The notes beneath the pieces were generated by a model. The model worked only from the letters and a program-made list of their open reading frames with translations. It had not been told where the DNA came from and did not search any database. DNA of 64,000 nt from Kofleriaceae bacterium (GTDB lineage: Bacteria > Myxococcota_A > Polyangia > Haliangiales > Haliangiaceae). Position numbers and translations under genes: made by a program. The stretch lies in the NCBI GenBank assembly GCA_018058095.1, contig JAGPCO010000017.1, forward strand, positions 1-64,000, given 5' to 3'. Numbering within the stretch: the stretch's first letter is position 1; every line of letters begins with the position of its first letter. Below are positions 1 to 64,000 of the stretch, in pieces.

Positions 1-211
1 CGTGGTGGACGGCGGTCCTCGCGAAGCGAGGTCTCCGGCAGCGCTTGACCGAGTTGCGGTGCTGCAGGGGCGGGCGTCCGCGCCGGCGCCGCCGCGGCCG
101 TCGCGGTGGCGTGGTGATGCCGCGCACGAGGTCGTCGAAGCTGACCTGGGCCCCGGCCGGCACGGGCCGGCGACGTCGGTCGCTGCGGGGGCGAGCGGCG
201 GACGAAAACAT
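1..211 (-). CDS. Possible N-terminal part of an Arg-rich protein, cut by the window edge
   Basis: On the minus strand an ATG at 211-209 opens a frame that stays open to base 1 (70 codons). The translation begins MFSSAARPRS and is rich in Arg and Pro, with a less biased stretch QVSFDDLVRGIT around residues 22-33. Upstream, an AT-rich patch (212-232) is unusual for this DNA and can be read as TTGTCC, 17 bases, TATACG, ending seven bases before the ATG, which fits the short-leader promoters seen elsewhere here. No family is recognised. High-GC DNA stays open by chance in several frames, so this could be spurious. The protein may instead be a small DNA- or RNA-binding protein, but that is a guess. 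Confidence 0.3.
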   Translation of the reverse strand, partial: MFSSAARPRSDRRRRPVPAGAQVSFDDLVRGITTPPRRPRRRRRGRPPLQHRNSVKRCRRPRFARTAVHH

Positions 212-329
212 TTAGAGCGTATATAATGTCGCGACGGTGGGGACAAGGGTTTTCGGCGGAGTGGCGACGATTTCCGGGACGGCGCGGCCGTGTGCGGCGT
301 GGACCGGCCCGGGCGTCGGCTGAAGCCTC

Positions 330-602
330 CTGCTGTGGACAGGCGCACGGCGTGGCGCGGGTGGAGACGGGCGTGGAGAGGGGCAGCGCCTGCCCACAGC
401 AGTCCGCCCGGGCCTGGATAGGCGGACCCTGAGGGGTGTTTTCCACCCTGGACCCAGACACCCGGCTTCGCCGGGTGGGGTCTGGGTCAGGGACGGATTC
501 GAAGGAATCCGATTGGGGGAGCCACGACAGCCCCCGGGGAGACCGCTGTGGGCAGGCGCCCGGCGAAGCCGGGCGCCTGTCCACAGCGCGAGGCCGAAGG
601 CC
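330..602. repeat. Cluster of hairpins and inverted repeats
   Basis: This non-coding stretch holds closely packed perfect or near-perfect hairpins. Arms 330-346 and 386-402 match at 16 of 17 positions. GTCCGCC (402-408) pairs with GGCGGAC (421-427). CACCCGGC-TTC-GCCGGGTG sits inside the longer pair GACCCAGA/TCTGGGTC (451-488). CGGATTC-GAAG-GAATCCG lies at 494-511. A stem at 544-588 reuses the arms of 330-402 around CCGGC-GAA-GCCGG. GGCC-GAA-GGCC lies at 592-602, and CCTCGC-GAA-GCGAGG lies further out at 17-31. Loops are repeatedly GAA, GAAG or TTC. No gene is apparent on either strand. Function is unknown: structured RNA, terminators and mobile-element debris are all possible. Confidence 0.6.
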
Positions 603-645
603 GACCCCGGGGCGATCCGGAGTCGTTACGGAGTCGGACTCCGAG

Positions 646-721
646 CTAGCAGGGCGCCGAGAAACGCCACGCAGCGGCGGCGCTCAGCGCCGTGCTCCGG
701 TGCCCGTGCCCGTGCCCGATC
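646..721 (+). repeat. Composite hairpin/hexamer element, copy 1 (degenerate)
   Basis: CTAGCAGG (646-653) is followed by GAGAAACGCC, a decayed hairpin partner, then three GTGCCC hexamers (700-717) and GATC (718-721). It matches the order seen in the better-preserved copies at 18283 and 22064. The TAG is not the end of any recognised gene here, so this copy shows the element can exist away from a stop codon. It sits about 60 bases before the hsp70-type gene. Confidence 0.6.
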
Positions 722-781
722 GCTCGGGCGCGCCGGCGCGCCCATCTGGCCCCGAAATTCGCGGTCGCCGACGAGACGCGC

Positions 782-787
782 TACGAT
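782..787 (+). promoter_or_regulatory. Putative -10 box of the hsp70-type gene
   Basis: TACGAT ends ten bases before the ATG at 798, giving at most a very short leader. It overlaps an alternative upstream ATG (786), which argues that translation starts at 798. No good -35 hexamer is visible. Confidence 0.45.
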
Positions 788-797
788 GGTCGACCAC

Positions 798-2519
798 ATG
801 CCGATCGCCCTGGGCATCGACCTCGGCACGACCAACTCGGTCGCCGCCGTCGCTACCGCCACCGGGGTCGATCTGGTGCTCGGGCCGGCCGGCGAGCGGG
901 TCCATCCGTCGGTCGTGGCCTATCCGCTCGAGGGGGGCATGGTGGTCGGCGCCGACGCGCGTATGCACCGCCTGGTCGATCCGACCCGGGTGGTGTACTC
1001 GGCCAAGCGGCTCATCGGCCAGAACCTGCGCGCGCCCAACGTCCAGCTGGCCCTGACCGGGCTGCCGTACACCGTCGAGGAGGGCCCCAACCAGGCGCCC
1101 ATCATCCGGGTCGGGGACCGGCGCATGACCGTGCCGGAGGTGTCGGCCCAGGTCCTGCTCTACCTCAAGCGCTGCGCCGAGCGGCAGCTGGGTGACCGGG
1201 TGACCCAGGCGGTGATCACCGTCCCGGCCAACTTCACCGACGCGCAGCGCCAGGCGACCAAGGAGGCCGGCCGGCTGGCCGGGCTCGAGGTGCTGCGGCT
1301 CATCAACGAGCCGACCGCGGCGGCGCTGGCGTACGGCTTCGGCCGCCAGCTCGACGCCCGCATCGCCGTGTTCGACTTCGGTGGCGGCACCTTCGACATC
1401 AGCCTGCTGCAGGTGCGCGGCGAGGTGTTCGAGGTGCTGGCCTCGGACGGCGACTTCTTCCTCGGCGGCGACGATCTCGACCGGGCCATCGCCGAGCGCC
1501 TGGCGGCCGAGTTCAACATGACCTTCCGGGTCGATCCGCGCAGGAACCCGGCGCTGATGACCCGGCTCTTGCTGGCGGCCGAGGCCATCAAGTGCCACCT
1601 GTCGACCGAAAGCGCCGCCGAGGGCGAGGTCGAGGACCTCGAGGTCGCGCCGGGGCGCCTGGTGGCGCTGCCGTTCCAGCTCGAGCGATCGACGGTCGAG
1701 CGGCTGATCGAGGGCTACGTCCAGCGCACGCTCGACCTGACCCGGCAGGCCCTGACCGCGGCGCGATGGGCGGTCAAGGACGTCGACGAGGTGGTGTGTG
1801 TCGGTGGCTCGACGCGGATCCCGCTGGTGCGGCGCCGGCTGATCGAGCTGTTCGGGCGCGAGCCGGCCCTGCGTATCAACCCGGACGAGGTGGTCGCGCA
1901 CGGCGCCGCCATCCAGGCCGGCAGCCTGTCCGGACACCTGGTGGTCGGCACCGGCATGGCCGAGGTCCACGCCGGCGCCACCCCGGGGCTCTCGCCGCTG
2001 GCGCCGCCGGGCGCCGCGTCGGCCGGCGGGCCGCCGCCGCTCGACCTCGAGCAGTACAAGCTGCCGGCCGGGACCAACCCGCGCAACACCTCGCCCGGCC
2101 TCGGCGGCGTACGCGCGCCCGGCACGACCGGCCTCATCCCGGTCCCGGCCCGGCCGCTCCTGCTCGACGTCAACCCGGCCTCGCTCGGCATCCAGACCGC
2201 GGGTGGCTTCACCGAGGTGCTGCTGGCCAAGAACTCGCCCATCCCGATCGAGCAGACCCGGGTGTTCTCGACCGCGCAGGACTACCAGACCAAGGTCATC
2301 ATCGACTGCTGCCGCGGCGAGGCCCGGCGCTACGGCGACAACGAGGCGCTGGGCCAGCTCACGCTCGAGGACCTGCCGGCCAAGCCACGCGGCGACGTCC
2401 GCATCGAGGTCACCTTCCGCGTCGACGGCGACGGCATCCTGCACGTGCGCGCGGCCGACCCCGACACCGGCGCGGCGCGTGACGCCACCATGACCGTCCT
2501 CGGGGCTCCGACCCGATGA
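798..2519 (+). CDS. Hsp70 (DnaK-family) chaperone with long interdomain linker
   Basis: An ATP-dependent chaperone of the Hsp70 family, presumably cytoplasmic. The N-terminal ATPase domain shows the phosphate-1 motif IDLGTTNS near residue 8, the phosphate-2 motif [12 protein letters not shown] near 192 and the adenosine motif [13 protein letters not shown] near 335. After it comes a roughly 70-residue Gly/Pro/Ala-rich linker (about 385-453) instead of the usual short hydrophobic linker. A beta-type substrate-binding domain follows ([12 protein letters not shown] onward), and the protein ends at 573 residues without the helical lid, so it is shorter than DnaK. The start at 798 gives [14 protein letters not shown], typical for the family; an in-frame ATG at 786 is possible. 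It overlaps the following J-protein by ATGA, so the two are probably cotranslated partners. Confidence 0.9.
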
Positions 2520-3043
2520 CCGGGGCCGAGCTCATGGCGTGGCTCAAGCGCATGGAGGCGCTGCCGCGCGACGCCACCCACTACCAGGTCCTCGGCCTGG
2601 CGGTCGGCGCCAGCACGGGTGACATCGCCGCCGAGTTCCGTCGCATCGCCGGCGCCGCCCACCCCGACCTGCACCGGCTCGGCCTGAGCCCGGCCGACAC
2701 CGAGCGGCTGGTCCGGGTCTACAGCCGGGTCGCCGCCGCCTACGCCACGCTGCGTGATCCCGAGCAACGCCGCCGCTACGACCGGGCCCGGACGACCCGT
2801 CCGCCGACCATCCCGCCACCGAGCGGGCAGGTCGCCGAGGGCAGCATCGGCGTCGGACAGGCGCCCGGGGCGCCGATGGCGCCGCGCGCGGTGACCTACT
2901 ACCGCAAGGCCCAGGCCGCCCTCGGCGCCGGCGATCTGGGTGCGGCCCAGTTCAACCTGCGTCTGGCCATCGCCGCCGACCCGGCCTCGGCCGTGCTGCG
3001 GATGGCCCTGGCCGAGGTCGAGCGCGCGCTGACCGGCAAGTAG
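2516..3043 (+). CDS. J-domain co-chaperone with C-terminal TPR-like tail
   Basis: A 175-residue J-domain protein. The domain (about residues 22-85) has HYQVLGL at its start, the HPD signature within AHPDLHR near residue 48, and the closing motif RRRYDRAR. J-domains stimulate Hsp70 ATPase through HPD. A Pro/Gly-rich spacer (about 86-120) leads to a helical segment, [20 protein letters not shown], that reads like a single TPR. There is no zinc finger or C-terminal DnaJ beta domain, so this is a specialised class III type. The start codon overlaps the upstream Hsp70 stop (ATGA), implying a dedicated pair; the client is unknown. Confidence 0.88.
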
Positions 3044-3223
3044 GCCGGGCGCGGGCTGCGTAAGATCAGCTAGTTGCGGCGCCGCGCGGGGCTATGCCCG
3101 CGGCGTAAGAACGGGTAAGAACCAGGGCCTGCCGCCACCCGCCGGGCTCGACTATGTTCCGCGTCCGCGTCCGCCCCGGCCGTGCTCGCCCCGGGCGGCG
3201 CTTGCCGCAACAAGGAAACACCG

Positions 3224-4363
3224 ATGGTCACCGCACCCCGCGCCAGCACCCAGACCGCGATCACCGGCTGGGGCGCCTGGCACCCCGACAGCATCGTCAC
3301 CAACGAAGAGCTGTGCGTGGCGTTCAACGAGTACGTGCGGCGCGACAACGCCCGCAACGCCGAGGCCATCGCCGCCGGCACCCGCGAGGCGCTGCGAGAG
3401 TCCTCGGCCGAGTTCATCTTCAAGGCGTCGGGCATCCGCCAGCGCTACGTGCAGGACAAGACCGGCGTGCTCGATCCGGATCGGATGTGCCCCAACATCC
3501 CCGATCGCCCCGAGGACCAGCTGTCGGTCCAGGCCGAGTACGCGGTGCGCGCGGCCGAGCGGGCGCTGGCCTGCGCCGGCAAGGTCGGCGAGCAGGTCGA
3601 CCTGGTCGTGCTGTCGGCGTCGAACCTGCAGCGGCTGTACCCGTCGATCTCGATCGAGGTGCAGGCGGCGATCGGCGCGCGCGGCTACGGCTTCGACATG
3701 GCGCTGGGCTGCTCGGCCGCGACCGCCGCGCTCCAGGCCGCCAGCCAGGCGGTCCAGACCGGGGCCGCCACCTGCGCGCTGGTGGTGGTGCCGGAGCTGA
3801 CCACCGGCCACATGAACTGGTGCGATCGCGACAGCCACTTCATCTTCGGCGACGGCGCGGTGGCCATCGTGATCGAGGCGGTCGATCAGGCCCGCCCGGG
3901 CGCGTTCGAGATCCTGTCGATGAAGGCGATGTCGAAGTTCAGCTCGAACATCCGCAACAACGGCGGCTACCTCGACCGGTGCGATCCGAGCACGCAGGGC
4001 TCGCCCAGCAAGCTGTTCCACCAGCAGGGCCGGCGGGTGTTCAAGGACGTGGTGCCGATGGCGTCGAAGTTCATCGCCGATCACGTGTCCAGCGCCGGGC
4101 TCGATCCGGCGGCGATCGATCGGTACTGGCTGCACCAGGCCAACGAGAGCATGGTCGGCCTCATCGGCGAGCGCCTGCTCGGCCACGCCGGCTCGCCGAC
4201 CGAGATCCCGCTCATCCTCAGCGAGTGGGGCAACACGGCCTCGGCCGGCTCGGTCATCGCCTTCGCCCTGCACAACGCCGATCTGCCGGCCGGCAGCCAC
4301 GGCGTCATCGCCAGCTTCGGCGCTGGCTACTCGCTCGGCTCGCTGCTGGTCAAGCGCCTGTAG
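3224..4363 (+). CDS. Beta-ketoacyl-ACP synthase III family protein
   Basis: A 379-residue thiolase-fold condensing enzyme of the FabH type, which joins an acyl thioester to malonyl-ACP to begin fatty-acid or related chains. Catalytic residues are visible: Cys163 in LGCSAAT, His304 in WLHQAN and Asn337 in WGNTASA. It is longer than housekeeping FabH (about 320) and its N-terminal half (AFNEYVRRDN) resembles the medium-chain beta-ketodecanoyl-ACP synthase group. That resemblance is from memory and is not decisive. The start at 3224 is set by AAGGAAAC (3212-3219) five bases upstream. The 3' end overlaps the convergent gene by 14 bases. No other fatty-acid gene is adjacent. Confidence 0.85.
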   Translation: MVTAPRASTQTAITGWGAWHPDSIVTNEELCVAFNEYVRRDNARNAEAIAAGTREALRESSAEFIFKASGIRQRYVQDKTGVLDPDRMCPNIPDRPEDQLSVQAEYAVRAAERALACAGKVGEQVDLVVLSASNLQRLYPSISIEVQAAIGARGYGFDMALGCSAATAALQAASQAVQTGAATCALVVVPELTTGHMNWCDRDSHFIFGDGAVAIVIEAVDQARPGAFEILSMKAMSKFSSNIRNNGGYLDRCDPSTQGSPSKLFHQQGRRVFKDVVPMASKFIADHVSSAGLDPAAIDRYWLHQANESMVGLIGERLLGHAGSPTEIPLILSEWGNTASAGSVIAFALHNADLPAGSHGVIASFGAGYSLGSLLVKRL

Positions 4364-7199
4364 CCGGCGCCGGTGCCCGAGGGCGGGCCGAGCCGCGGCC
4401 GGGCTCGGCCCGGCGCTGGCGGTCGGAGCCGGGCGGCGGGCCGGCCGGCTCCGCCTTGACCACCACGTCCCCGAGGTCGAGCGCCTGGCCGGGCGCGACC
4501 TCGATGTCCTGCATCACCAGCGGGCCGCGCGGCCCGAGCACCATGAGGCGGCGCGGCCCGGCCGGGCTGGCCACCGCGAAGCGGCCGTCGGGGCCCGACC
4601 GCTCCGGCGGCCCGAAGATCGACACCTCGTCGCTGCGCTCGCCGACGATGACCACGCGCCCGGCCACCGGCGCGCCGGCCGGATCGACCAGGCGTCCGCG
4701 CACCATGGCGTCGTCGACCATGCGGATGGTCACCTCGCTGGACGCGCCGACCTCGAGCGCGACCTGGGTCTTGCCGGTGGCGGTCGGGGTGCCGGCGGTG
4801 AGGACGTAGGCGCCCGGATCGAGGCCACGCAGCTCGAAGCCGCCGCGGCCGTCGGTCTTGCGCCGCTTGCGGGTCGGGCCCTCGCTCCACACGTCGGCGC
4901 CGGCCGCGGGTTCGCCGTCCGAGCCGAGCACCACGCCCCGCACCCGGGCCAGCCCGACCACCGTGACCTTGGTCTGGCTGCCGGTGGCGACGTCGCTGAC
5001 CTGGCCACGCGCGCCGCCGCGCTGGCCCTCGGCGGCGACGTCGTAGCGGCCGCGGCGCAGGCCGCGCACCCGGAAGCGACCGTCGGCGCCGGTCAACACC
5101 GGGGGCACCGCGCCGGCGTGGTCGGCGCCTCCGCCAGAAACCACCTCGGCCACGACGATCATCTGGTCCGCGTCGTCCCCCGACCCCTCGCCGGGCGGTC
5201 CGTCGCCGCCGGGGCCGGGCCCCTGGGGCGGCGGGCCGTCGGGGCGTGGTCCACCCCCAGGTGGCCCGGGTCGGCCGAGCCGCCCGGCCGGCTCACCCTC
5301 GAGCTGCCGGAGCGACACCGTGACCCAGGCGTCGGCGACCGGCGCGCCGTCGGAGCCGACCACGACGCCCGCGATCTCACCGTCGGCGGCCTCGACCACG
5401 ACGTCGACGTCGAGCGTCCTGGTGCCGACCAGCTCGACCCGCATCGGCTGGTCGCGATCGGCCCCGACGCGGTCGAGCGCGCGCGCGCCACCGCGCTCGT
5501 CGAGCGGCGTCAGCAGCCAGGTCCCGGGCGCCCGACCGGCGATGGTGAAGCGGCCATCGGCGCCGACCGGGGCGCGATCGGCGCCGACGTCGCGCCCGTT
5601 GACGATGACGGTGCGGCGGTCGTCGGCGCGCCGGACCGAGACGGTGCCGCCTCCGACCGGCGCGCCGGTGCGGGTCACGACCCGGCCGCTGATGCGGCCG
5701 AGCTCCTCGAGGCGCAGCACGACCTGCTCGTCGGTCGGCGCGGTCAGCGCGACCTGACCGCGCCGGCCATCGGCGGCGCGTCCGACCAGGGTGGTCGGCC
5801 CCGGCGCGAGCGGACCGATCCGGAAGTTGCCGTCGGCGTCCGATCGCGCGCTGGTCGGCCCGACCGTCAGCGCCAGGATGCCGTCGGCGCCGTCCATCGG
5901 CGAGGTCGGGCCGCTGTCGACGGTGATGTCGGCCACGCCGGGCGGCTCGACCCGACCACGGACGTACTGGCCGCGCTCGACCACCAGCACGACCGGGCTC
6001 GGGCCCGGGCCGGCCGCCGGCACGGTGACCATGACCAGCGGGCCGGGCAGGGTGTCCTCGGCCTGGGCCCGCAGCTGGACCGCTCCGGCCGGCATGCCGA
6101 CGATGCGGAACCGGCCGTCGTCCTCGGCCTCGACTCGCATGGCGTCGCCCCCGGTCAGCGCGGTGACCTCGGCGCCGGCCGCCGGCGCGCCGTCCTGGTA
6201 GCGGACCACGCCGGCGATGGCCGGGGCCGCCTCGATCCACACCTCGATCCCGGACGCGGTCTCGGCGATCCCCAGCTCGACGTCGGTCGAGTCGACGCTG
6301 GCGGCGTCATCGCTGCGGGCGTCGAGGACGACGCGGCCGGCGCCGAGGCCACCGATGCGGAAGCGTCCGGACGGATCCGCGGTCACGCTGCCGCCGCCGC
6401 CCTGGGTCACCATCCCGCCCAGGGCGCCGCCGCCGACCCGCTCGTGGGCGTAGCTGACGTGGGCGCCGGCGACCGGCGCACCATCGGGGCGGCGTCGCAC
6501 CACGCCCTCGACCACCCCGCCGGGCGCCAGCTCGATCTCGAGCGGGCTCGGCGGCGTGCCGACGTCGATGGCGCGGGCGTCACGCAGGTAGTCGGGGTGG
6601 GCGGTGGCGACCAGGTAGGCCCCCGGCGCCAGCGCCAGGGCGAAGCGGCCCTCGCCGTCGCTGAGGGTGGCGACCGCGCGCTGGTCGTCGCTCGCCAGCA
6701 CGCCGGCCGACCGCGCGAACGTCACCAGCGCCCCGGCGACCGGGCCGCCGGTCAGGTCGTGGACCTGGCCGCGTAGCGTCGGCGTCGCCGCGCCCAGGGT
6801 CAAGCGGACCTCGGCCCGGCTCGCGGCGGCGACCACGATCTCGGCGCTGGCCGGCGCGCGATCGAGCGCGCTCGCCGTCACCACGTAGGCCCCGGCCGGC
6901 GCGTCGACGCGGAAGTGGCCCTGGCCGTCGGTGCTGGTGGTGACCGGCTCGCCGTGGCGGCGAGCGGCGCGGACCAGGGCGCCGGCCACCGCCGCGCCGG
7001 CCTGGTCGATCACCACGCCATCGATCCCGGCGGCGGGGCCGGGCGCGACCCCGTCCCGGCCCGGGGCCGCCGTGCCGATCGAGCCGCTGGCGGCGGGGGC
7101 GGTCGGCCGTCGGTCCCGCCCGCGCCACCACCACGCGCCGGCGAGCACGCCGACGATCCCGAGCAGCGCCACCACGATCGCGATCCGTCGCTTGTCCAT
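4350..7199 (-). CDS. Large membrane-anchored protein with carboxypeptidase-regulatory-like repeats
   Basis: A 949-residue protein with one N-terminal membrane segment (about residues 6-26, AIVVALLGIVGVLAGAWWW) followed by a long envelope-facing part. That part is built from about eight to ten repeats of the carboxypeptidase-regulatory-like (transthyretin-like) beta-sandwich. Typical repeat motifs recur: GxVxDxxGxPVAGAxV, then DGRFRIxGLxxGxYxLxA, as in RGRLVDPAGAPVAGRVV and DGRFRVRGLRRGRYDV. Such domains usually mediate folding, adhesion or polysaccharide/protein contacts and are not enzymes. A Gly/Pro-rich stretch (RLGRPGPPGGGPRPDGPP) interrupts the repeats near residue 650. The start has a strong GGAGG seven bases upstream. 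The C-terminus overlaps the convergent FabH-like gene by 14 bases. Confidence 0.82.
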   Translation of the reverse strand: MDKRRIAIVVALLGIVGVLAGAWWWRGRDRRPTAPAASGSIGTAAPGRDGVAPGPAAGIDGVVIDQAGAAVAGALVRAARRHGEPVTTSTDGQGHFRVDAPAGAYVVTASALDRAPASAEIVVAAASRAEVRLTLGAATPTLRGQVHDLTGGPVAGALVTFARSAGVLASDDQRAVATLSDGEGRFALALAPGAYLVATAHPDYLRDARAIDVGTPPSPLEIELAPGGVVEGVVRRRPDGAPVAGAHVSYAHERVGGGALGGMVTQGGGGSVTADPSGRFRIGGLGAGRVVLDARSDDAASVDSTDVELGIAETASGIEVWIEAAPAIAGVVRYQDGAPAAGAEVTALTGGDAMRVEAEDDGRFRIVGMPAGAVQLRAQAEDTLPGPLVMVTVPAAGPGPSPVVLVVERGQYVRGRVEPPGVADITVDSGPTSPMDGADGILALTVGPTSARSDADGNFRIGPLAPGPTTLVGRAADGRRGQVALTAPTDEQVVLRLEELGRISGRVVTRTGAPVGGGTVSVRRADDRRTVIVNGRDVGADRAPVGADGRFTIAGRAPGTWLLTPLDERGGARALDRVGADRDQPMRVELVGTRTLDVDVVVEAADGEIAGVVVGSDGAPVADAWVTVSLRQLEGEPAGRLGRPGPPGGGPRPDGPPPQGPGPGGDGPPGEGSGDDADQMIVVAEVVSGGGADHAGAVPPVLTGADGRFRVRGLRRGRYDVAAEGQRGGARGQVSDVATGSQTKVTVVGLARVRGVVLGSDGEPAAGADVWSEGPTRKRRKTDGRGGFELRGLDPGAYVLTAGTPTATGKTQVALEVGASSEVTIRMVDDAMVRGRLVDPAGAPVAGRVVIVGERSDEVSIFGPPERSGPDGRFAVASPAGPRRLMVLGPRGPLVMQDIEVAPGQALDLGDVVVKAEPAGPPPGSDRQRRAEPGRGSARPRAPAPATGA

Positions 7200-7404
7200 G
7201 ACCTGTCCTCCGCAGCGGCGAAGGTACCTGGCGTCCGCACCAGCTCCTCGCCTCGCCGCGCGGCAAATCCGCGCCGGGGCCAGGGTATTCCCGGCGCGTC
7301 GGAGAACGCGTCGGCGCTGGCCCGATCAGCCCGATCGCGCCGAATTTCGACCGCAGCCTGTCCACCGTGCGGCGCGCTCGTGGCTCTTGCCCGCGCCGAT
7401 GCTC

Positions 7405-7515
7405 GATCTCGCACGGGCACGGGCACGGGCACGGGCACGGGCACGGGCACGGGCACGGGCACGGGGCAGGTCGCCGACAAACGCGGCTGCGCCGCGATTG
7501 TCAGCGTCCTGCTAG
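7405..7515 (-). repeat. Composite hairpin/hexamer element, copy 2
   Basis: Read on the minus strand: CTAGCAGG containing the miaE stop codon, a hairpin whose stem pairs GACAA-n-CGCGGC with its complement around a three-base loop (7476-7502), CCTGCCCC, then about nine GTGCCC hexamers (GGGCAC on the plus strand, 7411-7462), ending at GATC (7405-7408). The hairpin is nearly identical to copy 4 at 18283, forming a CGCGGC subfamily. Confidence 0.85.
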
Positions 7516-8162
7516 TGGATGCGGGCGCGGACCGGGCGCGACGCCAGCAGCGCGGCCTCGGCCGCGGCCAGCTCGGCGGCCCGGGCTCGCCAGCGCGTCG
7601 GCGCCAGCGCCTCGGCCAGGCCGAGGAAGGTGTCGCGATGGCGCAGCTCGGCGCTGGCCAGCCCGGCGTACAGCTCACGCGTGCGCGGCTCGGTCAACAC
7701 GTCGGCCAGGAGGCCGAGCCGCTCGGCCGAGCGCCCCTCGATCACCGCGAACACCAGCAGGCGATCGAGCTGGCGCTCGGGCTCGCCCTTGCGCACCAGG
7801 GCCCGCAGCGCCGCCGCGTAGTCATCGCCGTGGTCGTAGCCGGCACGCAGGCCGCGTCGCTCGAGCAGGGCACCGACCTGGACCACGTGGGCGGTCTCCT
7901 CGTGGGCCAGCCGGGCCACCGCGCCGACCAGCGCGACCTCGTCGGGGTAGCTACGCACCAGCGACAGCGCCGACTGCGCCGCCTTGCGCTCGCAGTGCAG
8001 GTGATCGCGGTGGATGGCGTCGAGGTCGGCCAGCGCGACCTCGATCCAGCGCGGGTCGCTCGCCACCAGGGGCAACGCCGCGGCCGCCCCGCCGGCGTCG
8101 CCGGCCGTCGCCACGCCGGTCGCGGCGGGCTCGGTGGAGTCATGGCGCGGGTCGACCGACAC
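7512..8162 (-). CDS. miaE: tRNA-(ms2io6A)-hydroxylase
   Basis: A 216-residue non-heme di-iron monooxygenase of the MiaE family, which hydroxylates the isopentenyl chain of 2-methylthio-N6-isopentenyladenosine at tRNA position 37. The iron-ligand pattern is visible: CERKAAQSAL and AHEETAHVVQVGALL form the first Glu and Glu-x-x-His helices, and VIEGRSAERL with SAELRHRDTFL the second pair. The characteristic RGLRAGYDHGDDYAAALR lies between them. I chose the GTG at 8162 because the frame upstream runs into hexamer repeats coding only Ala-Arg. The TAG stop is part of a composite repeat. No miaA or miaB is in the window. Confidence 0.87.
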   Translation of the reverse strand: MSVDPRHDSTEPAATGVATAGDAGGAAAALPLVASDPRWIEVALADLDAIHRDHLHCERKAAQSALSLVRSYPDEVALVGAVARLAHEETAHVVQVGALLERRGLRAGYDHGDDYAAALRALVRKGEPERQLDRLLVFAVIEGRSAERLGLLADVLTEPRTRELYAGLASAELRHRDTFLGLAEALAPTRWRARAAELAAAEAALLASRPVRARIH

Positions 8163-8208
8163 GACGCTCGTGTAGCGGTGCGCGGCGCGGGCGTCAAGCA
8201 CTCGAACG

Positions 8209-8313
8209 GATCGGGCACGGGCACGGGCACGGGCACGGGCACGGGCACGGGCACGGGGCAAGTTGACCTCGAAACGCCTGAGGCGTTTCTCAGCATCCTG
8301 CTCAGCCTGCTAG
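8209..8313 (-). repeat. Composite hairpin/hexamer element, copy 3
   Basis: On the minus strand: CTAGCAGG (8313-8306), GCTGAGAAACGCC-TCA-GGCGTTTC hairpin, TTGCCCC, seven GTGCCC hexamers (8254-8213) and GATC (8212-8209). It lies between divergent genes, so its TAG is not a stop codon here. Its outer end joins GATGG to make TAGGAT, a possible -10 box 18 bases before the M3 peptidase start. Confidence 0.85.
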
Positions 8314-8334
8314 GATGGTGTTACACGCAGGGGC

Positions 8335-10425
8335 ATGAGAACGACGCGCACCACCGCTCCCACCCCCTGGCGGATCACGGCCCTGGCCCTCGCAGCGTGT
8401 ACCGGCCTGGCCGGGTGCGGTGGCTCTCCCCCCAAGACGGAGGCTCTGGTGAAGGATCCAGTCGCGACGCCCGCCGATGCAGCACCGGCCGCCCTCGGCC
8501 CGGAGGTCACCGGCCACGGGGCGCGGATGCTGAGCGAGTGCCGGGCCGACCTGGCCCGGGCCCAGGCCCTGGTGCCGGCCATCCTCGCCGTGGCCGGGGC
8601 GCGCACCGTCGCCAACACGCTCGAGCCCTACAACGAGCTGCTGACCGCCGCCGGTGGTGCCGCCGCGATCGCCGGCCTGATGTCCGAGGTCCACCCCGAG
8701 GAGCAGGTCCGCGAGGCGGCCCGCACCTGCGAGCAGGAGGTGTCGAGCTTCGTCAGCGAGCTGACCCTCAACCGACCGATGTTCGACGCCCTGGCCGCGG
8801 TCGATCTGACCGGCGCCGACGCCGACACCCGGCGCTTCGTGACCCTGACCCTGCGCGACTACCGCCGGGCCGGGGTCGATCGCGACGACCAGGTCCGGGC
8901 CCGGCTGCGCCAGATCGACGAGGAGACCACCAAGCTCGGCCAGCAGTTCTCCAAGAACGTGGCCGAGGACGTGCGCACGATCAGCGTCAAGGACCCGGCG
9001 CGGCTGGCCGGCCTGCCGGCCGACTTCGTGGCCAGCCACCCGCCCGGCCCCGACGGCGCGATCAGCATCAGCACCGACTACCCCGACTACCACCCGTTCA
9101 TGTCGTACGCGGTCGACGACGAGCTGCGGCGCGAGCTGTACGTGAAGTTCCGCAGCCGCGGCGACGGCGGCAACGAGCCGCTGCTGGGCCGGCTGCTCAG
9201 CCTGCGCGCCGAGAAGGCGGCCCTGCTCGGCTACGCCAACTGGGCCGACTACATGACCGAGGACAAGATGATGAAGTCGGCCAAGAACGCGGCCGACTTC
9301 ATCGACAAGGTCTGGAAGCTGGCCGAGCCGCGGGCCGCGCGCGACTACGACGAGCTGCTGCGCCAGCTGCGCCGGCGCGACAAGGGCGCCAAGGCGGTGG
9401 CCGACTGGCAGAAGACCTGGCTCGAGACCGAGGTGAAGCGCGACCAGTACCAGGTCGACTCGACCCTGGTCCGGCAGTACTTCCCGTACGAGCGGGTCCT
9501 GGCCGGCCTGCTCGAGATCACCTCGAGCATCTACGATCTGCAGTACGTGGCGGCCTCGGTGCCGGTCTGGCACGAGGACGTCAAGGCCTTCGACGTGGTG
9601 CGGGCCGGCGCCCGCATCGGCCGCATCTACCTCGACATGCACCCCCGGGACGGCAAGTACAAGCACGCCGCCCAGTTCACCCTCAAGGACGGCGTGGCCG
9701 GCAAGCAGCTGCCCGAGGGTGTGCTGGTGTGCAACTTCGCCAACCCGCGCACGTCGAGCGGGCCGGCCCTGATGGAGCACGACGACGTCGTCACCATGTT
9801 CCACGAGTTCGGCCACCTGATGCACCACGTGCTCGGCGGCAACCAGCGCTGGATCCGGTTCTCCGGGGTGGCGACCGAGTGGGACTTCGTCGAGGCGCCG
9901 TCGCAGATGTTCGAGGAGTGGGCGTGGAGCCACGAGACGCTGTCGCGCTTCGCCCGCCACCACCAGACCGGCGAGGCCATCCCCAAGGCGCTGGTCGACA
10001 AGATGCGCAAGGCCGACCTGTTCGGCCTCGGCACCGCGACCGTGCAGCAGGTGTTCTACGCCGCGCTGTCGCTCGGGTTCCACACCGCCAACCCCGACAA
10101 GCTCGACCAGCTGGCCGAGGTCAAGCGCCAGCAGAAGCGGTACACCCCGTTCGCGTACGTCGAGGGCACTCGCTTCCACGCCTCGTTCGGCCACCTCGTC
10201 GGCTACAGCGCGCTGTACTACACGTACATGTGGTCGCTGGTCATCGCCAAGGATCTGCTGACCCCGTTCGAGAAGAAGGGGTTGATGGACACCCGGCTGA
10301 CCACGGCCTACCGCGACAAGGTGCTGGCCCGTGGCGGCACGGCCGACGCGGCCGAGCTGGTGCGCGACTTCCTCGGTCGCGAGTACAGCTTCAAGGCGTT
10401 CGAGAAGTACCTGTCGGGGCCGTGA
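8335..10425 (+). CDS. Lipoprotein M3-family metallopeptidase
   Basis: A 696-residue zinc peptidase of the thimet oligopeptidase/oligopeptidase A family (M3). The signature HEFGHLMHH places the zinc ligands His490 and His494 with catalytic Glu491; the third ligand is Glu520 in FVEAPSQMFEEW. The N-terminus is a lipoprotein signal with the lipobox LAGC (about residues 24-27), so the enzyme is predicted to be membrane-anchored in the periplasm or outer membrane, whereas most M3 enzymes are cytoplasmic. It probably trims short peptides in the envelope. The start at 8335 is the only one giving the signal peptide; the ribosome site is weak (AGGGG). A GC-rich hairpin follows at 10429. Confidence 0.9.
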   Translation: MRTTRTTAPTPWRITALALAACTGLAGCGGSPPKTEALVKDPVATPADAAPAALGPEVTGHGARMLSECRADLARAQALVPAILAVAGARTVANTLEPYNELLTAAGGAAAIAGLMSEVHPEEQVREAARTCEQEVSSFVSELTLNRPMFDALAAVDLTGADADTRRFVTLTLRDYRRAGVDRDDQVRARLRQIDEETTKLGQQFSKNVAEDVRTISVKDPARLAGLPADFVASHPPGPDGAISISTDYPDYHPFMSYAVDDELRRELYVKFRSRGDGGNEPLLGRLLSLRAEKAALLGYANWADYMTEDKMMKSAKNAADFIDKVWKLAEPRAARDYDELLRQLRRRDKGAKAVADWQKTWLETEVKRDQYQVDSTLVRQYFPYERVLAGLLEITSSIYDLQYVAASVPVWHEDVKAFDVVRAGARIGRIYLDMHPRDGKYKHAAQFTLKDGVAGKQLPEGVLVCNFANPRTSSGPALMEHDDVVTMFHEFGHLMHHVLGGNQRWIRFSGVATEWDFVEAPSQMFEEWAWSHETLSRFARHHQTGEAIPKALVDKMRKADLFGLGTATVQQVFYAALSLGFHTANPDKLDQLAEVKRQQKRYTPFAYVEGTRFHASFGHLVGYSALYYTYMWSLVIAKDLLTPFEKKGLMDTRLTTAYRDKVLARGGTADAAELVRDFLGREYSFKAFEKYLSGP

Positions 10426-10428
10426 CGC

Positions 10429-10449
10429 CGAGGCGCACCAGGCGCCTCG
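10429..10449 (+). terminator. Putative hairpin terminator after the M3 peptidase
   Basis: CGAGGCGC-ACCAG-GCGCCTCG forms an eight-pair stem three bases after the stop codon. No T-run follows, so intrinsic termination is uncertain. Confidence 0.4.
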
Positions 10450-10526
10450 CTGTGGATCGGGTCGGTCGAGGTCGACGGTCGTCTTGCCTGTCGGGCCCGG
10501 CTGAACCCGGTTTCTCTGCTTGCATT

Positions 10527-10550
10527 GGAAACTAGAACTCTCTAGTTTCC
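10527..10550. promoter_or_regulatory. Perfect inverted repeat, likely MerR-type operator and promoter
   Basis: GGAAACTAGA-ACTC-TCTAGTTTCC is a perfect ten-base inverted repeat with a four-base spacer. TTGCAT (10520-10525) immediately upstream can be a -35 box, and TAGTTT (10543-10548), inside the right arm, a -10 box 17 bases later and eight bases before the GTG start of the regulator. A palindrome spanning the -35/-10 spacer is the classic MerR arrangement, so autoregulation of the regulator/hydrolase pair is likely. Confidence 0.75.
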
Positions 10551-10556
10551 AGTCGC

Positions 10557-11381
10557 GTGAGCCAGGCCTTCCTCAAGATCGGCGAGCTGGCGACCCAGGC
10601 CGGGGTCCCGATCGCCACCCTCAAGCACTACGTGCGCGAGGGCCTGGTCACCGCCCACCACAAGACCGGGCGGACCATGTCGTGGTACGCGCCGGACCAG
10701 GTCGGCCGGGTGCGCGCCATCAAGGAGCTGCAGCGGACCCGCTACCTGCCGCTCGACGTCATCGCCGCCCTCCTGGCCGAGCACGGCGCCGCCGCCGACG
10801 ACCTCAGCGCGGCCGCGGCGATCGCCCGCGTGTTGTCCGGGTCCGACGGCGGTCGTAGCCTGAGCCGGGACGAGCTGCTGGCCCGCGGCGCCCGCGCCGA
10901 CGAGCTCGACCTCCTGGCCGCGGCCGGGCTGTCGGGGCCATCGGCCGACGGCCGGTACCGCGGCGACAGCCTGGCCCTGCTCGAGACCCTGGCCGCGGCG
11001 CGCCGGGCCGGCCTCGGCGCCGACATGCTGCCCTTCCGCATCCTGTTCGACTACGTCGAGGCCATCCGCGCCCTGGTCGCGGTCGAGCTCCGCTTGTTCC
11101 GCGCCGGCGTGTTCGGCCGCGCTCCGGCCGACCGCGTGTCCGACCTCACCGCGGCCGCGACCGAGCTGTCCGAACGCCTGGTCGTCCTGTTGCGCCGCCA
11201 GCTCCTGCTCCCGACCCTGCACTCACTCGCCGTGGAGGCTCCTCATGTCCCAGCCGTCGCCGTCTCGTCGTCACCCTCGCCGTCGCCACGCCCTCGCCGG
11301 GCCGCTCGCGTCGGCGCTCCTCGCCCTGGCCGCGCTGACCGCGGGGTGCGGCGACGACGGCAGCGGGACCGGTCAGCCTGA
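10557..11381 (+). CDS. MerR-family transcriptional regulator
   Basis: A regulator with an N-terminal winged helix-turn-helix of the MerR type: FLKIGELATQAGVPIATLKHY (split around residue 15) and YAPDQVGRVRAIKELQ, then a helical dimerisation and effector region. No Cys metal ligands are evident, suggesting an organic effector or stress signal. GTG at 10557 starts six bases after the operator, apparently leaderless. The annotated frame runs to 274 residues, but its last 45 (SSSPSPSPRPRRAARVG onward) are low-complexity and overlap the start of the next gene by 137 bases. The functional protein may be shorter, or a frameshift may have replaced an earlier stop. Confidence 0.82.
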   Translation: MSQAFLKIGELATQAGVPIATLKHYVREGLVTAHHKTGRTMSWYAPDQVGRVRAIKELQRTRYLPLDVIAALLAEHGAAADDLSAAAAIARVLSGSDGGRSLSRDELLARGARADELDLLAAAGLSGPSADGRYRGDSLALLETLAAARRAGLGADMLPFRILFDYVEAIRALVAVELRLFRAGVFGRAPADRVSDLTAAATELSERLVVLLRRQLLLPTLHSLAVEAPHVPAVAVSSSPSPSPRPRRAARVGAPRPGRADRGVRRRRQRDRSA

Positions 11382-12282
11382 CAGCGCGGGCGCCGCCGCC
11401 GCCGACGCCCGCGTCGACGGGGACGGCCCGATCGGGCCGGGTAACCCCGACGCCGGCACCACCACGGCGACCGACCCGGCCCTCGACGGCACGGCCACGG
11501 TGAGCGAGCGCACCGCGACCATCCCCGGCGCGACCGCCGGGCGCCAGGTGACGGCCACGGTGTACACGCCGAGCAGCCCCGGCCCGCGCCCGCTCGTCGT
11601 CATCTCGCCCGGCTTCCAGATGGCACGCACCCAGTACGCGTCGTACGCGCGCCACCTGGCGACCTGGGGCTTCGCCGTGGTGCTGGCCGACTACGCCGGG
11701 AGCCTGTTCCCCAACCACCAGGACCTGGCCGCCGACGTACGCGCGGTCATCACCTGGGCCCTGGCCGACAGCGCGCTCGCGGCCGACCCGACCAAGGTCG
11801 CCACCGCCGGTCACTCCCTCGGCGGCAAGGTCAGCACGCTGGTGGCGATCGCCGACGATCGCGTCCGCGCCGTGGTGGCCTGGGACCCGGTCGACAGCAA
11901 CGCGCCATCGGCCATCGACGGCCTGGGTGGCACCAGCGCGGCCATCGCCGTCGTCGGCGAGACCACCAACGGCAGCGGCGGCTTCATGCCGTGTGCGCCG
12001 GCGGCCGACAACTTCACCCAGTTCTACGCCGCGGCCGGCTCGCCGGCGCTGCAGATGACCATGGTCGGCGCCGATCACATGGACTGGGTCGACGATCCGG
12101 GCTGCCCGCTGTGCGGGTTCTGCACCGCCGGCACCCTGGCCCCCAGCGTGGTGCGCACCGCCAGCCGCCGCCTCGACGTGGCGTGGCTGCGCCGCCACCT
12201 GCTGGCCGACATGGCGATGGAGCCCTGGCTGACCAGCCCGCCCGAGGTCGGCGCGGGTCAGGCCATGGTCCTCCGCAAGTAG
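11245..12282 (+). CDS. Secreted lipoprotein alpha/beta hydrolase (chlorophyllase/PET-hydrolase-like)
   Basis: A 345-residue alpha/beta hydrolase with a lipoprotein signal (lipobox LTAGC, about residues 31-35) and a Gly/Asp/Ala-rich linker to about 75. The fold shows VISPGFQMART for the oxyanion region, nucleophile Ser191 in GHSLGG, and candidates for the acid and His (WDPVDSN and GADHMDW). This layout resembles chlorophyllase and cutinase-like polyester hydrolases; substrate cannot be told. The ATG has GGAGG about six bases upstream and lies inside the MerR frame, so translation is probably coupled. Convergent with the L,D-transpeptidase, with only six bases between stops. Confidence 0.8.
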   Translation: MSQPSPSRRHPRRRHALAGPLASALLALAALTAGCGDDGSGTGQPDSAGAAAADARVDGDGPIGPGNPDAGTTTATDPALDGTATVSERTATIPGATAGRQVTATVYTPSSPGPRPLVVISPGFQMARTQYASYARHLATWGFAVVLADYAGSLFPNHQDLAADVRAVITWALADSALAADPTKVATAGHSLGGKVSTLVAIADDRVRAVVAWDPVDSNAPSAIDGLGGTSAAIAVVGETTNGSGGFMPCAPAADNFTQFYAAAGSPALQMTMVGADHMDWVDDPGCPLCGFCTAGTLAPSVVRTASRRLDVAWLRRHLLADMAMEPWLTSPPEVGAGQAMVLRK

Positions 12283-12288
12283 TCGGCG

Positions 12289-13131
12289 TCAGCGGCTGGA
12301 CGGCGGCAGCCGCCAGGCCGCCGCCAGCGCCGCGTAGTCGGCCGCGGTCAGCTGCACCAGCCGTGGATGCTGCGCCGGCGCCAGCGCGGCCAGGAGGCGG
12401 GCCAGGTCGGGCTCGGCCATGGCGGTGCAGCCGGCGGTGGGGGCGGTCGCGTCGGCCCACACGTGCAGGAAGATGCAGCTGCCGGCGCCGGCGGCGCGGC
12501 CGGGGTTGTGCGCGACCTCGGCGCCGAGCTGGTACAGCACGTCGTCGCGCCGCATGACCTCGGCCGAGCCCCAGTCGATGCGGACGCCGCTGGCGTCGAA
12601 CACCTGGTTGTACCGGCCCGAGGCCGGATCGTCGACGCAGCGCCAGCCGGCGGTCAGCGCGACGTGGGGCAGGCCGCCCGGCGCCGCGGCCTGGGCGCCG
12701 TAGCCGAAGGTGCGGCCGAGCGCGAACACCCCGGCCGGGCTCTTGCCGTCGCCCTCGCGCTTGTCCGCGCCGCTGGCGCCTGCGCCGCGCAGCTCGGCCG
12801 GCGCGCCGGCGCCGTGCTGGCCGCGGCCCCAGGCCAGGCCGGCCCGCCCCAGCACCACCGGCCAGCGCGCCAGCGCCCGCCACGGCGCCGCGCCGTCGTC
12901 GCGCGCCCACAACGTCGCCTCGGCGGTGATGGTCGAGGCGTCGGCCGCGACCACCGTGATGAGCCGGGTCGTGGCGTCGGGGATGACGGCCACCCCGGCG
13001 CCGACGGGCGCGGCGTCGGCGCTGGCCGCGAGCGGGGCCGCGCCGTCGGGCCCGCGCCGGCCGGCCTGCTGCGCCGGCTTGCCGCACCCGGCCAGCGCGA
13101 CCGCCAGGGCCGCGAGCCGGCCACGGATCAC
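12289..13131 (-). CDS. YkuD-type L,D-transpeptidase-like lipoprotein
   Basis: A 280-residue envelope protein with a short lipoprotein signal ([16 protein letters not shown]). The catalytic domain carries the hallmarks of the YkuD fold: [16 protein letters not shown] near its start, IFLHVW for the His side and TAGCTAM containing the catalytic Cys. L,D-transpeptidases form 3-3 peptidoglycan cross-links or attach lipoproteins to peptidoglycan; the [16 protein letters not shown] spacing fits the branch often annotated as YkuD-like without LysM. GTG at 13131 overlaps the nadA stop (GTGA), so it is coexpressed with nadA though functionally unrelated. Confidence 0.82.
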
Positions 13132-14138
13132 GCGCTCATCTCGAGCATGCGCTGGATCGGCCGCAGGGCTCGGACCCGGATGTCCTCGGCGACGTCGACC
13201 CGCGGCTGCAGGTCGCGCAGGCACAGGTACAGCTTCTCGAGCGTGTTGCGCCGCATGAACGGGCACTCGTTACACGAGCAGCTCTCGTCCTCGGGTGGCG
13301 CCGGCAGCAGCGTCTTGCCCGGCGCCTCCTGCTGCATCTTGTGCAGGATGCCGGCCTCGGTCGCGACGATGAAGGTGCGAGCCGGTGACGCCACCACGTA
13401 CTTGATGAGGCCCGAGGTCGAGGCGACGTGGACGGCGTGGCGGAGGATGCCCTCGTGGCACTCGGGGTGGGCGATGATGACGGCGTCGGGGTGGGCCGCC
13501 CGCAGCTCGAGCAGGCGCCGCTCCGAGAAGGTCTCGTGCACGATACACGCGCCCTGCCACAGCACCAGGTCGGGTCGGTCGGCCTCGCGGGCGACGAAGG
13601 CGCCGAGGTGGCGGTCGGGCGCGAACACGATCTTCTGGCCGGCCAGCGCGCGCACGATCTTGACCGCGTTCGACGAGGTGCAGATGACGTCCGACAGCGC
13701 CTTCACCTCGGCCGAGCAGTTGATGTAGCTGACCACGGTGTGGCCTGGGTGTTTGTCGAGGAAGCGCGCGAACAGCGGGGCCGGGCAGCCGTCGGCCAGC
13801 GAGCAGCCGGCGTCGAGGTCGGGCACGACGACGATCTTGTCGGGGTTGAGGATCTTCGCGGTCTCGGCCATGAAGTGGACGCCGGCGAAGCAGATGACGT
13901 CGGCCTCGGTCTTCGCCGCCGCCTGCGACAGCTGCAGCGAGTCACCGACGAAGTCGGCCAGGTCCTGGATGTCGGAGTCCTGGTAGTAGTGGGCCAGCAG
14001 CACGGCGTTGCGCTCACGCTTGAGGCGCCGGATCTCGTCCTCCAGCTCGGCGTCGGTCAGGCCGAGGTCGACCCCGGTGCCAGCGCCGGCGGAGGGGGAG
14101 GGAGCGTCGGCCACGGGCAGGCGACGGGGCTCGGTCAT
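13128..14138 (-). CDS. nadA: Quinolinate synthase A
   Basis: A 336-residue [4Fe-4S] enzyme that condenses iminoaspartate (from NadB) with dihydroxyacetone phosphate to make quinolinate in de novo NAD synthesis. Visible family motifs are [17 protein letters not shown] at the N-terminal substrate site, [35 protein letters not shown], and the C-terminal cluster CSCNECPFM; NadA uses three conserved Cys ligands, one in each third of the protein. The first 30 residues are a low-complexity extension. The partner nadB lies about 44 kb away at 57283. No Shine-Dalgarno or short-leader -10 box is obvious upstream. Confidence 0.95.
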
Positions 14139-14194
14139 GGCCGCGGACGCCCCGGCCGTGGGGTGGTGGTGGGGACGATGGTCATGGCCCCAGT

Positions 14195-14455
14195 CTGGCC
14201 CGGCCCGGGCCGGTTGTCAGTCGTCGTCGGCCTCATCGTCGTACTCGATCGGCTCGAACCGCTCGTCCTGGCTGGCCGGGCAGATCGAGCGGTAGCTGCA
14301 CCGGTCGCAGTACGAGCCACACCAGGCTGGCCTGGCCCGGCCCGGGCCGGTTGTCAGTCGTCGTCGGCCTCATCGTCGTACTCGATCGGCTCGAACCGCT
14401 CGTCCTGGCTGGCCGGGCAGATCGAGCGGTAGCTGCACCGGTCGCAGTACGAGCC
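14195..14455. repeat. 124-bp tandem duplication of a gene's 3' end
   Basis: Bases 14195-14318 and 14332-14455 are, by eye, identical over 124 bp, separated by 13 bp. The unit includes the last 33 codons and the stop of the PD-(D/E)XK nuclease gene plus 22 bp downstream. The live gene reads through the second (right) copy; the left copy is an orphan 3' end. The identity implies a recent duplication. Confidence 0.92.
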
Positions 14456-15160
14456 GGGGTTGGGCCGCGGCCCGTCGTCGACCGCCAGCGCCGCCGCCTC
14501 GATGTTGTCGAGCACGGTGACCGCCAGCCGATCACCCACCGTGTCGGGGCCGAGCGCCGGGCCCCACTCGACCGCACGCTCGGCCACCCAGTGCACGCCG
14601 AGCCAGAACCGGCGGACGCCGCGGAACCACGACGCCGCCAGCACGGCGTACCCGTCGAGCTGGTCGGCGATGGTCCCGCCCGGGACCCGGACCCCGGTCT
14701 TGTGATCGATCAGCGCGATGGAGTCGTCGTCGAACACGTAGGCCAGGTCGAGGATGCCGCGGTAGTAGGCGTCGCCGGCGTAGAACTGGGTCGACGACAG
14801 GTCCTCGCGCACCGCCAGCGCGTACTCGACCAGCTGGCGCCGGACCCGGCGCCGGCGCCGGAACTCGGCGATACGCTCGGTGAACGGCTCGATGCCGCCG
14901 GCCAGCCGATCGAACCGCGCCTGCTCGTGGTCGGCCGGCAGGTCGGTGCGGGCGGCCAGGGTCGCCTCGGCGATGGGCACCCCCTGCAGCACCGCCTCGA
15001 GCGCGGCGTGGATGGCCTTGCCGATGCGGGTCTCCGGCATGACCTCGGGCTCGCGCACCCGGTCGACGTAGCGGAAGTGGAACAGGCGCGGGCAGCGCAG
15101 CGCCGTGGCGACCTTGGAGGCCGACCAGGGGGCGTGGAGGAGGGCGCGCGTCGACGGCAC
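14354..15160 (-). CDS. PD-(D/E)XK nuclease family protein (RecB/Cas4-like)
   Basis: About 268 residues, with the layout of RecB-type single-domain nucleases. WSASKVATALRCPRLFHFRY at the start supplies the first Cys; GILDLAYVF and IALIDHKTG give the metal-binding Asp and the D-x-K catalytic core; CDRCSYRSIC near the end supplies three more Cys. One plus three Cys is the pattern for a [4Fe-4S] cluster in AddB and Cas4. It probably acts in DNA repair or recombination; no Cas genes are near. The GTG at 15160 is chosen because similarity begins just after it; a longer frame upstream looks non-coding. The acidic tail EYDDEADDD is encoded by the duplicated segment. Confidence 0.82.
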   Translation of the reverse strand: MPSTRALLHAPWSASKVATALRCPRLFHFRYVDRVREPEVMPETRIGKAIHAALEAVLQGVPIAEATLAARTDLPADHEQARFDRLAGGIEPFTERIAEFRRRRRVRRQLVEYALAVREDLSSTQFYAGDAYYRGILDLAYVFDDDSIALIDHKTGVRVPGGTIADQLDGYAVLAASWFRGVRRFWLGVHWVAERAVEWGPALGPDTVGDRLAVTVLDNIEAAALAVDDGPRPNPGSYCDRCSYRSICPASQDERFEPIEYDDEADDD

Positions 15161-15217
15161 CGGGGGCCGGTCGACGGTAGCGCGCGCCGTCGCCGCCGTC
15201 GCCGCCGCCGCCGAAAA

Positions 15218-15235
15218 TTTGCCCCGACGGGGGCA
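15218..15235. other. Intergenic hairpin between divergent genes
   Basis: TTGCCCC-GACG-GGGGCAA is a perfect seven-pair palindrome in the space between the nuclease gene and the zinc-finger gene. It could be an operator or a leader hairpin; nothing else decides. Confidence 0.35.
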
Positions 15236-15308
15236 ACCGGTTAGGACCGATGTCCACCCGGAGCTGCCGTGTCCCCCACCCAGACCCGTCGTTCCCCTGG
15301 AGGCTGCC

Positions 15309-15776
15309 GTGCACACCTGTGAGATCTGCAGCGCGCGCGTCAACGAGCTGCGCCGAGGCCGGTGCTGGGGCTGCTACAGCCGCTGGGTCGACGCGCGCCC
15401 GGTCGGCGCCGGCGCCAAGTGCCTCACCTGCGGCGAGCGCCGCCGCCGCATGCTCAAGAGCGTCGAGCTGTTCGGCGGCTGGCCGGCGATGTGTTTCTCG
15501 TGTGCTGGCCAGCTGGCGTCGATCGATCCGCTGCCGCAGACGGTGCTCGAGCTGCGCCAGGTGCTGTCGCGCGAGCGACGCGGGCCGGATCGCCGCCTCG
15601 GTCGCTCCGACACCCGGGTGTTCCAGTACGAACGGCGGGTCGGCGACCGCCGCATGAGCCGGGATGGCACCGACCTGATCGACGACGACATGATCGTCGA
15701 GATCATCGTCGAGGACGACGCGGCCGGGCTCGACTTCGACGACCAGACCCAGATCCGCGACCTGCGGATCATGTGA
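15309..15776 (+). CDS. Small multi-Cys (zinc-ribbon-like) protein, function unknown
   Basis: A 155-residue protein whose first 60 residues carry four CxxC pairs: CEIC, CWGC, CLTC and CFSC, enough to bind two zinc ions. The rest is charged: a basic stretch (RRGPDRRLGRSDTRVFQYER) and an acidic tail (IDDDMIVEIIVEDD). GTG at 15309 is set by GGAGG about six bases upstream and gives VHTCEIC. I do not recognise the family. Nucleic-acid binding or an adaptor role is plausible from the Cys pairs and basic segment but is inference. It is transcribed away from the nuclease gene. Confidence 0.7.
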   Translation: MHTCEICSARVNELRRGRCWGCYSRWVDARPVGAGAKCLTCGERRRRMLKSVELFGGWPAMCFSCAGQLASIDPLPQTVLELRQVLSRERRGPDRRLGRSDTRVFQYERRVGDRRMSRDGTDLIDDDMIVEIIVEDDAAGLDFDDQTQIRDLRIM

Positions 15777-15865
15777 TCGAGTCGACCCCGAGACGGCCGC
15801 TCCGCCTCGAGGTCCGCCTGCCGTGCCCGAGCCCGACCCGCGTCGGCGATCGGGCCTGACGCCGG

Positions 15866-17104
15866 CTACGGACGGGCGGTCGGCGCCGGCTTGGCGGTCG
15901 CCGGCTTGGCGGTCGCCGGCTTGGCGGTCGCCGGCTTGGTCGGCGCCGACCGGGCCGGCGTCGGCTTGGCCGGCTTGATCGGCCGGTTCGTCGTCGGCGC
16001 TGGCGCCGCGGCCTCCTGGGTCGCGGTCAGCCAGCCGATGGCGCCGAGGCCGACCAGGGCGCCGACCGGCAGGACGTCGGACAGCTTCTTGCCGGTCAGG
16101 CGGATCGAGACCCGGTGCTCGCGCGGCTCACGGTCGATCTTGGTCTGGAACTCGCCACCGGAGAAGTAGCGCTCGACCAGGGCGGTGAGCTGGGGCTTGT
16201 TGCGGGCCAGCTCGGCCAGGTCGCGATCGGAGGCGGCGATCACGTCGACGTAGGCCAGGAACATGCGCGCCATCCCGCGCGGCGCCAGGTGGGCGGCGCG
16301 CAGGAGGTCGACGTAGCCCTCGGTCAGCGCCAGGTGGCGCTGGTAGTCGGCCGCGTTGCCGCCCTGCATCACCCACTGCGTGCCGTTGTGCAGCAGCGAG
16401 CCGCCGGCGAACCGGGTCGTGCCGAGCATGATCGCGTCCGGGCCGAGCTGGGCCAGCATGGCCGGCGACGGCGCCACCGCCACCGCCAGGGCTGGCTTGG
16501 CGTCGACGATCCGGGCCGCGCCGGCCAGGCGGCCGGTCAGGCCGGTCGGCTTCCAGGTCGGCGCCAGGCGGGCCTCGACCCAGGCCGGCTTGCCGACCAG
16601 GACCTGGCCGTCGGCGGTCTCGGCCACCATCAGGTTCATCGCCGCCACCGTCGGGCGGCCGTGGACGGCGCGCGGCGGGGTGCCGAGCAGGGTGGCGGCC
16701 TTGTCGACGACGCCGGCCAGGCGGCCGCGCACCACCACCAGGAACTCGGGATCGGCGGCGGTGACGTGGGCGAAGCCGGTGACGCTGGTGACGTCGGTGG
16801 TGACGTCGAGGCCGAGGGTGGCCTTGAGCATGCCGCGGCCCGAGTCGACCTGGGCCACCGCCTTGCGCAGCTCGGTGCGGAGCGCCGGGATGGCGGCCAG
16901 GTCCTTGTTGCTCTGCAGGTCGAGCAGCGCCTTGAAGTTGCCCGGCACCAGGGCGGTGGTGTCGAGGTGGACCATGATGTCGGCCTCGGCCGGGGCGTAG
17001 CGGCCGACCTCGGCCGCTCCCACCGCCTTGGGGTTGGGCTCGACGCCGAACCCGGACAGCGCCATCAGGAACGCGATGATCTCGGTCAGTCCCAGTCCAG
17101 TCAC
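15866..17104 (-). CDS. Protein of unknown function with C-terminal membrane segment and Lys/Pro/Ala tail
   Basis: A 412-residue protein with no family I recognise. It has alternating alpha/beta-looking sequence (VTGFAHVTAADPEFLVVVRG, VHLDTTALVPGNFKALLDLQ), one hydrophobic segment near residue 345 (VLPVGALVGLGAIGWL) and a tail of KPATAKP repeats, encoded by a 15-base DNA repeat (about 15891-15940). The repetitive Lys/Pro tail resembles cell-wall- or DNA-contacting tails. GTG at 17104 is preceded by GGAGGG. An upstream extension in the same frame is possible but lacks coding character. Confidence 0.6.
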   Translation of the reverse strand: MTGLGLTEIIAFLMALSGFGVEPNPKAVGAAEVGRYAPAEADIMVHLDTTALVPGNFKALLDLQSNKDLAAIPALRTELRKAVAQVDSGRGMLKATLGLDVTTDVTSVTGFAHVTAADPEFLVVVRGRLAGVVDKAATLLGTPPRAVHGRPTVAAMNLMVAETADGQVLVGKPAWVEARLAPTWKPTGLTGRLAGAARIVDAKPALAVAVAPSPAMLAQLGPDAIMLGTTRFAGGSLLHNGTQWVMQGGNAADYQRHLALTEGYVDLLRAAHLAPRGMARMFLAYVDVIAASDRDLAELARNKPQLTALVERYFSGGEFQTKIDREPREHRVSIRLTGKKLSDVLPVGALVGLGAIGWLTATQEAAAPAPTTNRPIKPAKPTPARSAPTKPATAKPATAKPATAKPAPTARP

Positions 17105-17228
17105 GGTGCCCTCCACGGCGGCAGAGAAACGCGAGAAACGGTCACGGCCGGCGACGCCGACCCCGGCCACGGTAGCGGTGTCGGTGCTTGGACGGAACCG
17201 CGTCCCGGGAAATTTCAACGGCGTACGA

Positions 17229-17244
17229 ACGGAGATTTCTCCGT
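17229..17244. promoter_or_regulatory. Palindrome in divergent intergenic space
   Basis: ACGGAGA-TT-TCTCCGT is a perfect seven-base inverted repeat between the divergent genes at 17104 and 17366; GAAATTTC (17209-17216) lies just beside it. This is the most AT-rich part of the gap, so a shared operator is plausible. Confidence 0.35.
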
Positions 17245-17365
17245 CGGCCGCGCCCGGTTCTCGACCTGGAAACGACGCAAAAAAAAGAGATGTCAAGACT
17301 GGTTCCGGCAAGGCCCTTGGCTAGGATGGCCGTCCGCACCGAGACTCCGAGGGAGGCCAGACGAC

Positions 17366-17731
17366 ATGAGTACGCTTGCCGTGGTGGAGGAAATCCTGCG
17401 CGAGACCGCCATTCCGATGTCGGTCCGAGAGATCGTCGAGCGCGCCGGAGCCCGATTGCCGAGCAAGTCGCGTACTCCTGACACCGTGGTGGCGCGTGAC
17501 CTGTCGATGGACATCAAGAAGCGGGGCGAGGCGTCGCTCTTCGTGCGGACCTCGCCGGGCCGCTACTCGCTGCGCGCCCTGATGGCCGCGCCGGCGCCGA
17601 CCCCGCTGCTGGCCCAGCTCCGCGCTGGCGATCGGGCGCCCATGCCGGCGCGCCGCGCCAGCTCGACCCCGCCCGGCGCCAGCAGCGAGCGCGAGGGCGT
17701 CGCCGCCGCGCTGGCCCGCTCCGAGTCGTAG
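17366..17731 (+). CDS. HARE-HTH domain protein
   Basis: A 121-residue protein with an N-terminal HARE-HTH winged helix (about residues 3-72): LAVVEEILRETAIPMSVREI, then TPDTVVARDLSMDIKKRG and FVRTSPGRYSLR. This domain occurs in ASXL proteins, RNA polymerase delta subunits and restriction-associated proteins, and is thought to bind DNA, possibly sensing its modification state. The C-terminal 45 residues are a low-complexity Ala/Pro/Arg tail. The ATG at 17366 has GGGAGG ten bases upstream; TAGGAT at 17322 could be the -10 box. No restriction or methylase gene is adjacent. Confidence 0.78.
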   Translation: MSTLAVVEEILRETAIPMSVREIVERAGARLPSKSRTPDTVVARDLSMDIKKRGEASLFVRTSPGRYSLRALMAAPAPTPLLAQLRAGDRAPMPARRASSTPPGASSEREGVAAALARSES

Positions 17732-17779
17732 CGACCGCGCCGCGCCGGGGCCCCGGCGCCACCACGACGGCGAGGATCC

Positions 17780-18286
17780 ATGATCTATCGCGGCAACACC
17801 GCCGATCACGACTGGGCGGCCCACCTGGGCGCCGAGGTCTACGCGTCGCTCGGGAACTACGCCCAGATCCTGTCGGCCTGGCTCGATCAGCCCGGGGTGT
17901 CGCTGTGGATCGAGGGCAGGGCCGAGGGCGACCGCCGCGGCCTGGCCATGCTCGGCTACGTCGCCGACGAGGCCGGGCAAGTGGTGGCCGACCTGCTCGC
18001 GCTCGCGGTCGAGCCGGCCTGGCAGCGCCGCGGCATCGGCGGCGCGCTCCTGGCGCACGTCATCCGGGTCGCCGAGCGGTCGGCCGGCGCGCTCGGGGTG
18101 GAGCGCCTCGGCCTGACCGTGGTGCACGACAACTGGGTCGGCCGGCGCATGTACGAGCGGGCCGGCTTCGTCGTCGCCGACGCCGAGGTCGGCAGCTACG
18201 CCGGCGGTCAGCGCGCCGTCCACATGGTGCGGCCGCTGCGCGCGGACGGCGCCGCCTGGCCGCGGACCCTGACGGCGCGGCCCTAG
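17780..18286 (+). CDS. GNAT-family N-acetyltransferase
   Basis: A 168-residue GNAT acetyltransferase. The acetyl-CoA binding motif A is clear: LLALAVEPAWQRRGIGGALL (residues about 74-93, with RRGIGG as the pyrophosphate loop), followed by LTVVHDNWVGRRMYERAGF for motif B. The acceptor is unknown. It ends in a TAG that belongs to a composite hairpin/hexamer element. A 48-base gap separates it from the HARE-HTH gene, so the two may be cotranscribed. Confidence 0.83.
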   Translation: MIYRGNTADHDWAAHLGAEVYASLGNYAQILSAWLDQPGVSLWIEGRAEGDRRGLAMLGYVADEAGQVVADLLALAVEPAWQRRGIGGALLAHVIRVAERSAGALGVERLGLTVVHDNWVGRRMYERAGFVVADAEVGSYAGGQRAVHMVRPLRADGAAWPRTLTARP

Positions 18287-18368
18287 CAGGCCGCTGACAA
18301 ACGCGGCGCAGCCGCGTTTGCAGCGACCTGCCCCGTGCCCGTGCCCGTGCCCGTGCCCGTGCCCGATC
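18283..18368 (+). repeat. Composite hairpin/hexamer element, copy 4
   Basis: CTAGCAGG includes the GNAT stop codon (18284-18286). Then comes CAAACGCGGC-GCA-GCCGCGTTTG, a ten-pair stem, CCTGCCCC, five GTGCCC hexamers (18335-18364) and GATC. It faces copy 5 at 18797 across a broken transposase. Confidence 0.88.
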
Positions 18369-18375
18369 TGGGCGG

Positions 18376-18498
18376 TCAGGCTCCGAGCATGGCGACGACC
18401 CGCTCGAGCAACGCGAGCGCGGGCGCCAGGACGGAGGCGGCGACGGCCTGGCGGCGGTCGAGGATGTCGAGGATCGCCGCAGTCTCGGTCGCAGCTGT
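18376..18498 (-). pseudogene. Possible truncated 3' gene end
   Basis: On the minus strand a coding-like stretch (TETAAILDILDRRQ, then ALALLERVVAMLGA and TGA at 18378-18376) abuts the transposase remnant. It may be the C-terminus of a gene cut by insertion or deletion. Only 40 codons remain and the call rests on amino-acid composition alone. Confidence 0.25.
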
Positions 18499-18752
18499 CG
18501 TACATGGGCCACGCCCTGGTCAAAAACCGACATGGCCTGCTCGTCGACCTGCAGGTCAGTCCGGCGACAGGTTTCAGCCAGGAGGTCCGCAAACGCATCG
18601 AGCAGGTCTTTGGGTGGGCCAAGACCGTCGCCGGATTCCGGCGCACGCGCGCTACCGCGGCCAAAAGGCGCACGCAGTTCGTGGCGCATCTGGTTGGCGC
18701 CGCCTACAACCTGCTGCGCGTCGCTCGGTTGCGGTTGCCAGCTGCCACATAG
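18498..18752 (+). pseudogene. IS5-group transposase remnant, internally deleted
   Basis: The 84 codons before the TAG at 18750 read SYMGHALVKNRHGLLVD, then SPATG fused directly to VRKRIEQVFGWAKTVAGFRR and AAYNLLRVARL. The first block is the central part of an IS5-type DDE transposase. The second is its C-terminal segment, with the conserved Glu in KRIEQVFGW. The 60-100 residues normally between them, which carry the second catalytic Asp, are missing, as is the N-terminal third. It cannot be active. No terminal inverted repeats are identifiable; the remnant is bracketed by inverted composite repeats at 18283 and 18797. Confidence 0.8.
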
Positions 18753-18796
18753 AGACCGCCAAGGTGCCGGGCGGTCGCGGCGGGCACCGCCCGAGC

Positions 18797-18886
18797 GATC
18801 GGGCACGGGCACGGGCACGGGCACGGGCACGGGGCAGGGCGCGAGAAACGCCGCTGCGCGGCGTTTCTCAGCACCCTGATGCCCTG

Positions 18887-18890
<4 letters not shown>
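18797..18890 (-). repeat. Composite hairpin/hexamer element, copy 5
   Basis: On the minus strand: CTAGCAGG including the stop codon of the UbiB-like kinase, a 12-pair stem GAGAAACGCCGC with its complement around a three-base loop, CCTGCCCC, five GTGCCC hexamers (18830-18801) and GATC. The outer arms GCAGGGC and GCCCTGC also pair, so the hairpin can extend to the base of the hexamer array. Confidence 0.88.
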
Positions 18891-20284
<1,394 letters not shown>

Positions 20285-20293
20285 GCAGCGTCG

Positions 20294-20299
20294 ATGGTA
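20294..20299 (-). promoter_or_regulatory. Putative -10 box of the UbiB-like gene
   Basis: TACCAT on the minus strand, nine bases before the ATG; no Shine-Dalgarno is present between them, fitting a very short leader. Confidence 0.45.
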
Positions 20300-20648
20300 G
20301 CAGGTAGTCGGGTCGGCTCCTCGTCGCGTTGGCCGTGACCTCGCGCGCGCCCCATCGACACGACGTCCACGGCGCGCCCCGACCTCGCCGGTGTGGGGGC
20401 TCGACGTCGACCTCCACCAGGGCGCTGACCTGGACGGCGTGGTGAACGGCGCGATGGATAGCGGTGCCGCCCCGGCGGGTGACCCGGGCCGCCACCGGCC
20501 GCGAGGCCACCGTTGCGCGGTGCCGAGTCCGATTCAGGACCCGGTCAGGCCCCGGGATCTGCACCTGGTTGTCAGGGGCGACTGGTAGGGATCTCCGCGT
20601 CCAACGAGGTGCGGCTGGCGGCCAGGTCCCAGGGCGTAAGTAGGCCTG

Positions 20649-20677
20649 TTTACAGGTCCATACCCCCCAGGGATAGT
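20649..20677 (+). promoter_or_regulatory. Putative promoter of the RHH-like gene
   Basis: TTTACA, 17 bases, GATAGT. The -35 box lies inside the palindrome CCTGT-TT-ACAGG (20645-20656), which could be an operator. A second candidate -10, TAGCGT (20705-20710), is closer to the start. The rest of 20300-20645 shows no gene. Confidence 0.35.
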
Positions 20678-20721
20678 AGGTTCAACTTGACCGTACCCCA
20701 CTGGTAGCGTAAGGAAACATC

Positions 20722-21159
20722 ATGGCGAAGAAGCAGACTCGGCGGAGCATCAGTGTCAGCCGCGGCACGTACGAGCGCCTCAAGGCGTTCTGCGAGACCA
20801 ACAACATCTCGATGAGCCAGTTCGTCGAGACCCGGGTTGGCGACTTCCTCGGCGAGGGTGCGGGTGGGGTCGTGACCCTGTCGGCGCCGCCGCCGCGCGC
20901 CTCGTCGCCGACCCGCGAGGCGCCTCGTCAGGCCGCTCCGGCGCGGACCGTCCCCGCCGCGGCGCCCCGCGCCAGCACGCCGGCCCCGGCGCAGGCGGCC
21001 GCTGCGCCAGCGCCGGCCCCGGTCGCCAAGGTGGTGCCGATGACCTCGGCCGCGGCCCGCTACGCGGTGGAGCCGCCCCCGCCGGTGATCAGCAAGCGGG
21101 AGGAGCAGCCCGCGCCGGCGCCGGCCATGAAGACCGCCGACCAGATCTTCACGTTCTGA
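20722..21159 (+). CDS. Ribbon-helix-helix-like protein with Pro/Ala-rich tail
   Basis: A 145-residue protein. Its first 45 residues, RRSISVSRGTYERLKAFCET and ISMSQFVETRVGDFL, look like a ribbon-helix-helix DNA-binding domain (a short beta strand, then two helices). Residues 50-125 are an Ala/Pro-rich disordered tail, and the last ten residues, MKTADQIFTF, look like a distinct short terminal motif that could dock a partner. AAGGAAAC six bases before ATG is a clear ribosome site. RHH proteins are often antitoxins, but no toxin gene is adjacent, so a stand-alone regulator or nucleoid protein is more likely. Confidence 0.65.
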   Translation: MAKKQTRRSISVSRGTYERLKAFCETNNISMSQFVETRVGDFLGEGAGGVVTLSAPPPRASSPTREAPRQAAPARTVPAAAPRASTPAPAQAAAAPAPAPVAKVVPMTSAAARYAVEPPPPVISKREEQPAPAPAMKTADQIFTF

Positions 21160-21214
21160 CCTGCGCCTCGGCCGGCCTGCAGCTGGCCGTCGTCGCACCG
21201 CCGAGACCTTGATC

Positions 21215-21284
21215 CCGCCGCGCCGCCCGGCGTGGCCGCCGCCGCGCCGCCTGGCGTGGCCGCCCGCCGCGCCGCCCGGCCGTG
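21215..21284. repeat. Three copies of a 24-25 base GC-rich repeat
   Basis: CCGCCGCGCCGCC(C/T)GGCGTG recurs at 21215, 21239 and 21264 in the space after the RHH-like gene. Not in a recognised coding frame. Confidence 0.7.
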
Positions 21285-21289
21285 TGCCG

Positions 21290-21323
21290 AAAAAGGAGAA
21301 GGGCCCCCTCGCGGAGGCCCTTC
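21290..21323 (-). terminator. Intrinsic terminator on the minus strand
   Basis: GAAGGGCC (21323-21316) pairs with GGCCCTTC (21305-21298) around a ten-base loop that can pair further as CC-GCGA-GG, followed by TCCTTTTT. The U-tract makes it a good factor-independent terminator for leftward transcription. The only leftward candidate upstream is the micro-ORF at 21444. Confidence 0.7.
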
Positions 21324-21402
21324 GGGTGGCAACCAGGTCACCCGCCGCCACAGACGCGTGAGCGCCAGGAGCGGACGAGGGGCATGGCCGCCGGAAGAGG
21401 CG

Positions 21403-21444
21403 CTAGCTGCGCTCCTCCTGGTTGTTGCTCGGGCGTTTATGCAT
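21403..21444 (-). CDS. Candidate micropeptide gene (13 codons)
   Basis: ATG at 21444-21442 encodes MHKRPSNNQEERS and stops at TAG (21405-21403). GGGGAGG lies ten bases before the ATG, a strong ribosome site in the correct place. About 80 bases after the stop lies an intrinsic terminator (21323-21290), so the unit looks like a short independent transcript opposite queF. The frame is also open upstream (an ATG 26 codons earlier lacks a ribosome site). The peptide is hydrophilic with no signal or membrane segment. It may be a leader peptide, a stand-alone micropeptide or chance. Confidence 0.4.
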   Translation of the reverse strand: MHKRPSNNQEERS

Positions 21445-21712
21445 GTCTCGCTTCCTCCCCTGGCATGGCCAGAGCCCAGCGTATGGCCCGCTGATGAGCG
21501 GCACCCACACCTGGACCTTCATGATGGGCGCTACGGCCCGTGGCGAAGGTCACCGCTCACGTTTCCTCATGGTCATCGCGTGGTGACTCGGCGACGTGGG
21601 TCGCAGCTCGATCGTAGCAGCCCCGCTCGCCGCGGCCCACCGTTTTTCCAGCGGCGTGCTGGCCCGCGCCGATGGTTGCCGTCGCCTGCCAGACGGGCTA
21701 CCAACCGGCCCG

Positions 21713-22066
21713 ATGCCGAGCAAGCCGCAGAAGACGCTGGACACCTTCCCCAACCCGCGGGTGGGCCGCGACTACACCATCCTGTTCGACTGCCCCGAGT
21801 TCACCTGCCTGTGCCCGGTGACCGGGCAGCCCGACTTCGCGACGATCACCATCTCCTACACGCCCGGCGCGACCTGCGTCGAGCTCAAGTCGCTCAAGCT
21901 GTACCTGTGGAGCTACCGCGACGAGGGCGCGTTCCACGAGGCGGTGACCAACCAGATCCACGATGACCTGGTCCGGGCCATCGCCCCGGCGCGGATCAGC
22001 GTGACCGGCAAGTTCTGGGTCCGCGGCGGCATCACCACCACCGTCACCGTCGAGTCGAAGGCGTAG
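21713..22066 (+). CDS. queF: NADPH-dependent 7-cyano-7-deazaguanine reductase
   Basis: A 117-residue type I QueF, which reduces preQ0 to preQ1 in queuosine synthesis. The catalytic Cys lies in [11 protein letters not shown], and the QueF signature is [20 protein letters not shown], which binds NADPH and contains the substrate Glu. FWVRGGI near the end is also typical. The ATG at 21713 gives the normal length; no ribosome site is obvious. No queC, queD or queE is in the window. The TAG stop belongs to a composite repeat. The neighbouring MiaE and HisS are other tRNA-related genes in this segment but are not linked in an operon. Confidence 0.93.
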
Positions 22067-22158
22067 CAGGGTGCCGAGAAACGCCGCAGGCGTTTCGAAG
22101 CCACCCTGCCCCGTGCCCGTGCCCGTGCCCGTGCCCGTGCCCGTGCCCGTGCCCGATC
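22064..22158 (+). repeat. Composite hairpin/hexamer element, copy 6
   Basis: TAGCAGG begins with the queF stop codon. GCAGGGTG pairs with CACCCTGC at the base, and GAAACGCC-GCA-GGCGTTTC forms the top; then CCC, seven GTGCCC hexamers (22113-22154) and GATC (22155-22158). The base pairs differ from copies 2 and 4 but still match, a sign that the stem is conserved. Confidence 0.88.
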
Positions 22159-22173
22159 AGGGCCTCTGCGAGC

Positions 22174-22229
22174 CATCGGGCACGGGGCAGGGGGGCGAAA
22201 CCTCTGCGGCGGTGCTCCGCGCTCTGCTA
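22174..22229 (-). repeat. Composite hairpin/hexamer element, copy 7 (degenerate)
   Basis: On the minus strand, TAGCAGAG starts with the stop codon of the NTPase gene, followed by a decayed hairpin, CCTGCCCC and a single GTGCCC. It faces copy 6, so the two convergent genes end in an inverted pair. Confidence 0.65.
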
Positions 22230-25200
22230 CGGCACGAGCTGCTGCATGAACGTGATGCCGTCGGCGCGGCCCTCGATGAGGCCGAGCGCCAGGCGCGCGC
22301 TCCAGCGGGCCAGCGGCGGCCCTCCCTCGGCGACCTTGGTCAACGTCGCCTCGGCCGCGGTCTTGCCAGCGTCGGTGCGGGCCAGCATGAGGAAGGCGGC
22401 GGTCAGGCACAGCCGCCGCATGGCGTTGCGCTCCGCCCCGCGCAGCGCCCGGGCCAGCTGTTGTGGCTCGATGACCTTGGCGTAGGCGGCGGCCAGGCTG
22501 GGCAACATGGCGACGCGCACGTCGTGTGAGGGGTCGACCAGCAGGGGCTCGAGCAGCTGCACCGCCAGCGCGGCGTCGTGCTCGACCAGGCCGATGGCGG
22601 CGGCCGCGGCCTGAGCGCGCGAGCGCTCGGTGCGCGACGCCAGCGACTGCGACAGGCGCGCCAGCACGACCTCCTTGGGGGCCAGGCGGGCGACCGAGGT
22701 CAGCGCCAGCTGGGCCAGGTCGGGGTCGGCGTCGCGCACGCCGAGGTCGAGCGCCCGCTCGAGCGCGGCGGCGTCGAGCTTGTCCTTGTGCTTGGCCAGG
22801 CGCTCGAGCGCGGCCCGGCGCACGGTGGCGTCGCTGTCGGTCAGGGCCGAGCTCAGCGTCGACGCCGCCTTGCCGGGGATGTCGAGCGCGGCGTCGATGG
22901 CCTCGACCCGGACCAGCGGCGACGGATCGGCCACCGCGACCGCGACCAGCTCGGCCGCGCTCGGGATGTTGCGGGCCGCGCGCAGGAGGCCCAGCTTCTC
23001 GGCCTCGTCGGCTCGCTCGAACGCGCGCGCCATGGCCGCGCCGGCCTGCTTGGGCGCGGCGGCGCCGAGGTTGGTCAGCGCGCGGGCGGCGATGAGGCGG
23101 ACGTCGCGATCGGCGTCCTCGACCAGCGGCAGCAGGCCCTCGGCGACCTGGGTCGGCGGCTTGCCATCCCCGCCGGCGCTCATGGCCAGGATGCGGGCCG
23201 CCTCGGCGCGGATGCCGCCGTCGGGGTCGCGCACCAGGCGGACCGCGACCGGCACGCCGTTCTTGGCCGGCTCGGGCCCGTCGGCGACGCAGCGGATGAG
23301 CTGGCGCCGGACGTCGGTCGACGGGTCGTCGGCCATCCGCGGCAACATGGCGCGGGCCTCGCGCGAGCCGGCGTTGGCGGCGTCGCACAGGCCCTCGAGC
23401 CCGATCGGGTGCAGGGCCGGGTCCTCCGGGCTACGCGCCGCCGCGACCAGGCGGTCGAACACCGGGCCCGGGCGCTTGCGCGCCATGCGGGCGTAGATGC
23501 GCGCCGCCTCGCGGCGTGGCTTGCCCTTCTGCTTCCACAGCTGGCCGATGCCGTCGACGGCGACGTTGACCGAGGCACCCGCGTCGGCGGTGACCGCCAG
23601 GCCCTCGGCGGCGCCGATGGCGACCGCGAACGCCTCGATCTTGATCATCTTGATGAGCGGGTCCTGCGCGACCCGGCCCAGCTTGCCGTAGGCGGTGGCG
23701 GCGGCGGCCCGGACCGACGCGTTGGGGTCGCGGATGAGCTTGCCGAGGGCGGCCTCGGCCTCGGCCTGGTGGCTCTTGACCAGCTCGCCCCACGCCAGCG
23801 CCGCCGCCTCCCGCATCGACTTGCCGGCCTTGCTGTCGCCCAGCAGCGTGCCGAGGTCGGCCAGGGCGCGGTCGGGCGCGACCCGCGCGTACAGCGGCAG
23901 CGCCGCCGCCTTGACCGCCTCCGAGCGCGATCCGAACGCGCCGCGGGCGGCCTCGTCGAGCCCGGGCGTCGGCGCCTCGGCCTCGCGCAGCAGCTCGATG
24001 GCGAAGATGCGGGCGTCGGACGAGGCCCGCTCCTCCTGCATCAGCTCCATGAGCGCCTTCTGGGTGTCGGCCGCGTTGTCGCCCAGGGCCCGGCGCAGGC
24101 GGCCCTTGGCCCGGTCCTTGAGCGCGGGCGTGGCGTCGGGGTCGGACAGGACCGCGACCGAGGACGCCGCGGACGGCGCTTCGTCGGTCGTCGCCGCCGA
24201 CACCTCGACCAGCAGCTCGCGCCGGGCCGACGGATCGGGGTCCTTGCCGAGCGCCGCCGCGAACAGCGCCCGGGCCCGCTCGGCGCCCAGGCCGCGCACG
24301 GCGCCGAAGGCGATCCGGCGCAGCTCGGGATCCTTGCCGGTCAGGGCCTTGGTCAGCGTCTCCTTGTAGATCTCCGGCCGGCGCTGGGCCGCGGCCCCGG
24401 CGACCGCGACGGCCGCGCGCTGGACCGCGGGCGAGGGCGTCGCCAGGGCCGACTCGACCAGCGCGATCTCGACCGGGGTGCCGCGCGCGATCGGGCGCAG
24501 GGCGATGAGCAGCTCGGTCAGCGGATCCGGCGAGGTCCCGGCCCGCGCCGCCTTGCCGAGCGCCTCGACCGCCTTCTCGCTGCCGGAGGTCGCGTACTCG
24601 GTCAGCCCGGCCAGCTGCGGCTCCATGATCGACGGCAGCCGCTTGTCCCACCCCGACAGGTCCCCGCCGAGATCGTGGTCGCTGATCTTCTTCCACGCCT
24701 CGGGCGCGATCATCGCCCGCGACAGGCCCGGGTCGGCCACCACGTCGCCGAAGCCCGGGCTGGCTGGCATCCAGTGGAACGCCGACAGGCCGGCCCGGCC
24801 GGCGCGCAGCACGACGCGGTCGCCCCCGGGGCCTGGCTCGAGGTCGTAGTACGCGCGCCCGGAGTTGGCCAGGTAGGCAGCGACCAGCACCACCACCGGC
24901 ACCGCGGCGACCGCCCCGGCGATGAGCTGGAAGTGCCGGCGCGACCGCGTCACCACCGCCCGCTCCTCGGGGGTCACCGGGGTGATGCCGTCGACCCGCA
25001 GCTGCCACAGCTCGCGCAGGCTCAGGCGCTGGCGCGACACCGTCTTCGAGCCGAGCAGGTCGTAGGCGCGGCGGGCCGCGACCCGGGCCGGCGCGGTCAG
25101 CTCGCGCACCCGGCTGGCCAGGAGCGGGTGGCGCAGCGACCAGCCGCCGTCGAGCTCGACCACCGCGCCGGCGCGCTGCAGCGACTCGAGCGCGCGCTGG

Positions 25201-26141
25201 GCCTCGCCGGCGGCCAGGCCCAGGCGCTGGGCCACGGCCTCGGCGGTCCGTGGTGCGTCGGGCTCGGTCAGCTCGGCGATGACCCGCATCCCGACCCGCT
25301 CGTTGCCGCCGCCCCGGCAGGCCGCCGCCAGCCAGGCCGCGGTCAGCTCGCCGCCGCCGCCGGCCTTCTGCACGCCGGCCAGGTTGCCGATGCGGAGGTC
25401 GCGCAGGGCGATCGCCGCCAGCTGCACCTCGGCCGGCAGCACCGGCTCACCGCGGCCGACCGCGACGACGATGGCCTCGGCCAGCTTGGGATCGGCGGCG
25501 ATGCCCGACAGCGCCAGCACGCGGTCGAGCACGGCGATGGCCTCGCTCGGCGCGAACCGGGCCAGCTCGTAGCGGGCCGACGGTGGGAACAGCGCGCCGG
25601 TGCGGCGCTCGAGCTGCCCGAGCACGTGCATGCGGTCGCTGGCGGCGACGAACAGGAAGCGGGCCCGGCCGCCGCTGCGCGCCACCACCTTGCCGAACAG
25701 CTCGGACAGCTCGGTGACCCGGCGCTCGTCCTGACACACCTCGTCGGCGTCGTCGATGACGAACACGAACTGCTGGCCGGCCACCGCGTTGCTGACGATG
25801 CGGGCCAGGAAGGCGCCGGCGTTCTCGCCGGCCTGCGGCTGCATGCCGAGCGCCGACATGCCGACCGCGAGCGACTGGGTCGGCTGGGTCGGGTCCTCGC
25901 ACAGCACCGCGACCACGCCGTGGTCGCGCAGGTGCGGGATGAGGCCGGCGCGGATGAGCGAGGTCTTGCCGACCCCACACTCCCCGTACAGGAGGCCGGC
26001 GCGGAACCCGTCGGCGGTGACCAGCCGGCTCAGCTCGTCCCGCGCGGTGTCCTGGCCATACAGCACGTCGCGCTCGGCCTCGGTGTACGGGTCGAGGCCA
26101 CGCAAGGGGGAGACCGTGCCCGGATAGGTCGCGACCGCCAC
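22227..26141 (-). CDS. STAND-type NTPase with membrane segment and HEAT repeats
   Basis: A 1304-residue three-part protein. Residues 1-270 form a STAND/AAA-like NTPase resembling the nSTAND1 group: ERDVLYGQD, Walker A GECGVGKTSLIRAG near 51-64 and Walker B FVFVIDDAD near 125-133. Residues 270-400 look like winged-helix subdomains. One membrane segment, about 410-430 (LIAGAVAAVPVVVLVAAYL), separates this from a C-terminal part of roughly 850 residues, whose last 750 or so are HEAT-like repeats (DPNASVRAAAATAYGKLG, DSDATVRRAALERLAKH). A cytoplasmic switch coupled to an envelope-side scaffold is a reasonable inference. STAND proteins serve in signalling or phage defence; no effector is evident. 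GTG at 26141 lies six bases after TATAGT. Confidence 0.8.
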   Translation of the reverse strand: MAVATYPGTVSPLRGLDPYTEAERDVLYGQDTARDELSRLVTADGFRAGLLYGECGVGKTSLIRAGLIPHLRDHGVVAVLCEDPTQPTQSLAVGMSALGMQPQAGENAGAFLARIVSNAVAGQQFVFVIDDADEVCQDERRVTELSELFGKVVARSGGRARFLFVAASDRMHVLGQLERRTGALFPPSARYELARFAPSEAIAVLDRVLALSGIAADPKLAEAIVVAVGRGEPVLPAEVQLAAIALRDLRIGNLAGVQKAGGGGELTAAWLAAACRGGGNERVGMRVIAELTEPDAPRTAEAVAQRLGLAAGEAQRALESLQRAGAVVELDGGWSLRHPLLASRVRELTAPARVAARRAYDLLGSKTVSRQRLSLRELWQLRVDGITPVTPEERAVVTRSRRHFQLIAGAVAAVPVVVLVAAYLANSGRAYYDLEPGPGGDRVVLRAGRAGLSAFHWMPASPGFGDVVADPGLSRAMIAPEAWKKISDHDLGGDLSGWDKRLPSIMEPQLAGLTEYATSGSEKAVEALGKAARAGTSPDPLTELLIALRPIARGTPVEIALVESALATPSPAVQRAAVAVAGAAAQRRPEIYKETLTKALTGKDPELRRIAFGAVRGLGAERARALFAAALGKDPDPSARRELLVEVSAATTDEAPSAASSVAVLSDPDATPALKDRAKGRLRRALGDNAADTQKALMELMQEERASSDARIFAIELLREAEAPTPGLDEAARGAFGSRSEAVKAAALPLYARVAPDRALADLGTLLGDSKAGKSMREAAALAWGELVKSHQAEAEAALGKLIRDPNASVRAAAATAYGKLGRVAQDPLIKMIKIEAFAVAIGAAEGLAVTADAGASVNVAVDGIGQLWKQKGKPRREAARIYARMARKRPGPVFDRLVAAARSPEDPALHPIGLEGLCDAANAGSREARAMLPRMADDPSTDVRRQLIRCVADGPEPAKNGVPVAVRLVRDPDGGIRAEAARILAMSAGGDGKPPTQVAEGLLPLVEDADRDVRLIAARALTNLGAAAPKQAGAAMARAFERADEAEKLGLLRAARNIPSAAELVAVAVADPSPLVRVEAIDAALDIPGKAASTLSSALTDSDATVRRAALERLAKHKDKLDAAALERALDLGVRDADPDLAQLALTSVARLAPKEVVLARLSQSLASRTERSRAQAAAAAIGLVEHDAALAVQLLEPLLVDPSHDVRVAMLPSLAAAYAKVIEPQQLARALRGAERNAMRRLCLTAAFLMLARTDAGKTAAEATLTKVAEGGPPLARWSARLALGLIEGRADGITFMQQLVP

Positions 26142-26147
26142 GGCGGC

Positions 26148-26153
26148 ACTATA
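26148..26153 (-). promoter_or_regulatory. Putative -10 box placing a leaderless start on the NTPase gene
   Basis: TATAGT on the minus strand, then six bases, then GTG. The same sequence and spacing occur before hisS. Confidence 0.6.
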
Positions 26154-26249
26154 ACCCCCGTCGGCGCGCGCAAACCAGCGACGTGCCTGGTGATCGTGTC
26201 GACCGCCGGGGCCCGCCCGGACGACCGAAAGGCAGGGCCCAGCGTGCCG

Positions 26250-26255
26250 TACAGT
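26250..26255 (+). promoter_or_regulatory. Putative -10 box of the small lipoprotein gene
   Basis: TACAGT, six bases, ATG: spacing expected for a transcript starting at the start codon. Confidence 0.5.
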
Positions 26256-26261
26256 CCCGTC

Positions 26262-26729
26262 ATGAGCACCCCCCGGCCGCCATCACGCACGCTCACCGTC
26301 GTCGACTCCCTGGCCCTGGCGCTCGTCGTCGCGATCGCCGCCTGCGGCGGCGACCGAGGCTCTCCGTTCGCCGCCCTGTTCGAGCCGAGCGCGGCGACGC
26401 CAGGGGCGGGCCTGCACGGCGTGTGGGGCGGCTCGATCGGGCCGCTCGAGGTGCGGCTCGAGCTGCGCCCGGATCGCTTCACCTTCGCCAACCGCTGCGG
26501 CGGCCGCGTCGTCGGCGTCAGCGTGGCCGCGGTGATCGACGACGGCAAGCTCGAGGTGCGCGAGACGAAGCAGGCCGGCGACAAGAAGTGCCACGCCGAC
26601 GCCACCGCTGGCTCGCTCCCGCCGTGCGCGCGCGCGCAGGGCGGCGAGGCGTGCTTCGGACACGACGGGCTCCGCCTGGTGCTGCACAACGGCGATGCGC
26701 AGCTCGAGCTGACCAAGGTGCGTGACTGA
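26262..26729 (+). CDS. Small lipoprotein, function unknown
   Basis: A 155-residue protein with a lipoprotein signal (SLALALVVAIAAC, Cys near residue 29), a short linker and a compact beta-rich domain. The domain contains GVWGGSIGPLEVRLELRPDR and a pattern of Cys residues (NRCGG, KKCHAD, PPCARA, EACFGH) that could make two disulfides. I do not recognise the family; the GxWxG and beta-strand pattern is lipocalin-like at best. The coding frame is short but its signal peptide and Cys pattern support it. Divergent from the STAND NTPase, 120 bases away, each with its own short-leader promoter. Confidence 0.65.
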   Translation: MSTPRPPSRTLTVVDSLALALVVAIAACGGDRGSPFAALFEPSAATPGAGLHGVWGGSIGPLEVRLELRPDRFTFANRCGGRVVGVSVAAVIDDGKLEVRETKQAGDKKCHADATAGSLPPCARAQGGEACFGHDGLRLVLHNGDAQLELTKVRD

Positions 26730-26738
26730 CCGGGCCGG

Positions 26739-28017
26739 CTACGGTGCGATGGTCGCGGCGCCGGCGCCGGCGCGCCACCACCCGGCCGCCGTCGCCACCA
26801 CCAGGCCGCTGGCGCCGATCCATCCGGCCACGCCGCCGGCGCCGAGCAACAGCCCGGCCGCGGCCGGGGTGATGAACACCAGCAGCCATCCGACCAGCCA
26901 GGCCCGCTTGCCGGCGCGCAGCGCCGCCGCGGCGATGGGCAAGGTCGCCACCCGCGCCACCTCGACCGGCTCGCGCCACAGGCGGCCGGCCAGGGTCCAG
27001 GTGGTGACCAGCACCCAGCCGGCCCAGGCCAGGGCCCACGGCCGTGGGTCGGTTGGACCGGCCAGGGCGACGCCGAGGCCGAGCGCCCACGAGCACAACC
27101 CGGCCAGGGTGATGAGCGGATAGCGACGCCGCATGATGCGGGCGTCCTTGCGGTACACCAGCGCGACCGGCCCGGGCAGGCGCGCCGCCAGCACCGCCTC
27201 GATCCCACGCACGTCGTCGATCTCGAGGTGCGCCAGCTGTTGCCGGTCGAGCACCGCGACCTCGCGCAGGGCCCGCGCCAGGCCATCGGCGCCGCGGCGG
27301 GCCAGCACCGGAAGGGCGAGCCCGGCGGCGGCGGCGGCGGCCACCAGCCATGGCGACCCGAGCAGGCCGCTCTGGCCCAGCAGCGGATCGCGCTGGGCGA
27401 TCATCGCCAGCACCACCGCGGCTGCGCCCAGGCCCGGCAACAGGCCGAGCCACGCCGTCGGCGGGGCCGCGTTCTCGCCGGAGGTCGCCAGCGCCCGGGT
27501 CGCGCCCGAGCCGACCAGGAGCGCGGCGGCGACCGCGACCGTCGGCACCACCGCGGCGATGCCGGCCAGGGCCAGCACCACCACCGCGGCGACGGCGCCG
27601 AGCGGCGTGCCGTCGGCGTCGACCACGAGCGGCGCGGCGGCGATGGCGAGGGTCAGCGCGGTCACCGCGCCGCGTCGGGCCGCCCGGGCCACCGCCGCGC
27701 CGAGCAGGGCGGCGCCGCTGATCGGCAGGCGGGCCAGCAGCGCGGTGTCGGGGCGCCAGAAGATGCCGTAGGCGGTGGCGACCATCACCACCGCGGCGGC
27801 GCCGGCGGCGCCGGCCAGCCACCACTGCCGGGCCGCGGCCGCGCCCTGCTCGGCGCCGAGGCCGGCCACGGCCGCCGCCGCCGCCGCCGCGAGCGCGCCC
27901 CGGCGCAGCCAGCGCCGCGGCGTACGTCCGCGCCGCGCGTCGTCGCGATCGGTCCACGCCAGCAGCCAGCGCCAGCCGCCGATGTGTCGGGCCGGCGCGA
28001 GGTCGGGGCCCGCGCCG

Positions 28018-28025
<8 letters not shown>
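26739..28025 (-). CDS. Polytopic membrane protein, probable ABC transporter permease
   Basis: A 428-residue membrane protein with about eight to ten hydrophobic segments, e.g. AVVVLALAGIAAVVPTVAVA and LVGWLLVFITPAAAGLLLGA. It begins with a GTG at 28025 that overlaps the stop of the ABC ATPase gene by eight bases, so the two are cotranslated, and this is probably the membrane partner. Sequence is Ala-dominated and no ABC-2 signature is clear. Substrate unknown. It lies convergent with the lipoprotein gene, nine bases away. Confidence 0.65.
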
Positions 28026-28755
<730 letters not shown>

Positions 28756-28781
28756 GGGGCGCGAGGATACACGGCCTCTGC

Positions 28782-28787
28782 TACCAT
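28782..28787 (+). promoter_or_regulatory. Putative -10 box of the giant TPR gene
   Basis: TACCAT ending nine bases before ATG, with no Shine-Dalgarno between. Confidence 0.45.
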
Positions 28788-28796
28788 CGCGCCCCC

Positions 28797-35321
<6,525 letters not shown>

Positions 35322-35349
35322 GCGTGGCTCGGGACGGGCTCCGTGTTTT

Positions 35350-35405
35350 CAGCAGGCTGCGAGATCGAAGATGACTAGCAGGCTGCTTCTTCAGCAGCCT
35401 GCTAG
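35350..35405. terminator. Long TAGCAGG hairpin after the TPR gene
   Basis: CTAGCAGGCTGCT-TCTTC-AGCAGCCTGCTAG is a perfect 13-pair hairpin (35375-35405), preceded by a partial copy CAGCAGGCTGC (35350-35360). It shares TAGCAGG with the composite elements but has no hexamers. It could end transcription from the TPR gene; there is no T-run. Confidence 0.5.
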
Positions 35406-35506
35406 ATCCGGCGCACCGGGCTGGGCTAGGCTATTGCGGTCCGGCGCTTCTGTCGGACCGTGGTAAGTTCCACTACACCGATTACGTCGGTACGGCGGAA
35501 GGCACG

Positions 35507-36411
<905 letters not shown>

Positions 36412-36433
<22 letters not shown>

Positions 36434-36903
36434 CGCTCCATCTCGACCACCTCGAGCGGCGGCGCCGAGCCCGAAACGAAGGCGGCGCGGGCGCGCTCGA
36501 CGAAGCCGTGCCGGCGGTAGAACCCGACCGCGTTGAGGGTCGAGCGCAGGGTGACGCGGTCGGCCCCGGCGGCGGCGAGCTGGGCCAGCGCGTGGTCGAG
36601 CAGGGCCGGGCCCACGCCACGGCCGGCCTGCGTGCTGTGCACGAACAGCTTGCCGATCTTGTGGTCGTCGAGCTCGACGAAGCCGACCACCTCGCCGGCG
36701 GCCCCGAGCGCGACCCAGGTCCAGCCGGCGGCGATGCCGGTCCGGTACATCGCGGTGGTGCGGCCGGCGAACCAGCCGGCCAGCTGCGCCGCGCTGTACG
36801 CCCGGGCGCACAGCACCGCGACCGCGTCCTGGTGCACGGCCAGCATGGCCGGGCCGTCGGCCGGCGCCGCCGCCCGGATGGTGGGGGTGGGCGGCGCGCT
36901 CAC
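36412..36903 (-). CDS. GNAT-family N-acetyltransferase
   Basis: A 163-residue GNAT enzyme: [20 protein letters not shown] is the acetyl-CoA motif A (with the loop QAGRGVG), followed by [17 protein letters not shown] for motif B. The early segment ([18 protein letters not shown]) is typical for small-molecule or protein N-acetyltransferases. GTG at 36903 overlaps the DUF4139 stop (GTGA). Substrate unknown. The 3' end overlaps the STAS gene on the other strand by 22 bases. Confidence 0.83.
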
Positions 36904-39173
36904 TTCTTGCTCGGGCCGGTCACCTCGAGGTCCTGTAGCAGGTCCTCGAGCTCGACCCGCTTGTCGAGCCGCTTGGCCTCGAGGTCGGCCAGCTGGGCGC
37001 CCAGCTTGTTGCCCTCGCTGGCGAAGTCGTCGAGCTGCTTGGTCCACTTGGCCCGCTGCGCCCCGGCCGCCGGGTTCTTGGCGATCGCGCGCAGGTTCTC
37101 GCGCAGCTCGCCGGCCCGCTGGTCGAGCTGGTTGCGGCGGTCGGTGATGCCGGCGATCTGCTCCTCGTACCGGGCCACCTCGCGCCGCTTCTCGATGATC
37201 GGGCGCAGCCGCTTCTTGGTGTCGGCGCCGAGGCTGGCGTCGACCAGCAGCTTCTCGAGGATGCCGATGGCCGGCTCGTTCCAGATGCTGATGGTGGTGC
37301 GGCTCGGGGTCTGCTCCACGACCTTGATGGCGCCCTCGCGCTTGCCCTTGGCCACGACCAACCGGACCAGGTAGGCGTCGGGCAGGTCCTCGGTCCCGTC
37401 CGGGCGCTCGGCCAGCTGGTAGTTCCAGCCGGTCTTGCCGTGCCGGATCAGCATGGTGTAGCCGTCCTCGAGCGTCTGCGCCTTGGCGGTGTAGGTCGTG
37501 ACCCGGCGCGCGAACTGCTCGACCTCGAGCACGCCGCGCGACATCTTGATGAGGCGCATCTCGTCGCGGTCGTCGGCGATGGCCGAGCTGACCATGATGC
37601 CGGTCTCGACCGCGAACGGGATGGTCGCGCTGGTGGCGGCGCCGACCGTCTCCGACAGGCCCTCGCCGACGAAGCTGCCACCGGCGTAGATGCCGATGGG
37701 GCCGGGCTCGAGCACGAACGGGGTCGAGTTCTTGAAGCGGACCACCCGGTACGGGTTGCTCTCGTAGCCGCCGCCGCCGCCGCCCGGGCGGTACAGGAAG
37801 GCCTCCTCCCCCTCGACCTCGGCGTTGACGATGGCGACCATGGTCGAGGTGCCCTCGGGCACGGTGACCCGCGCGTCGAGCTCGAACCGGGTCTGGCCGG
37901 CCACGGTGGCGGCCCGGGCCTGGGCCTGGGTCGAGCGGCGCAGGCTCTCGAGGTCGATGCTGGGCTTGCTGACCGCGCCGCCGACGATGGCGTCGTCGAG
38001 CATGTCGGCCCGGCTGGCGGTGCGGGGCGCCGGCGCCTTCTTGCGTGAGGGTGCGGCCGGGGCGCGGCCGGCGCCGCTGCCGGAGGCGCGCGCGGCCTCG
38101 CTCTTGGCCGGCACGTTGTCCTCCTCGTCCGTGTCGTAGTAGTCGCCATCGGCCTGTGGGGCCGCGGCCACCTCGGACGCCGGCGCGTCCTGGTACGTCG
38201 TCTCGCCGACCGCGACCGCGGCCTGGCGGTGTACGCCGCGCTCGGTCAGGTCGGCCCGCGGCACCTCGCGCGGGGTGTGCAGGTCGTAGCGGAAGGCGAT
38301 CGGCGCGCCCGAGGTCAGCGCCATCTGCACGTCGCGCCACTCCTCGCCGCTGGTGTTGTCGACCACCGCCCACGCCTGCAGCAGGGCCCGGCCCTTGCCG
38401 TCCTTGGGCAACACGACCCGGTAGGTCGGCTTCCACATCGGCGCCGCGACCACGTAGCTGACCAGGAGGTCGTGGCGCTTGGCCCCGGCCAGGCGGATGG
38501 TGACCGCGACCTGCTGGAACATGCCCTCGCCGGCGCTGGCGTCGAGCGTGCGGTTGAACTGCATGGCCAGGTCGCCGTCCTCGAGCCGGACCTTGGTCAC
38601 CGTGCTGAGCCGGATGACGCGCATCGAGTCGCCGTCGAGCAGGGTGACCCGGTGGTCGACGCGCGGGCCGTCGGCGCGCTCGTCGTCGTCGCCGCCGCCG
38701 CCGGTGTCGAAGCGCTCGACCATGGCGACCCGGCCCGACGCCTTGCCGTCGTCGGTCGACAGCGTGACCCAGCTGCCGCGCAGGGCGTCGAGCACCTGGG
38801 CCAGGCTGCCCTGGCCGGGCCGCATGGTGGCCAGCGCGGCGTTGGCCCAGGTCTGCGGATCGAGCGGCATCGACACGCTGACGGCCCGGCCCGAGCTGCG
38901 CTCGACCACCGTCAGGCTCTTGAGCAGGTCGTTGACCTGGTCCTTGCGCACCTTGATGGTGAGCTGGTTGCCCTCGACCCGCCCGGTCCGCTCGAAGTAG
39001 CCGACGCCGTTGCGGTACAGCACGACCCGATCGAGCTGGAGCGGCGAGGCGGCGGTCGGGTAGCGAAAGCGACCGCCGCCGCCGCACGCCGCCAGCGGGG
39101 CGGCCAGGGCGGCGACCAGGAGCAGGCGCGACAGGGCGAAGGAGCGGAGAGCGCGGGGCTGGCTGCGTTGCAT
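36900..39173 (-). CDS. DUF4139-type lipoprotein
   Basis: A 757-residue envelope lipoprotein ([14 protein letters not shown], lipobox LAAC near residue 30). The central part looks like DUF4139: [19 protein letters not shown] at the start, ISYVVAAP-like [10 protein letters not shown] and [19 protein letters not shown]. Proteins with this domain often start with a strand-rich N-terminal region and end in coiled coil; here residues about 650-750 are a helical coiled coil ([30 protein letters not shown]). A low-complexity acidic/Lys-rich linker lies near 330-400. Function is unknown. TACCTT ends seven bases before the ATG. Confidence 0.75.
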
Positions 39174-39180
39174 GCGCGGG

Positions 39181-39186
39181 AAGGTA
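39181..39186 (-). promoter_or_regulatory. Putative -10 box of the DUF4139 gene
   Basis: TACCTT on the minus strand ends seven bases before the ATG at 39173. Confidence 0.45.
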
Positions 39187-39238
39187 GCGCATGCCCGGCG
39201 GCCGCGCCCGCGCCGGCGCGCGCCCGGCGCCGGCCAGC

Positions 39239-40612
<1,374 letters not shown>

Positions 40613-40618
40613 GCGCGC

Positions 40619-40624
40619 ACTATA
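40619..40624 (-). promoter_or_regulatory. Putative -10 box of hisS
   Basis: TATAGT on the minus strand, then six bases, then GTG. Identical in sequence and spacing to the STAND NTPase promoter at 26148. Confidence 0.65.
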
Positions 40625-40664
40625 CTGCCCCGTGCCCGTGCCGTGCCCGTGCCCGTGCCCGATC
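40625..40664 (+). repeat. Truncated composite element (hexamer array only), copy 8
   Basis: CTGCCCC followed by five GTGCCC units (40632-40660), one with a single-base deletion, and GATC. The hairpin half is absent. It sits directly upstream of the hisS -10 box, where repeat-number changes could alter the promoter context. Confidence 0.7.
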
Positions 40665-40689
40665 GGGCGCGTGCGCGACGCGCGCGCCG

Positions 40690-41273
40690 TCAGCGCGCGG
40701 CCGGCCCGGGCTGGAAGCTGAGGCAGACCCGGGCGATGTCGGCCAGACGGTCGGGGTCGCGCGGGGCCCGCAGCACGGTGCACTTGACCTTGTGGGCCGG
40801 GTGGTAGCCCAGGGCCTCGACCCCACCGTCGGCGAAGCGGCCGGCCACGAACCAGGCCCCGCTGGCGTCGGCCCGCTTGACCAGGAACCGATCGGGCGGC
40901 GCGTCCCCCTCGTCCGGCTGGTCGAACCGGACCGGATCGGCCGCCAGCGGCGCGTAGTCGTCGATCCGCAGGTGGAAGCCGAGCGCCTGCACCTCGATCG
41001 CGTCGAACATGTACAGGTCGCTCTCCTCCTCGTCGAACGCGATCTGGTTCGGGGTCAGCTCGGTCAGCGGCGGCACCTCGATGCTGGCCCCGGCCAGCGG
41101 CGGCGCCTGCGCCGGCAGCGGCTGTCGGGTCCAGGCCGCCGGGCCCGCGCTGCCGGTGCCGGCGCCCGCGCTGCCGGTGCCGGGGGCCAGCGGTGGACGG
41201 TCCCCGTCGCCCTTGCACCCGAGGGCGGCGACGGCGGCGAGCACGGCGGCTCCGGCCAGGCCACGCGCGGCGC

Positions 41274-41277
<4 letters not shown>
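40690..41277 (-). CDS. Small lipoprotein, function unknown
   Basis: A 195-residue predicted lipoprotein ([15 protein letters not shown], Cys near residue 21) with a Gly/Ala/Pro linker and an acidic domain, [20 protein letters not shown] and [14 protein letters not shown]. No family is recognised. Its ATG overlaps the stop of the PAS gene (ATGA), so the two are cotranslated, and it precedes hisS by 77 bases. Confidence 0.65.
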
Positions 41278-41837
<560 letters not shown>

Positions 41838-41843
41838 CGGCCC

Positions 41844-41963
41844 AGGCTACCTCAGGCGCCCACCCGGGGGCGAGCCGGCGCCGGCGCCGGCCGGTCGGAC
41901 CAAGGCCGGCCACGCAGTTGCCGCCGCCCGGGGTGGACCTGGCCCCGAGCCTCCGCGTACCAT
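41844..41963. promoter_or_regulatory. Divergent short-leader promoter pair (PAS gene / SpoIIE operon)
   Basis: TAGCCT (41849-41844, minus strand) ends six bases before the PAS GTG; TACCAT (41958-41963, plus strand) ends ten bases before the SpoIIE ATG. The two signalling units share this 136-base control region. Confidence 0.5.
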
Positions 41964-41973
41964 CGCGATCGGA

Positions 41974-43668
41974 ATGGCCAAACGGGGAGGCCTGGGGATC
42001 TCGGTCAAGATGATCTTGACCACGACGCTCTTGATCGTGGTCACGGTCGTCGGCTTTGGCGTGCTCAACGTCATGGGTATCCGCACGCTGTACGACCAGA
42101 CCAGCAAGCGACAGACCGAGACCTTCCGGGCCGGGCGCGAGGTGCAAGGCGAGGTCGGCACGCCGCTGCTGGCGCGCGCCGTCGAGCAGCTGCTCATCGA
42201 CCGCGGCCGCGACGCCGACATCGTCGCGCTGGTCCAGCGCACCGTGCTGCAGGACAGCAAGGACGAGGGCGGCCGCAAGGACTTCGGCCTCAAGCTGGCC
42301 CTGGTGCTCGATCTCAACCAGGGCGTGGTGGTGGCGTGCGACGAGGGCGCCGAGTGCAAGCAGGGCAACCACGACCCGGTCGGGCCCGGCCACGGCGCGC
42401 TGGCGGCGGGGGCGTGGAAGGGCGCCCTGGCGGCCTGGCAGGCCGCGGCCGCCAGTGGCGGCGACGTGCTGGTCAAGTTCGATCTGACCGAGGGCGGGGC
42501 CCGGTACCGCGCCTTCGGCCTGCCGGTCTTCGTCGGCGAGGCCCCGACCGCCGCCGCCACCGTCGCCGCCGAGGCGCCGCCGGCGCGGCAGGGCTACCTG
42601 GTCCTGGCCTACGACCTGGCGCCGATCGACTGGTTCGCGGCCGAGGCCGACCGGCAGAAGGCCACCGAATCGCAGGCGGCCGCGCTGCGCACCGGCGCGG
42701 TCGGCGCGCTGTTCGTGCTCATCGGCACCCTGCTCGCCATCTTCCAGGGCCTGTCGATCAGCAAGCCGCTCAAGCAGCTGGCCTGGCGGGCCGACCAGAT
42801 CGCGCGCGGCGACCTGTCGGCTCGGGTCGAGGTCAAGTCGGGCGACGAGATCGGCGTCCTCGGCGAGAACTTCAACTTCATGGCCGACCAGATCGCCATC
42901 CTGCTCGAGCAGACGGCGGAGAAGGCCCGCATCGAGCAGGAGCTCGAGGTGGCCAAGACCATCCAGGACACCCTGGTGCCGAGCCAGGACCCGGTCACCC
43001 TCGGCGTGTTGTCGCTGGCCGGTTACTTCCAGCCGGCGGCGCAGACCGGCGGCGACTGGTGGACCTACCACGACCTGGGCGGCGGCAAGGTCCTGGTCGT
43101 CATCGGCGACGTCACCGGCCACGGCGTGCCGTCGGCGATGATCACCGCCGCCGCCAAGGCCGCGTGTGACGTGGCCCGGCAGGTCCACCACGCCGACGTG
43201 ACCAAGCTGCTCGAGATCATGAACTACGCCATCTACGAGAGCGCCAAGCGCAAGTTCGTGATGACCTGCTTCGCCTCGATCGTCGACACCCGGGCCCGCA
43301 CGATCACCTACGCCAACGCCGGCCACAACTTCCCGTACCTGTACCGGAGCAGCGACGGCAAGGGCGAGTTCGGCTCGCTCATGATCCGCGGCAACCGCCT
43401 CGGCGACGTGGCCGAGTCGACCTACGAGGTCAAGACCACCTCGCTCCAGCCCGGCGACATCCTGGTCTGGTACACCGACGGCATCGTCGAGTGCGAGAAC
43501 GCCGGTGGCGAGGAGTACGGCGAGAAGCGGTTCCGCGCCTCGGTCCGCCGCGCCGCCGCGCTCGACGCCGCCGATCTGCGCGACGCCATCGTCGCCGACG
43601 CCACCGGCTTCTTCGCCGAAACCCCGCGCAAGGACGACATCACCCTGGTCGTCGGGAGGATCGCGTGA
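41974..43668 (+). CDS. Membrane-bound SpoIIE/RsbU-type PP2C phosphatase with HAMP domain
   Basis: A 564-residue protein with an N-terminal membrane helix ([20 protein letters not shown]), a periplasmic sensor region (about 35-235), a second membrane helix near 243-263 ([20 protein letters not shown]), a HAMP domain ([20 protein letters not shown]) and a C-terminal PP2C-type SpoIIE domain. Its metal-binding pattern is [19 protein letters not shown], then [17 protein letters not shown] and WYTDGIVE ending KDDITLVV. Such enzymes dephosphorylate STAS-domain proteins in partner-switching. The stop overlaps the next start (GTGA). First gene of a five-gene operon containing a STAS protein. Confidence 0.88.
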
Positions 43669-46214
43669 CCCGCACCCGCACCCTGACCCTGGCCGCCGTG
43701 CTGCTCGGCGCCGTCGCCGGCCTGACGGTGGTCGCCGCCCCGGCCCCGGCCTGGGCCCAGGCCGAGGACGATCTGCGCGAGGGCGATCGCCACTTCGAGG
43801 AGGGCGAGTGGAAGCGCGCCGCCGCGGCCTACGACGGCGCCATCCGCAGGTACCCGACCCAGGTCCCGGCCGAGGCCTACGGCAAGCGCGCCGCCATCTA
43901 CATCATCCTCGAGGACTACGCCGGCGGGCTCGCCTTCATCCGCGACGTCGCCAAGGCCCAGCACCCCGGCGCGGCCGAGGTGCTCGAGCAGGAGGCGCTG
44001 CTGCTGTGGCAGACCGGCAAGAAGGCCGACGCCGTCGCGGTGGCCGAGCAGGCGGTGGCCAAGAAGGCGTCGACCTTCACCAACCAGCAGCTCGTCGGCG
44101 AGTACTACGCCGGCCGCGACGCCCGCAAGACCGCGACCGCGTACGAGGCCTACCTGCAGCACCGGCCGGCCGACCTCGAGGCCGGCGACGTGTTGCCGCG
44201 CATCCGCCTCGGCTTTGCCTACCTCGGCCTGGCCCGCATCGCGGCCGATGGCGGCGCCGCCCTGTACGAGAAGGCCGTGACCCAGTTCGAGACGGTCCAG
44301 CGCAAGCACGGCAAGCGGCCGCACGCCCAGGTCAACGCCGACAACGGTCTGTGCGCGGCGCTGGCCGGGCTGGGCCGCCACGACCAGGCCATCACCGTGT
44401 GTGAGCGCGTGGTGGGCGACCCGCGCCGCGTCGACAAGAGCGGCTCGGTCTGGTTCAACCTGGCCAGCGCGCTGCTGGCCAAGCGGCAGATCGCCCGCGC
44501 CCGCACCGCGGGCAACGAGTTCCTGCGCCTGCGCAAGGGCGAGGCGCGCGGGCACATCCTGCTCGGCGACACCTACTACCTCGAGCGCAACTGGCAGGGC
44601 GCGCTCGACCAGTACAGCCGGGCCGAGGCGATGCTGCGGCCGGGTCAGCAGCGCGAGCAGATCCAGCTGTCGATCCGGCTCGGCAAGACCTACCGCCGCC
44701 TGCCCGGCGGCGCCGCCAACCTGGCGCTGGCGGTGCAGAAGCTGGAGGCCGGCGCCGCCGCCAACCCCAAGAGCGTCGAGCTGGCGGTCGAGCTGGGCGG
44801 GGCCTACCTGGCGTCGCGCCAGGACGCCAAGGCCCAGCTCATGGCCGAGCGCATCGCGACCGACGCCGGCTTCGCGGCCCAGCCGGCGGCCGATCGCGCG
44901 GCCATCCGGGTCCTGGCCGGCAAGGCGCACTACAACCAGGGCAAGCTGCGCGAGGCCCGGGCCCAGTTCGAGGCCGCGGTCGAGCTGCGCGGCAACGACG
45001 TGCAGATCAAGCGCGCGTTGATCGACACCATCAACAAGCAGGCGTCGGCCAGCGCGCTCGGCAAGGACGGCGGCAAGGCCGCGCACGCGCTGCTCGACCA
45101 GGCGCTCGCGCTCGATCCGGGCTCGGCCACGACCCTGACCAACCAGGTCGTGCTGGCGATCGACCGCGGCGAGTGCGAGCTGGCGCAGCGGCACGTCGGC
45201 CCGCTGCTGGCGGCGCAGGGCGCCGACCCGCTGCTCGCGCGCCGGCTGGCCGGGCGGGTCGCCCTGTGCGGCAAGGCCGCCGACCCCCGCCGCGCCGGCG
45301 AGCTGTTCGCCGAGGCCGAGCGCGAGGGCAAGAAGGGCGCCGGCGGCGCCGTGCTGGCCGAGGTGTACATCGAGTGGGCGCCGCTGCTGGCCCGGACCGA
45401 CCTCGATGGGGCCGCGGCCCGGTTGACCGACGCGGCCCAGCTGGCTGGCGCCGCGCCCGAGCTGGCGCCGGCGCTGCGCCGCAACACCGCCCTGGTCCTG
45501 TTCCAGCGCGGCTGGAAGCTCATGCGCGAGGGCAAGGGCGACGCCGCCGCGGCCGACCTGACCCGGGCCGCCCGTGATGCCTCGGTGCTGCGCGGGACCG
45601 AGCCCGAGGCGTTCGAGTTCTCGCGCGGCCTGGCGCTGCTCGAGAAGGGCGACGCCGGCGACGCCAGCCGGGTGTTCCGCCAGCTGGCCGGGCGCGGCAA
45701 CCCGGCCGACTACCTGAGGCCGGCCTACGCCAAGGTCGGCCTGGCCTTCTTCACCGCCTACGCCAACTACCGGGGCGGCACGCTGGCGACCCGGACCTCC
45801 GCCGCCGGCGAGCTGGCCAAGGCGCTGCCCAACGTCAGCGGGCCGTTGCTCGGCAAGACCCGCGAGATCCTGGCCTCGGCCTGGGAGCTGATCGGCGCCG
45901 AGCACTGGCGCGAGGGCAAGCCCGGGCTGGCGCAGAAGGCGCTCGAGAACGCGGCCAAGTACGCCGACGGCGACGCCAAGCGTCGGATCAGCCACGACCG
46001 CGCCGTGACCATCCTCGGCAAGGGCCAGCTCTCCACCTTCGAGGGGTTCGCGGGCAACCCGCCCGAGGCGCTGATCAACCTCGGCATCCTGTACGATCAG
46101 CTGGGCCGGCCGCGCGATGCCTACGAGGCCTGGGTCAAGGCCAAGGCCAAGGGCGCCAGCGCGCGCGACCTGCAGAAGTGGATCGACACCAAGAAGCGGA
46201 TCTACGGGTTCTGA
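43665..46214 (+). CDS. Periplasmic TPR-repeat protein
   Basis: An 849-residue protein with a cleavable signal ([20 protein letters not shown], ending AWAQA) and an all-helical array of TPR-like repeats, e.g. [20 protein letters not shown] and [23 protein letters not shown] at 43665 with GGGAGGA four bases upstream overlaps the phosphatase stop. As the second gene of the signalling operon it may relay or scaffold the sensor in the periplasm. No catalytic motif is present. Confidence 0.8.
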
Positions 46215-46216
46215 CC

Positions 46217-47179
46217 ATGAGCAAGCCCCTCCACAGCCCCCGCCGCCCGCGGCCCCGCACGCTGATCGCCACCGGCGCGATCGTGGCCGCGGTGGCGACC
46301 ACCGCCTTCGTCACCGGGACCCGCCCCGGCCAGAGCCAGCCGACCAGCGCCAAGCTGGTGGTCGGCCTGTTCGCGCCGTCGGTCGAGTTCGGCACCAGCC
46401 AGGCCAAGCTGGCGTACGTGCAGGGCCTGGCCAAGGCCATCGAGTCGCAGGTCGGCATCAAGACCGAGGCGCAGTCCTTCGCCAGCCTCGACGCCCTGCG
46501 CAAGGGCGGGGTCGACTTCGCGATCGTCGACGGGCAGTGCGTGGCGTCCAACCTCGGCTGGAAGGTGCTCGCCAACGCCCAGATCGGCGGCGGCACGACC
46601 CGGCCGTGGGCGCTGTACGCGTCGACGGGCGCCGACATGCAGGCGCTGCGCGGCAAGAAGCTGGCGTTCGTGGCGACCGGCTGCGGCGACAACGCGTTCA
46701 TCGATCACGCCATGCTCGAGTCCGAGGTCGACGCCGGCTTCTTCGCCGCCCGCGTCGGCAAGCCGGACCTGACCGCGGCCGTGGCCGAGGTGGCGTCGTA
46801 CAAGGGCGCCCAGGCGGTGTTCGCGCCGGCCGGCAGCCAGAAGAACCTGACCAAGGTGTTCGACACCGGCGCCGTGCCCAACCCGGGCTTCGTCGTCGTC
46901 CGCAGCGGGCAACCCGAGTCGGTGGTCGACAAGGTCGGCGCCGCCGTGGTCGGCTACGGCGGCGGGGGCGCCATCTCCGGCTGGGCCGGGGCCAGCAAGC
47001 AGCCGTTCCAGGCGCTGGCCGGGCGGATGGGCCGGTCCAGCAAGCGCGGCGTGTTCGCCATCCCCGAGCCGGTCCGGTTCGACGGCCGCGACGTGCTGGT
47101 GGTGCCGCCGTCGCTCGACGAGCCGGCCACCACCGGCGTGCTGCAGCACTTCGTCACCCCACCCGACCGGATGGAGTAG
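46217..47179 (+). CDS. PhnD-like periplasmic binding protein
   Basis: A 320-residue protein resembling the PhnD/phosphonate-type substrate-binding family: SAKLVVGLFAPSVEFGTSQA, LRKGGVDFAIVDGQCVASN, KLAFVATGCGDNAFIDHAML and AVFAPAGSQKNLTK follow the fold of two alpha/beta lobes. An N-terminal hydrophobic segment (TLIATGAIVAAVATTAFVTG) is a signal or anchor. No transporter genes are adjacent, so it probably senses a ligand for the phosphatase or kinase rather than feeding transport. It starts two bases after the TPR gene. Ligand unknown. Confidence 0.72.
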   Translation: MSKPLHSPRRPRPRTLIATGAIVAAVATTAFVTGTRPGQSQPTSAKLVVGLFAPSVEFGTSQAKLAYVQGLAKAIESQVGIKTEAQSFASLDALRKGGVDFAIVDGQCVASNLGWKVLANAQIGGGTTRPWALYASTGADMQALRGKKLAFVATGCGDNAFIDHAMLESEVDAGFFAARVGKPDLTAAVAEVASYKGAQAVFAPAGSQKNLTKVFDTGAVPNPGFVVVRSGQPESVVDKVGAAVVGYGGGGAISGWAGASKQPFQALAGRMGRSSKRGVFAIPEPVRFDGRDVLVVPPSLDEPATTGVLQHFVTPPDRME

Positions 47180-47180
47180 C

Positions 47181-47718
47181 GTGGCCGAGTTCGAGCAGAC
47201 CTCGCCCCCGCTGGCGGCCGGCACCGATCCCGGGCGGGCCCTGCACTGGGTCGTCACCGCCGGCAGCGCCGACGCCGGCGCGGCCGAACCCGGGCCGCTC
47301 CTGATCGAGCTGATCGGGTCGGTGGTCGAGGGCAACCAGCTCGCCACCCTGGTCGGCGAGCTGCCGCCTGGGCGGGGGCTGGTGCTGGACCTGGCCGGGG
47401 TGCGCCGTATCAACTCGATCGGCGTGCGCGACTGGGTCGCGTTCATGCGCACGCTGGTCGGCCGGGCGGTCGCGTTCCGGCGCTGCTCGAGCACCGTCAT
47501 CTCGCAGCTCAACATGATCCACGGCTTCCGCGGCCACGCCCACATCGAGTCGTTCATGGCGCCCTACGTGTGCGACGCCTGTGGGCACGAGCGCGAGTAC
47601 CTGCTCGACGCCCACGGCCTGCACGGCGCCGGCCGCGCCGTGCCGGCGCTGGCGTGCCCGGCGTGCCGGTCGCCGATGTGCTTCGACGACATCCCCGACC
47701 GCTACCTCGCCTTCCTCG

Positions 47719-47726
<8 letters not shown>
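47181..47726 (+). CDS. STAS / zinc-ribbon protein (paralogue of 35507)
   Basis: A 181-residue cytoplasmic protein. The STAS-like domain (about 35-125) carries RINSIGVRDWVAFM, with the Ser at the usual phosphorylation site. The zinc ribbon (CDAC, CPAC) and the closing motif CFDDIPDRYLAFL match the paralogue at 35507, which adds a membrane anchor. GTG start one base after the upstream stop; the gene ends overlapping the histidine kinase by eight bases. Likely the phosphorylated switch between the kinase and the SpoIIE phosphatase, although no RsbW-like anti-sigma kinase is seen. Confidence 0.76.
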
Positions 47727-48603
<877 letters not shown>

Positions 48604-48616
48604 CCCGGTAGCCCCG

Positions 48617-49726
48617 TTACAGGAGGACGCCGCCGGCGGGCAGCCCGGCGTCGGGCGGGGCGGCGCTGGCCGGTCCGGGCTCGGCGTCGGCGCCGACCTC
48701 CGGCGGGGCCGGGAGGGCCACGCCAGGCTGGGCGTCGACGCGCGGCGCGGGTGCGGCGCTCGGCCCTGGCGCGAACGGCGGCTCGTCGATCACCCCGCTC
48801 GGGCCGCGGCTCAGCCGCGCGGCCACGTCGCCGAGCAGCTCGCCCCAGGCCGCCGCGTCGCTGGCGTGGCGCGGGCGCCGGGCCGCGGCCGCGTCGAACT
48901 GCTTGCGCACCTCACCCAGCTGGGCCGAGGCGGCGCGGGCGGCGGTGACCGCTCGCCAGTAGGCGACGTCGCCGACCAGGCGCTCGATGTCGCGCCGCTG
49001 GTCGCGCCGGCCCGGATCGCGCGCCAGCAGCAAGGCCTGGTCGAGCAGGGCGGCGATCGCGTCGAGCTCGGTCACCTCGCGCGCGGTCAGGCGGCGATCG
49101 ACCTCGGCCAGCAGCGCGTCGAGGTACCAGCCGGTCAGCTCGGCCACGCTGTCGGTGCGGCGGCTGATGCACTCGGCCGCCGGCGGGATGCCGATGGGGG
49201 CCCACTCGGCGCCGCCGAGCGGGATCGTGCCCCAGGGCGGAAACACCCGGCCGCGCTCGGCGTGGATCGCGGTCGCGCCGCAGCGCAGGGCCAGGCGGTC
49301 GGCGTTGGCGCGGCCGAGCAGCACCAGCACCGCCACCGTGGCGCCGACGGCGAGGATGGCGCCGAGCACGACCATCGGCTTGCGCGAGCGCGGCTCGGCC
49401 AGGTCGGGGTCGCGCTCGTCATCGGGCTCGCTGGCCGCGGCCAGGCCCGGATCGGTCCGGCGCCGGCGCCGCGGCGGGGTGGGGGCGAGGCCGGCCGCGG
49501 CCCGCAGCGCCGCGGGCGTGGCCTCGAGCGTGGCCGGGACCAGCGGCTGCGACGGGTCGTCGGCGCGGGCCGGCGTGGCCTCGCCGGCGCCGGGCGCGGC
49601 GGCCGGGTCGGTCGGCGGCGCGACGGCCGCGTCGACGGCGGCGCCGGCGGGCTCGGGCTCGGGCTCCGCCACGCTGGCCGCGCCCTTGCCGAGCGCCAGC
49701 GGTGGCGGCGGCGGGTCCTCGGTCAC
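48617..49726 (-). CDS. Membrane protein with Pro/Ala-rich cytoplasmic part, function unknown
   Basis: A 369-residue protein: a low-complexity Pro/Ala/Glu N-terminal region (1-125), one membrane segment (about 129-150, MVVLGAILAVGATVAVLVLL), a small domain with a possible disulfide (LRCGATAI and AAECISRR), then helices (DAIAALLDQALLLARDPG) and a Pro/Ala tail. No family is recognised. GTG at 49726 overlaps the stop of the diguanylate cyclase (GTGA), so it is coexpressed with it. Confidence 0.6.
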   Translation of the reverse strand: MTEDPPPPPLALGKGAASVAEPEPEPAGAAVDAAVAPPTDPAAAPGAGEATPARADDPSQPLVPATLEATPAALRAAAGLAPTPPRRRRRTDPGLAAASEPDDERDPDLAEPRSRKPMVVLGAILAVGATVAVLVLLGRANADRLALRCGATAIHAERGRVFPPWGTIPLGGAEWAPIGIPPAAECISRRTDSVAELTGWYLDALLAEVDRRLTAREVTELDAIAALLDQALLLARDPGRRDQRRDIERLVGDVAYWRAVTAARAASAQLGEVRKQFDAAAARRPRHASDAAAWGELLGDVAARLSRGPSGVIDEPPFAPGPSAAPAPRVDAQPGVALPAPPEVGADAEPGPASAAPPDAGLPAGGVLL

Positions 49727-50724
49727 GGCGCGACCTCGACCCGGTCGCGGCCACGGCCCTTGGCCGCGTACAGCGCGCTGTCGGCCCGCTTGATGAGCTC
49801 GGCCGCGCTCTCGACCGGATCGATCCGCAGCTGGGCCACGCCGATGGAGACCCGGATGGGCAGCTCGTGTGGGCCGGCGCTGATGGCCTCGCCGCCGACC
49901 CGCAGGCGCATGCGCTCCCCGACCTCCCAGGCTCGGCCGGCGTCGGCCCGCGGCAGTACCACCAGGAACTCCTCGCCGCCGTACCGCACCAGGAGGTCGC
50001 CGCCGCGGATGGCGCTGCGCAGCCGGCGCGCCACCTCGGCCAGCACGTCGTCGCCGACGTCGTGGCCGAACCGGTCGTTGACCGGCTTGAAGTGGTCGAC
50101 GTCGACCATCGCCACGCACAGCGGGTGGTCGTGGGTCAGCGCGGTGTCGATCTCGAGGGGCAGCCGCTGCCCGAGGAACTCGCGGTTGTAGGCCCCGGTC
50201 AGGACGTCGGTGACCGCGACCCGGCGCAGGCGCACGTTCTCGACGTCGAGCGCGATGGTCATGGCCAGGAAGCGGAGCAGCTCGAGGTCGGCCGGGGCGA
50301 ACGCGCCGGCGTTGTGGGACGTCGCGGTGACCACCCCGACCGCCTCGGTGCGGGCCAGCAGGGGCACGCACATCATCGCCGCGATCGGCGTGCGCGCGTC
50401 GGGCAGCTGGACGAAGCGCGGGTCAGCGGCGACGTCGTCGATGAGCACCGCCTCGCCCTGGGCCACGACCCAGCCGGCCACGCCCTCGCCGACGGCGAAC
50501 GACAGGGTGTGCATACGCTCGGTCCGCAGGCCGTACGCGGCCTTGGCCAGCAAGCGCTGCCGGCTGGCGTCGAGCAGCATGACCGAGCAGGCGTGGGCAC
50601 CGACCAGCTGGCAGATCAGCTCGGCGATACGCGACAGCAGCACGCCGGGGTCGAGCTCGGAGCCGATCAGCTTGCCGATCTCGAACAGCGTCGCCGGCAG
50701 GCGCTCGAGCTGCTCGGGCTTCAT
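49723..50724 (-). CDS. GAF-GGDEF diguanylate cyclase
   Basis: A 333-residue cyclic di-GMP synthase. An N-terminal GAF sensor domain (about 10-160; [18 protein letters not shown] and [19 protein letters not shown]) is followed by a GGDEF domain with the intact active site [10 protein letters not shown]. The RxxD inhibitory site (RGGD) lies five residues before it, so the enzyme is likely active and product-inhibited. [14 protein letters not shown] opens the domain. The ATG overlaps the hpt stop (ATGA), so it is cotranscribed with hpt. Confidence 0.92.
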
Positions 50725-51290
50725 GCGCCCGTCACGTACCCGATGTACGGCAGGTTGCGGTACTGCTGCGCGATGTCGAGGCCGTAGCCGACGACGAACT
50801 TGTTGGGGATGGTGAAGCCGAGGTAGTCGATCTTGACCTCACGCTCGCTCCGCTCCGGCTTGTGCAGGAGCGAGCACAGGCGCAGGCTGGCCGGGCGGCG
50901 GGTCGCCAGGTTCTCGAGCAGGTAGTGCACGGTGTGGCCGGTGTCGACGATGTCCTCGACCACGATGACGTGTTTGCCGTCGATCGGGCGGGTCAGGTCC
51001 TGGGTGATCTGGACCACGCCCGACGACACGGTGGCGTCGCCGTAGGAGGAGATCGCGATGAAGTCGAGGTAGACCGGCAGCGCGATGTGGCGGGCCAGGT
51101 CGGCCATGAACAGGACCGAGCCCTTGAGCACGCCGAGCACGACCACGTCGGCGCTGGCCGCCAGGGGCCGGTAGTCGGCCGTGATCTGCGCGCCGAGCTC
51201 GGCCACCCGCTTGTGGATCGCCTCGGCCGAGATGAGCTCGGCGAACGGGTCGACGGGGCGGTTCCAGGCCGGGGCGGCGGTCGTGGTCAT
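50721..51290 (-). CDS. hpt: Hypoxanthine(-guanine) phosphoribosyltransferase
   Basis: A 189-residue purine-salvage enzyme converting hypoxanthine or guanine plus PRPP to IMP or GMP. The PRPP-binding motif [18 protein letters not shown] is intact, with [16 protein letters not shown] and the C-terminal [20 protein letters not shown] typical of Hpt. TACATT (51304-51299) ends eight bases before the ATG. It leads an operon with the diguanylate cyclase and is divergent from a 5'-nucleotidase, which may hydrolyse the same nucleotides. Confidence 0.95.
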
Positions 51291-51298
51291 GCCGGGCG

Positions 51299-51452
51299 AA
51301 TGTACACAAATCGGACCGAGCTGGCCGACGGTGGGGCCGGCCTGGGACGTCATGCCGGCGGCGGGATCCGCCGCTGCCGCCAGCGCGGCGCCGTGGGTGT
51401 CGGGCCATGTAGGCCCGCCGGGTCGGCGCGGATGTCGCCGGTGCGATACAAT
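51299..51452. promoter_or_regulatory. Divergent short-leader promoter pair (hpt / 5'-nucleotidase)
   Basis: TACATT (51304-51299, minus strand) serves hpt, and TACAAT (51447-51452, plus strand) ends eight bases before the nucleotidase ATG. Neither has a clear -35 box. Confidence 0.5.
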
Positions 51453-51460
51453 TTGCAGCA

Positions 51461-52996
51461 ATGGTCGCGACCCCGCCCGAGCTGGACGCTCAGATCGCGT
51501 CCCTGCTGGCCGATCCGGCCAGCGAGATCGACGTCCCCCGCAAGCACCGCGTGTTCTGCAACCGCAACCTGCGGATGGACTCGATCGAGCTGATCGGGTT
51601 CGACATGGACTACACGCTGGCCCTGTACCACCAGGACAAGCTGGAGAAGCTGTCGATCCAGATCACCCTCGACAAGCTGATCGAGAAGCACGGCTATCCA
51701 GAGGACATCCGCGACCTGGCCTACCCGTCGGAGTGGGCCATCCGCGGCCTGATGGTCGATCGCGAGCTCGGCCACGTGTTCAAGATGGACCGGCACAGCT
51801 ACGTCGGTCGCTGCCACCACGGCTTCCGCACGCTCAGCCAGGACGAGCGCAAGCAGACCTACCACAACGAGAAGATCAACCTGTCGAGCGACCGCTACGA
51901 GTGGATCGACACGCTGTTCGGCCTGCCCGACGCCTGCATGTACACCACGCTGGTCGACTGGTACGACACCCATCGCCACGGCGAGGTCGGCTACTGGAAG
52001 CTGTTCGACGACATCCGCGCCGCCATCGACGAGGCCCACCGCGACGACACGCTCAAGTCGGTGATCAAGGCCGACCTGGCCGCGTACATCGTCAAGGACC
52101 CGCAGCTGGCCGAGACGCTGCACAAGTTCCGCTCGTCGGGCAAGAAGCTGTTCCTGCTCACCAACTCGCTGTGGGACTACACCGACGCGGTCATGACCTT
52201 CCTGCTCGACGGCGAGCGCAAGGCCTACCCGTCGTGGCGCAACTACTTCGACATCGTCATCGTCGGTGGCGCCAAGCCGGCCTTCTTCAACGACAAGCGC
52301 CCGTTCCACCAGGTCGAGCCGAGCTCGGGCCATCTGCTCGACGCCGAGGTCAAGTCGCTCGGCCGCGACAAGGTCTACCAGGGCGGCAACGTCGTCGCGT
52401 TCGAGGAGATGACCAAGATCCGCGGCGAGAACGTGCTGTACATCGGCGATCACATCTACGGCGACATCCTGCGCCTGCGCAAGCAGCACATGTGGCGCAC
52501 CGCCATGGTGCTGCAGGAGCTCGAGCGCGAGATCCAGGTCGGCGACCGCCTCGAGGGGCAGGTGCGCGACCTCGACCTGCTCGACCGGCGCCGGCGTAAC
52601 CTCGAGTCGGAGGTCGACTACCAGGCCATGCGGCTCAAGCGGGTGCAGCGCCTGCTCGAGGAAAGCGCCGGCAACGGCCACGGCAGCGGCGGTGGGGCGC
52701 CCGGGGCGCGGGCCAAGCTGGAGGAGGTCAAGCGCGCGACCAAGGCGTCGCTCGAGTCGCTGCGGGCCCGGCTCGAGCTGATGACCGAGGAGGTCGAGTC
52801 GCTCGACAACCGGATCGACCACACGTTCAACCCGCACTGGGGCTCGATCCTGCGCGAGGGCAACGAGAACTCGCGCTTCGGCGAGCAGGTCAACGACTAC
52901 GCCGACCTGTACACGTCGCGCGTGTCCAACTTCGCCAGCTACTCGCCGCTGCGCTACTTCCGCGCCCCGCGCCGGCCCATGCCGCACGAGGTGTAG
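51461..52996 (+). CDS. HAD-type 5'-nucleotidase (cN-II-like)
   Basis: A 511-residue HAD-superfamily 5'-nucleotidase of the IMP/GMP-specific cytosolic type. The nucleophile motif is [11 protein letters not shown] (residues about 46-56), motif [13 protein letters not shown], and motif [21 protein letters not shown] coiled-coil-like helical insertion (about 390-450, [20 protein letters not shown]) and the C-terminal [19 protein letters not shown] are typical of eukaryote-like cN-II relatives found in bacteria. It probably cleaves IMP or GMP, the products of the divergent hpt gene. The stop TAG is part of a small hairpin/hexamer element. Confidence 0.9.
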
Positions 52997-53028
52997 CCGC
53001 CGCGCCGCGGCGGTGCCCGTGCCGGATC
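52994..53028 (+). repeat. Possible divergent copy of the composite element, copy 10
   Basis: TAG stop, then CCGCCGC-GCC-GCGGCGG, then GTGCCC GTGCCG (53013-53024) and GATC. Same order (stop, hairpin, hexamers, GATC) but different stem sequence, so it may be coincidence. Confidence 0.35.
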
Positions 53029-53052
53029 CATCGCCGGCGACGCGGCGTCGAC

Positions 53053-53118
53053 GTGATCGTGATCGGCGACGTGGTCGTGGTCGTGGTCGTGGTCGTGGCC
53101 GCGCCCGTGGTCGTGGCC
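53053..53118. repeat. Hexamer array of GTGGTC type
   Basis: Eleven in-phase hexamers: GTGATC twice, GGCGAC, GTGGTC four times (53071-53094), GTGGCC, GCGCCC, GTGGTC, GTGGCC. It lies in the 254-base space before folE, where no gene is convincing. The direct repeat TTGAACGA-TTTGAACGAA follows at 53192-53209. Confidence 0.75.
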
Positions 53119-53250
53119 GTGCACCCGAACGGGAACGACACCGTGATCCTGGTCGATCCCCGTGTACGAGGCCCAGAACGATCTCGACCGGTTGAACGAT
53201 TTGAACGAAAAGACATTGCCGCGGGCCGGTTCCGACCCCAGAATTGCGTC

Positions 53251-53910
53251 ATGGGTGAACTCGCCGTGGTCGCTTCGAACGGTTTGTGCACGAGCCATGG
53301 CCCGGCCAGTCCGGACCGCGCGGTCCGCCCGGTCGACCCGGCCCGGCTGGCCCGGGCCGTGCGCGAGATGCTCATCGCCATCGGCGAGGATCCCGACCGG
53401 CCCGGCCTGGTCGACACCCCGGCCCGGGTGGCGCGCGCCCTGATCGAGCAGACCGACGGCCTGCGCGCCGACCCCGGCCTGCACCTGCGCCGGACCTTCG
53501 AGGAGGGCCACGGCGACCTGGTGCTCATGCGCGACCTCGAGTTCTCCAGCCTGTGCGAGCACCACCTGCTGCCGTTCACCGGCGTCGCCCACGTCGCCTA
53601 CCTGCCGAGCGACCGCCGGGTGGTCGGCCTGTCGAAGATCGCCCGCGCCCTCGACGCGTGCGCGCGCAAGCCGCAGGTGCAGGAGCGGCTCGGCCACGAG
53701 CTGGCCACCGCGTTCGAGGTCGAGCTGGCGCCGCGCGGGGTGGCCGTCGTGCTCGAGGCCGAGCACCAGTGCATGGCGCTGCGCGGCGCGCGCAAGCGCG
53801 GCGCCATCACCACCACCGTCACCACCCGCGGGGTGTTCGCGACCGAGCCGGGCCGGACCAGCGAGCTGCTCCAGCTCATCCGCGGCGCCGGCTCGAGCCG
53901 GAGCCGATGA
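53251..53910 (+). CDS. folE: GTP cyclohydrolase I
   Basis: A 219-residue enzyme converting GTP to 7,8-dihydroneopterin triphosphate at the head of folate synthesis. Zinc and catalytic residues are visible in LCEHHLLPFTGVAHVAY (Cys and His ligands), SKIARALDACARKPQVQERL and EAEHQCMALRGARKRG. The first 30 residues are an extension with no similarity. The ATG at 53251 is chosen because the frame upstream is hexamer repeat. Its TGA overlaps the sigma-factor ATG, so the two are cotranslated. Confidence 0.95.
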   Translation: MGELAVVASNGLCTSHGPASPDRAVRPVDPARLARAVREMLIAIGEDPDRPGLVDTPARVARALIEQTDGLRADPGLHLRRTFEEGHGDLVLMRDLEFSSLCEHHLLPFTGVAHVAYLPSDRRVVGLSKIARALDACARKPQVQERLGHELATAFEVELAPRGVAVVLEAEHQCMALRGARKRGAITTTVTTRGVFATEPGRTSELLQLIRGAGSSRSR

Positions 53911-54416
53911 TGGGCACCGAGCTGCGGTTCACCGCCGACGAGCGGCGCTACGTGTTCGCGCTGTGCCGGCGCATCCTGCGCGACGACGACGCCGCCGACG
54001 AGGTGGCGCAGGACGCGCTCTTGCGCGCGTTCCGCCAGCGCGCCCAGTTCCGCGGCGACGCCCACCCGCGCACCTGGCTGTTCCGCATCGCCACCACCAC
54101 CGCCTTCGGCTACCTGCGCGGGCAGCGCCGGTACCGGGCGCGGGTCGGCCGCGCCGACGACGCCACCATGGCCGCGGTGGCGTCCGACCGCGCCGACCCC
54201 GAGACCGCGCTCGGCCAGGCCGAGGTCGCCGCGCTGGTCCAGGCCGGCCTGCGTGGCCTCGACCGCCAGTCGGCGGCGATCCTGATCGGCCGGGCCGAGG
54301 ACCGGACCGAGCCGGAGCTGGCGGCCGCGCTGGGCATGAGCGTGGCCGCGGTCAAGGCGCGGGCCCACCGCGGTCGTGGCGTGCTGCGCCAGCGCCTGCA
54401 CGCGCTGGCGGCGTAA
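53907..54416 (+). CDS. ECF-type RNA polymerase sigma factor
   Basis: A 169-residue sigma-70-family factor with region 2 (YVFALCRRILRDDDAADEVA, AQFRGDAHPRTWLFRIATT) and region 4 (GLDRQSAAILIGRAEDRTEP, ELAAALGMSVAAVKARAHRG), the two-domain ECF layout. Tandem ATGs at 53907 and 53910 overlap the folE stop. No anti-sigma gene follows; the next gene is convergent, so its control is unknown. The TAA stop begins a large inverted-repeat element. Confidence 0.82.
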   Translation: MMGTELRFTADERRYVFALCRRILRDDDAADEVAQDALLRAFRQRAQFRGDAHPRTWLFRIATTTAFGYLRGQRRYRARVGRADDATMAAVASDRADPETALGQAEVAALVQAGLRGLDRQSAAILIGRAEDRTEPELAAALGMSVAAVKARAHRGRGVLRQRLHALAA

Positions 54417-54576
54417 GGGCCCGGGAAGGGGCAACTCAATCGTTCTCGCGAACGATCCATCCCCGGGGGCTGCGTTGCGCCTCGGTCACGTCCCGACGGG
54501 TATGCTCCCTCGTCGCGCCTTGCCCGCGGGGCGGCTCGTTCGCGAGCTTCGATCGAGTCGCCCCTTCCCGGGCCCT
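54416..54576. repeat. Large imperfect inverted repeat between convergent genes
   Basis: The outer 27 bases (54416-54442 and 54550-54576) match in inverted orientation with two mismatches, and similarity continues inward with one gap (TCGCGAACGA on both arms) for about 50 bases per arm. The centre (about 54467-54530) is unpaired. It starts at the sigma-factor stop codon. It could be a non-autonomous mobile element (MITE-like) or a two-way terminator; TA on both flanks hints at insertion. Confidence 0.75.
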
Positions 54577-54592
54577 ATCGGCCCGCGCGCGC

Positions 54593-56683
54593 CTACCTGC
54601 GCTCGGTGATCGGGACCTCGAGCCGATACGCCTGGTAGTAGCTGGCGCGGGCCCGGGCCAGCGCGTCCTGGAACAGGGCCCGCACCTCGGGCGCCAGCTG
54701 CTTCTTCAGGCGCGCCTGGTACAGGCCCTCGTAGTAGTCGTCGGGGTGGACCTCGACGGTGATGACCGCTCGCGTCGCCGCCGCGACCCGGCCGCGCTGC
54801 CACGCCGCCGCCAGCTCGAGCGCCTCGCCGGGCGGGATGCGGGTGTCCTCGAGGTCGCGCCAGGCGCCGTCGGTGTACGCGATCTTGCGGCCGATGCGGC
54901 GCTCGGCCTGGGTCCCGGCGATGACCCGCCCGTCGGCGTCGACCAGTTCGCTGCGCAGCCAGGCGGCCGGGGTCGGCGTGGTCGGCAGGTAGTGGCCGGC
55001 GCCGGTGTTGCGGGCGAGCGCGCGCACGGTGACCGCGCCGCTGGCGCCGCGCACCGCGGTCGCGCTCACGGTCAGGCCCTGCCGGAACGTGTCGGGGTCG
55101 TGCACGCCGCGGAAGGTGTGCTCGCGGTTGGGCATGTGGCAGTGCTGGCACTGCACGCCGCGCCGCATGTACGGCCCCTCGAGCCACTCGCGGTAGGTGT
55201 TGAGCAGCGGCCGCCCGGCCACGGCCAGCCGCGGCTGCAGCTGGTGGCACGGCAGGCAGAAGTCGGCCCGCTCGTACAGCGCGAGCTGGCGCAGCGGGTA
55301 CACCGGCAGCCCGAGCAGCGAGGGCGCCAGCACCGGCGGGCCGTGGCGGACGTGGTCGCGCACGTGGCAGGCGGCGCAGCTCACGCCCTCGGCGCGCAGC
55401 GCGGCGTCGAAGCCCGGGTTGGCGACGTAGGCGCGAGCGGCGTCGTCGCCACCGGAGTGGCCGGGCCGCACCATCGGCAGCTGCTCGGCCAGCGGGGCGT
55501 GGCAGCGCTGGCACGACTCGACCTCGTCCGCCGACATCGCGCCGCGCTCGCCGATCCGTACGATCTGGGCGATGAGGCCAGGCGACGCGGCCAGGCTGTG
55601 CAGCGAGCCGGTCCACTCGCGCGCCTGCTTGGCGTGGCAGCGGGTGCACTGCTGGCTCGACAGGCTGGCCTGGGCCGGCGCCAGCTCGGCCGGGGCCGGG
55701 CCCTGGAAGCGGATGGTGCCGCCGAACAGGGCGGCCTCGTCGGGCGCGCCGTGGCCGGGCCAGGTCCCGGCCGGCATGCGGGCCACGCGATCGGCGGCGA
55801 TGGCCGCCGGTGCGGTGAGGGTGCGGTCGGCCGGCGGCGCCGCCGGGGCGAGCGCGAGGACGTGATCGGCCAGCGTGTACAGATCGTCGGCGGGCAGCAC
55901 CTGCGCGAACGACGGCATGGCCGTGCCCGACACGCCGGCCAGCAGCGTCTCGACCACCGCGCGCCGGCGCGCCGCCAGGCTGCCGTCGGCGCGTGGCCGG
56001 CGTACCCCGGTCACGGTCAGGTCGTACGGCGGGTGCGGCCCGCCGGTGACGTCGCGCAGGGACGGCGCGGCCGGGCCATCGCCGCGCCCGGCCTCGCCAT
56101 GGCACGCCACGCAGCCGGCGCTCTTCCACAACGCAGCGCCGCGGGCCGGGTCGGGCGGACCGGCCGGCGCGAGCGGCACCACCAGCGCCGGCGTGCCCTG
56201 GGGCGCGGCGGCCGGCGTGGGCGACCGGGCCGCGAACGAACGCACCACGGTGACCAGCCCGGCGAGCTGGCCGGGATCGAGGGAGAACCCGTGCATCGAC
56301 GTCCCGGGGGCGCCCCAGCGGATGGTGCGGGCCAGGTCGTCGTCGCTCGGGCCGCTCATCGCCGCGTGCCACTTCCACTTGAAGTAGCCGGCGGCGAAGT
56401 CGCGCGGCGCCGGCCACAGCCATGGTGTGGCCGGGCCTCGACCGTCGCCGCCATGGCCGTGGCACGGCAGGCACAGGCGGTCGTACAGCGCGAGCGCGCC
56501 GCGGTCGGGGCCTGCCGCCGGCGCGGCGCCGACCGGCGTCGACGGCTGCGCCTGGGCCACCGCCGGGGCCGGGGCCATCAGCGCCGCCGCCAGCACGACC
56601 CCGACGGTGAGGGCGGGCAGCAGCAGCACGAGGAGGCGGGCCGCCGGCGGGGGCGGGCGGCAGGCGTCGAGCGGGTGGTCCAT
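54593..56683 (-). CDS. Periplasmic heptaheme cytochrome c
   Basis: A 696-residue exported protein with seven CxxCH haem sites: CLPCH and CVACH in the N-terminal cytochrome c domains, then CTRCH, CQRCH, CAACH, CLPCH and CQHCH in a cytochrome c554/multihaem-like domain. The N-terminal signal ([20 protein letters not shown]) sends it to the periplasm. The last 200 residues are a beta-rich domain without haem ([19 protein letters not shown]), as in multihaem proteins of the oxygen or nitrogen reduction type. It may transfer electrons from menaquinol or c-type donors to an unknown acceptor. ATG at 56683 chosen for the signal; upstream sequence is not coding. Confidence 0.87.
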
Positions 56684-56771
56684 GCGCGGGGGGTACCCTG
56701 CCGCAAGTCGAGCGCGTCTCACAACCGGTTTCGGGCCCGACCGCCGCGGCGTGGTGGCGCGTGGTCGACGC

Positions 56772-57239
56772 TCAGCGCGTGCGGTCGGCCCGGGTCGCGG
56801 CCTCGGGGCTGGCGCACTCGTCAGCGTACTCGCCGCTCAGGCGCAGCGCGATCGTCGCCGGCTCGCCCGGCTTCCACGGCACCACGGCCAGCCCGCGGCC
56901 GGGGACGCCGGCGCACACCGTGTAGTGGTGCTCGGGCACGCCGTGCATACACAGCGGGGCGATCCGCTCGTCCTCGCGCACCTCGTCGGCGCGGAAGCGG
57001 CCGGTGTCGTCGGCCACGCCGCCGAAATGGTGGTCGATGCGGGCGTACGGGTACGACCAGTGCACCAGCATCACGTGCGCGCCCGGCACCGGCGCGCCCT
57101 GCGCGTCGGTGACCGTCACCACCAGGCCGGGCCGGGTCACGACGGTGCGGTGGCAGTGCCCGAGCAGGCCTGCGCCGAGCACCACGCCGGCCCGCACCAG
57201 CCAGCGCGCGCGGCGACGTGTCGAGGGCGGGGAAGGCAT
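56772..57239 (-). CDS. Small exported protein with carboxypeptidase-regulatory-like domain
   Basis: A 155-residue protein. A hydrophobic N-terminus ([15 protein letters not shown]) ends in a possible lipobox, followed by one beta-sandwich domain, [20 protein letters not shown] and [11 protein letters not shown], the same fold as the repeats in the protein at 4350. Two Cys (APLCMHG, TVCAGV) may pair. TAGGCT ends six bases before the ATG. It precedes the cytochrome c gene by 88 bases and may be cotranscribed. Confidence 0.72.
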
Positions 57240-57245
57240 GGCGAG

Positions 57246-57273
57246 AGCCTACCGCAACCGCGCGTGGTAGCGT
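57246..57273. promoter_or_regulatory. Divergent short-leader promoter pair (57239 gene / nadB)
   Basis: TAGGCT (57251-57246, minus strand) ends six bases before one ATG; TAGCGT (57268-57273, plus strand) ends nine bases before the nadB ATG. The whole divergent gap is only 43 bases. Confidence 0.5.
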
Positions 57274-57282
57274 CGGCCGACG

Positions 57283-58872
57283 ATGAGCGCGCCGATCGAG
57301 ACCGACTACCTCGTGCTGGGCTCCGGCATCGCCGGCCTCAACTTCGCCCTGCGCGCGGCCGCCCACGGCCGGGTCCTGGTCGTGTGCAAGACCCGGATCA
57401 GCGACACCAACACCAACTGGGCCCAGGGCGGCGTGGCCGCGGTCCAGGCCAGCGACGACTCGCTGGCCCAGCACGTGGCCGACACCCTCACCGTCGGCGA
57501 CGGCCTGTGTGACCCGGCGGTGGTCGACCTGTGCGTGGCCGAGGGGCCGGCCCAGGTCGAGCGCCTGCTCCAGCTCGGGGTCCAGCTCGACCGCGGCAAG
57601 GACGGCGCCCTCGACCTGACCCGCGAGGGCGGCCACAGCCAGCGCCGCGTCGTCCACTACGCCGACGTCACCGGGCGCGAGATCCAGCGCGCGCTCATCG
57701 CCGCCGTCGCGCGCGAGCCCAACATCACCGTGCTCGAGGAGCACATCGCGGTCGACCTGCTGTCGATGGCCAAGTACGGCGGCGACCCGGCCTGCTTCGG
57801 CGCCTACGTGCTCGACCGCCGCAGCGGCGAGGTGTCGACCATCGTCGCCCGCGCCACCGTGCTGGCCACCGGCGGCACCGGCAAGGTCTACATCTACACG
57901 TCCAACCCCGACGTCGCCACCGGCGACGGCGTGGCCATGGCCTACCGGCTGGGCGCCGCCGTCGGCGACATGGAGTTCATCCAGTTCCACCCGACGGTGC
58001 TGTACCACCCCAGCGTCAAGAACTTCCTCCTGACCGAGGCGCTGCGCGGCGAGGGCGGCATCCTGCGCCTGGCCGACGGTCGCTCGTTCATGGAGCACTA
58101 CCACCCCCTCAAGTCGCTCGGACCACGCGACGTGGTGGCGCGCGCCATCGACAACGAGCTGAAGAAGTCGGGCGCCGAGTGCGTGTTCCTCGACATGACG
58201 CACCTGCCGGCCGAGTTCTTGCGCAAGCGCTTCCCCAACATCCACGAGCGCTGCCTGGCCCTGGGCATCGACATGACCAAGCAGCCCATCCCGGCGGTGC
58301 CGGCCGCGCACTACCAGTGCGGCGGCGTGGTCGCCGACGTGCACGGCCAGACCACGATCCGCAACCTGTACGCCATCGGCGAGGTCGCCTGCACCGGCCT
58401 GCACGGCGCCTGCCGGCTGGCGTCCAACTCGCTGCTCGAGGGCATGGTGTTCTCGACCCGGGCCGCCGCCCACGCCCGCACCGCCGAGCTGAGCCGGCCG
58501 CGTACGGTGGCGCCGTGGAGCTACGGCAGCGCGACCGACTCCAACGACGCCATCGTCGTCAGCCTCAACTGGGACGAGATCCGCCGCTTCATGTGGTCGT
58601 ACGTCGGCATCGTCCGTAGCGACAAGCGGCTCGAGCGGGCCCGCCACCGCATCGAGATCCTGCGCGACGAGATCCGCGAGTACTACTGGGACTTCAAGAT
58701 CACGTCCGACCTGATCGAGCTGCGCAACCTGGCCCTGGTCGCCCACCTCATCATCGAGAGCGCGCGCCGGCGCAAGGAGTCGCGCGGCCTGCACTCGACG
58801 CTCGACTATCCGAACAAGGACGCCGAGGCGCGCCGGTTCCAGCTCCAGCTCACCAACGGCCCGGCCGCGTGA
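57283..58872 (+). CDS. nadB: L-aspartate oxidase
   Basis: A 529-residue FAD enzyme oxidising L-aspartate to iminoaspartate, the substrate of NadA. The FAD-binding motif is LVLGSGIAGLNFAL, with WAQGGVAAV, GGHSQRRVVHY, LATGGTGKVY, FIQFHPTVLYHP (substrate pocket), LDMTHLP and CTGLHGACRLASNSLLEG, all characteristic of NadB rather than fumarate reductase. C-terminal helical domain intact. nadA is 44 kb away at 13128. Confidence 0.96.
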   Translation: MSAPIETDYLVLGSGIAGLNFALRAAAHGRVLVVCKTRISDTNTNWAQGGVAAVQASDDSLAQHVADTLTVGDGLCDPAVVDLCVAEGPAQVERLLQLGVQLDRGKDGALDLTREGGHSQRRVVHYADVTGREIQRALIAAVAREPNITVLEEHIAVDLLSMAKYGGDPACFGAYVLDRRSGEVSTIVARATVLATGGTGKVYIYTSNPDVATGDGVAMAYRLGAAVGDMEFIQFHPTVLYHPSVKNFLLTEALRGEGGILRLADGRSFMEHYHPLKSLGPRDVVARAIDNELKKSGAECVFLDMTHLPAEFLRKRFPNIHERCLALGIDMTKQPIPAVPAAHYQCGGVVADVHGQTTIRNLYAIGEVACTGLHGACRLASNSLLEGMVFSTRAAAHARTAELSRPRTVAPWSYGSATDSNDAIVVSLNWDEIRRFMWSYVGIVRSDKRLERARHRIEILRDEIREYYWDFKITSDLIELRNLALVAHLIIESARRRKESRGLHSTLDYPNKDAEARRFQLQLTNGPAA

Positions 58873-58877
58873 TCAAC

Positions 58878-58920
58878 GTGCCTGTGCCCGCGCCCGCGCC
58901 CGTGCCCGTGCCCGTGCCCG
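58878..58920 (+). repeat. Hexamer array after nadB, copy 9 (no hairpin)
   Basis: GTGCCT, GTGCCC, GCGCCC twice, then GTGCCC three times and GTCAG, five bases after the nadB stop. The TAGCAGG hairpin is missing, so this is an isolated or eroded array. The following 58921-59182 has no gene. Confidence 0.6.
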
Positions 58921-59038
58921 TCAGCTCGCGGTGCCTGGTTCGACGCTGATCACGCGACGCTGTTCAACCTCGCGCGCCGGCGCGCGCCGCCATCGCGCGG
59001 CCGGCACGCCGCGGCACGCGTCGGCACACCACGGCCCA

Positions 59039-59052
59039 TGAACCGCGGTTCA
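59039..59052. promoter_or_regulatory. Fourteen-base palindrome
   Basis: TGAACCGCGGTTCA is perfectly self-complementary and lies in the gene-free stretch before a terminator-bearing leader. It could be an operator. Confidence 0.35.
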
Positions 59053-59182
59053 CGGTTGGCGCCCTCGGCGCCCTGTCCGAGGCCTCAACTGCCTGGAATC
59101 GCTTGGGCCCGGTCCGGTCGCCAGCGATCCCCGGCGCCCCACGTCGGGTGGCACCGCGGTCGCAATAGCCAGGGTCACTCTC

Positions 59183-59256
59183 CACTGCATATCTGACGGA
59201 CGGCCATGCAGTGAAGGGGACCGCCGGGGCATGGTGCCCCGGCGGTTGGTTTTTTC
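59183..59256 (+). ncRNA. Candidate small RNA or attenuator leader with intrinsic terminator
   Basis: CACTGCAT (59183-59190) pairs with ATGCAGTG (59206-59213), then a 12-pair GC-rich stem ACCGCCGGGGCA-TGG-TGCCCCGGCGGT (59220-59246) is followed by TGG and six T. This is the clearest intrinsic terminator in the window. No coding region leads into it; nadB ends 350 bases upstream. It may end a short RNA or act as an attenuator before the gene at 59283, which has its own -10 box after the T-run. The RNA 5' end is not known. Confidence 0.5.
59220..59255 (+). terminator. Intrinsic terminator (12-bp stem, T6)
   Basis: Perfect 12-base stem with a three-base loop followed by TGG and TTTTTT. Confidence 0.85.
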
Positions 59257-59269
59257 GGCGCGCGGCGGC

Positions 59270-59275
59270 TATCGT
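59270..59275 (+). promoter_or_regulatory. Putative -10 box of the lipoprotein gene
   Basis: TATCGT ends seven bases before the ATG at 59283 and begins 15 bases after the terminator T-run. Confidence 0.45.
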
Positions 59276-59282
59276 TCCGCGC

Positions 59283-60023
59283 ATGCGCGCCCGCTGGTGG
59301 TCCGGACTGCTCGTCGCCGCGTTCTTCGTCGGCGCCGGCGCCGGCGCCGGCTGCACGCGCGGGCGCACCGGCGTCAAGGGCCCGGCCGCCGACGGCGTGC
59401 GTGGGCTCATCGTCGCCCTGCGTGGTGACGACCCGGCCCCGGCCTACCGGCTGATGAGCGAGCAGGCCCGGCAGGGCGTGACCTACGACCAGTTCGTGCT
59501 GGCGTGGAAGGACAGCGCGGCCGAGCGGCGCTGGCAGGCGCAGGCGCTCGAGGACGGCCTGCGCGGCGACCCCGACGTCGGCGAGACCGCCAGCGTCGGC
59601 TTCGGCGACGGCAAGGTCGTGCACCTGCGGCGCGAGGGCAAGGCGTGGCGGCTCGACGCCGCGCTGGTCGCCCGCTCGCGCGCGCGCAGCCCACGCGAGG
59701 CGATCAAGGTGCTGGCCGACGCGCTCGAGCGGCGCGACGTCGCCAGCGTGCTGGCCATCCTGTCGGCGCGCCGGCGCGATGGCCTGGCCCGCCAGGTCGA
59801 CGGCTTCTTCGCCGGCCTGTCGCGCCACCTCGCCGGCGAGATCGAGCTGCAGGGCGTCGACCGCGCCGTGCTGCGCTGGGACGACGACGGCCTGCAATAC
59901 CGCATCGTCCTGGTCAAGGAGGACGGCGAGTGGCGGGTCGACGACATCCACATCCGCGAGGCGCCGGCCGCGCCCGACGACGGCGGCGACGAGGAGAGCG
60001 AGGACCACGAGGACCGCGACTGA
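59283..60023 (+). CDS. Lipoprotein of unknown function
   Basis: A 246-residue predicted lipoprotein (VAAFFVGAGAGAGC, lipobox GAGC near residue 21-24). The mature part is helical (VRGLIVALRGDDPAPAYRLM, SPREAIKVLADALERRDVAS) with beta strands near the end (EDGEWRVDDIHIREAP) and a highly acidic tail (DDGGDEESEDHEDRD). The tandem helical units (YRLMSEQARQGV and VLAILSARRRDGL) look like a duplicated domain of the type found in envelope stress or SnoaL-like proteins; not assigned. Confidence 0.7.
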   Translation: MRARWWSGLLVAAFFVGAGAGAGCTRGRTGVKGPAADGVRGLIVALRGDDPAPAYRLMSEQARQGVTYDQFVLAWKDSAAERRWQAQALEDGLRGDPDVGETASVGFGDGKVVHLRREGKAWRLDAALVARSRARSPREAIKVLADALERRDVASVLAILSARRRDGLARQVDGFFAGLSRHLAGEIELQGVDRAVLRWDDDGLQYRIVLVKEDGEWRVDDIHIREAPAAPDDGGDEESEDHEDRD

Positions 60024-60225
60024 CGAGCCGCGCGCGCCGACGACGAGGGGGATGCAGGTGATCCCAGTGTGACCTGGTCGTCGATCTCCAGATCACCTCG
60101 ACCGCCGGGCGCCGAGCGGGCGGTCGACTGTGGTCGATCGTGCGACCTCGACTTCGGCCTCGACGTCCAGGAGGCCCGCTCCGAATGAGCCGCAACGGTC
60201 ACGCCCCGGCCGGCGTCGAACCGGC

Positions 60226-60660
60226 ATGACCCTCCCAGCCGGAAAACGCGTCGAGGTCTTCTACGACGGCGACTGCCCGCTGTGTATGCGCGAGATCCGC
60301 ATGCTCATGCGGCGCGACCGGGCCGGCCGCATCCAGTTCACCGACCTGGCCGCGCCCGGGTTCGACCCGGCCCCGCTCGGGCCCGACCGCGCCGCCCTGA
60401 TGGCCCGCATCCACGGCCGCCTGGCCGACGGCACCTGGATCGAGGGCGTCGAGGTGTTCCGCCAGCTGTACGCTGCGGTCGGCTTCGGCCGGCTGGTGGC
60501 GGTCAGCCGTGTGCCCGGCATCTCCCACCTGCTGCGCCTGGGCTACCACCTGTTCGCGAAGAACCGCCTGCGCCTGACCGGCCGCTGCGCCGACGCCGGC
60601 TGCCAGCTGCCGGCGGCCCGGGCCACCGCCGCCGCGCCTCAGATCGGCACGGCGGTGTAG
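60226..60660 (+). CDS. DCC-family thiol-disulfide oxidoreductase-like protein
   Basis: A 144-residue protein of the DCC (DUF393) family. The family motif is [19 protein letters not shown], with Asp-x-x-Cys-x-x-Cys; the fold resembles thioredoxin. [17 protein letters not shown] and [18 protein letters not shown] are typical of the rest, and a third and fourth Cys follow (GRCADAGC). Biochemical role in the family is poorly defined. Its 3' end overlaps the next, convergent gene by 22 bases. Confidence 0.85.
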
Positions 60661-62183
60661 GCGCCGAGCTCGGCCTGGAGCTTGTCGAGGAACAGCTCGA
60701 TGTTGCGGCGCAGCGCCTCGTCGTCGCACACCGGCAGCGCGCGCTGCCAGGTGTCGATGGCGCGGCCGACCTGGCCCTGCCGGTAGTACAGGTACGCGAC
60801 CCGGGTCAGCGCCGGGAAGTACGACGGCTCGGCCGCCAGCACCGCCTCGTACTCGCTGATGGCGGCGGTGAACGCCTGCTGCTTCTGCAGCAGGTTGCCG
60901 AGCACGAAGCGGGCCTTGAGGTTGCCGGGCTCGGCCTCGATCCCTTCGCGCAGCCGGGTGATGGCGGCGTCGAGCTCGCCGGCCTGGTAGTGGCGCATGG
61001 CCTGGGCGAAGGCCGGCTCGTTGCCGACGCGGCCGGCGCGGACCAGGGCCTCGTGCACCATGCCGGCCACGGTGTGGGCGTCGAGCGGCTGCTCGAGCAC
61101 GGCGTCGACGCCATACGCGGTCATGAGGTCGACGCTGGGCGGCCCCGCGGGTGCGGCCAGCAGCAGCACCGGGAGCTGGGCCCGGCCGGCGCTGCGCTTG
61201 AGCGTCCGGGCCAGGCGGAAGCCGTCGAGCTTGTCGCCGGCCATGGTGATGACCACGTCGACGTGGTGCACACACAGCAGCGTCATGGCCTCGACCAGGC
61301 CGGGCGCGTGCACCACCTCGGCCCCGACCGCCTCGAGGGCGGCGGTGATGAAGGCGACGGTGTCGGCGTCGGGTTCGACCACCAGCACCCGGTGCGGATC
61401 GTCGGCCGGGCGCGCGGTCTCCGGCGGAGCCAGGTCGAGCTCGTTGGTGGGGAGCGTGACCTCGTTGGTCGCGACCTCGCCGGTGCCGTCGGCCAGCTGT
61501 GGTGGTGGCTCGGCCACCGAGGTGGTGTTGAACGCGCCGTGCCACTCGCCGGTGCCGGGAAACTCGGCCGGCTGATCGATGGCCAGGCCGTCGTCGAACC
61601 GGACCTCCATGGTGGCGTGGGCGATGAGCTCGCGCTCGGCCTGGGCCACGTCCTCGCCCGGCGCCTCGCTCGGCGCCACCACCGTGAGCCGGGCCGAGCC
61701 CGACCGGCGATCGCGGCCGGCGCCGGGCCCCTGCCACTGCCTCTCGCCGCGCTCGAACGCGCCGAACACCGCGCGGATGGCGCGCGCGAGCGCCAGCTCG
61801 ACCGCGATGTGCAGCTCGACCGGCAGGCCGCGCCGTCGCTCCAGCTCGGTCGCCAGCGCGGTCGCGCCGTCGGGGTCGGCCACCGCCAGGATCAGGCGGC
61901 GGCGATCCTGCGCCACCGGCAGCGCCCGCACCGCGCGAGCCCACGCCAGGTCGAGCCCCTCGAGCACCGAGGTCTCGATGATCGACTCCTCGAGCACCAC
62001 GGCGGGCCAGCCGGTCTGCTCCGACAGCGCCGCCGCCAGCGCCTTCTCGCTCGCCAGCTGGTGGGCCAGGCACGACGACGCCAGCCGCTGCCGCTGCGAC
62101 TGCGCCGCCAGCAAGTCCTCGATGTCGTCGGCGCTGACCACGCCGCGCGTGATCAGAATCTGCCCGAGCGGCCTGACCCCCAC
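60639..62183 (-). CDS. MshEN / pseudo-receiver / TPR protein
   Basis: A 514-residue cytoplasmic protein in three parts: an N-terminal MshEN (type IV pilus ATPase-like, cyclic-di-GMP-binding in relatives) domain, [20 protein letters not shown] and [19 protein letters not shown]; a response-regulator-like domain (about 270-400, [20 protein letters not shown]) whose phospho-acceptor position is Met ([12 protein letters not shown]) rather than Asp, so it cannot be phosphorylated there; and TPRs at the end ([20 protein letters not shown]). It may sense cyclic di-GMP and act as an adaptor. GTG at 62183 is chosen because TAGCGT ends seven bases upstream; GTG at 62192 is an alternative. Confidence 0.72.
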
Positions 62184-62190
62184 GAGCGCC

Positions 62191-62196
62191 ACGCTA
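62191..62196 (-). promoter_or_regulatory. Putative -10 box of the MshEN/TPR gene
   Basis: TAGCGT on the minus strand, seven bases before GTG at 62183. Confidence 0.4.
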
Positions 62197-62487
62197 ACAC
62201 AGGGCCTGTACAGGACCGAAATTGAGGAGCACCCCAGGAAATCCCGGTAGGCAAGCTGACACCGCATGGCGCACCACGAGATCGCCGCTGACCGGATCAA
62301 CCGGTTAGCGCGCCGTGCTGGCTACTAAAGGAGCCTCAACGCGACAAATGCGTGGCCAGCACGCTCACGGCTGATATCCTCCCGCCCGACTTCGCGAAAC
62401 CAACCCGCCATCGTCCGCCTCACGGCCGCGGCCACGTCCCTACTGTGACGATGTGGCGCACCCGGGAGCGGCGGGGCAGACCCGGTT

Positions 62488-62516
62488 TTGCGAACTAACT
62501 GACCAGATTCAATAAG
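62488..62516 (+). promoter_or_regulatory. Putative promoter of cdnL
   Basis: TTGCGA, 17 bases, AATAAG, about 100 bases before the ATG. The leader after it contains an imperfect stem (CTGGG/CCCAG with GGTGG/CCGCC flanks, about 62524-62571). The rest of 62197-62487 shows no gene. Confidence 0.35.
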
Positions 62517-62615
62517 GAAACCTGGAAGGACCCTGGCGGTGGCCTGGGGTTTGCTCAAGACCCAGCCGCCACCTGGCATGGACCCCCCGCAAGGGACCCA
62601 AGGAGCAGTCCGCAC

Positions 62616-63101
<486 letters not shown>

Positions 63102-63124
63102 TCGCTTCGCTCGCTCGCTGACCG

Positions 63125-63156
63125 CAGGCTGTCGATCCCGACAGCCTGTCGTCGTT
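63125..63156 (+). terminator. Intrinsic terminator of cdnL
   Basis: CAGGCTGTCG-ATCC-CGACAGCCTG is a perfect ten-pair stem followed by TCGTCGTTTT. Confidence 0.75.
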
Positions 63157-63185
63157 TTCGGGGGCGACGCGCCGCCGCCGCGCGC

Positions 63186-63695
63186 TCAGATGTTCTGCTG
63201 GGCGTTGCGCAGCGCCTCTTCGAACGCGGCGATCACCGAGTTCTGCGGGTCGACCACATACACCGTCTCGGGGTTGGGCCGCTTGTGCGCGCGCAGCTCC
63301 TCGACGATGGCCCGCACCGCCTCCTCGACCGGGACGTCGCCCAGGTCGGTGCCGATGCTGGGGATGGCGATGACCTTGAAGCCGTTGAGGTCGGCGGCGA
63401 TGAGCGAGGCGCGGGCGGCCCGGCGCACGTTCTCGGCGCCGATCTTCATGCCCGGCTCCTCCATCGTCGGCACGTGCAGCACGTGTTTACACGGCAGCTG
63501 ACCGGCGGTGGTGACCACCGCGGCGCCGATGGCGATGGGCGCCAGCGCCATGGCCGCTTGCTGGATGACGTCGCCGCCGTGCCGCTTGATCTGGCCGCTG
63601 ATGCCGCTGCCCATGATCCCCATGGAGTTACCGGGGCTCACCACGGCGTCGACGGGCAGGGTCCAGATGTCGGCGCGGGCGACGTGCACAACCAT
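63186..63695 (-). CDS. Macrodomain protein
   Basis: A 169-residue macrodomain (ADP-ribose-binding or -processing) protein. Binding-site segments are visible: ADIWTLPVDAVVSPGNSMGI for the N-terminal strand and loop (Asn in SPGNS), then MGSGISGQIKRHGG, and IPSIGTDLGDVPVEEAVRAI with the phosphate loop SIGTDLG. It fills the whole protein, so this is a stand-alone reader or hydrolase of ADP-ribose or O-acetyl-ADP-ribose. No partner toxin is adjacent. The start ATG at 63695 leaves the protein complete. Confidence 0.88.
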   Translation of the reverse strand: MVVHVARADIWTLPVDAVVSPGNSMGIMGSGISGQIKRHGGDVIQQAAMALAPIAIGAAVVTTAGQLPCKHVLHVPTMEEPGMKIGAENVRRAARASLIAADLNGFKVIAIPSIGTDLGDVPVEEAVRAIVEELRAHKRPNPETVYVVDPQNSVIAAFEEALRNAQQNI

Positions 63696-63806
63696 GGTGG
63701 TTCGACCGGTAACACGTCGCCACCTGCGATTTCAACCCCTACCGCGGATTCCGGGGCCAGGATCGCTTGTGAATTCACATGCGATTACGGAGCCTTGTGC
63801 CGCAGC

Positions 63807-64000
63807 TCAGCGCCGCTCGAACCGGCTCACCAGCGCCCGCATCTCGTGGGTCGTGGGCACCACCGGGGGCATGAGGAAGTCGAGGGGGCTGGCCAGGCCA
63901 CGCATCGTCGCGGCGACCACGAGCCCACTGGCGCTGGTGGCCACCAGACCCCGGTCGTCCTCTCCGTAGCTGGTCCCAAGGCGGCGGGTCCACCGAACGT
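63807..64000 (-). CDS. C-terminal part of a leftward gene, cut by the window edge
   Basis: On the minus strand a frame without a start in the window runs from the edge to TGA at 63809-63807 (64 codons): VRWTRRLGTSYGEDDRGLVA, then GLVVAATMRGLASPLDFLMP and HEMRALVSRFERR. Amino-acid composition is protein-like and the stop is clean. No family is recognised from this fragment. 63696-63806 shows no gene. Confidence 0.5.
   Translation of the reverse strand, partial: VRWTRRLGTSYGEDDRGLVATSASGLVVAATMRGLASPLDFLMPPVVPTTHEMRALVSRFERR

Follow-up and report, generated by a model that had tools for sequence, protein, structure and literature searches.

Qrr, GlmY and CrcZ are sigma-54-dependent small RNAs of gammaproteobacteria, each combining a short RNA, a sigma-54 promoter with an upstream activator and an intrinsic terminator, and comparable traits, including a putative activator site, are predicted for the locus described here. 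Unlike those RNAs, it matches no Rfam family and belongs to an order in which Hfq was found in none of 35 genomes (the control gave a signal in 5 of 14 known genomes) and CsrA in a single one, and in none of the 17 complete ones, which does not fit a CsrA sponge. That sole CsrA (G015:C577:5513-5665, L171) comes from a genome of 12.2 Mb that is 81% complete, and is possibly a contamination. Small RNAs derived from 3'UTRs are a further known kind: in three relatives of the same class, a protein gene does carry a matching RNA at its 3' end, whereas the RNA of Haliangiales has its own promoter-like element.

Among myxobacterial small RNAs, only Pxr has a known role in those parts of the literature that were considered, where it is assigned to another order. 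Descriptions of Pxr in Myxococcus xanthus and its relatives mention stem-loops, with a first hairpin that bears a functional loop, together with a predicted enhancer region and sigma-54 promoter (PMC5568312, PMC5684412). Being likewise myxobacterial, short, hairpin-rich and of the sigma-54 type, the present RNA might be assigned to the Pxr family as a distant member, but we regard this as exceedingly improbable: the loop of Pxr is C-rich, while the one found here, GACGGACGGCCA, is G-rich; Pxr has three stem-loops, against two helices; and it belongs to a different order and lies beside the response-regulator gene pxrR (nla19), whereas most loci of the present RNA adjoin nadB and a gene for a lipoprotein. 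When two of the RNAs were compared with the 47 nt of Pxr readable from oligonucleotides, the longest shared word was of 6 nt and the longest C run of 4.

A covariance search against Rfam, proposed in the initial annotation of this DNA, retrieved no matching family: in Rfam 15, none scores above its gathering threshold either in the window or in 14 loci of relatives. The best weak match, ar35 (RF02346), aligns its 3' hairpin and T-run with ours but falls well short of the threshold (19.4 bits versus 45, E 0.16). Similarly, no publication describing this RNA emerged from a literature search, as judged by titles or the start of abstracts.

A predicted small RNA and its distribution

The window, that is, the whole stretch of 64,000 nucleotides analysed (Kofleriaceae bacterium, contig JAGPCO010000017.1), probably carries on its plus strand, at 59175-59255, a stand-alone small regulatory RNA of about 80 nt, which would be sigma-54-dependent and act through its loop. 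The hairpins and the terminator found there are read as parts of one small RNA gene, whose 5' end is predicted from the -12 base of the promoter-like element and from the start of the covariance model, and whose 3' end is placed at the T-run; the final model, R3, matches 59175-59258 with 82.6 bits (E 2.3e-19). Hairpin 1 (59178-59218, plus strand) has as its core CACTGCAT (59183-59190), paired with ATGCAGTG (59206-59213). Its existence had been correctly annotated, and its extent underestimated: 59178-59181 also pair with 59215-59218. It is followed by the intrinsic terminator (59219-59255, plus strand), made of a 13-pair stem (59219-59231 with 59235-59247), a 3-base loop and T6 at 59250-59255. 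Folded as RNA, the segment 59183-59260 reaches -41.3 kcal/mol (z -3.98), and one of 200 shuffles was equally good. Terminator scanning alone performs close to chance, with one site in 6 kb versus a mean of 0.8 in shuffles, so that the case for the RNA rests on comparison.

The comparison started from homologs of the lipoprotein gene, which returned 30 loci (L009-L038), 23 of them carrying an exact copy of GACGGACGGCC near the gene. Selecting by this string is selecting by the loop, and the invariance of the loop was hence rechecked on members defined by the covariance model. A first model, R1, was dropped, having missed hairpin 1 because MAFFT had misaligned the variable 5' side of the loop; R2 was built with a hand-drawn structure from 14 of the 23 loci, and R3 from 29 matches. 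Of the order's 35 genomes, 29 each contain exactly one strong R3 match (E<=3.5e-13); the scores partly follow by construction, 14 of these matches having built R2 and all 29 R3. We infer the order of the carrier genomes to be Haliangiales, in which NCBI places Kofleriaceae. A pattern scan of contigs selected 43 stretches, largely repeating contigs of the genome set and thus not independent evidence: 20 pass R2 at E<=1.9e-15, all in records of Kofleriaceae, Myxococcales or Deltaproteobacteria, and the remaining 23 fail, the best of them (L078) reaching 17.4 bits.

In the 29 sequences, aligned so as to fit the structure, double changes were found in 16 of the 21 pairs and in both stems (9 of the 9 modelled pairs in hairpin 1, 7 of 12 in the terminator); 98.3% of the cells are paired, a level which none of 500 shuffles attained, and which compares with 56.7% at most in slid controls. 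An alignment of 14 sequences made by MAFFT without reference to structure gave 11 pairs out of 21 with double changes and again 98.3% of paired cells, a percentage favoured by the fact that the structure had been drawn from folds of the same 14 sequences. In an alignment-free check, the best-pairing ungapped arms of 11 bp on either side of the loop form on average 9.97 pairs, and at least 10 in 24 of the 29 sequences; the shuffled values are 7.43 and 2.1%. The two hairpins and the terminator are taken beyond chance by covariation together with their conservation in 28 other genomes of the order, and the pairings described in the initial annotation can be considered real. One of the three reading frames of the RNA in the window contains stops and two are open; compensatory changes and indels in the loop argue against a peptide-coding reading.

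No strong match was found in 6 of the 35 genomes. In two of them (G017, L255; G032, L256) the nadB and lipoprotein genes lie side by side and the interval between them, which was read, contains no match: these are apparent losses of the RNA. Among 377 genomes of the phylum, scanned with stricter filters, strong matches were limited to 7, all of Haliangiales, and none was found outside the order. Weak matches (30-36 bits) in 8 other genomes of the phylum (L118-L125), as well as L117 of G013, were discarded as terminator look-alikes: they lack the loop core, the best match to it having 3-4 mismatches out of 10. In L098, on the same contig as L063 of G010, the RNA lies away from both the lipoprotein gene and nadB; a weak GreA/GreB match and a gene with a SUFU domain are found nearby.

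Promoter-like element, inverted repeat and partner gene

The 5' end had been considered not identifiable in the initial annotation. A -24/-12 element of the sigma-54 type, TGGCAC-N5-TCGCA, is located at 59149-59164 on the plus strand, as the sole match in the window (0.08 expected), and predicts a start near 59175. Elements of the GG-N10-GC type are what we take to be the sigma-54 (RpoN) pattern. When the best match to TGGCAC-N5-TTGCA within a 37-nt stretch is taken, GG-N10-G[CT] is found ahead of the RNA in all 29 loci (26 GC, 3 GT), its final base lying 34-42 nt ahead of the loop core, and the stricter TGGCAY-N5-T[CTG]GC in 25 of the 29, versus 3 of 5800 shuffles. The T found as -12 base in three loci counts against the sigma-54 reading. 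The rpoN gene (PF04552) is present in the genome of the window and in 31 of 33 genomes searched; the two genomes without a match, G008 and G010, are each 86% complete, and G010 nonetheless has the RNA. A candidate T-box was also evaluated: GGGTGGCACCGCGG, near 59147-59160, resembles the motif, but no T-box match was obtained even at E 10, and its bases fall within the conserved -24/-12 element.

Further upstream, at 59038-59053 on the plus strand, lies an inverted repeat, ATGAACCGCGGTTCAC, a putative activator (enhancer) site and the only RTSAAC-N4-GTTSAC match in the window, where 0.01 are expected. With one mismatch at most, GTSAAC-N4-GTTSAC is found 107-176 nt before the loop core in 25 of the 29 RNA loci, and in none of 580 shuffles; in 28 family genomes, exact repeats number 43 on one strand, versus 14 for the reversed pattern. 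Besides the RNA, a single gene recurs at exact copies of the repeat, in five genomes. Its product, of about 230 aa, is uncharacterised and belongs to no Pfam family; its sequence reads as that of a secreted, outer-membrane-like protein.

Matches to this partner gene are present in 19 of the 35 genomes of the order. The repeat, with up to one mismatch, precedes 15 of 18 orthologs, or 10 of 13 when the five which led to the gene are left out, and a TGGCA[CT]-N6-TG box is found in 14 of the 18, 47-101 nt below the position of the repeat. These distances are unaffected where a partner locus is cut by the end of a contig, while some distances to protein starts are offset. In G000 the gene, at about C218:140080-140649 (L152, L181), is likewise preceded by the inverted repeat and by a TGGCAY box; neither the repeat nor the TGGCA[CT]-N6-TG box was seen in 10 homologs that are more distant. 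The -12 of the partner gene reads TGGA or TGAA, departing from TGCA, which makes the use of sigma-54 less sure for this gene. The occurrence of the same repeat before the RNA and before the orthologs of the partner gene suggests that one activator is common to both. The shared repeat may provide a handle on a sigma-54 activator and its small regulon. In two genomes, 14 ORFs chosen by hand from the surroundings of the partner gene included no recognizable activator. A second group of repeat sites (L151, L156, L162) was rejected, the associated kinase-like ORFs being unrelated.

The invariant loop and the neighbouring genes

The loop of hairpin 1, GACGGACGGCCA (59195-59206, plus strand), has no other match in the window (0.03 expected). 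Its core, CGGACGGCCA, is unchanged in 29 of 29 loci, including six which were not in the first set defined by string (L054, L058, L063, L065, L066 and L067); the base before ACGG differs in L066 only. We infer that an enhancer-binding activator would bind the inverted repeat, some 100 bp upstream of the promoter, and open the sigma-54 RNA polymerase at 59149-59164, leading to an RNA of about 80 nt ending at the intrinsic terminator. Hairpin 1 would then present the invariant sequence in a large loop to its partner, most likely mRNAs met by base pairing, with neither Hfq nor CsrA. The same activator probably drives the gene of the secreted, outer-membrane-like protein, so that the RNA is likely to belong to a cell-surface response. 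Conserved across an order in whose genomes Hfq was not found, and CsrA hardly at all, and offering a promoter that can be read from the sequence as well as candidates for the enhancer and the contact loop, the RNA would make regulation without the usual helpers testable.

The search for pairing partners with GGCCGTCCGTCA in 13 genomes produced 28 sites, 10 of which are the RNA gene itself; no gene position is shared among the other 18, and only three of these (L213, L219, L225) have homologous ORFs, at differing offsets from the site. By this search, the exact complement of the 12-nt loop had no recurring gene position in the genomes covered. The mRNA of the partner gene was tried and rejected as a target: in 14 genomes the mean z was -1.06 against shuffled mRNAs, but only -0.35 (s.e. 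0.33) against shuffled loops, by which latter measure a single strong duplex, in G006, reached z -3.33. A stand-alone RNA whose loop binds or titrates a protein other than CsrA, rather than pairing with mRNAs, would account for the failure to find a recurring complementary site and for an invariance spanning 10-12 nt, which exceeds the usual length of a seed. We nevertheless hold it to be unlikely, as no candidate protein is at hand and CsrA, the best-known system of this kind, is absent from 34 of the 35 genomes. Base pairing is the mode of action which we retain as the most likely one.

The initial annotation had left two possibilities, either that a small RNA ends here or that an attenuator controls the lipoprotein gene. 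The RNA is flanked by two genes of the same strand. The upstream one (57283-58872), containing FAD_binding_2 and Succ_DH_flav_C domains, we take to be nadB from these Pfam domains and its length; its end is about 300 bases away, and not 350 as annotated. The downstream one (59283-60023) encodes a lipoprotein of 246 aa without a Pfam family, with homologs in 44 of 56 genomes, its own included, and a second, distant copy in many of them; its ATG, at 59283, does follow the T6 by 27 bases. A leader of the attenuator or riboswitch type, whose terminator decides whether upstream transcription reaches the lipoprotein gene, would agree with the finding of this gene downstream, on the same strand and no more than 374 bp from where the RNA starts, in 22 of the 29 loci. 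In 4 loci, however, the gene lies on the opposite strand (L049, L056, L060, L067), and in 3 it is missing within 1.5 kb (L054, L063, L065), one of them belonging to a genome, G021 (L065), which has the RNA and no lipoprotein homolog at all: the same-strand arrangement expected of a leader acting in cis is thus broken by 7 loci out of 29. Moreover, the annotated -10-like TATCGT is indeed present at 59270-59275 (plus strand), outside the RNA, and a TANNNT box is found between terminator and start codon, 4-12 nt before the ATG or GTG, in 21 of the 22 same-strand loci, versus 456 of 4400 shuffles, so that the lipoprotein gene appears to be served by a promoter of its own and to have little leader. 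Control by attenuation is, on these grounds, very unlikely.

Equally hard to credit is the idea of a mere by-product, in which a strong terminator of transcription from nadB or upstream is all that matters and the hairpin has been conserved by chance. It would agree with the position of nadB, which precedes the RNA and shares its strand in 22 of the 29 loci, and with the wide occurrence of look-alikes consisting of a terminator only, but not with the invariant loop, the -24/-12 element and the covariation of hairpin 1; furthermore, L049 and L056 have nadB on the opposite strand, and in L063 it was not found beside the RNA. Covariation, the invariant loop, the promoter-like element upstream and independence from the downstream gene all support the other possibility, namely that a small RNA ends at the T-run.

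Relatives outside the order

An outgroup search covered 38 genomes of the class, chosen from the genome set, in several cases because of a weak match found earlier; a match at E<=0.01 is present in 17. The best three (G075, 41.5 bits; G051, 35.3; G043, 34.4) are each the top match of their genome and adjoin a homolog of the lipoprotein gene. All three (L231, L232 and L233, respectively) start within the last codons of a gene for a Cys-rich repeat protein, whose stop codon is reached 12-17 nt after the match begins. G051 and G043 both have CGGACGGCCA as their loop, and G075 has CCGACGGCCA. A scan upstream of two of these RNAs (L037, L068) showed no element of the TGGCA type. The RNA is located between the lipoprotein gene and nadB in G075 and G051, and nadB was not found in the stretch of G043 which was read. 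In all three genomes it opposes the lipoprotein gene, an orientation also met in the four loci of the order mentioned above, and in G075 alone it opposes nadB as well. The Cys-rich gene had no match in the 29 RNA loci or in the 43 loci of the pattern scan.

An origin of the RNA from a 3'UTR, followed by independence, is plausible, the direction of the change being read from present-day loci. In its complete form this view describes an order-wide family of small RNAs, controlled by sigma-54 and an enhancer and acting without Hfq and CsrA, which would have originated in the 3'UTR of a gene for a secreted Cys-rich protein, next to the lipoprotein gene, and would then have gained its own promoter, lost the protein gene and had its strand reversed in part of the order, to share its activator today with a surface-protein gene; taken as a whole, we advance it tentatively, as somewhat less probable than an even chance. 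If true, it would offer an example of a small RNA gene arising from a 3'UTR, with intermediates of the transition to independence still visible.

In G036 and G044 the gene for the Cys-rich protein is present without the RNA (L250, L252), and in G052 the contig ends there. The Cys-rich proteins end in GVCRADYRPAG, GVCQPDYHPASQ and GVCQPDYHPAN, and a DUF7107 domain, below cut-off in the protein of G051, is clear in that of G075.
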